A stretch of 41,392 nt of DNA. Origin: SAR202 cluster bacterium (lineage in GTDB: Bacteria > Chloroflexota > Dehalococcoidia > Lucifugimonadales > UBA826). Location: the NCBI GenBank assembly GCA_008373095.1, contig RQOP01000046.1, positions 1-41,392 of the forward strand, written 5' to 3'. The notes under the pieces were generated by a model, which saw nothing but the letters and a program-made list of their open reading frames with translations, did no database searches and was not told the DNA's origin. Made by a program: the position numbers and the translations under genes. Shown here one piece after another: positions 1-41,392 of the stretch. Positions within the stretch are counted from its first letter, which is position 1. Each line of letters starts with the position of its first letter.

Positions 1-797
1 TTTATGAAGGCAGAAATTGTGTCATAGTGTTTGTCTCCGGATTTATCATGAGGTAGAACTTTGGTTTCTATTACCTCGTTCAACAAAGATTTGCTCATTA
101 ATAAATCGTTGCCTTGTACAGAAGCTGAATCTGCTGCCAACTCTAATGTGTTTAAAGCCCATCTAGCATCACCACCAGACAATGAAGCTATGTTTTCGAA
201 GACTCCTTCCTCTATTTTAAGGTTTCTTTTTCCTAGGCCTTTTTCAGAATCTTCTAAGGAAGTGGCCAAGATTTGTACAATATCTTTTATCTCTAGGCTT
301 TTTAGTGTAAAAACCCGACACCGAGATAAAAGCGGTGAAATTATTTCAAATGAAGGATTTTCAGTGGTGGCCCCGATAAAAGTGACGGTCCCATCCTCAA
401 CATACGGCAATATCGCATCTTGTTGAGCTTTATTAAATCTATGAATTTCGTCAATAAAAAGAGCAGTTCTTTGTCCCGACATACCAAGACGTGATTTTGA
501 TTCAGAAATAATTTTCCTTAACTCAGAGACTCCTGATGTTACTGCGCTGATTGTTTCTAGGTGGAAGTTAGATGTTGAAGTTATAAGATTTGCGAGTGTG
601 GTTTTACCGGTTCCAGGTGGTCCCCACAAAATAAACGAAGGTATTCTTCCAGCATCAATGCTTTTTCGGAGCGGGCTGTCTTTGTCGGTTAAATGGGCTT
701 GACCCAATATGCCATCCAAACTCGTTGGCCGCATCCTGGCTGCCAAAGGAGCACCTTGGGAGAGATGCCTGTTTGCCTCAAAATCAAACATGTTCAT
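1..797 (-). CDS. rarA: Replication-associated recombination protein A (RarA/MgsA), 3' end cut by window
   Basis: AAA+ ATPase of the clamp-loader family that acts at stalled replication forks. The frame stays open from the start at 797 to the window edge, about 265 codons; full-length relatives are about 430-450 residues, so the C-terminal part is missing. Visible are the family's PLAARMRP-type N-terminus (residues 17-24), Walker A GPPGTGKTT at residues 59-67, Walker B LFIDEIHRF near residues 113-121, and the sensor-1 segment FIGATTENPSFE. Start choice: ATG at 797 has AAGG seven bases upstream; a second ATG at 791 is possible but too far from it. It diverges from the NrtS-like gene across about 90 bases. 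Family identity is secure; the role is taken from the family. Confidence 0.95.
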   Translation of the reverse strand, partial: MNMFDFEANRHLSQGAPLAARMRPTSLDGILGQAHLTDKDSPLRKSIDAGRIPSFILWGPPGTGKTTLANLITSTSNFHLETISAVTSGVSELRKIISESKSRLGMSGQRTALFIDEIHRFNKAQQDAILPYVEDGTVTFIGATTENPSFEIISPLLSRCRVFTLKSLEIKDIVQILATSLEDSEKGLGKRNLKIEEGVFENIASLSGGDARWALNTLELAADSASVQGNDLLMSKSLLNEVIETKVLPHDKSGDKHYDTISAFI

Positions 798-886
798 TTT
801 TTAGCCTTGATTGATGTGTAAAAATGTTCTGGTTTGGGTAGTTAGATAGTGTACAAGAATCTGCAAATTAATGATTGGAGATAGAT

Positions 887-1195
887 ATGGATAAGCCTAT
901 TGTTTGTGGAAGATGTGAGAAGACGGTCGATCGGACATCTTATATCGTGAATAATAAAGGACTATCTGACTATCGCCACCTGTGGTGTTTTCTGGGATAT
1001 TCTCCAATGCTGAAACGATCTTTTCTTGCATCTGGTGTTGTAGGGACAATTTTGATTTTATTGAATCAGGGAGACTTCATATTTGCTGGACATTTTTATA
1101 AAGGATTAATTTGGAAGGTTCCTTTGACGTACTTGGTTCCGTTTTGTGTAGCCACCTGGGGCGCAGTCACAAACGCAAAAGCCAATTATGAGTGA
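887..1195 (+). CDS. nrtS: NrtS-like small nitrate/nitrite transporter with Cys/His N-terminal motif
   Basis: A 102-residue protein with two predicted membrane segments, roughly residues 45-63 and 76-96. The stretches GTILILLNQGD and PLTYLVPFCVATWGAV match my memory of NrtS, a small two-helix nitrate/nitrite permease described in cyanobacteria and marine bacteria. The N-terminus adds a C-x2-C (Cys7, Cys10) and H-x2-C (His31, Cys34) arrangement that resembles a small zinc knuckle; I do not know this as a standard part of NrtS. Start choice: ATG at 887 has GGAG six bases upstream; a TTG at 875 would put that site inside the gene. No nitrate or nitrite reductase genes lie nearby. The 3' end overlaps the convergent Smr gene by 10 bases. 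Function is inferred from sequence resemblance only. Confidence 0.72.
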   Translation: MDKPIVCGRCEKTVDRTSYIVNNKGLSDYRHLWCFLGYSPMLKRSFLASGVVGTILILLNQGDFIFAGHFYKGLIWKVPLTYLVPFCVATWGAVTNAKANYE

Positions 1196-1494
1196 GGAGA
1201 TATAGTGAGGACGGCTATTGTTGCTCCTGGACCCCCCTCTGCAGGCGGGGCAGAGTAGAAATTTTCAACCTCAGTATGAACGGTGAGGAGCTCATGTACA
1301 GCCCTTCTCATGTCACCACTTCCTGCACGCCCATGAATAACTCTGATCTCTTTCATACCGGCATTCTTGGCATCTTCTATGTAGGTCTTTAATCTTTCAA
1401 TCGCAGGTACAACTTTATCTCTACGCAGATGGATCTCATTTGGTACAGACATTTTTTTGAAAAGATTGGATTTTTGAGGGTTTTGGTAAGGCAT
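1186..1494 (-). CDS. Small Smr-domain protein (MutS2 C-terminal type)
   Basis: A 102-residue protein made almost entirely of one Smr domain, a fold with DNA or RNA endonuclease activity in MutS2 and in stand-alone relatives. The core carries the family pattern: a helix with AIERLKTYIEDAKNAG, the loop VIHGRAGSGDMRRAV (canonical HGxGxGxLR) and the closing EGGPGATIAVL. The usual LDLHG at the start of the domain reads IHLRR here, so one catalytic-type position may be altered. ATG at 1494 follows the selA stop codon directly, with AGGA four bases upstream inside the end of selA, which suggests translational coupling. A second Met at 1452 lacks a ribosome-binding site. The substrate is unknown. Confidence 0.85.
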   Translation of the reverse strand: MPYQNPQKSNLFKKMSVPNEIHLRRDKVVPAIERLKTYIEDAKNAGMKEIRVIHGRAGSGDMRRAVHELLTVHTEVENFYSAPPAEGGPGATIAVLTISPHS

Positions 1495-2880
1495 TTATTC
1501 CTGCGTGTTTTCAGAAATGACTGTCGCTAGTATGTCATCATCATTTGGCAATACAGTGCGTAGATCAAATATGACTGTGTTGCCTTCGATTCTGGAAACT
1601 ACGGGTCTGTTCCCTTTTCTCATTTTGGATGCTAAGTTTTCGGGATTCTTTCCGATTATTTTAATTCCCACTGATTTCATAGTTTCTCCGGGTAAACTGC
1701 CACCTCCTATCGTTGATTCCGTCTCAATTATTTCTATTGAATAAATGTCATTACTGGATATCTGGTTGAGTATGTTGTGTGCCCGTTTGCGTAGATCGTC
1801 TGATTTCGCAGATATCATTTGCCAGACCGGAATCTTCGTTTCGGCCTCCTTTTTAAGATAGTGAATTAGGGTTGCAGTCAGGGCTGCCAAATTCATTTTG
1901 TCTATTCTGAAAGCTCTGGCTAAAGGGTGTCTCGAAAGTTGATCAATGTATGTTTTTCGTCCTATCACTATTCCAGCCTGCGGTCCGCCTAGTAATTTAT
2001 CTCCTGAGAAAAAGCATAAATCTGTACCAGCCGCTATGCTTGCTTGAGGTTGAGGCTCTGCTGCCAGTCCATACTTAGTTGTATCAAGCAGAGATCCACT
2101 TCCTACGTCGTGCAGAACAGGAATGCCCCGTCTTATACCCAGATTTGAAAGATCTGATATCGAAGGTGTGGAGGTGAAGCCAATTATTTTAAAATTACTA
2201 GCGTGTATCGATAGAATTGCTCCAGTCTCTTCAGTTATTTCCCTTTCGTAGTCTTCCACATATGTTCTGTTTGTTGTGCCAACCTCTACTAGAGCCGCTC
2301 CACTTTGTTTTAGAACATCTGGGATTCGGAATCCTCCTCCGATTTCCACAGCTTCCGATCTTGACACTATAACTTCTTTGTTTAGTGCCAACGCTGAAAG
2401 TCCAAGCATTAGAGCGGCGGCATTATTATTCACGACAAGACCAGCTTCTGCTCCTGTTAAAGCCGATAGTAATTTTGAAACCCGTGCCTGGCGAGAACCT
2501 CGCTTACCGGAATTTAGTTCTAATTCCAAATCGCTGTAGGATTTAGAGGAATCTGTAGCGGCATACATACTCTCTGAGCTCAAAGGGGCACGTCCTAGGT
2601 TAGTATGGATCACTACACCTGTAGCATTGATGACGTTTCTGGGCCAATCGGTCCAGTTCGACTGTACATGATTTGATATTTGGTTGACTATTTCCGATAT
2701 TGTTGGAATTTCAGAGGTGCAGGTGGCTGTCAGCCTTATTTCACCGAGCTTATTTTGCACAAGTTTAGTTATCACCTCGGGTGAGAATTCGTCTACCAAA
2801 TTTGAGATGTGCTGATCCATAAGTATTGAACTTACGCTTGGTATTTGTCTCAGTTTTTCTTGCATATTTAATGAGCTCAA
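1495..2880 (-). CDS. selA: L-seryl-tRNA(Sec) selenium transferase (SelA)
   Basis: PLP enzyme that converts Ser-tRNA(Sec) to Sec-tRNA(Sec) with selenophosphate. The N-terminus has the SelA N-domain signature (RQIPSVSSIL), which SelA-like side families usually lack, and the PLP-lysine motif FFSGDKLLGGP is intact. The open frame runs up to 3063, but that would overlap coaE. I chose TTG at 2880: AGGAGG lies 12 bases upstream, the protein becomes 461 residues, and the PLP lysine falls at position 295, the same number as in E. coli SelA. ATG at 2865 or 2925 are alternatives with weak sites. Its presence implies that the organism decodes UGA as selenocysteine. selB, selC and selD are not in the window. 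Confidence 0.93.
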   Translation of the reverse strand: MSSLNMQEKLRQIPSVSSILMDQHISNLVDEFSPEVITKLVQNKLGEIRLTATCTSEIPTISEIVNQISNHVQSNWTDWPRNVINATGVVIHTNLGRAPLSSESMYAATDSSKSYSDLELELNSGKRGSRQARVSKLLSALTGAEAGLVVNNNAAALMLGLSALALNKEVIVSRSEAVEIGGGFRIPDVLKQSGAALVEVGTTNRTYVEDYEREITEETGAILSIHASNFKIIGFTSTPSISDLSNLGIRRGIPVLHDVGSGSLLDTTKYGLAAEPQPQASIAAGTDLCFFSGDKLLGGPQAGIVIGRKTYIDQLSRHPLARAFRIDKMNLAALTATLIHYLKKEAETKIPVWQMISAKSDDLRKRAHNILNQISSNDIYSIEIIETESTIGGGSLPGETMKSVGIKIIGKNPENLASKMRKGNRPVVSRIEGNTVIFDLRTVLPNDDDILATVISENTQE

Positions 2881-2892
2881 ATGATTACTTAG

Positions 2893-2898
2893 CCTCCT
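2893..2898 (-). promoter_or_regulatory. Shine-Dalgarno AGGAGG for selA
   Basis: A perfect AGGAGG on the minus strand, 12 bases before the TTG at 2880. It is the only strong ribosome-binding site in the selA 5' region and decides the start against ATG 2865 and 2925. The spacing is on the long side. Confidence 0.5.
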
Positions 2899-2941
2899 AT
2901 TATATATGGTAGTTAAAATCTTCATTAGGCTATAAATCCTG

Positions 2942-2953
2942 ATCCTGCAGGAT
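2942..2953. repeat. Palindrome ATCCTGCAGGAT between selA and coaE
   Basis: A perfect 12-base palindrome, preceded directly by another ATCCTG copy at 2936-2941. It sits just upstream of the coaE -35 box and upstream of selA, so it could be an operator for either gene. The role is inferred from position only. Confidence 0.4.
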
Positions 2954-2961
2954 ACTTTTAA

Positions 2962-2991
2962 TTGACCCTCAAAAATAACCTCCTGTAGAAT
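2962..2991 (+). promoter_or_regulatory. Sigma-70-type promoter for coaE operon
   Basis: TTGACC (2962-2967), an 18-base spacer, then TAGAAT (2986-2991). Each hexamer matches the consensus at five of six positions. The predicted transcript start is near 2998, giving a leader of about 25 bases before coaE. It probably drives coaE, the NorQ-type ATPase, the Nudix gene and the VWA gene as one unit. Confidence 0.6.
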
Positions 2992-3022
2992 GACCGAATG
3001 ACTTTTTCCTAGACGAGGTAAT

Positions 3023-3622
3023 ATGCTCAGTATTGGTCTTACTGGAGGCATAGGGACTGGCAAGTCCTTGGTCTCTAATTTATTAAATGATCTTGGCGCT
3101 ACAATTGTGAATGCCGATTTACTCGGGCATGAGGCCTATCTACCTGATACTGTTGGGTTTGACATGGTTGTCGATGCATTCGGAGACCAAATTGTGGGAG
3201 AAGATGGCACGGTCGACAGGAAAAAACTTGGACCTATAGTTTTTTCCAGTCCTCAAAACATGTCGAAACTAAATGCTATTATGCATCCTTTAATCCGAGA
3301 TATGATCCAGTCACAGTTGGAAGAATACTCATCAAATGGTACAGATGTGGTAGTTGTGGAAGCTGCAGTTCTCATTGAAGCAAGTTGGCAGGATTTATTT
3401 GATGAAGTATGGGTTGTGACGTCAGATAAGGAAACCGTCATAGAAAGGTTAAAGGATCGTAATTCTCTAAGTCGGGAGGATGCAATTGCCAGAATAGAAT
3501 CTCAAATGTCGAATGATGAAAGAGTCGGTCACTCAAATGTTGTGATATCTAATGATGGAACTACAGATGAATTAGCCGATGACGTAGAACAAATCTGGAA
3601 CACAAGAGTAGTTAATAATTAG
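3023..3622 (+). CDS. coaE: Dephospho-CoA kinase
   Basis: Catalyses the last step of coenzyme A synthesis, ATP-dependent phosphorylation of the dephospho-CoA ribose 3'-OH. The 199-residue protein has the typical length. Visible are the P-loop GLTGGIGTGKS (residues 5-15), the substrate segment VNADLLGHEAY (Asp32 region), the LNAIMHPLIR motif and the lid region VIERLKDRNSLSREDAIARI. Start: ATG at 3023 with GAGG four bases upstream. A good promoter lies directly in front. The next gene begins 17 bases after the stop, so coaE appears to lead the operon that contains a CoA-pyrophosphatase-like Nudix gene and the NorQ/NorD-type pair. Identification is secure. Confidence 0.95.
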   Translation: MLSIGLTGGIGTGKSLVSNLLNDLGATIVNADLLGHEAYLPDTVGFDMVVDAFGDQIVGEDGTVDRKKLGPIVFSSPQNMSKLNAIMHPLIRDMIQSQLEEYSSNGTDVVVVEAAVLIEASWQDLFDEVWVVTSDKETVIERLKDRNSLSREDAIARIESQMSNDERVGHSNVVISNDGTTDELADDVEQIWNTRVVNN

Positions 3623-3639
3623 GAGTGAGATAGCTGAAT

Positions 3640-4518
3640 ATGACAACTCAATCACTGTATAAAAGTTTCATTATTGAAGAATATCAATTGGAAGAGGAAC
3701 CTTATTATGTTCCGATTCATGACGAGGTGGAATTATTTGAAGCCGCATACAAAAGTAGGCTTCCTTTGATTTTTAAAGGGCCTACGGGGTGCGGAAAAAC
3801 TAGGTTTGTTGAATACATGTCATATAAGTTGGGTTTAGAGCTAACCAAAGTGACAAAGGATGATTCAGACAATTCTGGCGTTAATCTGCCTTTGGTTACA
3901 ATAGCATGCCATGAAGACCTTACAGGAAGCGACTTGGTTGGAAGATACTTGTTGGAAGGAGATCAGACGGTATGGCTTGATGGTCCGCTAACAAGGGCTG
4001 TGAAAGCTGGTGGAATATGCTATTTGGATGAGGTAGTTGAGGCAAGAAAAGACACCACCGTCTTAATACACCCTTTGACGGACCACAGAAGAATACTGCC
4101 TATCGAAAAAAGAGGTGAGTTGCTCGAGGCCGCAGAAGGATTTCTATTGGTTCTTTCTTATAACCCTGGCTACCAGAGTGCATTGAAAGATCTGAAGCAC
4201 AGTACTAGGCAGAGGTTTGTATCAATCGAATTTGACTACCCACCAGTGGATCTAGAGGCCCAAATTGTTGAACACGAGGCTGAAGTAGACAAAGACACTG
4301 CTTATCAGTTGGCCAAGCTTGGTGAGAAAATCAGAAACTTGAAGGAGCACGGTCTGGGGGAAGGAGCAAGTACAAGACTACTCATTTATGCTGGCAAACT
4401 CATATCGGAAGGCATACCTCCCAGAAGAGCCTGCCAGGTATCGGTCAATTGGGCAATCACAGACGATCAATCATTGCAACAAAGCATAACTGAGATAATC
4501 TCTTCAATATTTGAGTAA
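3640..4518 (+). CDS. MoxR-family AAA+ ATPase of the NorQ/CbbQ type
   Basis: A 292-residue AAA+ ATPase. In known systems NorQ/NirQ/CbbQ ATPases work with a VWA partner (NorD/CbbO) to insert metal cofactors or remodel a target enzyme such as nitric oxide reductase or RubisCO. Visible are Walker A GPTGCGKT (residues 47-54), the substrate-loop motif [19 protein letters not shown], Walker [10 protein letters not shown] (Asp130, Glu131), sensor 1 YNPGY and an R-finger/sensor region [15 protein letters not shown]. All key residues appear intact. The matching VWA gene lies two genes downstream in the same operon. No nor or cbb structural genes lie in the window, so the client is unknown. The closest SD-like AGGAG is 14 bases from the ATG; translation may be coupled to coaE. 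Confidence 0.9.
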
Positions 4519-4529
4519 ACCGGTTGTCG

Positions 4530-5096
4530 ATGATATCTCCCGGTTATATAAAGACTAGGCTAAACAAATTAGGGGAAACAAATAGTTCCTCTAAAGGTTA
4601 CACCGCCGCGGGAGTGTTGTTGATTCTTTTTGAGAGAGATGGTGAACACTGGATAATCTTGAATAAGAGGACTCAAAAAGTGGAGCATCATAAGGGGGAA
4701 ATATGTTTTCCTGGAGGCAGAAAGGACATCTTGGATAAAGATTTGACTGAAACTGCTTTGAGAGAAACATGGGAAGAAATGGGGGTACAACCCAATGATG
4801 TCAGCGTACTGGGAGTATTGGAAACTACCCAGACTACAACAGGATATGAGATCACCCCAACGGTAGCTTGGATTAGCCATCCCTACCAATTTGATATTGA
4901 AAACGATGAAGTTGAAGAAATAATTGAGATTCCTTTAGCTGTTCTTTTTAGCAGATGTGCTCGAAGAGATGAAGCGAAATTATTGGCAGGACAAGTTGTT
5001 AATCAGCCGGCCTATCAATATGGTGGCAATCTAGTGTTTGGTGCTACAGCAAGAATTCTTAACAATTTTGCCGATACGATAAGCGAAAGAAATTGA
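4530..5096 (+). CDS. Nudix hydrolase, CoA-pyrophosphatase (NudL/CoaL-like)
   Basis: A 188-residue Nudix protein. The Nudix box is clear: FPGGR, then TALRETWEEMGV with the catalytic RE-x2-EE about residues 78-83. The preceding KVEHHKGEICFPGGR resembles the signature of the CoA-diphosphatase subfamily (LxxHxGqvxFPGGR), which cleaves CoA to 4'-phosphopantetheine and 3',5'-ADP. It sits between the two halves of the NorQ/NorD-type pair and downstream of coaE, so genes for making and cutting CoA share one transcript. Start uncertain: ATG 4530 or TTG 4524, neither with a clear SD; both lie just after the upstream stop (4518), so coupling is likely. Substrate assignment is from subfamily motifs, not proven. 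Confidence 0.85.
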   Translation: MISPGYIKTRLNKLGETNSSSKGYTAAGVLLILFERDGEHWIILNKRTQKVEHHKGEICFPGGRKDILDKDLTETALRETWEEMGVQPNDVSVLGVLETTQTTTGYEITPTVAWISHPYQFDIENDEVEEIIEIPLAVLFSRCARRDEAKLLAGQVVNQPAYQYGGNLVFGATARILNNFADTISERN

Positions 5097-5106
5097 AGGA
5101 GTATTT

Positions 5107-8100
5107 GTGACTGACAAATTACAAGCCTTGCAAGAATTAATACCTGAACTGGAGAAATACCCAGCCCAAGTCCAAGATAACTTTAATAAAGCTATTTCAG
5201 AAATGCCTGAGGCGCTTTCAGATGAGCAGAGATCAGATTGGTTGAAACAGGGGATCGCCATAGCTGCTCAGACTGTCCGTTCGTGGGAGGCCGCAGCTCA
5301 CTTTTTTCAGGTAAGCCCCAAAGTCATTGCTTCGATGCCTTATAGTTATTTTGTGCGGTGGATGGAGTGTGGATCCTCTCTTTGTGAAGAGTCCCCGACT
5401 TTGGCATCGGCATATTTTGAAGCAAGCCCAGCAACGATGAGTAAATTACGTTCCAGGCATATTGAAAGTTGGGCGGGTTTGGGAGATGGATTATACAAGG
5501 GAACTTGGAAGTCTAGTACATTAGCCTGCCGTTTTTTTGCTGAAAGCCCTACTTTGCTAGATACTTTGTCTTTCCAACAGTTGGAAAATTTCGCTAATTT
5601 TCTCGATGCCCTTTCACATAGATCTTATGACTTGTCCTCTGAGTGTTTGACTCTGGGAGAACAGATTTTTCCGTTGGTTGGCGAAGACAAGGATGCTTTT
5701 TTATCTCTGGCCACAACTTTAGTAGATACAGGATGGAGAGAAGTAAAAAGTTTTTTTGAAGCTGGAGCAAAAGCACTGCCAAAGATACATCCAGAAGAAA
5801 GAATGAGATTCCTGAAATTGGCTGAGAGTTTGGTAAACAATGGGGGCACTAATATCCCTGGTACCATGCTTGAAATATCTCAGTCTTTGTCCCTTTTAGA
5901 GGAAGACAATCATCACATAGTTCTAGGGTTCGCAGAAACGTTGTTAGATGAAGAGCCCCTAGCCATGCCAGAATTTATTAAATCAGCTCCTATAGTGCTT
6001 GAAAAGCTCACGATAATGCAGTTGGGGCGTTGGTATCAGGAAGGCGTCAACACACTCTCTCAGAACAAGGATGGAGGGTTGGCTTTTTTTAAGATTGAAT
6101 CATCCCACTCAGAAGCAGTGATTGAGACTTTATCTTCTGGGATAGAATTTGACCGAATCAAACCTGTTATGGAGATGTATTGCAGGGCTCTTGCTGGTGC
6201 AGAAATTAAGTTGTCACCTACTGATGCTCTTGTCGAAAAGAATATAGGGTGGGTTTCAAATGAATCTCCTACGACAGAAGGCTCCACTGTTTTTGTACCT
6301 ACGGTTGTTGATAGGTATGCATCAAAAGAGGAAAATTACGCTTGGTTTAAAGTCGTATCCACTCACCAAGTAGCACATTTAGAGTTCGGCAGTTTCATAT
6401 TTGAATTTGAAAGAGAGGCCGAACTTTTTGAAAACCTCCGGCTTGACTTGGAAAAACGAAGGATAGAAGCGTTACAAAATAAACAGGCCGAGGATTTATC
6501 GGGTGCTGATGAACCAGATAATCCAGAAATCTCTCAAGATCAGTCCCTGGAGGCACATACTGGTTTGGAGCGGGCTTGGTTGACGGATATGCAGCGATTT
6601 TTCGATTTATTTGAGGATCGTAAATTGTCTTTGGATATTTTCACAGTAGTTGAGGATGGGCGGCTCGATGCAAGAGTGAAAGCTGAATACCCAGGAATTA
6701 AATCTTCCTACATACAGGTACAGAGTGATTCCCATGAGAATAGGCCAGATATTAAAGAACTTCCAGCTAGGGAAGCCATGGTTGAATTCATGGTGAGACT
6801 CAGCCTTCAACAATATGAGGGAGTTTCAGCACCTTCTAAATACAGCAAGGAAGCTTCACAAGTAGCTCAAATAGCTCGTAGGGTACTAGTTTCTGATGCG
6901 ACTGTAGAAGATACAGCAGAGGCGACTTTGAGGATTTACGCAATCATTTCGGCCATTCCAAATGAAGAAATCCCCCCAGATGATTGGAATGATATGGATT
7001 TTGAAGACGAAGATGATGAGGATTATGTTGATCCAGAAGATATGGAGAATTTACTGGAACAGATCGGTATGGGTATGGAAATGGAACTGCGACCGGAAGG
7101 GGAGGAGGAATATGAATCCTTGCAAGAGGTGGAATATAGGGGAGATTTTAAGCCAGAACTGGCTCAATTGATGACTGAGTTGAGGATGCAGGAACAAGAT
7201 GAAATGAGTCAGGCTCAAGGTGAGCCTTTGACTCAGGAGCAGTTACAAGAACTTTTGGAAAATAGTGCGGAGTTGGATCTTCAGGCTACTGAGGGGGAAA
7301 TTCAAGAGTCGAGCGGTATGTTTGCAGACAACATAATGAAAGAAGCGGGGGCCAATATGCCTCAGTCACCGGATGACTCGCAAGGGCCTTTCGTTCATGT
7401 AGATGAAGAAGGAGGGGAATTGGAGCCTGCTGAACCTGAGACTTTCGTATATGACGAATGGGATTTTAGGGCAGAGGATTATAAGCCACGGTGGTGTATT
7501 GTCAGGCAAAAAACCATGCAAGAGGGTGATCCCGCATATTTTGGAAACACGCTTAATGAATACGGGACTCTCGTAACGAGGATTCGAAGGCAATTTGAAA
7601 TGATGGTTCCTGAAATGTTCAGGAAAGAGAGAAAACTAATAGATGGAGAAGATATTGATATCGATGACGTCATTGAAAATATGGTCGATATTAAGACAGG
7701 ATCTAGTCCAGATGAAAAATTTTATTGGCGGAGGAACAAAGTTCAACGAGATGTGGCGGTAGCTTTTCTTTTAGATACTAGTGCCTCTACTGCCGAAGCT
7801 ATAGATGAAGGAAAGAATAAGCAGGATGATTGGGATGCTCCTGATGATCCTGTGGAATATATGGTTTGGTTGAGAACGCGTCGTGGGGAACAGATGCGAA
7901 GGTCGTATAAAAGAATTATCGATATGGAAAAAGAATCCATGGTTCTTCTTATAAATGCACTGGAGGCCATTGGAGATACTTACGGCATATATGGGTTTTC
8001 TGGGTATGGAAGGGAGAATGTTGAGTTTTACACTGTCAAAGATCTACAGGAAGGATTTTCGGATAAAGTTAAACGTAGAATTGACAGAATTGCACCATTG

Positions 8101-8436
8101 CATGCTACTAGAATGGGGCCTGCTATAAGGCATGCTGCCTATAAACTGGACAATACTGATGCACGTACCAAGATACTGTTTTTGATAAGTGATGGTAGGC
8201 CACAGGATCGAGGCTATAGTAGGGAAGGAGTTGAAAAAGAATATGCAGTACACGACACAAAAATGGCATTGGATGAGGCAAAAAAACAAGGGATTAATTC
8301 ATTTTGTCTGACCGTGGATAAAAATGGGCATGACTACCTAAAGACGATGTGCTCTGACATGGGATATGAAATTCTAGATGATATCAATGACTTACCTGAA
8401 CGATTGCTAGTCTTGTATCGGCGATTGACTATGTGA
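5107..8436 (+). CDS. Large NorD/CbbO-type protein with helical repeats and VWA domain
   Basis: A 1,109-residue protein, long for NorD/CbbO (usually about 600-800). The N-terminal ~280 residues hold degenerate helical repeats with the pattern A-x2-FF-x2-SP ... L-x4-W-x3-G (for example AAAHFFQVSPKVIASM and LACRFFAESPTLLDTL). The middle contains a strongly acidic stretch around residues 622-650 and a Gln/Glu-rich stretch. The C-terminus is a von Willebrand A domain: MIDAS LLDTSAST (Asp890, Ser892, Ser894) and LFLISDGRPQD (Asp1029). In known systems this partner recruits the NorQ-type ATPase to its client through the metal site. Start: GTG 5107 with AAGGAG five bases upstream. It ends the operon. 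Client unknown. Confidence 0.88.
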   Translation: MTDKLQALQELIPELEKYPAQVQDNFNKAISEMPEALSDEQRSDWLKQGIAIAAQTVRSWEAAAHFFQVSPKVIASMPYSYFVRWMECGSSLCEESPTLASAYFEASPATMSKLRSRHIESWAGLGDGLYKGTWKSSTLACRFFAESPTLLDTLSFQQLENFANFLDALSHRSYDLSSECLTLGEQIFPLVGEDKDAFLSLATTLVDTGWREVKSFFEAGAKALPKIHPEERMRFLKLAESLVNNGGTNIPGTMLEISQSLSLLEEDNHHIVLGFAETLLDEEPLAMPEFIKSAPIVLEKLTIMQLGRWYQEGVNTLSQNKDGGLAFFKIESSHSEAVIETLSSGIEFDRIKPVMEMYCRALAGAEIKLSPTDALVEKNIGWVSNESPTTEGSTVFVPTVVDRYASKEENYAWFKVVSTHQVAHLEFGSFIFEFEREAELFENLRLDLEKRRIEALQNKQAEDLSGADEPDNPEISQDQSLEAHTGLERAWLTDMQRFFDLFEDRKLSLDIFTVVEDGRLDARVKAEYPGIKSSYIQVQSDSHENRPDIKELPAREAMVEFMVRLSLQQYEGVSAPSKYSKEASQVAQIARRVLVSDATVEDTAEATLRIYAIISAIPNEEIPPDDWNDMDFEDEDDEDYVDPEDMENLLEQIGMGMEMELRPEGEEEYESLQEVEYRGDFKPELAQLMTELRMQEQDEMSQAQGEPLTQEQLQELLENSAELDLQATEGEIQESSGMFADNIMKEAGANMPQSPDDSQGPFVHVDEEGGELEPAEPETFVYDEWDFRAEDYKPRWCIVRQKTMQEGDPAYFGNTLNEYGTLVTRIRRQFEMMVPEMFRKERKLIDGEDIDIDDVIENMVDIKTGSSPDEKFYWRRNKVQRDVAVAFLLDTSASTAEAIDEGKNKQDDWDAPDDPVEYMVWLRTRRGEQMRRSYKRIIDMEKESMVLLINALEAIGDTYGIYGFSGYGRENVEFYTVKDLQEGFSDKVKRRIDRIAPLHATRMGPAIRHAAYKLDNTDARTKILFLISDGRPQDRGYSREGVEKEYAVHDTKMALDEAKKQGINSFCLTVDKNGHDYLKTMCSDMGYEILDDINDLPERLLVLYRRLTM

Positions 8437-8449
8437 TGCCGGTTACATA

Positions 8450-8467
8450 AAAATATTTAAATATTTT
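8450..8467. repeat. 18-base perfect AT palindrome after the VWA gene
   Basis: AAAATATTTAAATATTTT reads the same on both strands. It lies 13 bases after the VWA stop, in the 195-base gap before transaldolase. It could be a weak terminator or a regulator site. AT-only palindromes also arise by chance, so confidence in function is low. Confidence 0.3.
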
Positions 8468-8574
8468 AATTATCGTATGTTAAACCCCTATCAAGGCATT
8501 TTTCAGCTGCAATAGGGTAGAATTTTTCTATTGAGGCGATGCTTGGATGGTATTATGTTTGCATATTTTCGGTG

Positions 8575-8603
8575 TTGCCATAACCTATTAGAAACAATAG
8601 TAA
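8575..8603 (+). promoter_or_regulatory. Candidate promoter for tal-pgi with internal dyad
   Basis: TTGCCA (8575-8580), 17 bases, then TAGTAA (8598-8603). The -35 is good; the -10 is poor. The spacer contains a short dyad, CTATT at 8585-8589 and AATAG at 8596-8600, which could be an operator. Tentative. Confidence 0.25.
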
Positions 8604-8631
8604 ATACCGTGATCTGTGATGGAGGAAATTT

Positions 8632-9744
8632 ATGTCGAAAGCTGCTAATTTATTGGCACTGGAAGAACTTGGACAGTCAGTATGGTATGACAACATAAGT
8701 AGGGAATTGCTTGTTTCGGGTGGATTGAAAGAGATACTTGATCAGGGAGTCGTCGGGCTGACATCTAATCCCAGTATATTTGAAAAAGCTATTTCTTCAT
8801 CTGAAGTTTATGATCCGGCCATCCAGAGCATGAATAGTGAAAAGTATTCAGATATTGAGGTGTATGAAAAATTAGCAATAGCGGATATACAAGATGCTGC
8901 CGACCTTTTGGCGGACACTTATAGTAATACCCGGGTCCAAAATGGATATGTGTCTCTTGAAGTAAATCCTCATCTTGCTAATGACACAGATGGCACGGTT
9001 GCTGAGGCAGAAAGGCTTCATAAAAGGGTTGATCGGCCGAACCTAATGATAAAGGTGCCGGCGACCAAATCGGGAATTCCGGCAATACATCAATTGATAT
9101 CCAAAGGTATAAGTGTCAATGTCACGTTAATTTTTTCTACAGAAATGTATTCATTGGTACGCGAGGCGTATCTAAGCGGTCTTGAGAATCTTCATGCTAA
9201 TGGTGCAGATCTATCAAAAGTAATTTCCGTGGCCTCATTTTTTGTTAGTAGAGTGGATACCGCCGTCGATAACGCCATCTCCGAGGAAAAACTTCTCTCA
9301 GATGAGTTAAAAGGTATGGCAGGAATTGCAAATGCCAAAATTGCCTACAAAGACTTCCGGGACACTTTCTCATCTGTTCGATTTGAGAAACTTCGCGAAG
9401 CTGGTGCTAATATGCAGAGACCACTATGGGCTAGTACAAGCATGAAGAACCCAGCATTGCGAGACGTTCTATATGTCGAAAATCTAGTGGGCCAAGATAC
9501 AGTTAATACCATGCCAGATGTTACTTTGAATGCCTTCATAGACCATGGTAAATCTGAAAATACTATTACCAAAAATGTAAATGATTCCTATAATCACATA
9601 AATGAACTGATTGCTGGAGGTATAGATATGTCAGCAATCACAGAGGAGCTACTAAAAGATGGGGTCAGGGCGTTTGCGGACTCATTTGATCAACTCCTTG
9701 AGAATATATCTCATAAAAGGTCGACCTTGTCGGCTGTCCTGTAA
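8632..9744 (+). CDS. tal: Transaldolase
   Basis: Pentose phosphate pathway enzyme that transfers a dihydroxyacetone unit between sugar phosphates. The 370-residue protein is of the long actinobacterial/Chloroflexota-like type. Visible are GLTSNPSIFEKAI near the N-terminus, the Schiff-base lysine in LMIKVPATKSG (Lys141), VNVTLIFS, ASFFVSRVDTAVD and the ASTSMKNP segment. Start: ATG 8632 with GGAGG six bases upstream. The stop TAA at 9742-9744 is followed, in the same frame and only four codons later, by the ATG of phosphoglucose isomerase. In some bacteria these two enzymes form a single fused protein. Confidence 0.95.
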   Translation: MSKAANLLALEELGQSVWYDNISRELLVSGGLKEILDQGVVGLTSNPSIFEKAISSSEVYDPAIQSMNSEKYSDIEVYEKLAIADIQDAADLLADTYSNTRVQNGYVSLEVNPHLANDTDGTVAEAERLHKRVDRPNLMIKVPATKSGIPAIHQLISKGISVNVTLIFSTEMYSLVREAYLSGLENLHANGADLSKVISVASFFVSRVDTAVDNAISEEKLLSDELKGMAGIANAKIAYKDFRDTFSSVRFEKLREAGANMQRPLWASTSMKNPALRDVLYVENLVGQDTVNTMPDVTLNAFIDHGKSENTITKNVNDSYNHINELIAGGIDMSAITEELLKDGVRAFADSFDQLLENISHKRSTLSAVL

Positions 9745-9756
9745 TCCGTTGTCATT

Positions 9757-11355
9757 ATGTACTCTAAGCGGGATTCTACAGATTGGGATTCGAGCCTGCT
9801 TAAAAATGCACTTTCCCGTTTCTGGGATTCTACTGAAAATCCTGCTGTTGGCGAACCTTCCGGGATGTCTAACTATTTGGGATGGACATTGGGTTGTGAC
9901 TGGACTCAAGAGGAAACAGTTTCATATTCAAACTTGGCAACTCAAATATGTATAGAAAATTTTCGATATGTATTGTTGATCGCGGTCGGGGGAAGTAGCG
10001 CAGGGGCCAGAGCGATTGTTTCTTTAGGCGATGACAGACCTCAATTCATATATGTTGATTCTTTAGTACCTGACACCGTCGAAAAAATACTGAATAAAGT
10101 AGGAAACGAGAAAACCCTTTTAATAGTTTCTTCTAAATCAGGTACAACCCTTGAAACAGTCACCCTTGCCAAGTATTTCTTGGAAAAATTATCTGCCATT
10201 TTAACGATGTCCTGTGGCTCCCAAAATGCGATCGCTATTACTGATCCTGGCACAGAACTTGAAACCTTCGCTCTTCAACATAAATTTAGAAGTGTTGTAT
10301 ATGGGAAAATTAATATAGGTGGCCGATTTTCTGAATTGTCTTCTTTTGGACTTTTTCCTGCCCTTTTGAACAAATCTGACGTAGCTTCCGTTGTTGATGC
10401 TGCAAATAATATGGTTTCTTTGTGTCACAACTTGGAATATCAACAAAATCCAGCAGCTTCTTTATCAGATTATTTAGGAAATAACCTTGCGCAAAGCAGG
10501 GATAAATTATATGTATACCTACCATCATCAATGAAAAATTTTGATATGTGGTTGGAGCAGTTGCTATCTGAAAGTTTAGGAAAGGAAGGTGTTGGAATTA
10601 TCCCTATAGTCGGGGAACCTGAACTCTTGAATCCTTCGAAGGATGTTTGCGCTGTTATTTATGAGGATTTATCAGATCCTGATAAATCAGTATTTGAGCT
10701 TAGAAAGAAATTGGAAGATTATTCTATCCCCACATATGAAATACAGGTTGACGGGCCAGCTTGTATCGGAGGCGAATTTTTCAAGTGGAAGTTGTCCGTA
10801 GTTCTACTTGCAAACCTAATGGATATAAATCCATTCGACCAGCCTCAAGTCCAAAATTCGAAAGATATGACTAATAAAATTCTTGACCATTTTGTTCTTG
10901 AAGGAGAATTGCCTGTTACATCACCTACTGTAAGTTTCTATGAATGGGTGAGTAACATAACAAGTAGCAACTACGTAGCTATATTGCCGTTCGTGTCTAT
11001 TGAGGATTCGGAACGAAAGTTGCTTTCTGGGTTGGCCATAGGTATTAGTTCTTTAACTGGCGCCCATGTCACTATAGCTTCAAGCCCATCTTATTTACAT
11101 TCGACCGGCCAGATGCATAAAGGAGGACCTGCTTCGGGGGTTTTCCTTCAGTTATTGAGTACTTCGTCTGAAGAAGTACCAATCAGAGATGAAAATTATG
11201 GTCTTTCTACTCTTCTATCAGCTCAGGCTGACGGAGATCTCGAAACGTTGTTATCACTCGGACGCTCAGTCTGCAGAGTTAACCTAGGGCCTGATATCAA
11301 TAAGGGATTGAGAGAGCTAGTGAGTGATGTTAAAGATATATATTTGAGAAAGTAA
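9757..11355 (+). CDS. pgi: Glucose-6-phosphate isomerase
   Basis: Interconverts glucose 6-phosphate and fructose 6-phosphate. The 532-residue protein resembles the isomerase half of bifunctional transaldolase/phosphoglucose isomerases. Visible are the phosphate-binding motif SSKSGTT (Ser126-Thr131), the active-site stretch NIGGRFSELSSFGLFP (GGR plus S-x2-S) and the C-terminal catalytic lysine motif STGQMHKGGPASGVFLQ (Lys455). There is no ribosome-binding site in front of ATG 9757, and the gene is in frame with tal across one stop codon. Expression probably depends on termination-reinitiation at the tal stop or on readthrough. It ends one base before the convergent Mrp gene. Confidence 0.94.
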   Translation: MYSKRDSTDWDSSLLKNALSRFWDSTENPAVGEPSGMSNYLGWTLGCDWTQEETVSYSNLATQICIENFRYVLLIAVGGSSAGARAIVSLGDDRPQFIYVDSLVPDTVEKILNKVGNEKTLLIVSSKSGTTLETVTLAKYFLEKLSAILTMSCGSQNAIAITDPGTELETFALQHKFRSVVYGKINIGGRFSELSSFGLFPALLNKSDVASVVDAANNMVSLCHNLEYQQNPAASLSDYLGNNLAQSRDKLYVYLPSSMKNFDMWLEQLLSESLGKEGVGIIPIVGEPELLNPSKDVCAVIYEDLSDPDKSVFELRKKLEDYSIPTYEIQVDGPACIGGEFFKWKLSVVLLANLMDINPFDQPQVQNSKDMTNKILDHFVLEGELPVTSPTVSFYEWVSNITSSNYVAILPFVSIEDSERKLLSGLAIGISSLTGAHVTIASSPSYLHSTGQMHKGGPASGVFLQLLSTSSEEVPIRDENYGLSTLLSAQADGDLETLLSLGRSVCRVNLGPDINKGLRELVSDVKDIYLRK

Positions 11356-11356
11356 C

Positions 11357-12163
11357 TTATTTGCTTCCCAATACATCGAGGGTTTTTGACATCACATTAC
11401 GATATTCAGACAATATTTCATTGTTCAATAAAGAGGCAGGCCTAGATGTGTCTTGGTAGTCAGACCTGACATTTATCTCACCCAGATACTCAAGTTCTAA
11501 TTCCTCAGATATCTCTTGCCCTGCTCCTTGTCCAAAAATTCCACCGGACATGTTTTCAACTACCCCTAATACATTCACCTGCAATTTACGGATCATGTTT
11601 ATAGAACGTTTGGCATCTATTTTGGCCAGCTCTTGAGGTGTTGTTACAACGACGAACCCATCCATTGTAAGTACTTGCATGACAGTTAATGGTGCGTCAG
11701 ATGTACCTGGAGGCATGTCTACAACTAAGTAATCTAATTCACCCCATTCAGTGCTTTGGAGCATTTGGTTTATAGCATTGTGGATCATGGGGCCTCGCCA
11801 TATTATGGCCTCGTCCTCATTTTCTTGAAAGAATGACATGGACATTACTTTGACGCCAAATCTTTCTGGAGGCACCATCTTTTGCTCTCCCCCAACTGTG
11901 GGGTGTTCTGAAATTTTCATCGCCCTGACAACATTCGGACAGTCAATATCAACATCTAGAATACCAACTGTAGCCCCATCATTAGCAAGTGTAGCAGCCA
12001 GATTTACTGCCACTGTTGTCTTACCTACACCACCTTTTCCACTGTACACGCCAATTTTATTTTTTATTCCTGAAAGGGACTCCTCAATTTGACGCTTTTG
12101 GTCAAACTGACGTTTCATTGCTTCAATTCGAGCGCGTGCCTGAGCTGGGTTTTGTTGAGCCAT
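11357..12163 (-). CDS. Mrp/NBP35-family P-loop ATPase lacking the CxxC motif
   Basis: MinD-like deviant Walker ATPase of the Mrp (ApbC/NBP35) family, known as Fe-S cluster carriers. Visible are the Walker A YSGKGGVGKTTVAVNLA, DVDIDCPNV, IWRGPMIHNAINQM, the Walker B-like VVDMPPGTSDAPLT and VVTTPQELAKIDA. The usual ENMS...CPxC...GxGGG segment is shortened to ENMSGGIFGQGAGQEI, so the cluster-binding CxxC is absent and I see only one Cys in the whole protein. Start: ATG 12163 with GGAG six bases upstream; the ATG at 12178 has no site. The separate MIP18-like gene upstream corresponds to the domain often fused to the N-terminus of Mrp. Confidence 0.9.
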   Translation of the reverse strand: MAQQNPAQARARIEAMKRQFDQKRQIEESLSGIKNKIGVYSGKGGVGKTTVAVNLAATLANDGATVGILDVDIDCPNVVRAMKISEHPTVGGEQKMVPPERFGVKVMSMSFFQENEDEAIIWRGPMIHNAINQMLQSTEWGELDYLVVDMPPGTSDAPLTVMQVLTMDGFVVVTTPQELAKIDAKRSINMIRKLQVNVLGVVENMSGGIFGQGAGQEISEELELEYLGEINVRSDYQDTSRPASLLNNEILSEYRNVMSKTLDVLGSK

Positions 12164-12221
12164 GAGATACTCCGCCATGCTGATTCATAAGAACCGGTTT
12201 AATAAATGAAAACCTGGAATA

Positions 12222-12536
12222 TTAATCCAATCCGAGTAAGCGTTTTCCTTCCTCAGTTATCATATCAGGAGTCCAAGGGGGATCAAAAACAAGGTCGACA
12301 TTTATGTCTTCGACACCTTCTACTTCCGCCAATCTCCATTCCGCTTGTTGAGCTATATAAGGTCCCATGCCGCAGCCAGCAAAAGTTAACGTCATACTAA
12401 CGTCTACATCTCCGTCCGCTACTTCAACTCCGTATACCAAACCTAGATCGACGATATTTACAGGTATTTCTGGGTCATAGACATCTCTTAAGGCTTCAAG
12501 TACATCATCTTTTGTGACTGTTTCAGAATCTGGCAT
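12222..12536 (-). CDS. MIP18/DUF59-family Fe-S assembly protein (SufT-like)
   Basis: A 104-residue protein that is a single MIP18 (DUF59) domain, a family that takes part in Fe-S cluster maturation. Visible are [20 protein letters not shown], the conserved cysteine in [11 protein letters not shown] (canonical TxPGCPxG) and the C-terminal [18 protein letters not shown]. The gene lies 58 bases upstream of the Mrp ATPase on the same strand, a common pairing. Because that Mrp lacks its own CxxC, this single cysteine may be the only cluster ligand of the pair; that is inference. AAGGA lies six bases before the ATG at 12536. Confidence 0.92.
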
Positions 12537-12630
12537 TCTTAATCCTTATCGGGAGCACTTTACTTGTTGACACATGTAGTCAGGAATAAATTCTATATTT
12601 TGACTTCTTATAGTGTCAATAAAGGTTTAG

Positions 12631-14616
12631 CTAATTCGAGTCATCAGCAACTATTTTTCTCAAATCTAATATTTGATCTCTTACTATTGCAGCCTTTTCA
12701 AATTCCAGTTGTTTAGAGGCTGATTTCATTTGGGTTTCTAGGTCTTTTATCAGTCTAACTAAATCTTCCTTAGGCAAATCTAGACCTTTTACCAATTCTT
12801 CTCTCGACGGTTCAACGACAGATTTTACTCTTTCGGTAATATCCCTGATGGTTTTTTGTATACCTTGAGGGGTAATTCCATTCTCATCGTTATAAGCCTT
12901 TTGAATGAAACGCCTCCGATCAGTTTCTTCAATAGCGCTTTTCATGGAGTCGGTAACTTTGTCTGCATACATAATCACTTTCCCATCTATGTGCCTAGCG
13001 GCTCGGCCCACGGTCTGGATTAAAGATGTTCGGGAACGTAGGTATCCTTCCTTGTCTGCGTCCAAGATGGCCACCAAACTTACTTCTGGAAGGTCCAAAC
13101 CTTCACGTAGTAGGTTTATCCCTACTAGAACATCGTATACGCCCATCCTTAAATCCCGTAGAATTTCGCTTCTTTCTAAGGTGTCTATTTCAGAATGTAA
13201 ATAATGTGTTCGTATTCCAGATTCCTTTAAGTAATCTGATAGCTCTTCTGACATCCGCTTGGTGAGTGTGGTAACGAGACATCTTTCTCCTTTTTTGACT
13301 CGAGAGTCTATTTGATCAAGCAGGTCATCAATTTGGCCACTTACTGGTTTAACTTCAATTACAGGGTCGAGTAACCCGGTTGGTCTTATAACCTGTTCTG
13401 CAGTGGTTGAACTATTTTCAGTTTCATATGGCCCAGGGGTTGCTGAGACAAATACCACTTGCTTCACTTTATTTTCAAATTCCTGAAAATTTAGAGGCCT
13501 ATTGTCGAGTGCGGAAGGTAATCTAAAACCATATTCAACCAGTGTCTTTTTCCTAGATTGATCTCCTCCGTACATTGCTCTTACTTGTGGCAAAGTCATG
13601 TGGGATTCATCAACGAAAAGTACAAAATCTTCAGGGAAATAATCCAATAGAGTATACGGTGTGCTTCCTGCCTCTCGTTGAGATAAGTGTCTTGAATAAT
13701 TCTCCACACCTGCACAATATCCGGCCATTTCCAGCATTTCAAGATCGTATTTCGTTCGCGACTCTAATCTCTGCGCTTCAAGTAGTTTGTCTGCTGATTT
13801 TAAGAATTTTAAGTGAGCGTGTAGTTCTTCTTCAATGTCCTTAATAGCCATCTGCAATTTTTCTTTAGAAGTAACAAAGTGCTTGGCTGGGTATATTTCA
13901 ACATATTCTTGATCGCCAAGAATTTCACCCGTAAGCGGGTCTAGATGTGTTATTTTTTCGACCTCATCTCCCCAAAATTCGATTCTAATTCCCAATTGCT
14001 CATATGCAGGAAGTATTTCTAAAGTGTCCCCTCGGACTCTGAAACGACCTCTTGCCAAATCATAGTCGTTTCTCTCATATTGCATATCAACCAACTTCCT
14101 TATTAAGTCACGTTGATTTTTAGATTCCCCTTTTTTTATCGTAGCGACAAAACCTTGATACTCTTCTGGGGCACCGAGGCCAAATATACACGAAACAGAA
14201 GCCACTATTAGTACGTCTTTTCTAGTCAGTAATGATCGGGTGGCTGAGTGTCGTAATTTGTCGAGTTCCTCATTTACGTCGGCATCTTTTTCAATATATG
14301 TGTCAGTTCTGGGCACATAAGCTTCTGGCTGATAGTAATCGTAGTAACTTACGAAGTATTCAACAGCATTTTCTGGGAAAAATTCTTTGAATTCTGTAGC
14401 CAACTGGGCGGCGAGAGTTTTATTGTGCGCAATGACAAGCGTTGGCTTTTGAATTTGCTCCACAACACAGGCCATGGTAAACGTTTTTCCACTTCCTGTG
14501 ACACCGAGTAATGTTTGTTTATCCAAGCCACTTAGTATTCCGTCAGAAAGTTTAGAGACGGCAGCTGGCTGATCGCCCATTGCCCTAAAGTCTGCTGAAA
14601 TTTTAAATTCAGGCAT
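12631..14616 (-). CDS. uvrB: UvrABC system protein B
   Basis: Damage-recognition helicase of nucleotide excision repair; loads with UvrA and recruits UvrC. The 661-residue length is typical. Visible are Walker [11 protein letters not shown] near the N-terminus, the beta-hairpin [12 protein letters not shown] that clamps [20 protein letters not shown], the helicase motif [29 protein letters not shown] and a C-terminal UVR coiled-coil ([14 protein letters not shown]). It is the last gene of the yebC-ruvC-ruvA-methyltransferase-uvrB cluster, 11 bases after the methyltransferase stop, with no obvious SD, so it is likely translated by coupling. Confidence 0.97.
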
Positions 14617-14627
14617 ATTTCTACCAG

Positions 14628-15383
14628 TTAATTAAGTGAGAGGGACCATATTGTCTCGTCCGCCTCTCGATTATATGGGGTGCCATCATAATCTCCGGAT
14701 ATTTCCTGTATTTTAAACCCGCAAAATTCAAAGAGGTACCTCGCTTCATCAGTGTATAAATATCTAAGAGTGAAATCTGCATACCTTTTTGAAGTTATTT
14801 GGTCGTCTTTGCTCTCACTGATTGACAGCTGAGTATGTATCAGCTGGTTGTGATGGTCAAATCTACTGCGGTGGTGTAGCGATTTGATCGTCTCACTGTC
14901 ATCTTCAAAATCTCTAAGATGGTAGAAAATTTCAGAATTCTGGTCGAACAAATCCCTGGTTGGTACAAACAGATCAATTATCAACCTACCCTCAAAGTCG
15001 AGGTGCTTTCTGATTGCGGTCAAGGCATTAATTTGATCGTCAACTGAAAGAAGAGATTGAAATCCTCTGTAGGGAAAAATTATTAAGTTATATCTTTTTT
15101 TGAGGTAAAGACTTCGTACATCCTGTAGGATAATTTCTATGGGAGCATCAATATCTCCAGCTTTACTTTCAAGTTGTTCTAACATTTTTTGTGAGTAATC
15201 TATGGCAGTTATATCAGCACCAGCCTCCATCATCGGGATTGTGACTCTCCCCGTACCGCACCCTATTTCCAGCACTTTCCCACCTAATTCTTTGTACTTT
15301 TGTAGATAAAAGGCTATGTCGTAATCCACATATGAATAGACCTCATCGTAGAGCTCGGCCCATGAATCGTAGTCTGTGCTCAT
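14628..15383 (-). CDS. Class I SAM-dependent methyltransferase
   Basis: A 251-residue protein with a Rossmann methyltransferase fold. Motif I is clear ([16 protein letters not shown]), followed by [16 protein letters not shown], where the Asp would bind the SAM ribose, and a motif-IV-like [14 protein letters not shown]. The substrate is not recognisable. Its start overlaps the ruvA stop by four bases (ATGA) and it precedes uvrB by 11 bases, so it is embedded in a DNA-repair operon. That placement suggests, but does not show, a nucleic-acid or repair-linked role. A small-molecule substrate is equally possible. Confidence 0.88.
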
Positions 15384-15964
15384 CTATTTGTGATGTGTTC
15401 TAGGGCCATTCTGATTTTCTCTTCAGTGGTCAAATCAGGTGAATTTATGGACGATATGGCCTCCCTCGCTTCCTGCACTGAATAACCTAGAGCAGTCAGA
15501 GAATCAAATACATCATCGATTTCAGTGGCATCAGCTGGAATCGACCATGTTTGTTCCATTTTACCTTTAAGTTCTAGAAGGATCCTATTGGCGGTTCGGG
15601 TTCCAACTCCAGATACAGATTTGAATGCATTTACATCTTCTGCTGATACTGCAGCAGCAAGTGCTGAGGCATCAAAAGTTGAAAGAATGGCTAGTGCCAG
15701 TCTAGGGCCTACTCCGCTAATTGTAATTAGTGTATCGAAGGCATTTCGATCATTTTCCGATATAAACCCGTAAAGTGTTATTGAATCCTGCCTCATTTGT
15801 AAAGAGGTCAAAATTTTTACGGTATCACCTAAATCGCCGATATTTTCGACTGTAGTTGTGGGCGTACTTATTCTTAGAGTGATACCAGAAACGTCTATGT
15901 CCAAATACTCAGGACCTTTCGAGGTTAATTTACCTGTGACTGCTGATATTAGTGTGTTTACCAT
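15380..15964 (-). CDS. ruvA: Holliday junction DNA helicase subunit RuvA
   Basis: Binds four-way junctions as a tetramer and loads the RuvB motor. The 194-residue protein has the three usual domains: an N-terminal OB-fold (to about residue 63), two helix-hairpin-helix motifs (ISGVGPRLALAIL and VSGVGTRTANRILLELK) and a short C-terminal RuvB-binding domain (FDSLTALGYSVQEAREAI). ATG 15964 has AGGA eight bases upstream and overlaps the ruvC end by seven bases. ruvB is not in the window. Confidence 0.96.
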   Translation of the reverse strand: MVNTLISAVTGKLTSKGPEYLDIDVSGITLRISTPTTTVENIGDLGDTVKILTSLQMRQDSITLYGFISENDRNAFDTLITISGVGPRLALAILSTFDASALAAAVSAEDVNAFKSVSGVGTRTANRILLELKGKMEQTWSIPADATEIDDVFDSLTALGYSVQEAREAISSINSPDLTTEEKIRMALEHITNR

Positions 15965-16458
15965 GTGGAACTTCCTATTAAATCATCTAGCATGTGGGAG
16001 TTAATGTGGCATATAGCTACAGCTAAAGCATCCGTAACATCATCTGAACCTGGTATGTCTTCTCCCCCCAGCAATAGACTAACCATTTCACTTACCTGTT
16101 CTTTTGAACTTCCACCATAGCTAGTCACAGATTTTTTTACTTCTTGTGGGGCATATCGAAAAACTGGGATATTGTTTTGAGCACCAGCAATGAAGACCAC
16201 AGACTGAGCCTGTCCTATAGCAATTGCAGTTCGGGGGTTTTTGGAAACGAAAGGTTCTTCAACGGCTATTGCGTCAGGGAGAATTTGTTTGATCACTTTA
16301 GTTGTTTCTTCAAATAAGAAAGCTAAACGAATTTCAAGAGAGTCTTTTCTCTTGGGGGTCACCAAGCCATTATAAGGCGTTACCAAGTCCCCTGAAATTG
16401 AATCTACGACACCTAGGCCCATTTTAATGGTTCCAGGGTCTACACCCAGAACTCTCAT
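15958..16458 (-). CDS. ruvC: Holliday junction endonuclease RuvC
   Basis: Resolves Holliday junctions as a dimeric RNase-H-fold nuclease. The 166-residue length is normal. Catalytic acidic residues are visible: Asp in MRVLGVDPGTIKMG (Asp7), Glu in AIAVEEPF, and the C-terminal acidic pair in GSDDVTDALAVAICH. The junction-binding helix KNPRTAIAIGQAQSVV is conserved. It lies between yebC (14 bases upstream) and ruvA (overlapping). Confidence 0.96.
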   Translation of the reverse strand: MRVLGVDPGTIKMGLGVVDSISGDLVTPYNGLVTPKRKDSLEIRLAFLFEETTKVIKQILPDAIAVEEPFVSKNPRTAIAIGQAQSVVFIAGAQNNIPVFRYAPQEVKKSVTSYGGSSKEQVSEMVSLLLGGEDIPGSDDVTDALAVAICHINSHMLDDLIGSSTW

Positions 16459-16472
16459 TTGTATCCTATTAT

Positions 16473-17228
16473 TCAGCCTGCCTTGAAATCATCCATAGCC
16501 TCTTCCGGGAAATCAGCATTTGAGTAAACCTTCTGAACGTCGTCTAATTCTTCTAGGGAATCCAGTAGTCGAAGCGTTTGAATAGCTTTCTTACTGTCTA
16601 GCATGACAGTGTTGCTTGGGATCATAGACAGCTCTGTTGAAGATACTTTGGCTTCGCTATCAGTTAGGGTAGATCGGATATTTTCTAAACTGTTTGGCTC
16701 TGAATACACATGCAAGGTTCCATCATATGTTTCAAAGTCATCTGCTCCAGCATCAATTGCTATCAGTGCTAGGTCTTCTGCTTCACTTGTATCTGCATCT
16801 ACGACTATGACTCCCTTCTGCTCGAACTGCCAAGCAACAGCGCCACTTTCAGCCATATTCCCACCAGCTTTCGAGAGCGTTGATCTAATGTCTGAAACAG
16901 TTCTATTTTTATTGTCAGTAAGGGTTTCAACCATTATGCCTATCCCTCCAGGACCATACCCTTCATAGACCATTTCCGCCATTACCACTCCGTCGCTTGA
17001 TTCTCCTGTGCCCCTTTTTATAGCTCTATCAATGTTGTCTGCCGGCATGTTGTTGTCTTTGGCTATTTGGACTGCCATTCGGAGCCTAAAATTCATGTCT
17101 AAATCTCCACCACCTTGTTTTGCAGCCACAATAATTTCTTTAGACAATTTAGTAAAAAGCTTTCCTCTTCTGGCATCTGTTATAGCTTTTTTGTGTTTTA
17201 TGGTTGACCATTTTGAATGCCCAGACAT
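16473..17228 (-). CDS. yebC: YebC/TACO1-family protein (translation or transcription regulator)
   Basis: A 251-residue YebC/PmpR family protein. The family hallmark MSGHSKWSTIKHKKA opens the protein, followed by RGKLFTKLSKEI, the long helical DNMPADNIDRAIKRGTG and the GYGPGGIGIMVETLTDNKNRT segment. Members act in transcription regulation or help ribosomes through proline stretches; I cannot tell which applies here. The linkage yebC-ruvC-ruvA is widespread. A TATAAT lies 23-28 bases upstream of the start, so this gene appears to lead the repair operon. AGAGG is the probable ribosome-binding site. Confidence 0.95.
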   Translation of the reverse strand: MSGHSKWSTIKHKKAITDARRGKLFTKLSKEIIVAAKQGGGDLDMNFRLRMAVQIAKDNNMPADNIDRAIKRGTGESSDGVVMAEMVYEGYGPGGIGIMVETLTDNKNRTVSDIRSTLSKAGGNMAESGAVAWQFEQKGVIVVDADTSEAEDLALIAIDAGADDFETYDGTLHVYSEPNSLENIRSTLTDSEAKVSSTELSMIPSNTVMLDSKKAIQTLRLLDSLEELDDVQKVYSNADFPEEAMDDFKAG

Positions 17229-17250
17229 TTTCCCAACCTCTGTGTGCTCA

Positions 17251-17256
17251 ATTATA
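17251..17256 (-). promoter_or_regulatory. -10 box (TATAAT) upstream of yebC
   Basis: A consensus TATAAT on the minus strand. The transcript would start near 17244, about 16 bases before the yebC ATG. The -35 region at the right distance (about 17274-17280) is weak. Confidence 0.4.
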
Positions 17257-17290
17257 GGTTTTAAAATTTATAAACTTTACTCACTATTCC

Positions 17291-17322
17291 ATTTTCCTCA
17301 GCATTTTATCATCAAGGAAAAT
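17291..17322. repeat. Inverted repeat ATTTTCCT/AGGAAAAT between SMP-30 gene and yebC
   Basis: ATTTTCCT at 17291-17298 pairs exactly with AGGAAAAT at 17315-17322 across a 16-base loop. It begins right after the stop of the SMP-30 gene on the minus strand and could be a weak terminator, but no T-run follows on that strand. Confidence 0.3.
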
Positions 17323-17323
17323 T

Positions 17324-18175
17324 TTATATTTCTATTTTCGATCTATATTCTTCCTTTCCCTTGGCAAAAGACTTTAATTTGAAAAGGCCGCCTGCAAAGG
17401 TCCCGTTGTTGTCCGGATCTTCTCCTCCTGCGGTGGTGACGTATATGTCCTCATAGTTGGTTCCACCAAAGGTAGGGCAAGACACTTTTTTTACTTCAAA
17501 ATTGATCCGGTCAATCTCTTCCCCATCGGCGTCATATCTGTAAAGAGCCCATCCGTCCCAACGGGCCGACCATATGCAGTCATCGGCGTCTACAGTCATG
17601 CCATCTGGGACGCCCGCATTGTTCGGAGTAGTTACAATAATTTCTCCATTTCCTATCCGGGAGTTGTCCGCATCAAACTCAAATTTGCTGATAGTTCTGT
17701 TGATAGAATTTGTATGGTAGATATGCCTCAGATCGTTTGAAAACCCTAGTCCGTTGCTAATCCCCGCATCTTCAATGACCAATGAGATTTTTTTATCTAA
17801 ACCCAGTTTATACAAAGAGCCAGTTTTTTTATCACTTGGCATAGTTCCGCAAAAGACACTGCCATCAGGCGCTGCAATCACATCATTAAATCGGGAATGC
17901 TCTTCTCCTTTTATTTCATCGACAATGGTGGTTAATTTGCCGTCCCTTAGTAATCTAACTGCTCCTTTTTCCATGAAAAGTAATAAGGTGCCGTCTGTTT
18001 GGATAGTAAAGCCCCCAATTTGACCAGACTGTAAAATTTTTCTTGACGAATTGGATTTTGGATCATAGGAGTAAAGACATCCCACCGGGATATCAACCCA
18101 ATATAGAAGTTCTTCATCGGGATGCCACAAAGGTCCCTCCCCTGTGCTGCAACTATAATTTGCCACCAACTGCAT
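17324..18175 (-). CDS. SMP-30/gluconolactonase-family lactonase
   Basis: A 283-residue six-bladed propeller lactonase that probably opens sugar lactones such as glucono-1,5-lactone. Metal-site motifs are all visible: the Glu in CSTGEGPLWHP, RFNDVIAAPDG, SNGLGFSND (Asn) and VPDGMTVDADD (Asp). Start: ATG 18175 is nine bases after AAGGAGG; the TTG at 18178 is six bases after it and cannot be excluded. It diverges from the UbiA-family gene. The real sugar lactone is unknown. Confidence 0.9.
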   Translation of the reverse strand: MQLVANYSCSTGEGPLWHPDEELLYWVDIPVGCLYSYDPKSNSSRKILQSGQIGGFTIQTDGTLLLFMEKGAVRLLRDGKLTTIVDEIKGEEHSRFNDVIAAPDGSVFCGTMPSDKKTGSLYKLGLDKKISLVIEDAGISNGLGFSNDLRHIYHTNSINRTISKFEFDADNSRIGNGEIIVTTPNNAGVPDGMTVDADDCIWSARWDGWALYRYDADGEEIDRINFEVKKVSCPTFGGTNYEDIYVTTAGGEDPDNNGTFAGGLFKLKSFAKGKEEYRSKIEI

Positions 18176-18267
18176 CAAATTAGGCCTCCTTGTGTTATGA
18201 ACCTGTATTCTATATTAGGGTGAGAACAAATTTTATATTGAAGGATTAAAACACTTATAAAACTGTG

Positions 18268-19161
18268 ATGACTCTAAATGTTTTAAAATCGACGCGGCCT
18301 AGGCAGTGGTCAAAAAACCTGATGGTGTTTCTACCGTTGGTTTTTTCTGCGAATGAATCATGGTCTGCGGATGATATTCAGTCTTTTTGGGGTCTTTTAT
18401 TCAAATCTTGTGTGATATTTATTGCCTTTGTTTTTGCTAGTTCGGCCGTCTATTTGTTCAATGATGTGTTGGATAAAGGTAAGGATACCTACCATGCTGA
18501 AAAAAAATTAAGACCAATAGCCTCAGGGTTAATTTCGGTAAAGGCGGCTTTATCCCTATCTTTACTTTTTGCGGCAATATCGGTATTGGTTTGCACTTTC
18601 TTTATGAATATCACAGTGGTTTATATTTGCTCCTACTTAATCCTTATGGTGATATATTCACTTTCACTTCGAAGTATTTTCATACTTGATGTTTTTGCTA
18701 TATCCGCTGGCTTTGTAATACGTGTTTTGGTAGGTGCAGTAGCGATAGATGTACCGATATCAATTTGGTTATATATTTGTATGGCTTTAGGATCTATGTA
18801 TATCGCTTTGTCAAAGCGATATGCGGAGATTGGAACACTGAAAGGTAAAAAACCTTTGACTAGAGATTCTTTGCCTGGGTACAACACTGAAATATTAAGT
18901 AGGGTGAGCTATATATTTTTGGTTGGGACTATCGGGGCTTACAGTTTTTACGCGATCACGGCAAATAATTTGCCTTCTAATAATATAATGATTGCCACTA
19001 TTCCTTTTGTGGTTATTGGCATGCTTAGATACCAATTTTTAGTCATCAAGAAGGGGTTCGGAGAGAAACCAGAGGAAATAGTTACCAGTGACTATTTCCT
19101 GGCAGCATCCATAGTTGTATGGTTGGTATTAGTTTTGGGTGTTCTACTCCTGTATAGATAA
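18268..19161 (+). CDS. UbiA-family prenyltransferase, decaprenyl-phosphate phosphoribosyltransferase-like
   Basis: A 297-residue integral membrane protein with about eight or nine hydrophobic segments. The UbiA motif NDxxDxxxD is present as FNDVLDKGKD (about residues 64-73), and RPRQWSKNLMVFLPLVFS, KLRPIASG, GFVIRVLVGAVAI and ALSKRYAEI match the DPPR-synthase branch (Rv3806c-like), which transfers phosphoribose to polyprenyl phosphate. Other UbiA enzymes attach prenyl tails to quinones or haem, but those lack this N-terminus. Start: ATG 18268 or GTG 18265, neither with a clear SD. It converges with galU, 13 bases apart. Confidence 0.83.
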   Translation: MTLNVLKSTRPRQWSKNLMVFLPLVFSANESWSADDIQSFWGLLFKSCVIFIAFVFASSAVYLFNDVLDKGKDTYHAEKKLRPIASGLISVKAALSLSLLFAAISVLVCTFFMNITVVYICSYLILMVIYSLSLRSIFILDVFAISAGFVIRVLVGAVAIDVPISIWLYICMALGSMYIALSKRYAEIGTLKGKKPLTRDSLPGYNTEILSRVSYIFLVGTIGAYSFYAITANNLPSNNIMIATIPFVVIGMLRYQFLVIKKGFGEKPEEIVTSDYFLAASIVVWLVLVLGVLLLYR

Positions 19162-19174
19162 CATTAAGTTAAGT

Positions 19175-20038
19175 TTATTCCACAGTTTCCAGCCAATCTT
19201 TGAGTTCTTTTTTCGTCTCTTCATCCGACAGAGCTTTGTGAATGGAAGCTTTTAACATTCCCATAGGAACACCGACGTCAAAATGATGCGCTTCGAAAAT
19301 GAAACCCTTACATCCTCTGGTAGGTATTATTGAATTGATGGCATCGGTGAGTTGAATTTCTCCTAGAGCACCCGGTCTTGAATTTTCTATTGCCTTAAAA
19401 ATATCTGCTGGCAAGATATATCTACCTATAATGGCCAAGTCAGAAGGAGCGTCTGGTAAGGCAGGCTTTTCAATCATTCCAGTTATTTGTCGGATTTGGC
19501 CTTGAGAATCTGATGTATCAATTATTCCCAGATTTGGAATAGTTTTAGATCCCACCTTCTTGATAGCTATTATTGCTTCGCCTTCAATAGAATGCAGACC
19601 CAACATAATTTTTATTGTCGGGTTATTTCCTAGGATTAAATCATCTGGTAGAAGAACAGCAAATGAATTATCTCCTATAGATTCTTTTGCCAAAAGGATG
19701 GCATGACCTAGTCCTAAGGGTTGTTCTTGAACAATGTATTCTATCTGGGCCCTACTTTTAATTTTTTCGACTTTCTCAAGTAAATCTATATTTCCCTTAT
19801 CAGTTAGAGCGGATACAAGTGGATCATGATGGATAAAATAACTTTCAATAACCTCTCTTTGGCTTTCTGAAATAATCAATATGATATTTGTAATGCCGGA
19901 GTCGATTACTTCCTCTAGGCAGTAGTGCAAGGAAGGGTAATTAAGTATAGGGATCATGACTTTGGGAACAGCTAAGGTGGCGGGTAGAAATCTCGTTCCT
20001 AGACCGGCGACTGGTATTACAGCCTTGGAAACTACCAT
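19175..20038 (-). CDS. galU: UTP-glucose-1-phosphate uridylyltransferase
   Basis: Makes UDP-glucose from UTP and glucose 1-phosphate for polysaccharide and lipid glycosylation. The 287-residue protein carries the nucleotide-binding motif KAVIPVAGLGTRFLPAT, the segment VPKVMIPILNYPSLHY (with KxMxP instead of the more common KEMLPI), the QPLGLGHAILLAK motif, LLPDDLILG and a C-terminal GALGEIQLTDAI. ATG 20038 has a purine-rich site (GGGAGGGG) upstream. It is probably transcribed from the 20039-20280 intergenic region. Confidence 0.93.
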   Translation of the reverse strand: MVVSKAVIPVAGLGTRFLPATLAVPKVMIPILNYPSLHYCLEEVIDSGITNIILIISESQREVIESYFIHHDPLVSALTDKGNIDLLEKVEKIKSRAQIEYIVQEQPLGLGHAILLAKESIGDNSFAVLLPDDLILGNNPTIKIMLGLHSIEGEAIIAIKKVGSKTIPNLGIIDTSDSQGQIRQITGMIEKPALPDAPSDLAIIGRYILPADIFKAIENSRPGALGEIQLTDAINSIIPTRGCKGFIFEAHHFDVGVPMGMLKASIHKALSDEETKKELKDWLETVE

Positions 20039-20174
20039 AATGAAGACCCCTCCCTAGTGATTAATTAAACCCCTCTGATTGTTTTGGCTCACAGATATTC
20101 AATGGTACCTTTTTAAATGATAATTACACATGTCTATTTTGAGGCATAAATACAGGGTTTTGGTAAGAAGCCAC

Positions 20175-20200
20175 TAGAACATGAAAATAGAACATGAAAA
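20175..20200. repeat. 13-base tandem duplication upstream of the aldo/keto reductase
   Basis: TAGAACATGAAAA occurs twice head to tail with no mismatch (20175-20187 and 20188-20200). It lies between galU and the aldo/keto reductase gene, 2 bases before a dyad. It could be a paired regulator site or a recent replication slip. Confidence 0.55.
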
Positions 20201-20201
20201 A

Positions 20202-20219
20202 ATTTACGTTAAAGTAAAT
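20202..20219. promoter_or_regulatory. Dyad ATTTAC-N6-GTAAAT, candidate operator
   Basis: Perfect 6-base inverted half-sites separated by GTTAAA. It lies about 60 bases before the aldo/keto reductase start, immediately after a 13-base tandem repeat. The arrangement is typical for a dimeric repressor site, but no regulator gene is nearby. Confidence 0.35.
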
Positions 20220-20280
20220 ATCTTACTAATAGGCTAGTGGGGATAATGGTGAGCATAATACAGCTTTTAAAGGAGTATAA

Positions 20281-21237
20281 ATGCCTGACCTAGAAGTAAG
20301 ACGATTGGGACGCACTGAAATGATGCCAAACGCGCTAGGGGTTGGCGCTGGATATTTAGGCGACCCTGATAGAACCGATGTGGAAGCTATTGAAACTATT
20401 CGTGGAGCGATCCAACAGGGAGTCAATTTTGTTGATACGTCACCTTACTATGGAGTAAGTGAATCTCGTGTCGGCTTGGCTTTGTCTGATCATTGGAGAG
20501 AAAAAGTATACCTACAGACTAAAGTGGGATCACATCCTAGATTTCTTCGAGACTTTTCAAAGGAAGCTACAACATGGAGCTTGGAGAATAGCCTTAGTAT
20601 GCTTCGAACTGATTATCTGGATTCAGTATTAATACATGGTCCACGCTATGATATTGAATCGCCACTAAACGAATGCTTGGATGTGTTGGTTGATTGGAAA
20701 GCAAAAAATCGGATAGGGCATATTGGGATTGGTGTCCGCCAACCCGAATTCCATAAAAGAGCAATCGAAACAGGTCAAATAGATATTATTTTATCTTTTT
20801 TTGATTACTCTTTACTCTCTCAAGAACTGACTAAATCAACAATTCCACTCGCTTTAAAAAATGATGTTGGAATCATTTTAGGAAGTCCACTTCTTGCTTC
20901 ACTTCTTGCGGGCCCTGAACCTAGTATAGATGTTGAAGAAGAAATGTCTGACGGTAAAACTAGTGCTCTTACTCCTGCAGCAGTAGGTGGGCCAACAGAT
21001 TCAGCCGTATTACCGTTGGCACATAAAATGTGGGAGTGGTGTCATTTACGTGGAATAAACATACGTGACTTGGCAATTCAATTTGCTCTGCAGGCACCAT
21101 TACAAGGTAACGGCATTGTGCTTACTGGTCCAGCCAACCTGAAGGAATTCAATGAGGTATATAAAAGTGCCACGACTGAAGTTCCAGAAAGTACTTGGCA
21201 GGAGTTTAGAAATGAATTTGGCATCGAATCTAACTAA
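20281..21237 (+). CDS. Aldo/keto reductase, D-threo-aldose (L-fucose/L-galactose) dehydrogenase-like
   Basis: A 318-residue TIM-barrel NAD(P)-dependent oxidoreductase. The catalytic tetrad is visible: Asp and Tyr in FVDTSPYYGVSESRVG, Lys in LQTKVG, His in VLIHGP. The start RRLGRTEMMPNALGVGAGYLG and the late LTGPANLKEFNE match the D-threo-aldose/L-galactose dehydrogenase branch, which oxidises sugars to lactones. That product could feed a lactonase such as the SMP-30 protein at 17.3-18.2 kb; this link is inference. Start: ATG 20281 with GGAG five to eight bases upstream. It is a single-gene unit, convergent with the MFS gene. Confidence 0.88.
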   Translation: MPDLEVRRLGRTEMMPNALGVGAGYLGDPDRTDVEAIETIRGAIQQGVNFVDTSPYYGVSESRVGLALSDHWREKVYLQTKVGSHPRFLRDFSKEATTWSLENSLSMLRTDYLDSVLIHGPRYDIESPLNECLDVLVDWKAKNRIGHIGIGVRQPEFHKRAIETGQIDIILSFFDYSLLSQELTKSTIPLALKNDVGIILGSPLLASLLAGPEPSIDVEEEMSDGKTSALTPAAVGGPTDSAVLPLAHKMWEWCHLRGINIRDLAIQFALQAPLQGNGIVLTGPANLKEFNEVYKSATTEVPESTWQEFRNEFGIESN

Positions 21238-21280
21238 AAATATTTTCTATAACACATTCAGGAGCCATATATTTTCTTTT

Positions 21281-22540
21281 TCAGCTGGCTAATTCTGAGA
21301 CATCTTTGCCTTTGTAGACAGATTTTAGAATAGGGTCGGTGGAGCTTATTCCTGTAAAAAATATGAAGAATAAAAGTCCAGTGATTATGAGAACATTTGG
21401 TGCATTGTAGAGGTCGGCCAAATAGCCGTAACCTAAATTGGCAAATGCCATTATTCCACCGGCGTGAAGTATATAGAGGCTAGTGACACGACCCCTCAGC
21501 CTGTCCGGTGTAACAAGTTGGACATAGGTGGATGTAAGGGCCATAAATATTGATTCAGTGGCGCCCATCACTAAAGTCGCAATGAAAGCCATGGATATAT
21601 TGAACGAAAACCCTAATAACAAAGGAGAAAGGCCACTCAAAACCCCCATTGATAGCAATAATAGGCCTTTGTGTCTTTCATTTCTGACCCCTGCCAATAA
21701 AAATGTTCCTCCGGCCGAACCTATCCCAAATGACACCACTAGTATTGCTAACACTGTTTCATTTACGGAAGATAATCTATCCTTTGTAAAGCCAGGGAGG
21801 ATAGAGTCAAAAGACATTGCTAAAGCACAATGGAATGCTACAAGAATTATGAAAATAGCAACTACTCTTCGGGCGTATATGTAATTAATTCCCTCCCAAA
21901 TTCCTCTAAAAGGGTTATTGCCGCTTGTGATTTCACCCGTAGAGGTTTTCCTTACCTTAAGCATGAGAATGACTGACCCAGCTCCGAACACCATACTACC
22001 GAGCAAGAATTCTGAAGTTCCGAAGGTAATTGATTGAGATATTCCTGAAATTATCAAAATTGACATTCCAATAACCCTGGAACCATGTCTGGTTGCTGAG
22101 TTTAGAGTAATTGCATTCAGTAAATCGCCTCTTGGTACTAGATTGGTTATCAATGAAACGATTGAAGCTTCTTGAGTTGTACGACAACTGCCTGCCACGA
22201 ATGCTAGAAGGCACAAATGCCATAGTTCTAATATTTCCAGCATCGACAAAAGTGCGGCGAATCCAACAGTTATTATGCCCAATATTTGAGTGTATATAGT
22301 TAGTTTTTTTCGCTCTATTCGATCAGCTAAAAGGCCACCTAATGGCGAAGCAATCAAAAAGGGGATCATGGAGGCAAAGGTAAACCACCCGACCATGGAA
22401 CTTTGATCTGACCTATCTAGTACAAACCACTGGCTGGCAATTAGAAATGTCCATGCACTTGCACCTCCTAAACCGCTGGCCCCCCAAGCAAGTGCATAAT
22501 CTTTGTGCTTTAAGGCAGCGAAATGAGGTATATTTTGCAA
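21281..22540 (-). CDS. MFS transporter, EntS/MFS_3-like exporter
   Basis: About 419 residues with 12 probable membrane helices. The start HFAALKHKDYALAWGASGLGG and the loop-2/3 motif GGLLADRIERKKLTIYTQ (the MFS motif G-x3-D-R-x-x-R/K) place it in the MFS_3 branch (enterobactin-exporter-like and multidrug exporters). TPDRLRGRVTSLYILHAGG is also typical. Substrate unknown. Start choice: TTG 22540 has GGAG five bases upstream and gives a normal N-terminus; a TTG at 22582 is in frame but lacks a site. The gene starts 65 bases after the 3' end of tRNA-Ala on the same strand, so the two may share a transcript. Confidence 0.87.
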   Translation of the reverse strand: MQNIPHFAALKHKDYALAWGASGLGGASAWTFLIASQWFVLDRSDQSSMVGWFTFASMIPFLIASPLGGLLADRIERKKLTIYTQILGIITVGFAALLSMLEILELWHLCLLAFVAGSCRTTQEASIVSLITNLVPRGDLLNAITLNSATRHGSRVIGMSILIISGISQSITFGTSEFLLGSMVFGAGSVILMLKVRKTSTGEITSGNNPFRGIWEGINYIYARRVVAIFIILVAFHCALAMSFDSILPGFTKDRLSSVNETVLAILVVSFGIGSAGGTFLLAGVRNERHKGLLLLSMGVLSGLSPLLLGFSFNISMAFIATLVMGATESIFMALTSTYVQLVTPDRLRGRVTSLYILHAGGIMAFANLGYGYLADLYNAPNVLIITGLLFFIFFTGISSTDPILKSVYKGKDVSELAS

Positions 22541-22605
22541 TTGCACTCCAAAATTACTGAAAATAGCTAAGGGCAGGCCCAATTTAGGTGGTTGTTAAAT
22601 AGACT

Positions 22606-22681
22606 TGGTGGAGATAGGGGGAATCGAACCCCCAACCTCGGCATTGCGAACGCCGCGCTCTCCCGTTTGAGCTATATCCCC
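22606..22681 (-). tRNA. tRNA-Ala (anticodon CGC), CCA encoded
   Basis: A 76-base cloverleaf on the minus strand. Acceptor GGGGATA pairs with TATCTCC, including the G3:U70 pair that identifies alanine tRNA. The D arm is GCTC/GAGC, the anticodon stem CGGCG/TGCCG holds loop TTCGCAA (anticodon CGC, reads GCG), and the T arm is GGGGG-TTCGATT-CCCCC. The CCA end is encoded (22606-22608). A promoter with -35 and -10 lies just upstream. Confidence 0.97.
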
Positions 22682-22702
22682 TCTTCGGTATACGCATCAA
22701 AA

Positions 22703-22732
22703 ATCCTATCAATCCCCGTAATTAGGTGTCAA
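22703..22732 (-). promoter_or_regulatory. Promoter for tRNA-Ala
   Basis: On the minus strand: TTGACA (22732-22727), an 18-base spacer, then TAGGAT (22708-22703). The -35 is perfect; the -10 matches four of six. The transcript start would be near 22696, about 15 bases before the mature tRNA. Confidence 0.55.
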
Positions 22733-22805
22733 TCACTATTGAGAATTAAATATATCACCAATAGAAAGGCAACAATTTTCCTGATGCCCCACTTATTTGA
22801 CATAC

Positions 22806-22814
22806 TGTTATAAT
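22806..22814 (+). promoter_or_regulatory. Extended -10 promoter (TGTTATAAT) for the E1-E2 operon
   Basis: TGnTATAAT with a perfect -10. The start point would be near 22821, giving a leader of about 50 bases before E1-alpha. A TTGACA at 22797-22802 is only six bases from the -10, so it is not its -35. Confidence 0.5.
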
Positions 22815-22872
22815 CCAGCCAATTTTATAGCCCACGGTAGCAACAAAATTAGTCTTTCAAGGGGGTATTCAA

Positions 22873-23850
22873 ATGCCTTACCCAGAACTCAATGGCGAAT
22901 CTTTAGTCTGGATGTATGAAACTATGGTTACCATTAGGAGATTTGAGGAGCAGTCAAGAAGAGAAGCAGATGCGGGCAAATTGCGAGGGATGCATTCCTC
23001 CATAGGCCAAGAAGCTGTTCCTACAGGCATATGTGCACACCTTAATGAAAAGGATTACGTCTTAGGTACACATAGAAGTCATCACCATTGCATAGCCAAA
23101 GGACTGGATATTAATGAGATGATGGCTGAGTTGCTGGGCAAATCCACGGGGACGGGTAAAGGAAAAGGCGGCACTATGCACATAGCAGATATAAACAAAG
23201 GTATGCTAGGTGCGAATGGTGTTGTAGGTTCCAATATACCTGTTGCAACAGGAGTTGCGCTGACAGCGAAAGTGAAGGGGACTGATCAGGTTAGCGTTGT
23301 CTTCTTTGGAGATGGAGCTTCTAGTCAAGGAGTGCTGCACGAATCAATGAATCTTGCAGGGATATGGAAATTACCGATCATTTTCGTGTGCGAGAATAAC
23401 CGATACGCCGAAGCAACTCCATTTGAATATTCAGTGGCGGGGGGGTCAGTGGCCAACAGGGCTGATGGTTATGGGATTCCAGGAGTTACGGTCGATGGGC
23501 AGTCGGTTCTAGATATTTATGAAGTGGGCAAAGAAGCTGTGCAACGAGCTAGGCTAGGAGAAGGCCCCACGTTGATTGAAGCACAAACATATCGTTATCA
23601 AGGTCATTTCGGGGCTGATGACCCGCTGGGTTATAGGAGTAAAGAAGAGCAGGACTACTATATGGCAAGGGACTGCATTGTAATGCTAAAGCAACATATT
23701 TTAGATGGTGGCCATGCTGATGAAACACAACTTGATGACATCGATACGCAGTGCTTAGAGGCAGTAAGTGCAGCTGCAGAATTTGCTAATGACAGTCCGT
23801 TTCCAGACCCGGAGGAATTGAATACAGATGTATATGTGGCATATAGGTAA
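22873..23850 (+). CDS. 2-oxoacid (pyruvate/acetoin) dehydrogenase E1 component, alpha subunit
   Basis: Thiamine-diphosphate subunit of a 2-oxoacid or acetoin dehydrogenase complex; decarboxylates the substrate before acyl transfer to E2. The 325-residue length fits the alpha2beta2 type. Visible are RRFEEQSRREADAGKLRG, SSIGQEAV, the GTHRSHHHCIAKG substrate loop, KGKGGTMHI, and the TPP/Mg motif GDGASSQGVLHESMNLAG through ENNRYA. GGGGG nine or more bases before ATG 22873 is the likely ribosome-binding site. Three genes follow the order E1-alpha, E1-beta, E2. AcoA-type (acetoin) and PdhA-type cannot be separated from sequence alone. Confidence 0.93.
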   Translation: MPYPELNGESLVWMYETMVTIRRFEEQSRREADAGKLRGMHSSIGQEAVPTGICAHLNEKDYVLGTHRSHHHCIAKGLDINEMMAELLGKSTGTGKGKGGTMHIADINKGMLGANGVVGSNIPVATGVALTAKVKGTDQVSVVFFGDGASSQGVLHESMNLAGIWKLPIIFVCENNRYAEATPFEYSVAGGSVANRADGYGIPGVTVDGQSVLDIYEVGKEAVQRARLGEGPTLIEAQTYRYQGHFGADDPLGYRSKEEQDYYMARDCIVMLKQHILDGGHADETQLDDIDTQCLEAVSAAAEFANDSPFPDPEELNTDVYVAYR

Positions 23851-23867
23851 ATTAGGAGAAGAATGAA

Positions 23868-24896
23868 ATGACGCAAACTCAATCTACCAGGCAGATAAGT
23901 TTCATACAGGCTATCAATGAAGCCCTTAGACAAGAAATGACTCGAGATCCTGACGTCATTGTCATGGGAGAAGATATAGCCGGTGGGGGAGAACGAGAAG
24001 ATTTTCAAGATGCTTGGGGCGGGCCCATGAGGCTGACTAAAGGATTAGTTAATGATTTCGGCCGTACGCGGGTAAGAGATACCCCAATATCAGAAGCTGG
24101 GTTTGTTGGCGCAGGTGTTGGTGCTGCGGCTTCAGGCCTAAGACCTGTGGTCGATTTGATGTATGTGAGTTTTTATGGAGTTTGTGCGGATCAAATCACT
24201 AACAATGCCGCCAAAATGCACTATATGTTTGGAGGTAAAGTTAAGGTCCCTTTGACCATAATGACAGGAATTGGAGCAGGAACTAATTCTGCTGCACAAC
24301 ATTCGGAGACTCTTTATTCCATTTTTACCCATTTTCCAGGACTGAAATGCGTGGTGCCTTCAAATCCATACAATGCTAAAGGATTGATGACGGCAGCAAT
24401 AAGGGATGATGATCCCGTTATTGTTTTTAATAACCGCCAACTGATGGGGTTGAGATTTGAAGACCATGTTCCTGAGGATTCATATATTGTGGATATAGGT
24501 AAATCAGATTTTAAGACGCAAGGGGAAGATATAACATTGTTAGGTATTGGCTATACCACTCGAGTTTGTATGGAGGCTGCCTCCATACTGGAAGAACAGG
24601 GATATTCAGTAGAAGTGTTAGATTTATTATCCTTATCACCAATGGATGAAGATGCCATACTTTCATCTGTTCAGAAGACTAGAAAAATAGTCATCGTTGA
24701 TGAAGATTATCCAAGATGTAGTATTGCTAGTGATATATCTGCTTTAGTGGCTGAGGAGGCATTTGATTATCTAGATGCTCCACCAAAAAGGGTCACTGCT
24801 CCACATACCCAGGTTCCTTACAGTAGACCTCTAGAAGCTTTGTTTGTACCTACGAAAGAGAAAGTAGTGGCTGCGGCTTTGGAAGTACTTGAATAG
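23868..24896 (+). CDS. 2-oxoacid (pyruvate/acetoin) dehydrogenase E1 component, beta subunit
   Basis: A 342-residue transketolase-like subunit that completes the E1 active site. Visible are SFIQAINEALRQEM, VIVMGEDIAGGG, RVRDTPISEAGFVGAGVGAA, DLMYVSFYGVCADQI, MTGIGAGTNSAAQHSETLYS (substrate His region) and the transketolase C-terminal domain with DLLSLSPMDEDAI and IVDEDYPRCSIASDI. AGGAG lies nine bases before the ATG. It is 17 bases after the E1-alpha stop and 14 bases before E2. Confidence 0.94.
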   Translation: MTQTQSTRQISFIQAINEALRQEMTRDPDVIVMGEDIAGGGEREDFQDAWGGPMRLTKGLVNDFGRTRVRDTPISEAGFVGAGVGAAASGLRPVVDLMYVSFYGVCADQITNNAAKMHYMFGGKVKVPLTIMTGIGAGTNSAAQHSETLYSIFTHFPGLKCVVPSNPYNAKGLMTAAIRDDDPVIVFNNRQLMGLRFEDHVPEDSYIVDIGKSDFKTQGEDITLLGIGYTTRVCMEAASILEEQGYSVEVLDLLSLSPMDEDAILSSVQKTRKIVIVDEDYPRCSIASDISALVAEEAFDYLDAPPKRVTAPHTQVPYSRPLEALFVPTKEKVVAAALEVLE

Positions 24897-24910
24897 GGGA
24901 GAGGATTCTT

Positions 24911-26077
24911 ATGGCAATACCGATAGTTATGCCGAGGTTAGGCGATTTTATGACCGAAGGCATCGTGACAAAATTTACTAAAACCGCTGGTGATAGTGTA
25001 GCCCAAGGTGAAGTTATAGCGGAAATAGAGACTGAAAAAGTCAATTACGATTTGGAAGCTACTAATTCGGGCCTTTTTCATCCGGTCGTTGATCAAGGCT
25101 CCACTGTTCTAGTCGATGATGTCATGGGATATTTGCTCGAAGAAGGAGAACTTCCTCCTGAAGCGGAGAAATCGTCTGATAAACCTATAGCAGCTGAAAA
25201 TACCCCTCAGGGAGCAAGACGGTCTCAGCCGACGAGACGCAATATAAAAGGGGATGCTGTACCGTCCACTCCTGGTGCTAGAAAACTTGCAGCTAAATTA
25301 GGGGTAGATCTTGAAAAAGTTACGCCAACTGGCCCAAGGGGACGAGTAGTTGAAGCAGATGTAAGGGCATTAGCCGACGCTCCTGGAACTTCAAAACCCA
25401 CGACACCCCCAGGTTTGCCGAGGCCTATATCAGAAATTCCTCTAAAGGGAATGAGGAAAAGTATCGCGGGGAACATGAAAAATAGTTTGGCTAATACTGC
25501 GCAGCTATCCTATTTTCTTGAGGTTGATGTGACCGAAGCCCAAATGCTGAGACGTGAGCACGGGTTGGGCATGGCTGAATTTTTGATCAAAGCCACAAGT
25601 GAGGCTCTGATCAGGGTTCCTGCGCTAAACAGTGTATTGGTTGGAGATTCAATATTAAAATTCGATAGAGTTAATATGGCTTTTGCTGTGGCATTGGACG
25701 ATGGATTAGTGGTCCCAGTTATAAGAGAAACTAACTCAAAGACCGTCCAGGAAATATCAGGAGAAGTGAAAACCCTTTCAGAAGCCGCAAAGAACGGCGA
25801 CCTCGGCCCGGACGATTTTATGGGTGGAACTTTCACTATCTCTATTTTGGGATCAGTGGATGGATTCACTCCAATACTGAATCAAGGTCAGGTTGGGTTA
25901 TTAGGCGTTGGTCGTTCGGTTCAAAAGCCGGTTGTTCGAGAGGGAGAAGTGATTATAAGAGAAATGATGACTTTGAGCCTCACTGGGGATCATCAAGTGG
26001 TAGATGGTGCCGTGGCAGCAAGCTTTTTTAGAAGACTGCAACGGTTGATAGAAAGTCCTTCTAAATTGTTCTCCTAG
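24911..26077 (+). CDS. Dihydrolipoamide acyltransferase (E2) of a 2-oxoacid/acetoin dehydrogenase
   Basis: A 388-residue E2 core protein. Order of domains: one lipoyl domain with the lipoylated lysine in ETEKVNYDLEA (Lys43), a Pro/Ala-rich linker, a peripheral-subunit-binding domain around residues 115-155 (STPGARKLAAKLGVDL, TGPRGRVVEADV), a second linker, and a CAT-like acyltransferase domain with DHQVVDGAVAASFF (His361, Asp365, Gly366). No E3 gene follows, so the lipoamide dehydrogenase must come from elsewhere. The 3' end overlaps the convergent rhomboid gene by four bases. Confidence 0.94.
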   Translation: MAIPIVMPRLGDFMTEGIVTKFTKTAGDSVAQGEVIAEIETEKVNYDLEATNSGLFHPVVDQGSTVLVDDVMGYLLEEGELPPEAEKSSDKPIAAENTPQGARRSQPTRRNIKGDAVPSTPGARKLAAKLGVDLEKVTPTGPRGRVVEADVRALADAPGTSKPTTPPGLPRPISEIPLKGMRKSIAGNMKNSLANTAQLSYFLEVDVTEAQMLRREHGLGMAEFLIKATSEALIRVPALNSVLVGDSILKFDRVNMAFAVALDDGLVVPVIRETNSKTVQEISGEVKTLSEAAKNGDLGPDDFMGGTFTISILGSVDGFTPILNQGQVGLLGVGRSVQKPVVREGEVIIREMMTLSLTGDHQVVDGAVAASFFRRLQRLIESPSKLFS

Positions 26078-26820
26078 AAAACTGGGAAAATACTTTCTGG
26101 TTCGTAAACCCAATGACCGATGCCCATAAGGAGAACAAGTGTTACGAGACCGATGATAAACACATAGCCCGAATGTATTAACCTGCGATGACCCCCATTT
26201 TTGTATTGTTCGGTAGATGTGCAGGTTTTAGAAGGAGGGACTAGGAAATATCCCAAAGCTAAACCGGAAACAAATCCTCCTATGTGGGCCCAATTATCTA
26301 CTGCGGGTATAACGAATCCAAAGGCGAGGTTCACGACGGCCAATATTATAAGTCCGTTGAGTGTTTGGTTTCCTGACTTTCCAAAGCTGTGTTTTCTTAC
26401 ATAAAAATAGGAAACAAGGCTGCCAAGGCAGCCAAATATCGCACCGCTGGCCCCAGCGCCGACAACCCCGTTTTCGATGTTCAAATAACTTGCTGAGCTG
26501 CCTATTAGCCCAGTAATTAAGAAAATAAAAATGAAATTCCAGTGTCCATACAAACGCTCAGCTAGGCCGCCCATAATTACAAGACTTATGGAATTTATTG
26601 CAAGGTGAGAAGCTCCGACATGAAGGAAAATTGCAGTCGCGAGTCTCCAGTATTCTCCTGACCAGATCAGATAAGAATCTATCGCGCCAAATCTTCGAAG
26701 ATCAGATGGGTTTGTACTTCCTCCATAGGCTTCTAAAATTATCCAAAGAGATATGTTAATAAATGCTATCGCGTATACAAAAACTGGCTTTATGGAGGAG
26801 GGTACGATCTTTTGGTCCAC
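26074..26820 (-). CDS. Rhomboid-family intramembrane serine protease
   Basis: A 248-residue membrane protein with six core helices plus one extra C-terminal helix. Catalytic dyad: Ser125 in GAGASGAIFG and His179 in NWAHIGGFVSG. HLAIN (His72, Asn76) supplies the oxyanion-side residues, so the enzyme looks active. It cleaves single-pass membrane proteins; the substrate is unknown. It starts with GTG 26820, nine bases after the lysA stop, without a clear SD, so it is probably translated by coupling in the Vgb-MBL-lysA-rhomboid unit. Confidence 0.91.
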   Translation of the reverse strand: MDQKIVPSSIKPVFVYAIAFINISLWIILEAYGGSTNPSDLRRFGAIDSYLIWSGEYWRLATAIFLHVGASHLAINSISLVIMGGLAERLYGHWNFIFIFLITGLIGSSASYLNIENGVVGAGASGAIFGCLGSLVSYFYVRKHSFGKSGNQTLNGLIILAVVNLAFGFVIPAVDNWAHIGGFVSGLALGYFLVPPSKTCTSTEQYKNGGHRRLIHSGYVFIIGLVTLVLLMGIGHWVYEPESIFPVF

Positions 26821-26829
26821 ATTAATGGT

Positions 26830-28143
26830 CTATGGTAAATCTAATGCCATTAAATCTTGATAAGTTTCTCTTTTCCTAATTACCCTAGCTTCACCTTCTG
26901 AAACCATTACAATTTCGGGACGTGGGTTCATGTTGTAGTTGCTCGACATTGCTATGCAGTATGCACCGGATGCTGGTACAGCCACTATATCCCCTGAATC
27001 TAGTTTGGGGAGTTCTACATCTTTAACTAAAATATCCCCTGTTTCGCAATATTTGCCTGCAAGGGTAACAGTACTGACATTCCCTCCGTCCATTTTGTTT
27101 GCAGCGACAGCTTCATATTGAGCGTCATACAAAGCTGGCCTTATATTGTCTCCCATGCCGCCGTCCAGGGATACATAAGTGCGAACATTTGGGATTTCTT
27201 TTGTCACACCCACCGTATATACAGCAACCCCGGCCCTTCCTACTATGGATCTTCCAGGTTCAATGATCAGTTCAGGAAATCCAATTCCTAAGTCTTCACA
27301 TTTGTTTTTCAGCATGGAAGTGATTACTTCAGCATAATCCGCCACTGAAGGGGGTAGCTGCTCTTGAAGATATCCGATTGCAAAGCCCCCGCCTGGACTG
27401 AATTTTTTTAATTCTAGACCTTGGCTAAAAAAAGGTTTCAAATAATCAAGCACTGTGTCTATTGCAGTTGAATACGGTTCCAACTCAAAAATTGGAGACC
27501 CCAGATGAAAATGTATTCCTTGGAGGTCAAGATGGCTGGAATCTATTGCCTGTTTAATGGCGATACCACTTTCCCCAGTTTCTATCGAGAACCCAAATTT
27601 GACGTCCAGTATTCCTGTTGTGGTGTGTGCATGGGTATGAGCATCCACCGAGGGGGACAGCCTTAACATGATTCCTTGGGTGGCGTTTTTGGATTTAGCT
27701 ATTGAGTTCAGTAAGTCCAGTTCTTGAAAGCCATCCACGACTATAGTGCCAACACCCAAATCTATCGCCTCGGAGAGTTCTTGAGGGGTTTTGTTGTTTC
27801 CATGGAAATACATTTTGCTGCAAGGAAACCCTGCTGCGTTTGCCACCGCCACCTCTCCCCCTGAGACAACGTCAAGCGAAAGGTTCTCTTCGGTGGCTAT
27901 TTTTGCCATTGCCAAATTGAGGAAGGCCTTCGAGGCGTATGCGACAGAAGTTTTTGAGTATCTAGAAGTAAATTCACCCACAAAAGTACGTGCCATATTC
28001 CTTATAGTGTTTTCATCGTAAACATAAAGTGGGGTTCCATGGGTTTTGGATAAGGAAACGATGTCACATCCCCCTATTTCGAGAACTCCTTGGGAGTTGA
28101 CAGTGGTGCCCATAGGAAAAACGTCGATATTTGAGAAATTCAT
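26830..28143 (-). CDS. lysA: Diaminopimelate decarboxylase
   Basis: PLP enzyme that makes L-lysine from meso-diaminopimelate, the last lysine step. The 437-residue protein has the fold-III (alanine-racemase-like) barrel with PLP-lysine in VAYASKAFLNLAMA (Lys72), the HFHLGSPI motif, GGGFAIGY, EPGRSIVG and the C-terminal CETGDILV and GAYCIAMSSNYN, which complete the active site in the dimer. ATG 28143 has GGAG seven bases upstream. It lies 14 bases downstream of the MBL-fold gene. Confidence 0.95.
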   Translation of the reverse strand: MNFSNIDVFPMGTTVNSQGVLEIGGCDIVSLSKTHGTPLYVYDENTIRNMARTFVGEFTSRYSKTSVAYASKAFLNLAMAKIATEENLSLDVVSGGEVAVANAAGFPCSKMYFHGNNKTPQELSEAIDLGVGTIVVDGFQELDLLNSIAKSKNATQGIMLRLSPSVDAHTHAHTTTGILDVKFGFSIETGESGIAIKQAIDSSHLDLQGIHFHLGSPIFELEPYSTAIDTVLDYLKPFFSQGLELKKFSPGGGFAIGYLQEQLPPSVADYAEVITSMLKNKCEDLGIGFPELIIEPGRSIVGRAGVAVYTVGVTKEIPNVRTYVSLDGGMGDNIRPALYDAQYEAVAANKMDGGNVSTVTLAGKYCETGDILVKDVELPKLDSGDIVAVPASGAYCIAMSSNYNMNPRPEIVMVSEGEARVIRKRETYQDLMALDLP

Positions 28144-28157
28144 AGAGTGTCTCCGGT

Positions 28158-28994
28158 TTAATGAACTATTCGGTAAATTTTATCGCTTTGTTCAATTCTT
28201 TTCTCCTCTATTAGTTTATTAATATGGGCTTGTATCTGTCTCCGCGCGGTATTATGAAGACCTGGATGTATGTCTTTGTATATGGCATTGAAAATATCGT
28301 CCATGGAATTCTTTCCTGAGGTAATTAATTCAAGCATTTGTAGCTCACGTTGATGCCTATGTTCAATTAATTCGTGAATTTTTTCTATTGGGCTATCTAT
28401 TTCTGGTCCATGGCCGGGACATATTTTTTCAATGTCATAATTCAACATTTTGTGGAGGGATTTGATATACGAAGTCATGTTTCCCTCATCTGGAGAAATA
28501 ACTGTCGTACCCAATCCTAGAATGTTATCGCCGGTAAAAAGTACTTTGTCTTCTTTCAAATAAATACATAGACTCCCCATTGTGTGACCTGGAGTGTGGA
28601 TAAATTCTATGGTTGCGTTTCCCAAATCCAGCTGTTCTCCATCCTGAGGGGTTATACCAACTATAGCTGATGATTCTTTTTCAATAGCTATTTTTTCAAC
28701 GGAAGTAGATATTACTGGCGCTTTCAATTGCTCACTTAATACTTGGGCTCCACCAATATGGTCACTGTGTCTGTGGGTCAATATGATCCCGGCTATTTCG
28801 GGTTTACCTTCGGACTCCCAAACTGAGACATGCTTTTGGATTTCTTCGGGTTTGCCGTGTGCTGTGTCTATATAGACTGATGTTTTTTCCCCACGCACTA
28901 GAAAAACATTGGGAGGGTATACCCCTCCGTATTTGAAGGGGTCTGGTTCGTTTTCACCTACGACTATTTTGGTTATCCTGTCTGTAACTTTCAA
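28158..28994 (-). CDS. Metallo-beta-lactamase-fold hydrolase (LACTB2/glyoxalase-II-like)
   Basis: About 279 residues. The zinc-binding motif THRHSDHIGG is complete, with IHTPGHTMGSLCIYL (third His), LFTGDNIL (bridging Asp) and CPGHGPEID (last His). The C-terminus adds a winged-helix-like segment similar to LACTB2-type RNases and hydrolases. Substrate not determined. Start choice: the frame opens at TTG 29036, which would overlap the upstream gene. TTG 28994 has AAAGGA six bases upstream and starts the protein at the normal beta-strand, so it is preferred. Confidence 0.88.
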   Translation of the reverse strand: MKVTDRITKIVVGENEPDPFKYGGVYPPNVFLVRGEKTSVYIDTAHGKPEEIQKHVSVWESEGKPEIAGIILTHRHSDHIGGAQVLSEQLKAPVISTSVEKIAIEKESSAIVGITPQDGEQLDLGNATIEFIHTPGHTMGSLCIYLKEDKVLFTGDNILGLGTTVISPDEGNMTSYIKSLHKMLNYDIEKICPGHGPEIDSPIEKIHELIEHRHQRELQMLELITSGKNSMDDIFNAIYKDIHPGLHNTARRQIQAHINKLIEEKRIEQSDKIYRIVH

Positions 28995-29000
28995 TTTGCG

Positions 29001-29006
29001 TCCTTT
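29001..29006 (-). promoter_or_regulatory. Shine-Dalgarno AAAGGA deciding the MBL-fold gene start
   Basis: AAAGGA on the minus strand, six bases before TTG 28994 and a few bases after the stop of the upstream propeller gene. It favours 28994 over the upstream TTG at 29036, which has poor spacing. Confidence 0.5.
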
Positions 29007-29011
29007 GTTTC

Positions 29012-29674
29012 CTAATGTGGCAATTTCACAGTACAAACCTTACGAGTTTCAGCACAGCAGAACCATATGTCGCCTTGGTAAATAGTCATGCCATGTATTT
29101 CAGGTTCGGAGATGTGAATTTCACCCTGGATTTCCCCGTTTTCCGGGTTCATTTTATATATTTTGCATTCCTGTGTGTCGGCAAGCCACATATTCCCATC
29201 ATCTATAAAGAGACCATGAGGTCTTACTCCGGGGGTAGGGATAGAATGTTTTACTTTCATGGTTGTCGGGTCCAATAAGAATACCTGTTGGGCTGGCGGA
29301 ACAGCCACCCACATATTATTTGCGTCGACCCATTCCATGCCGTGGGCACCTGTTATTTGAGGGTTTTCAGAAGATCCATATTGAGTAACTACTCCTTTTC
29401 CAGGTGTATCAAATACCGCCTCAGTACTTCCGTCCAGATTCAATTGGTAAAGCTCCGCACTATATGTAGAAGCAACCCAAAGATATCCCCCTCCCTTCGT
29501 CACACCACTTGACTTTGATGTTTCGGTATCCAGATCTTCTAGGATAGATCCGTCAGAATAGGCTAATTTGTAGAGATGATCGTTACCTTGATCGATTGCC
29601 CAAAGTCCATCAGAATCTGATTGCAAACCGTTTGGTTGAGGGCCTGGGTGAATCCATCTTACCTCCGCTTGCAT
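29012..29674 (-). CDS. Vgb/SMP-30-like beta-propeller protein
   Basis: A 220-residue protein of repeating beta-strand blades: GLWAIDQGNDHLYKL, YLWVASTYSAELYQL, NMWVAVPPAQQVFLL, NMWLADTQECKIYKM and DIWFCCAETRKV. The spacing of about 45 residues and the W-(A/V)-x motifs fit a Vgb (virginiamycin B lyase-like) or strictosidine-synthase-like propeller. No signal peptide is visible. Catalytic residues of Vgb are not obvious, so it may only bind a ligand. AAGGAGGAG lies three bases before ATG 29674. It is the first gene of a four-gene minus-strand unit with an MBL hydrolase, lysA and a rhomboid. Confidence 0.8.
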   Translation of the reverse strand: MQAEVRWIHPGPQPNGLQSDSDGLWAIDQGNDHLYKLAYSDGSILEDLDTETSKSSGVTKGGGYLWVASTYSAELYQLNLDGSTEAVFDTPGKGVVTQYGSSENPQITGAHGMEWVDANNMWVAVPPAQQVFLLDPTTMKVKHSIPTPGVRPHGLFIDDGNMWLADTQECKIYKMNPENGEIQGEIHISEPEIHGMTIYQGDIWFCCAETRKVCTVKLPH

Positions 29675-29685
29675 AAACTCCTCCT

Positions 29686-29745
29686 TACTAAAAATGCATT
29701 TGAAATTTCATGTCGCTTTTAATCTCATCAAAAAGCATTTTAGTA
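29686..29745 (-). promoter_or_regulatory. Hairpin next to the ribosome-binding site of the propeller gene
   Basis: TACTAAAAATGC (29686-29697) and GCATTTTAGTA (29735-29745) are inverted copies with one extra A, 37 bases apart. In the minus-strand mRNA the hairpin ends next to AAGGAGGAG, the SD of the 29674 start. It could control translation or stabilise the 5' end. Confidence 0.35.
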
Positions 29746-29769
29746 TTGATTCGAAAGTTTGTTAAATTA

Positions 29770-29798
29770 TTGACATGTGTAGGAAGGAATGCTAATCT
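29770..29798 (+). promoter_or_regulatory. Promoter for the DUF362 gene
   Basis: TTGACA (29770-29775), 17 bases, then TAATCT (29793-29798), preceded by TGC, which gives an extended -10 pattern. The -35 is perfect; the -10 is weak. The leader would be about 58 bases. Confidence 0.4.
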
Positions 29799-29862
29799 CA
29801 GCAATACATGATTTGCTAGGGAAATTGTACCTATTTGCTCAAAGAAAGGAGTGGAGGGAAAT

Positions 29863-31275
29863 ATGTCTGATTCGACAGTTTATTATATGGACGCACATTC
29901 AGAGTCTACTGAGACAGCGTTGGCGGCAAAAATGATCACAGTTTTTGATGCTGCGGGTCTGGATGAGATTGTAAAACCAAACGACATTGTGGCTATAAAA
30001 GTCCACTGCGGGGAATGGAATAACTCTGCATATTTGAGACCTCTTTATGCCCGGCAGCTAGCTGACAGGATAAAGGAGTTAGGTGGTCGCCCGTTTGTTT
30101 GCGACACAACCACTTCCTCCTATTCCCCGTGGGGCTCAAGAACTTCTGAAATAGATATATTGCTGACAGCAGAACGGAATGGCTATAGTTCAGCGACATT
30201 AGGCTGCCCTTTCATTTGCGCTGACGGATTTATTGGCACTAGTGATTTTGTAGTCGACATTCCAGAAGGTTATATCCTCAAAGAAGCTTATGTTGCCCAA
30301 GCCATTGCAGCTGCTGATGCTCTTATTGCATTAACCCATTTCAAGGGACATAGCATGGGAGTCATTGGTGGTGCCTTGAAGAACCTAGGTATTGGAGCAC
30401 AATCGAAGAGAGGTAAATTCAATGTCCATATGGGAGGTCATCCAACCTACGGGCTAGGCGCAGCTGGGGTTTTCCATCCAGAGAACTTCAAAGGTAAGGC
30501 GAATACTCCTGATTGGGAGATATTGGAAGATTGCTGCCCGTTCAACCTCTACCATATTAATGAAAAAGATGAGCTTGAGTGGGATGGGGATAAGTGCGCA
30601 AATTGCTTAGGCTGTTTTGGTGTAATGGGGCCCAGAGGATTGATGGATATCCCTCCTGTTCAGTTTGATGCTGTTGATGCAGCTATTGCCGACGCCTGCC
30701 TAGGTGTAGAGAAAGCGGTAGGTAGAGATAAAGTAGGCTATATCAATATGGCGTTGGACGTTTCGCCTCGCTGCGACTGTGCAAATCACGCAGATGTGCC
30801 CATAGTCCCTCATCTTGGAGTTTTCGCTAGCAAGGACCCTGTAGCGATAGACATGGCCTGTGTAGACAAGGCTAGAGAAGCTGAAGGAATAAAAGGGTCT
30901 GCTGCTGAAATGATGGAAGCACATCATGCCGGAGATAAGAAATTTGAGGCTGCTGCTGCAACATTCCATGGTCAAAGCGAAGTGACCAGTATTAATACCG
31001 GTCACGAGATAGGTCTTGGCAGTAGAGAATATGAACTAATTGAATGTGAGCCTGATAGTCCAGAACGTTTCAGGTTCCCTTACGACACCAGGCCAAGCAG
31101 GCAAAGGTTTGGGGAAAGATTCGAGAAGTTCCAGCCGTTCCCATACGATAAGTACGATGGAAAAGGCTTCAACAGATTGGATGTTGTTGATCTAGACAAA
31201 GTAAAGCATCACTATGAAGATTCGCCAGAAATAACAGAAGTAGGTGAGTCAGTTCATGCTGATGGCGACGACTAA
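29863..31275 (+). CDS. DUF362 family protein with C-x2-C-x2-C motif
   Basis: A 470-residue DUF362 protein; members are poorly characterised and often carry Fe-S clusters. Visible are DIVAIKVHCGEWNN, RPFVCDTTT, ALIALTHFKGHSMGVIGGALKNLG (family core) and DKCANCLGCFGVMGP (Cys245, Cys248, Cys251), which is one short cluster-like motif and not a full pair of ferredoxin motifs. A later SPRCDCANH could supply a fourth ligand. No signal peptide or membrane helix. Start: ATG 29863 with GGAGGG four bases upstream; a GTG at 29851 is in frame but is not supported. A strong terminator follows. Function unknown. Confidence 0.87.
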   Translation: MSDSTVYYMDAHSESTETALAAKMITVFDAAGLDEIVKPNDIVAIKVHCGEWNNSAYLRPLYARQLADRIKELGGRPFVCDTTTSSYSPWGSRTSEIDILLTAERNGYSSATLGCPFICADGFIGTSDFVVDIPEGYILKEAYVAQAIAAADALIALTHFKGHSMGVIGGALKNLGIGAQSKRGKFNVHMGGHPTYGLGAAGVFHPENFKGKANTPDWEILEDCCPFNLYHINEKDELEWDGDKCANCLGCFGVMGPRGLMDIPPVQFDAVDAAIADACLGVEKAVGRDKVGYINMALDVSPRCDCANHADVPIVPHLGVFASKDPVAIDMACVDKAREAEGIKGSAAEMMEAHHAGDKKFEAAAATFHGQSEVTSINTGHEIGLGSREYELIECEPDSPERFRFPYDTRPSRQRFGERFEKFQPFPYDKYDGKGFNRLDVVDLDKVKHHYEDSPEITEVGESVHADGDD

Positions 31276-31307
31276 GGTACCTAGCTGCCTTTAGGAGTTG
31301 GACACAA

Positions 31308-31345
31308 AAAGGGCGACCACTTAGTGGCCGCCCTTTAATTTTTAG
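31308..31345 (+). terminator. Rho-independent terminator after the DUF362 gene
   Basis: AAAGGGCGACCAC (31308-31320) pairs with GTGGCCGCCCTTT (31324-31336) around a TTA loop: 12 pairs with one A/C mismatch. It is followed by AATTTTT. This is the strongest plus-strand terminator I see in the window. Confidence 0.85.
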
Positions 31346-31375
31346 CTAAAAGTCATATTGGGAGGAATTCTGTAA

Positions 31376-31699
31376 ATGCCGCAATCAGGACAAGAAATGC
31401 TTGATGAGACAATATCCACTTGCAAATCTATTGCAGATGGTCTTGGTACGCAAAATCAAGATTGGGAAAATTCGGTTATAGAGATAGTGGAGAAATTTCA
31501 AGAGGTAAGTGGTACCTTTTTCTTCAAAACAATGCCAAGTGTTCCAGTTACTCGTACAGCTATGAGAGATGCTGCCTCAGCCCTAGAACTGAAAAATGCT
31601 AGTGATTGGGATGGGATGACTACCGCTGTGGAAATCCTAATAGCTAGCTCACAAAATTTGATTGAAAAAGCCGGTATGAAAGGAACAACCTTAACTTGA
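31376..31699 (+). CDS. Small helical protein of unknown function
   Basis: I do not recognise this 107-residue protein. It looks soluble and mostly alpha-helical, has one Cys (in ISTCKSIADGLG) and no membrane or signal segment. GGGAGG about 10 bases before ATG 31376 is a good ribosome-binding site. Its stop TGA overlaps the TTG start of the NAD-dependent epimerase (TTGA), so the two are translationally coupled and may work together. The reading frame is supported by that coupling and by lack of any competing frame. Confidence 0.65.
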   Translation: MPQSGQEMLDETISTCKSIADGLGTQNQDWENSVIEIVEKFQEVSGTFFFKTMPSVPVTRTAMRDAASALELKNASDWDGMTTAVEILIASSQNLIEKAGMKGTTLT

Positions 31700-32571
31700 G
31701 CGATCCAGTATTGATAACCGGTGGAGCAGGAAGTGTAGGTAGACAACTGGCCGGCATGTTTCTGGCCGAAGGAAGGTCTGTTCGTATATTTGACCTGCCA
31801 TTTATGGATTTCACGGGATTGGAAGGGGAACCTAATGTGGAGGTGTTGAAAGGGGATATCACTGATAGGGGATCCGTAAATGAGGCCGTTCTCAATGTAG
31901 GAGGAATTCTCCATTTGGCGGCACTTTTACCACCAACCAGTGAACGTGATAGAGATAAAACATTTGCTGTAAATGTGGAGGGTACAAGAAACATAGTGGA
32001 CGCTCTAAAAACTCAATCTTCGAAGGCCACTTTAGTTTTTACCTCTTCAATCAGTACATATGGGGATACTTCTAATGAGACTGATCCGATCACTATTAGT
32101 CAACCACAAAACGCTATAGATATATATGCAGAGAGTAAAATTGCAGGAGAAAAGATTCTTATCGAATCGGGTGTGAATTTTGTGATACTACGGATAGCAA
32201 GTATCGCGGTTCCAGCATTTTTAGAGCCTCCTGAACCTTGGCCATTTACCTCTTCTCAAAGAGTAGAAATGGTTCATAGAGATGATGTAGCTGATGCTAT
32301 AAAGTCTTCAGTTGATACTCCAGAGGCGGTAGGGAATGTATTCAACATTGCTGGTGGTTCAAGTTGGCGTTTAACTGGAAAAGATTATGTAGAAGATTTT
32401 TTTAATTTTATGGGAGCTCCTGTTGAGATGGCGGTATATCGGGAAGAACCAGGTTGGAATGATTGGTATGATACTACCGAGTCCCAGAAGATATTAAAAT
32501 ACCAGAATAGGTCTTATGATTTCTATTCAGGTGAGATGAAATCAATCGTGGAAGAAATGATGGCTGAGTAG
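31696..32571 (+). CDS. NAD-dependent epimerase/dehydratase (extended SDR)
   Basis: A 291-residue Rossmann enzyme. The N-terminus SDPVLITGGAGSVGRQLA has the extended-SDR GxxGxxG, followed by RIFDLP (Asp selects NAD), LHLAALLPP, FTSSISTYG (catalytic Ser) and YAESKIAGEKI (Tyr and Lys). The substrate is probably a nucleotide sugar or related diol; it cannot be told from sequence. The start is TTG 31696, inside the stop of the small unknown gene; that is the only start that keeps the complete first beta strand. It is followed by larE after 24 bases. Confidence 0.87.
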   Translation: MSDPVLITGGAGSVGRQLAGMFLAEGRSVRIFDLPFMDFTGLEGEPNVEVLKGDITDRGSVNEAVLNVGGILHLAALLPPTSERDRDKTFAVNVEGTRNIVDALKTQSSKATLVFTSSISTYGDTSNETDPITISQPQNAIDIYAESKIAGEKILIESGVNFVILRIASIAVPAFLEPPEPWPFTSSQRVEMVHRDDVADAIKSSVDTPEAVGNVFNIAGGSSWRLTGKDYVEDFFNFMGAPVEMAVYREEPGWNDWYDTTESQKILKYQNRSYDFYSGEMKSIVEEMMAE

Positions 32572-32595
32572 CATCAAAGTAAAGTGAGGATTGGT

Positions 32596-33438
32596 ATGGT
32601 ACAGATAACTGAAAAATCTGTTGAGGAAAAAAGACAGCAACTTGTAAATATCATAAATGATATGGGTAGTGTAATTGTTGCCTACTCTGGTGGTGTGGAC
32701 AGTGCTTTTTTAGCGGCTGTCGCTCATGAAGTTTTGGGTGAGAAGGCTTTATCGGTAACTGCTAATTCGCCTAGCCTTGCTCCATCTGAACTAGAGGATG
32801 CGATAGCCCTTGCAACAGACCAGCAAATTCATTACGAGATCATTGAAACAAAAGAAACGGAGCGGGAAGACTATCAGGCAAACAATCCAGATAGATGTTT
32901 TTTTTGTAAAGATGAATTGTATTCTCACTTAATCAAATTCGCTGATCAACGAGGCTACGCAGTAATTACCAATGGGACTAATGTAGATGACCTGGGAGAT
33001 TATAGACCTGGTCTTGAGGCTGCAAAGCAGTATGGCGTGAGAAGTCCTTTGGTGGAGGCGGATCTTACCAAACAAGATATAAGAGATTTGTCTAAAGAAA
33101 TGGGGTTGCCAACGTGGGATAAGCCTGCCCAGGCCTGCTTATCATCTCGAATACCGTATGGGACGATGGTGACTGTAGAAGCTCTTACGAGGATCGCAAA
33201 GGCAGAACATTTTCTCAGGTCTAAAGGATTCAAACAATTGCGAGTAAGGCATCACGATACTGTAGCCCGCATAGAAATTGAACCTAAGGATTTTTCGGCT
33301 CTACTGGACGAGTCCACTAGGACCGATATTACAGAATATTTCAAATCAATTGGATACTCATACGTAACAATGGATATGAACGGGTTTCGGTCGGGAAGCC
33401 TCAACGAAATTTTGACCACTTTTAAGAAGAAGAAATAG
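32596..33438 (+). CDS. larE: ATP-dependent sacrificial sulfur transferase LarE
   Basis: About 280 residues. LarE adenylates and sulfurates the P2CMN precursor of the nickel-pincer cofactor used by lactate racemase (LarA) and relatives; in the L. plantarum type it gives up its own cysteine sulfur. Visible are the PP-loop AYSGGVDSAFLAAVAHE, CFFCKDELYSHL, ITNGTNVDDLGDYRPG and AQACLSSRIPYG, whose Cys181 matches the sacrificial Cys176. So this looks like the single-Cys sacrificial type. Start: ATG 32596, GAGGA five bases upstream; GTG 32584 is less likely. No larA, larB or larC is in the window. Confidence 0.93.
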   Translation: MVQITEKSVEEKRQQLVNIINDMGSVIVAYSGGVDSAFLAAVAHEVLGEKALSVTANSPSLAPSELEDAIALATDQQIHYEIIETKETEREDYQANNPDRCFFCKDELYSHLIKFADQRGYAVITNGTNVDDLGDYRPGLEAAKQYGVRSPLVEADLTKQDIRDLSKEMGLPTWDKPAQACLSSRIPYGTMVTVEALTRIAKAEHFLRSKGFKQLRVRHHDTVARIEIEPKDFSALLDESTRTDITEYFKSIGYSYVTMDMNGFRSGSLNEILTTFKKKK

Positions 33439-33525
33439 ATTTACGCTGGGTATCCTAAACCATTTTACGGCTACTAAGATAAATCTAATCGTTTAAACAA
33501 CTTTAGCTATTGTGAGGGTATAAAC

Positions 33526-34857
33526 ATGTCTAATATCGTTCAAAAAGAGATAGACAAATATGTGGCAAGGACTCAAGGATCCCACAAAAGACAAAAAGAG
33601 GCAGAAAAGGTTTTACCGGGAGGCAGTTCGAGAGGGACCGCTTATTTTGAACCCTACCCTCATTTTATTGAAAGCGGGCATGATCATTATATTGTCGATG
33701 TTGATGGCAATGAGTATCTAGACTTTATGATTAACGCGACAAGCTTAATACTCGGTCACGCAAATGCTAATGTGGCTGATGTAATCAAGGATCAAGCAGA
33801 TAAAGGGGTAGCTTTTAGCGGACCTACTGATTCGCAGATAAGCTTGGCCAAAATACTCACAGATCGCATACCATCCGTTGATACCATACGGTTCACTAAT
33901 TCCGGTACGGAAGGTACCTTGATGGCCATCAGGGCAGCGCGGCAATTTACGGGGAGAGAGAAAATAGTAAAAATTGAAGGCGGCTACCATGGCTCACACG
34001 AATATGTAGCAGTCAGTGTATATCCCAGTAAGAATAGTTTAGACCCAGATAAAACCACCGCTATACCAGAGTATTCGAAGCAACCTGATTCAGTTTTGGA
34101 GGATGTGATAGTCGTACCATATAACGACATTGAAGAGACAAAAAGGATGGTGGAGGAAAATTCAGAAACAATTGCATGTGTGATTATGGAACCGATAGTC
34201 TCATCATTTGGATACACTCCAGCGAACTTAGAATACTTGGAGTTTGTCAGGGAAATTACGACTAGGCTAGGAATTGTATTGATTTATGATGAAGTGCAAA
34301 GTTTCAGGGTTTCTCCTGGGGGTGCACAGGAATTATTCGGTGTTGTTCCAGATATGACCACCTTGGGTAAAATAATAGGTGGCGGTATGCCTGTGGGAGC
34401 CTTCGGGGGCCGCAGGGACATAATGGACTTATTTGATCCCACAAATGGTGGAGCAGAGATAGCTCATGCCGGAACTTTTAATGCTAATCCTGTAACGATG
34501 AGGGCAGGTGAAGTAGTCATGAATGCTTTGACGCCTGAGGTTTATGAAGCTATGAACAGTTTAGGTGAGAAACTGAGAAATCAGCTCAGGGCTGTATTTG
34601 ATGAGTTGGAAGTGAATGCACAGGTGACCGGGGTTGGCTCTCTTTTTGGTATACATTTCACCCAAGATAGCATACGTAACTACAGAGATGTGGTTAATGC
34701 TGATTCAGATATGAAGCGAGCCTTTTTCGTAGGTATGCTCAATGAAGGAATTTTGTTGCAGTCAGGAGCAGCCGGAGCCTTAAATGTGTTTTCTGATGAA
34801 AACCATATTAATCAGCTAGTGAACTCCGCAAGAAAGGTAGTTCAGCGAATACGTTAA
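33526..34857 (+). CDS. Class III aminotransferase, glutamate-1-semialdehyde aminomutase-like
   Basis: A 443-residue PLP-dependent fold-I enzyme. Visible are VLPGGSSRGTAYFEPYPHF, GNEYLDFMINATSLILGHAN, TNSGTEGTLMAIRAAR, GGYHGSHEY, VIMEPI, IYDEVQSFR and the PLP-lysine in TTLGKIIGGGMPVGAFGG (Lys282). The overall pattern is closest to GSA aminomutase (HemL), but DEVQSFR replaces the usual DEVMTGFR, so it may act on another amino acid. The stop TAA overlaps the ATG of the peptidase by one base. Confidence 0.88.
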   Translation: MSNIVQKEIDKYVARTQGSHKRQKEAEKVLPGGSSRGTAYFEPYPHFIESGHDHYIVDVDGNEYLDFMINATSLILGHANANVADVIKDQADKGVAFSGPTDSQISLAKILTDRIPSVDTIRFTNSGTEGTLMAIRAARQFTGREKIVKIEGGYHGSHEYVAVSVYPSKNSLDPDKTTAIPEYSKQPDSVLEDVIVVPYNDIEETKRMVEENSETIACVIMEPIVSSFGYTPANLEYLEFVREITTRLGIVLIYDEVQSFRVSPGGAQELFGVVPDMTTLGKIIGGGMPVGAFGGRRDIMDLFDPTNGGAEIAHAGTFNANPVTMRAGEVVMNALTPEVYEAMNSLGEKLRNQLRAVFDELEVNAQVTGVGSLFGIHFTQDSIRNYRDVVNADSDMKRAFFVGMLNEGILLQSGAAGALNVFSDENHINQLVNSARKVVQRIR

Positions 34858-36974
34858 TGCCTATACCTATTGAAGAGATTTCCAAATTTCCCCTGCCGGG
34901 AATGGATATTCCGAGCAGTTTTTCCTTTAGTCCTGATGGAAAGTATTTGACGTATTTGAAATCAGTAGATACATCAGGATATAAAGCTTTATATGGGCTA
35001 GATTTAAATACTAAATCTGAATTTCTGATTGTAGATAGCTTAGGGGATTCTTCTGCTAAAGAAACTCTGGAAGAACAGCTTCGTAAGCAAAGGTTGCGTC
35101 AGATGGCTGGTGGGATTTCCCAATATTTCTGGACAAAAGATTCAAAAATATTGATACCTCATCAGGGGAATATATATTGGCTGGATGGTCCTTTTTCAAC
35201 TCCAGAGCTATTAATGTCTGCTTCAGATAATCCGTGTTTAGATGTTAAGGCTTCCCCAAATGGTGATTTCATTTCCTTTGTTCAAAATGGTGATATTCAC
35301 TTGATAGAAGTTGAATCCAAAACCTCTTTTAGGTTGACTGATGGGGAAGACGATTCAACTAGGGGGTTGGCAGATTACATAGCTCAAGAAGAAATGGGTA
35401 GAAACACAGGGTATTGGTGGTCTTCAGACAGTTGTTACGTGGCATTTACAGAAGTTAACGAGAAACATATTCCGGAGTTTCTTATAAATCATGTCGGTTC
35501 TGATTCAGTAGGATCTGACGCGATAGAATCTCACAGGTATCCTTTCTCGGGACAGGACAATCCCAAGGTTAGAGTTGGAATTGTAGAAGTAGATTCAAAG
35601 GATTGTGTGTGGGTGGAATCCACCGAAGATGAATACATAGCTAGAGTAGATTGGTTTCCTGATAATTCATTAGTAATTCAAACTGAATCTCGTGACCAAC
35701 AGCATCTCAAAGTCCGTCAATTTTCAATTGAAGATTCTACCCTGACAACGCTGGTAGAGGAGGATTCGGAGACTTGGATCAATTTACATAACATGCTAAA
35801 ACCTCTGTCACGAGGTCGATTTTTATGGGCGAGTGAGAGAACAGGATTCAATCATATTTATCTTTATTGTGAAGGGAATCTCCTGCAATTAACCGAAGGG
35901 GAATGGCAGGTGGATTCAATAGAATCTGTGGATGAATTAGGCGGCACATTTTTTTTTACGGGTACCAAAGACGGCCATACAGAAAAACATCTTTATAAAA
36001 TGTCTCTAGAGGGAGAAGGCTTAGAAAAGATCACTTCTGAAATCGGTATTCATAACGTATCTATCAATGTTAAGGCTAATTTGTTCGTAGATGTTTTCAA
36101 TTCCCTGTCCTCTCCCCCAACGGTTGTTTTACGGTCTTTAGGAAACAACTATGTTATTGAAGCTGCAATACATGAACCGGCAGATGAAAGAATCGATAGA
36201 TACCAATTAAAACCACCGGAAATTTTTCAATTAAAACTAGAGGACGGCACTGAACTTTCAGGAGCCCTATATTATCCAAATTCAGGTGACTTTAAATCCC
36301 CATATCCCACAGTGCTTAGTGTATATGGTGGACCACATGTTCAGCTGGTTACTAATTCATGGATGATGACGGCTTCACTAAGGGCTCAGTATTTAAGAGA
36401 CAAGGGATATTTGGTAGTGGTGGTTGATAGTAGGGGAAGTTCTAGAAGGGGGTTAAAATTTGAATCTCCAATTAAAAACTTGATGGGGAAAGTGGAAGTT
36501 GAAGATCAGTCCTTTGTATTGAATTACCTAATAGAGAAAGGGATTGTCGATAAAGAGAGAATTGGAGTCTATGGGTGGAGCTATGGGGGATATATGTCTT
36601 TAATGTGTCTAGCCAAACGGCCAGATTTGTTCAAAGCTGGAGTAGCAGGGGCACCGGTGACTAGTTGGGATGGTTATGATACGCATTACACCGAAAGATA
36701 TATGGGAATGCCTGCCGAGAATTTAGATGGCTATACTGAAAGTAGCGTTATGTCGTATGTCTCTGAAATCGAAGGGAACCTTTTGTTGGTTCACGGGCTC
36801 GTGGACGAGAATGTTCATTTTAGGCATACTGCGCGATTAATAAATTCTCTTAATGAGGCTGGCAAGAACTATGATCTGCTAGTCTTTCCCGAGGAAAGGC
36901 ATATGCCGCGTCGCCTTGAAGACAGAGCATACATGGAGAGACGTATTTTGGAGTTTATTCAGAATAACGTCTAA
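34857..36974 (+). CDS. Dipeptidyl-peptidase IV-type S9 serine peptidase
   Basis: A 705-residue protein with an N-terminal eight-bladed-propeller-like region (about residues 1-450) and a C-terminal alpha/beta-hydrolase. The double-Glu substrate site is present (QEEMGR, Glu178 and Glu179), as is the YWWSSDS blade that follows it in bacterial DPP-IV. Catalytic triad: Ser575 in GWSYGGYMS, Asp650 in VDENVHF, His682 in ERHMPRR. No signal peptide is visible, so it may be cytoplasmic. It removes X-Pro dipeptides in the family. Start TAATG overlap with the aminotransferase, so translation is coupled. Confidence 0.93.
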   Translation: MPIPIEEISKFPLPGMDIPSSFSFSPDGKYLTYLKSVDTSGYKALYGLDLNTKSEFLIVDSLGDSSAKETLEEQLRKQRLRQMAGGISQYFWTKDSKILIPHQGNIYWLDGPFSTPELLMSASDNPCLDVKASPNGDFISFVQNGDIHLIEVESKTSFRLTDGEDDSTRGLADYIAQEEMGRNTGYWWSSDSCYVAFTEVNEKHIPEFLINHVGSDSVGSDAIESHRYPFSGQDNPKVRVGIVEVDSKDCVWVESTEDEYIARVDWFPDNSLVIQTESRDQQHLKVRQFSIEDSTLTTLVEEDSETWINLHNMLKPLSRGRFLWASERTGFNHIYLYCEGNLLQLTEGEWQVDSIESVDELGGTFFFTGTKDGHTEKHLYKMSLEGEGLEKITSEIGIHNVSINVKANLFVDVFNSLSSPPTVVLRSLGNNYVIEAAIHEPADERIDRYQLKPPEIFQLKLEDGTELSGALYYPNSGDFKSPYPTVLSVYGGPHVQLVTNSWMMTASLRAQYLRDKGYLVVVVDSRGSSRRGLKFESPIKNLMGKVEVEDQSFVLNYLIEKGIVDKERIGVYGWSYGGYMSLMCLAKRPDLFKAGVAGAPVTSWDGYDTHYTERYMGMPAENLDGYTESSVMSYVSEIEGNLLLVHGLVDENVHFRHTARLINSLNEAGKNYDLLVFPEERHMPRRLEDRAYMERRILEFIQNNV

Positions 36975-37000
36975 GATTTATATCAGTTCCCTAATCTTCT

Positions 37001-37780
37001 CTATATACCCTTGAAATTAGGGGGTCTGCGAGATATGAAAGCATCTTTGCCCTCTTGAAAATCGGTACTATCGAAATTAGTGAATGGAAGCTCCTCATCT
37101 AATCCATCTAGCGATTGGTTACTAATTACATTTTGCAAAATGATTTTATGCCTCTTTTGAGAAAGTGGGGCGAGCGGTGTGATCTCGTTGGCCAGATTTA
37201 AGACAGTGTCCTCAAGTGCAGGGTCATCAACTAGCTGTGTTATCAGGCCCATACGAAATGCTTCTGTGCTATCAATTAATCTCCCACTCAAGAGTATATA
37301 TGAAGCATTACCAGGCCCAACCAGATTCACAAGTCTTTTCATTTCTCTATAACCAACCAGAATGCCTAATTTCGCTACCGGGATACCAAATCTACTTTTA
37401 TTCGATGCAATGCGGATGTCCGTGGCCATAGAAAGTTCACAGCCTCCACCTACACAAATACCACGAATCATTGAAATAGTGGGTACCGATAATGCTTCAA
37501 TAGCATCAAGAGCTCCGTCAAAAGCCTTTGAGTATATTTTGGCGGTTTGGGAATCCTTCCTATGTGTTTCAAAATCTTTGATATCAGCTCCGGCTGAGAA
37601 TGATTTTTCTCCCTCTCCTAAGAATACGGCTGACCGGATTGATGAATCTTCTTCTATTTTGTTAGCAATTTCTATTAATTTCAACCAGCCGTCATAGCTG
37701 ATAGCGTTATGTTGTTCGGGTCTGTTGAAAGTCACCCGAGCAATCTGATCCTTGACTTCAAATTTGATTGGTTCTGACAT
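37001..37780 (-). CDS. Enoyl-CoA hydratase/isomerase (crotonase family)
   Basis: A 259-residue crotonase-fold protein that works on acyl-CoA. The oxyanion-hole segments are clear: GEKSFSAGADIKDF and GICVGGGCELSMATDIRIAS, whose Glu would match E. coli/rat catalytic Glu144. The second catalytic Glu position, usually in FGxPEixLGi, reads FGIPVAKLGI here, so the Glu164 equivalent appears missing. It may therefore be an isomerase or another crotonase-type enzyme and not a true hydratase. AAGG lies six bases before ATG 37780. Acyl-CoA dehydrogenase and an SDR are nearby, consistent with acyl-CoA oxidation. Confidence 0.88.
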   Translation of the reverse strand: MSEPIKFEVKDQIARVTFNRPEQHNAISYDGWLKLIEIANKIEEDSSIRSAVFLGEGEKSFSAGADIKDFETHRKDSQTAKIYSKAFDGALDAIEALSVPTISMIRGICVGGGCELSMATDIRIASNKSRFGIPVAKLGILVGYREMKRLVNLVGPGNASYILLSGRLIDSTEAFRMGLITQLVDDPALEDTVLNLANEITPLAPLSQKRHKIILQNVISNQSLDGLDEELPFTNFDSTDFQEGKDAFISRRPPNFKGI

Positions 37781-37799
37781 TGGTTACCTTTATGACTAT

Positions 37800-38567
37800 T
37801 TAAAAAGATGTATATCCGCCATCTACTGGAATGGATATTCCGGTTACATAATTGGAGGCGTCGCTCGCAAGAAAAATAGCTGTGCCTGAAAGATCTGATG
37901 GTTCTCCCCAACGATTTTCTGGAATCCTGGAAAGTATATGATCATACCTTTCTTGGTAGTTATCTTTAATTCCCTGAGTTAAGTCTGTGTGTATCCATCC
38001 AGGTAAAATGGAGTTAGCTTGTATACCATCCTTGGCCCAAGATACGGCCAAGGTTTTGGTTAGCTGCACAATTCCTCCTTTACTTGATGCATATGCAACC
38101 GCCCAATCTAAACCAAATATGGATGTCATAGAGCCAATATTTATGATTTTCCCTGATCCTCTATCTTTCATGTTTCCATATACCGCTTTGGAACACAAAA
38201 AAGCCCCGGTCAAATTAATGTCGATCACCTTATTCCAATCTTCGAGACTATATTCATGAGGTAAATTTCGAATGCCTATACCGGCATTGTTTACCAAAAT
38301 ATCTATCTTCCCGAATTTTTTTAAGGTGTCCGCGACCATTTTTTCCACTGAATTTTGATCAGATACATCAACTTCCAGCCCTAATAGAGTTGAATTTGTA
38401 TCACTTAGACTGGCGATCGCTTCCACAGTTTTATTTTCATTCCTGCCAGCGATTGCTATGTCAGCTCCGGATACTGCAAATCCCTTGGCTATTCCTAGCC
38501 CAATTCCTCCATTTCCGCCCGTTATGAGGGCTGTTTTCCCTTCCAGATTAAATAAGTTAGACGACAT
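37800..38567 (-). CDS. Short-chain dehydrogenase/reductase (FabG-like)
   Basis: A 255-residue classical SDR. Visible are the cofactor motif TALITGGNGGIGLGIAKGF, the NNAGIG segment, INIGSMTSIFG (catalytic Ser), YASSKGGIVQLTKTLA (Tyr and Lys) and the C-terminal VTGISIPVDGGYTSF. The segment IAGRNENK after the second strand suggests NADP preference. Substrate unknown: gluconate 5-dehydrogenase-like and 3-hydroxyacyl-like enzymes are both plausible. AAGGAG lies five bases before ATG 38567. It probably forms a unit with the crotonase downstream (19 bases apart). Confidence 0.9.
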   Translation of the reverse strand: MSSNLFNLEGKTALITGGNGGIGLGIAKGFAVSGADIAIAGRNENKTVEAIASLSDTNSTLLGLEVDVSDQNSVEKMVADTLKKFGKIDILVNNAGIGIRNLPHEYSLEDWNKVIDINLTGAFLCSKAVYGNMKDRGSGKIINIGSMTSIFGLDWAVAYASSKGGIVQLTKTLAVSWAKDGIQANSILPGWIHTDLTQGIKDNYQERYDHILSRIPENRWGEPSDLSGTAIFLASDASNYVTGISIPVDGGYTSF

Positions 38568-38599
38568 AGAATCTCCTTAATGTAAATGTAACTTGCCGA

Positions 38600-38971
38600 T
38601 TATAACGTCTGCCTCAATGGTCCGCTCGGCCGATATTCATTAAGGATTGATTTTGTCTGACTGCTAAGCATTCCGCCTTTTTGTTCTCTCGACGATAGAA
38701 GGTCGAGAGCCAACTCGGAAAGGGTTGCAGCTGGTTTGTCCTTATCAGGTAGAAATCTGAGACATTTCCTTACCGAAATTTTAGAAGGCTTTTTCGTTTT
38801 GTTTACACAGGTTCTGGCGAACGGACAATAATATGAATAGCAAGTTGCTACGGTGACGTGGTTGAGCTTTTTATTCCCTGTAATATCAGCGAGAGGCTTG
38901 GATAGGAGTTTGTCTAACCGTTTATTTAGTTCAGGTCCATAAATTTTCTTTTTCAAAGACAGCTCTAACAA
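38600..38971 (-). CDS. Small Cys-containing protein of unknown function
   Basis: I do not recognise this 123-residue protein. It is basic and has four cysteines in one cluster: Cys44, Cys49, Cys55 and Cys70 (C-x4-C-x5-C-x14-C), in the context ATCYSYYCPFARTC. That pattern could bind zinc or an Fe-S cluster. No membrane segment. The start is uncertain: TTG 38971 has no clear SD, and TTG 38956 is an alternative. It lies upstream of the SDR gene on the same strand, 32 bases away. The frame is open and the codon use looks ordinary, but the gene call has moderate confidence. Confidence 0.55.
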   Translation of the reverse strand: MLELSLKKKIYGPELNKRLDKLLSKPLADITGNKKLNHVTVATCYSYYCPFARTCVNKTKKPSKISVRKCLRFLPDKDKPAATLSELALDLLSSREQKGGMLSSQTKSILNEYRPSGPLRQTL

Positions 38972-39092
38972 TTACTAAGTGTTTAGAACCGCATTTCCAG
39001 AACAATGAGTTCGCATTGAGACAAAGGGGTATTTAGATACTACACCATTCGATAGTACTGGAAAATGGTTTTGAGTATCAAATGGATGACAT

Positions 39093-39803
39093 TTAGCGAT
39101 ATCTTAGTTCGCTTGTACTCGCTGCGTATAGAGAACCGTCTCTTATTTCCTTCACTTGGTCTGCCATCGACAATAGGGAAGAATCGTGTGTTGCTGCGAT
39201 GATGGTCATTCCTTGTGTTACGACCATATCTTTGAATAGTCCAAATATAGACTTAGCATTATTTGAGTCCAGCTCTCCTGTAGGTTCATCGGCTAATATT
39301 AAGGGAGGACTACCAACGATGGCTCTCGCTATCGAAACTCTCTGTTGTTCACCCCCGGAAAGTTCATATGGTCTGTGATTAGACCTAGGCAAAAGGCCTA
39401 CCATTTCTAGAGCATTATTTGTTTTTTCAGAACGTTCGGAGTGACCTACTCCTGATATTCTCAAAGGCAGCTCTACGTTCTCAAAGGCTGATAGAAGAGG
39501 TAGTAGTCCGAAGGATTGGAATATAAAACCGATTTTATTTCTCCTAACCTCAGTCAAAGAATTTTCGTCCATGAGAGCTATGTTTGTTCCGTGAAGCAAA
39601 ACCTCGCCACTTGTTGGTTTATCCAGTCCAGCCATTACATTCAAAAGTGTTGTTTTCCCAGACCCAGATCTTCCTACAATAGCTATGAATTGCCCTTCGT
39701 AGATATCCATGTTGATGTCTTTTAAAGGTGCAACGGTCTCTGTTTCAGACACATAAGATTTAGATACGTTTATGAGTTTGAGTAAATCGTTTTGGAAATT
39801 CAT
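39093..39803 (-). CDS. ABC transporter ATP-binding protein (LolD/MacB type)
   Basis: A 236-residue ATPase. Visible are Walker A GRSGSGKTTLLN, the Q-loop IFQSFGLLPLLSAFENVELP, ABC signature [15 protein letters not shown], Walker [14 protein letters not shown] and the His switch AATHDSSLL. It belongs to the MacB/LolD/FtsE-like branch that works with FtsX-type permeases. Its start overlaps the stop of the other ABC ATPase (ATGA), so the two are co-translated. No permease follows; the next gene on this strand is the Cys-containing unknown protein. Confidence 0.92.
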   Translation of the reverse strand: MNFQNDLLKLINVSKSYVSETETVAPLKDINMDIYEGQFIAIVGRSGSGKTTLLNVMAGLDKPTSGEVLLHGTNIALMDENSLTEVRRNKIGFIFQSFGLLPLLSAFENVELPLRISGVGHSERSEKTNNALEMVGLLPRSNHRPYELSGGEQQRVSIARAIVGSPPLILADEPTGELDSNNAKSIFGLFKDMVVTQGMTIIAATHDSSLLSMADQVKEIRDGSLYAASTSELRYR

Positions 39804-40702
39804 TTACTTTCTGGCTTGGAATTTATGGAGGGTTTTATTACTATTTCGTGATTTTCAATTTGGGCACTTACTTTATTGGTTATACCAGCTGTTTCGATTA
39901 AATCTTCTGGTATTTGTACCCGACCGTTAGAATCCACCAATAAAGATTCTTGCAGTGGGATTTCTTTGTCTATCTGTCCACTGATTTGAACATTTGTATC
40001 TTGGCGGGATATCTCAGAAGAAGTTTTCCCATCTTTAATAACTACAACACGGCCTACCTTGTACGCTATATCTGGATCGTGAGTTACGATCACGATGGTT
40101 GTTCTATTAACCCTGTTTATCTCCCCGAACAAATCTAGGATTTCAGCAGCTGTTTTGTCATCCAATTCGCCAGTTGGTTCATCTGCAAGGATCAGAGAAG
40201 GATTGTTTGCCATACCGACTGCTATAGCTACTCTTTGTTGCTCTCCGCCCGAAAGCTGGTCCGGCGTGTGGGATAACCTGTGGCTCATGCCCACCATGTT
40301 TAATAGGTGTGCTGCCCTCTCCCTTCTTTCCTTGTTTGAAGTGTCAGCTAACAGCATTGGGAGTTCAACATTTTCTGTTGATGTAAGGTAGGGGAAAAGA
40401 TTTCGGGACGCTTCCTGCCAAATGAAACCTACTTCTTCCCTATGAAACTTTTCCATTTCACGCCCTTTCATATCGATTAGATCCCTGTCGTCGATGGTTA
40501 CTTGTCCGGCTGACGGGATGTCGTATCCGGCAAGGATGTTTAATAGCGTACTTTTACCGCTGCCGCTTGCCCCGACTAATGCCACGACTTCTGATCTGTT
40601 GACCACAAGATCTAAGCCTCGTAATGCCACAACTTCAAGGTCAGCGACTTTGAATATCTTGAACAGATCTTTGCAGATTATATGTGCTTTTTGTGGGTTC
40701 AT
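39800..40702 (-). CDS. ABC ATPase with C-terminal AbrB/SpoVT-like domain
   Basis: A 300-residue protein. Residues 1 to about 225 are an ABC ATPase of the MacB/LolD type: Walker [14 protein letters not shown]-loop [13 protein letters not shown], signature [15 protein letters not shown], Walker [14 protein letters not shown], switch VTHDPDIA. After a linker, residues about 252-291 carry [19 protein letters not shown] and then a strand pair ending in IVIKP. This matches the AbrB/SpoVT/MazE DNA-binding fold (VDxxGRIxIPxxLR). The usual AbrB use is DNA binding, so a regulatory or dimerising role is possible but not shown. A terminator lies 14 bases upstream of the start. Confidence 0.88.
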
Positions 40703-40716
40703 TAAATGTCATTACC

Positions 40717-40751
40717 AAAAAAGCCCTTGTCTGACTGACAAGGGCTTTTTT
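40717..40751 (-). terminator. Rho-independent terminator after acyl-CoA dehydrogenase
   Basis: GCCCTTGTC (40723-40731) pairs with GACAAGGGC (40737-40745) around a 5-base loop; runs of A and T on both sides extend the stem and make it work in both directions. It follows the acyl-CoA dehydrogenase stop on the minus strand and directly precedes the ABC ATPase start at 40702. Confidence 0.85.
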
Positions 40752-40773
40752 AAATGAATAGCGTTTTCTATTT

Positions 40774-41392
40774 CTATAAGCCTATTATTTCCGCTACATT
40801 TTCCAGATGGAAATCTGTATCTCCAAACATGATTTCAGATGCTTTGGCTCTTCGAGAGTATAACTGCATATTATGTTCTTTAGTGAAACCAATGGCACCG
40901 TGGGATTGGTGGCCAAGAGCGCATACTCGTCGGTAAGCATCGCTCACCCACGCCTTTGCCATTGCAACTTCTCGGTCAGCGGGCAATCCCTCTGACAAAC
41001 GCCAGGCTGCCTGATAGGTAATAAATTTGGAACCTTCTACATCTGTAGCCATATTTGCGCAGTGGTGTTGGATTGCTTGGAAGCTGCCAATTGGGCGTCC
41101 GAATTGGGTTCTTTGTTTGGCATAGTCAACAGTCATATCCAATACTTGTTGCCCGCCCCCAGACATCTCAGCACATTTTCCAATGGCTCCCCACTGCATA
41201 ACTTTCTTGATGGTTTCCCACCCTTTATTTTCAGTACCTAGTAAAGCAGAGGCAGGCACTTTTACGTTGTCGAAAACAACCTCAGATTGCCTGTCTGATG
41301 CAATGGTTTTTAGCAGAGTTTGATTAATGCCATCAGATTGAGTTGGGACTACGAACAAACTGATGTCTTCATTTGAGCTTCCTGTTTTGGCT
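40774..41392 (-). CDS. Acyl-CoA dehydrogenase, 5' part beyond the window
   Basis: C-terminal two-thirds of an FAD-dependent acyl-CoA dehydrogenase; the frame is open to the right edge (about 205 codons seen; full length is about 380). Visible are the beta-domain ISLFVVPTQSDG, VVFDNVKVPASALLG, and the C-terminal helical domain RTQFGRPIGSFQAIQHHCANM (FAD contact), LGHQSHGAIGFTKEHNMQLYSRRAK. The frame reads upstream through TGSSNEDIS to the edge, so no start is in the window. It ends before a strong terminator. Chain-length specificity cannot be told. Confidence 0.93.
   Translation of the reverse strand, partial: AKTGSSNEDISLFVVPTQSDGINQTLLKTIASDRQSEVVFDNVKVPASALLGTENKGWETIKKVMQWGAIGKCAEMSGGGQQVLDMTVDYAKQRTQFGRPIGSFQAIQHHCANMATDVEGSKFITYQAAWRLSEGLPADREVAMAKAWVSDAYRRVCALGHQSHGAIGFTKEHNMQLYSRRAKASEIMFGDTDFHLENVAEIIGL

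Follow-up and report, generated by a model that had tools for sequence, protein, structure and literature searches.

The transaldolase gene (tal) and the phosphoglucose isomerase gene (pgi) described here are very probably two separate, intact, co-directed genes, and the TAA between them an ordinary working stop codon. Their products are a stand-alone transaldolase (Tal) and a stand-alone phosphoglucose isomerase (Pgi); in other bacteria, including some of the same order, a single fused chain carries both. The enzyme is already known in fused form, the two-gene version here is ordinary, and more exciting readings are not needed. Two separate open reading frames (ORFs) are kept in every examined member of the genus that has the locus, and pgi has no Shine-Dalgarno (SD) sequence in front of it.

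Gene arrangement at the tal-pgi locus

The window, i.e., the whole 41,392-nt stretch of DNA that was analyzed, is a contig (C46) from a 1.95-Mb, 94% complete assembly of a SAR202 cluster bacterium; SAR202 is a mainly marine group. The features of the locus are as follows.

8620-8627, + strand: SD sequence of tal (TGGAGGAA; GGAGGAAA), -9.3 kcal/mol with the anti-SD tail
8632-9744, + strand: tal, transaldolase, 370 aa, stop codon TAA; PF00923, E 4.8e-83
9742-9744, + strand: tal stop codon TAA (TAA, TGA, or TGA TGA in congeners)
9745-9756, + strand: tal-pgi spacer, 12 nt, no SD sequence, +0.9 kcal/mol; 12 to 15 nt in the seven members of the genus with the locus
9757-11355, + strand: pgi, phosphoglucose isomerase of the Tal-Pgi fusion type, 532 aa; PF00342, E 5e-12

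The two genes share a frame, with a single internal stop and the spacer codons TCC GTT GTC ATT between them, as an earlier note on this DNA had read from the tal TAA and the pgi ATG; both the sequence and the ORFs bear that reading out. However, an in-frame neighbor behind one stop is unremarkable by itself, because 4 of the 19 close pairs in the window (co-directed, non-overlapping, gaps of 0 to 100 nt, starts taken from the longest ORFs) are in frame, and frame sharing was rejected on this count as proof of a special link. A second in-frame pair, at 31696-33438 (+ strand), likewise has a 12-nt gap when starts are taken from the longest ORFs; the true start may lie 12 nt later, at an ATG with a better SD sequence (-7.8 kcal/mol).

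Directly upstream of tal, at 3640-8436 (+ strand), a CbbQ/NorQ-type AAA ATPase, a NUDIX protein, and a 1109-aa VWA-domain protein lie in a row, in a cluster that we take to resemble a MoxR/VWA-type pair. Scanning the window for Rfam families and tRNAs yielded one tRNA, distant from tal-pgi. None of the papers searched mentions both SAR202 and transaldolase.

Identity and soundness of the two proteins

Both proteins look intact from their sequences. Tal scores 489.7 bits against PRK03343, above the curated cut-off of 367 and as a full-length match; it covers all of PF00923 (positions 1-285 of 285), and its closest solved structure is the transaldolase 3clm (E 3.5e-89). Pgi scores 45.6 bits against PF00342, above the gathering score of 22 and over just positions 96-309 of 486, and at E 0.001 it is the sole match to this family in the genome. 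As modeled by AlphaFold (mean pLDDT 86.1), Pgi has the PGI fold, and Foldseek pairs the model with the solved PGIs 3ff1 and 1zzg (E 1.5e-19 and 2.6e-19). Since the TM scores by query are 0.60 and 0.58 at 20% identity, Pgi is a divergent member of the PGI family with a longer chain. Residues E272, S273, K276, P363, V365, and K369 of Pgi, which we take to be among the catalytic ones, do not vary in either of two alignments (15 and 20 rows), and the blocks that hold them align with 1zzg. Tal and Pgi are both predicted to be active enzymes.

No match to PF00479 (glucose-6-phosphate dehydrogenase) was found in the genome, while 9 of 14 control genomes matched; PF00456 (transketolase N) was matched twice, weakly but over the cut-off (34.2 and 27.5 bits), and PF02779 gave four, one of them elsewhere in the window. 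The lack of PF00479, with PF00456 matched only weakly, could be attributed to (i) an unusual pentose phosphate pathway or (ii) missing contigs.

The known relative of the pair is the bifunctional Tal/Pgi of model NF007080/PRK09533, whose two parts the window proteins match in the same order and orientation: Tal at positions 4-375 and Pgi at positions 404-785 (E 8.4e-108) of 949. Unlike that enzyme, the window encodes two polypeptides instead of one, with a stop codon and a second start codon where the fusion has its linker. With the TAA at 9742-9744 and the same separation in all seven genomes of the genus that have the locus, no single chain of about 900 to 950 residues is encoded. Neither protein reaches the NF007080 cut-off of 712 bits (Tal, 491.2; Pgi, 361.5), and the pair reaches 762.8 only in a search that continues across the stop. 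Searches of that type can therefore score a split pair as a bifunctional enzyme, as happens for the window.

The earlier note had mentioned fusions of about 900 to 950 residues in some bacteria and a similar summed length here. Fused open frames of 909 to 937 aa do occur in the same order, and the window's 370 and 532 aa add up to a fusion-like length. A bifunctional Tal/Pgi of Gluconobacter oxydans was described by Sugiyama 2003, as cited in passages of PMC7092467 and PMC4378227; an excerpt of PMC4062416 places the fused protein in many bacteria, and Sulfobacillus fusions are mentioned in passages of the literature on the fusion. Adjacent unfused pairs also exist in other members of the order and in Ktedonobacteria-type records, with the same genes, the same gene order, and short or overlapping spacers. 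In these pairs the genes overlap (by 1 or 4 nt) or are spaced differently, whereas the window's genus has 12 to 15 nt and an ATG; one genome outside the genus (G040) also has a 12-nt spacer.

Conservation of the split within the genus

The window's genus (g1) was represented by eight members, the window's own genome (G000) and seven others, with one genome per species. The locus was found in seven of the eight (G005 matches neither protein), and in all seven, the window and six congeners, tal and pgi are separate ORFs with an ATG at the pgi start.

G000 (window): stop TAA, spacer 12 nt, in frame
G006: stop TAA, spacer 12 nt
G004: stop TGA, spacer 15 nt
G001: stop TGA TGA, spacer 15 nt
G002: stop TGA TGA, spacer 15 nt
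G007: stop TGA TGA, spacer 15 nt; tal cut by contig end
G003: stop TGA, spacer 13 nt, pgi in another frame

Identity is 72 to 83% for tal among the five congeners with a whole tal and 56 to 75% for pgi among six. The earlier note had asked whether the TAA is conserved: a stop is present in 7/7, but it is TAA only in the window and G006. Because the stop is kept while its letters change, a sequencing error, a recent breakage, and a conserved readthrough are excluded for practical purposes.

Among the possibilities that the note had raised was a fused gene split by one stop, either real or a sequencing error. The window does come from a draft assembly, and one copy of the exact locus was seen; nevertheless, the split recurs in seven genomes of as many species, with differing stops, double stops in three, and a frame change in one, and both ORFs are open and conserved. 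Seven genomes with the split rule out a sequencing error, and we regard an error or a recently broken gene together as extremely unlikely.

A single fused protein made by programmed readthrough of the tal stop appears just as improbable. The common frame, the lone stop, the fusion-like total length, and a read-through score above the fusion-model cut-off would all fit it, but two consecutive TGA codons in three congeners, the out-of-frame pgi of another, the varying identity of the stop, and the ATG kept at every pgi start do not. Basal readthrough aside, the double stops and the out-of-frame congener refute it as a conserved mechanism. The window also carries selA (PF03841; 1495-3063, - strand), and the lineage may use selenocysteine. 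Decoding of UGA as selenocysteine was set aside for this locus, the tal stop of the window being TAA.

Translation start of pgi

The starts of the two genes were compared in their binding to the anti-SD tail. The tail used (...GGATCACCTCCTTT) is present in the genome's own 16S gene; it is the usual CCTCC tail. The pgi leader gives +0.9 kcal/mol, and 93% of 2000 random stretches of the window bind equally well or better, whereas tal has -9.3 kcal/mol; the absence of a ribosome-binding site before pgi, claimed earlier, is thus confirmed. Across the genus, tal leaders range from -8.2 to -11.7 kcal/mol in the six measurable genomes (the window and five congeners), and pgi leaders range from +0.9 to -3.0 kcal/mol in 7/7. 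Relatives with out-of-frame genes and SD sites of their own had been named in the note as refuting its reading; G003 is indeed out of frame, but no pgi start in the seven genomes binds better than -3.0 kcal/mol. The mRNA around the pgi start is barely less structured than shuffles (z +1.29), which is nothing notable.

In the proposed mechanism, tal would initiate from its own strong SD sequence, tal and pgi would be cotranscribed as one short operon, and ribosomes finishing tal would start pgi by termination-reinitiation or local scanning. Since pgi has no SD sequence and its start lies 12 nt behind the stop (12 to 15 nt in the genus), it is most likely translated by ribosomes ending tal, and we put translational coupling at slightly better than an even chance. 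Where the earlier note had proposed readthrough or reinitiation, the former fell with the double stops and the frame change, and the latter stands as our best guess for how a pgi without an SD sequence is started 12 nt downstream.

The distance itself is borderline. Coupling is expected at about -8 to +10 nt, against +12 nt in the window; in passages of PMC10666635, +11 to +20 nt forms a class in which reinitiation in Escherichia coli varies by gene. According to the same passages, a distance of +14 nt lowers reinitiation by 40 to 80% in E. coli, one gene pair still reinitiates at 15 nt, and coupling is nearly absent at about 20 nt. Termination-reinitiation pairs described there share the short spacer, which in the window has no SD sequence before the downstream gene; they differ in their typical -4/-1 overlap, against the window's +12 spacing. 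The paper also holds that pairs at +9 to +12 nt are likelier to initiate independently, having space for an SD sequence; before the window's pgi, that sequence is missing.

The main rival to reinitiation is SD-less independent initiation. Here, pgi would be translated independently of tal, either without an SD sequence or from its own transcript begun inside tal, and we hold this to be possible, at clearly less than even probability. In its favor, 8 of the 38 window ORFs (pgi included) have no candidate start within the first 120 nt reaching -4 kcal/mol, a level that 27% of random stretches reach, so that pgi is one of several ORFs lacking an SD sequence, and a 12-nt distance is close to the limit at which reinitiation is efficient (passages of PMC10666635). 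However, a start 12 to 15 nt behind the stop in 7/7 genomes is explained more simply by coupling.

Fused and split forms across the order

Among the matches listed, the order has 154 pgi regions, of which 15 are fused, 53 are adjacent to tal but split, and 86 have no tal just upstream (5 of these 86 with less than 1200 nt of upstream sequence). These regions are the window, L061-L090, and L175-L297; G015 appears as two halves from separate contigs, G050 and G194 contribute two loci apiece, and G211, at a contig end, was left out. Of the 53 split junctions listed, 32 are in frame and 13 and 8 are in the other two frames; this frame count excludes in-frame pairs seen just in the read-through search, which merges in-frame pairs, and G012, G014, G043, and G057 were taken for gene adjacency, not for frame.

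Fused and unfused forms occur inside the single genera g11, g36, and g92. In g11, two loci (L072 and L088) are fused and two (L225 and L233) are split with a 4-nt overlap; in g36, L195 is fused and L201 has no tal upstream. A pgi tree of 119 rows requires the fused label to change no fewer than 13 times; the starred branches alone force at least 8 of these changes. The tree includes one lone-pgi row per genus and leaves out L089, L090, L227, and the lone-pgi rows with less than 1200 nt of upstream sequence. Because it comes from a quick search with one support value and several long branches, and 2 of the 21 intended outgroup rows fall inside, it gives no polarity.

Origin of the gene pair in the window

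Two origins, both compatible with two genes today, may be considered: (i) an old fission, in which a stop arose in the linker of a fused ancestor, pgi gained a start there, and the split was fixed in the family; or (ii) a primitive two-gene state that was kept while the fusion arose elsewhere, in line with the unfused ancestor that the earlier note had listed as a third possibility. We rate the old fission at a little under an even chance.

Several observations agree with an old fission. Among the matches listed, the linker measures 207 to 210 nt in 13 of the 15 fused genes of the order, and it is 207 nt in 12 of 16 fused genes from named records, which carry several phylum names and include several close relatives; these 16 rows and 21 outgroup rows were assumed to lie outside the order. 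In most fused linkers an SLG-like motif precedes a helix-like stretch; the linkers vary little in length and look homologous across phyla. The window's stop and start fall within the stretch aligned to the fused linker. One split row of the linker comparison, L103, is the same locus as G034.

The frames of the split junctions point the same way. Among the matches listed, 31 of 52 are in frame (p 9e-5 assuming independence, which fails); by majority, 13 of 22 genera are in frame, above one third (p 0.012), and 12 of 21 are so without g1 (p 0.021), the tally being made by hand over genera that are not independent draws. These statistics exclude L089, which belongs to the same genus as L071. The excess hints at an origin of split junctions from fusions.

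The clearest case is in genus g92, where the lone pgi of G192 (L178) is preceded in frame by 59 nt of Tal C-terminus plus linker. This remnant aligns to the fused congener G220 (L176) with a score of 33; 100 shuffles never exceeded 14. As the lone pgi keeps a Tal remnant, the unfused state there is derived, the fusion having been lost; with a fused ancestor behind at least this lone pgi, the unfused forms in the order are not all primitive.

Against an old fission in the window's own lineage, none of the 13 junctions in its family is fused (among the matches listed), no linker relic was seen in the g1 sequences, and the g1 interval is 186 to 201 nt, not 207 to 210 nt, within the 180 to 279 nt spanned by the 52 measurable split junctions listed; the genera behind the frame bias, moreover, are not independent.

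The primitive two-gene state draws on the same family, split at 13/13 junctions listed, and on the 1- or 4-nt overlaps of the unfused genes in the Ktedonobacteria-type records L120, L131, L133, L137, and L153. It has to contend with fused genes bearing similar linkers under several phylum names, with the loss of the fusion in g92, and with a tree on which the fused label must change at least 8 times, although the tree gives no direction. We find it rather doubtful.

Implications for the order

For this order of the Dehalococcoidia, which includes the SAR202 lineage, we tentatively suggest, as a scenario that is at present rather unlikely, that Tal-Pgi flips repeatedly between one fused gene and two, mostly through stops and small indels in one ancient homologous linker, and that in lineages such as the window's genus SD-less reinitiation takes the place of fusion in keeping both products together. 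Within this one order, tal and pgi occur as a fusion, as in-frame and out-of-frame split pairs, as overlapping genes, and apart from each other; a single genus may hold more than one of these states. Because the order holds such a natural series of tal-pgi states, the direction of change between fusion and fission, and its cost, become testable for enzymes of central metabolism.
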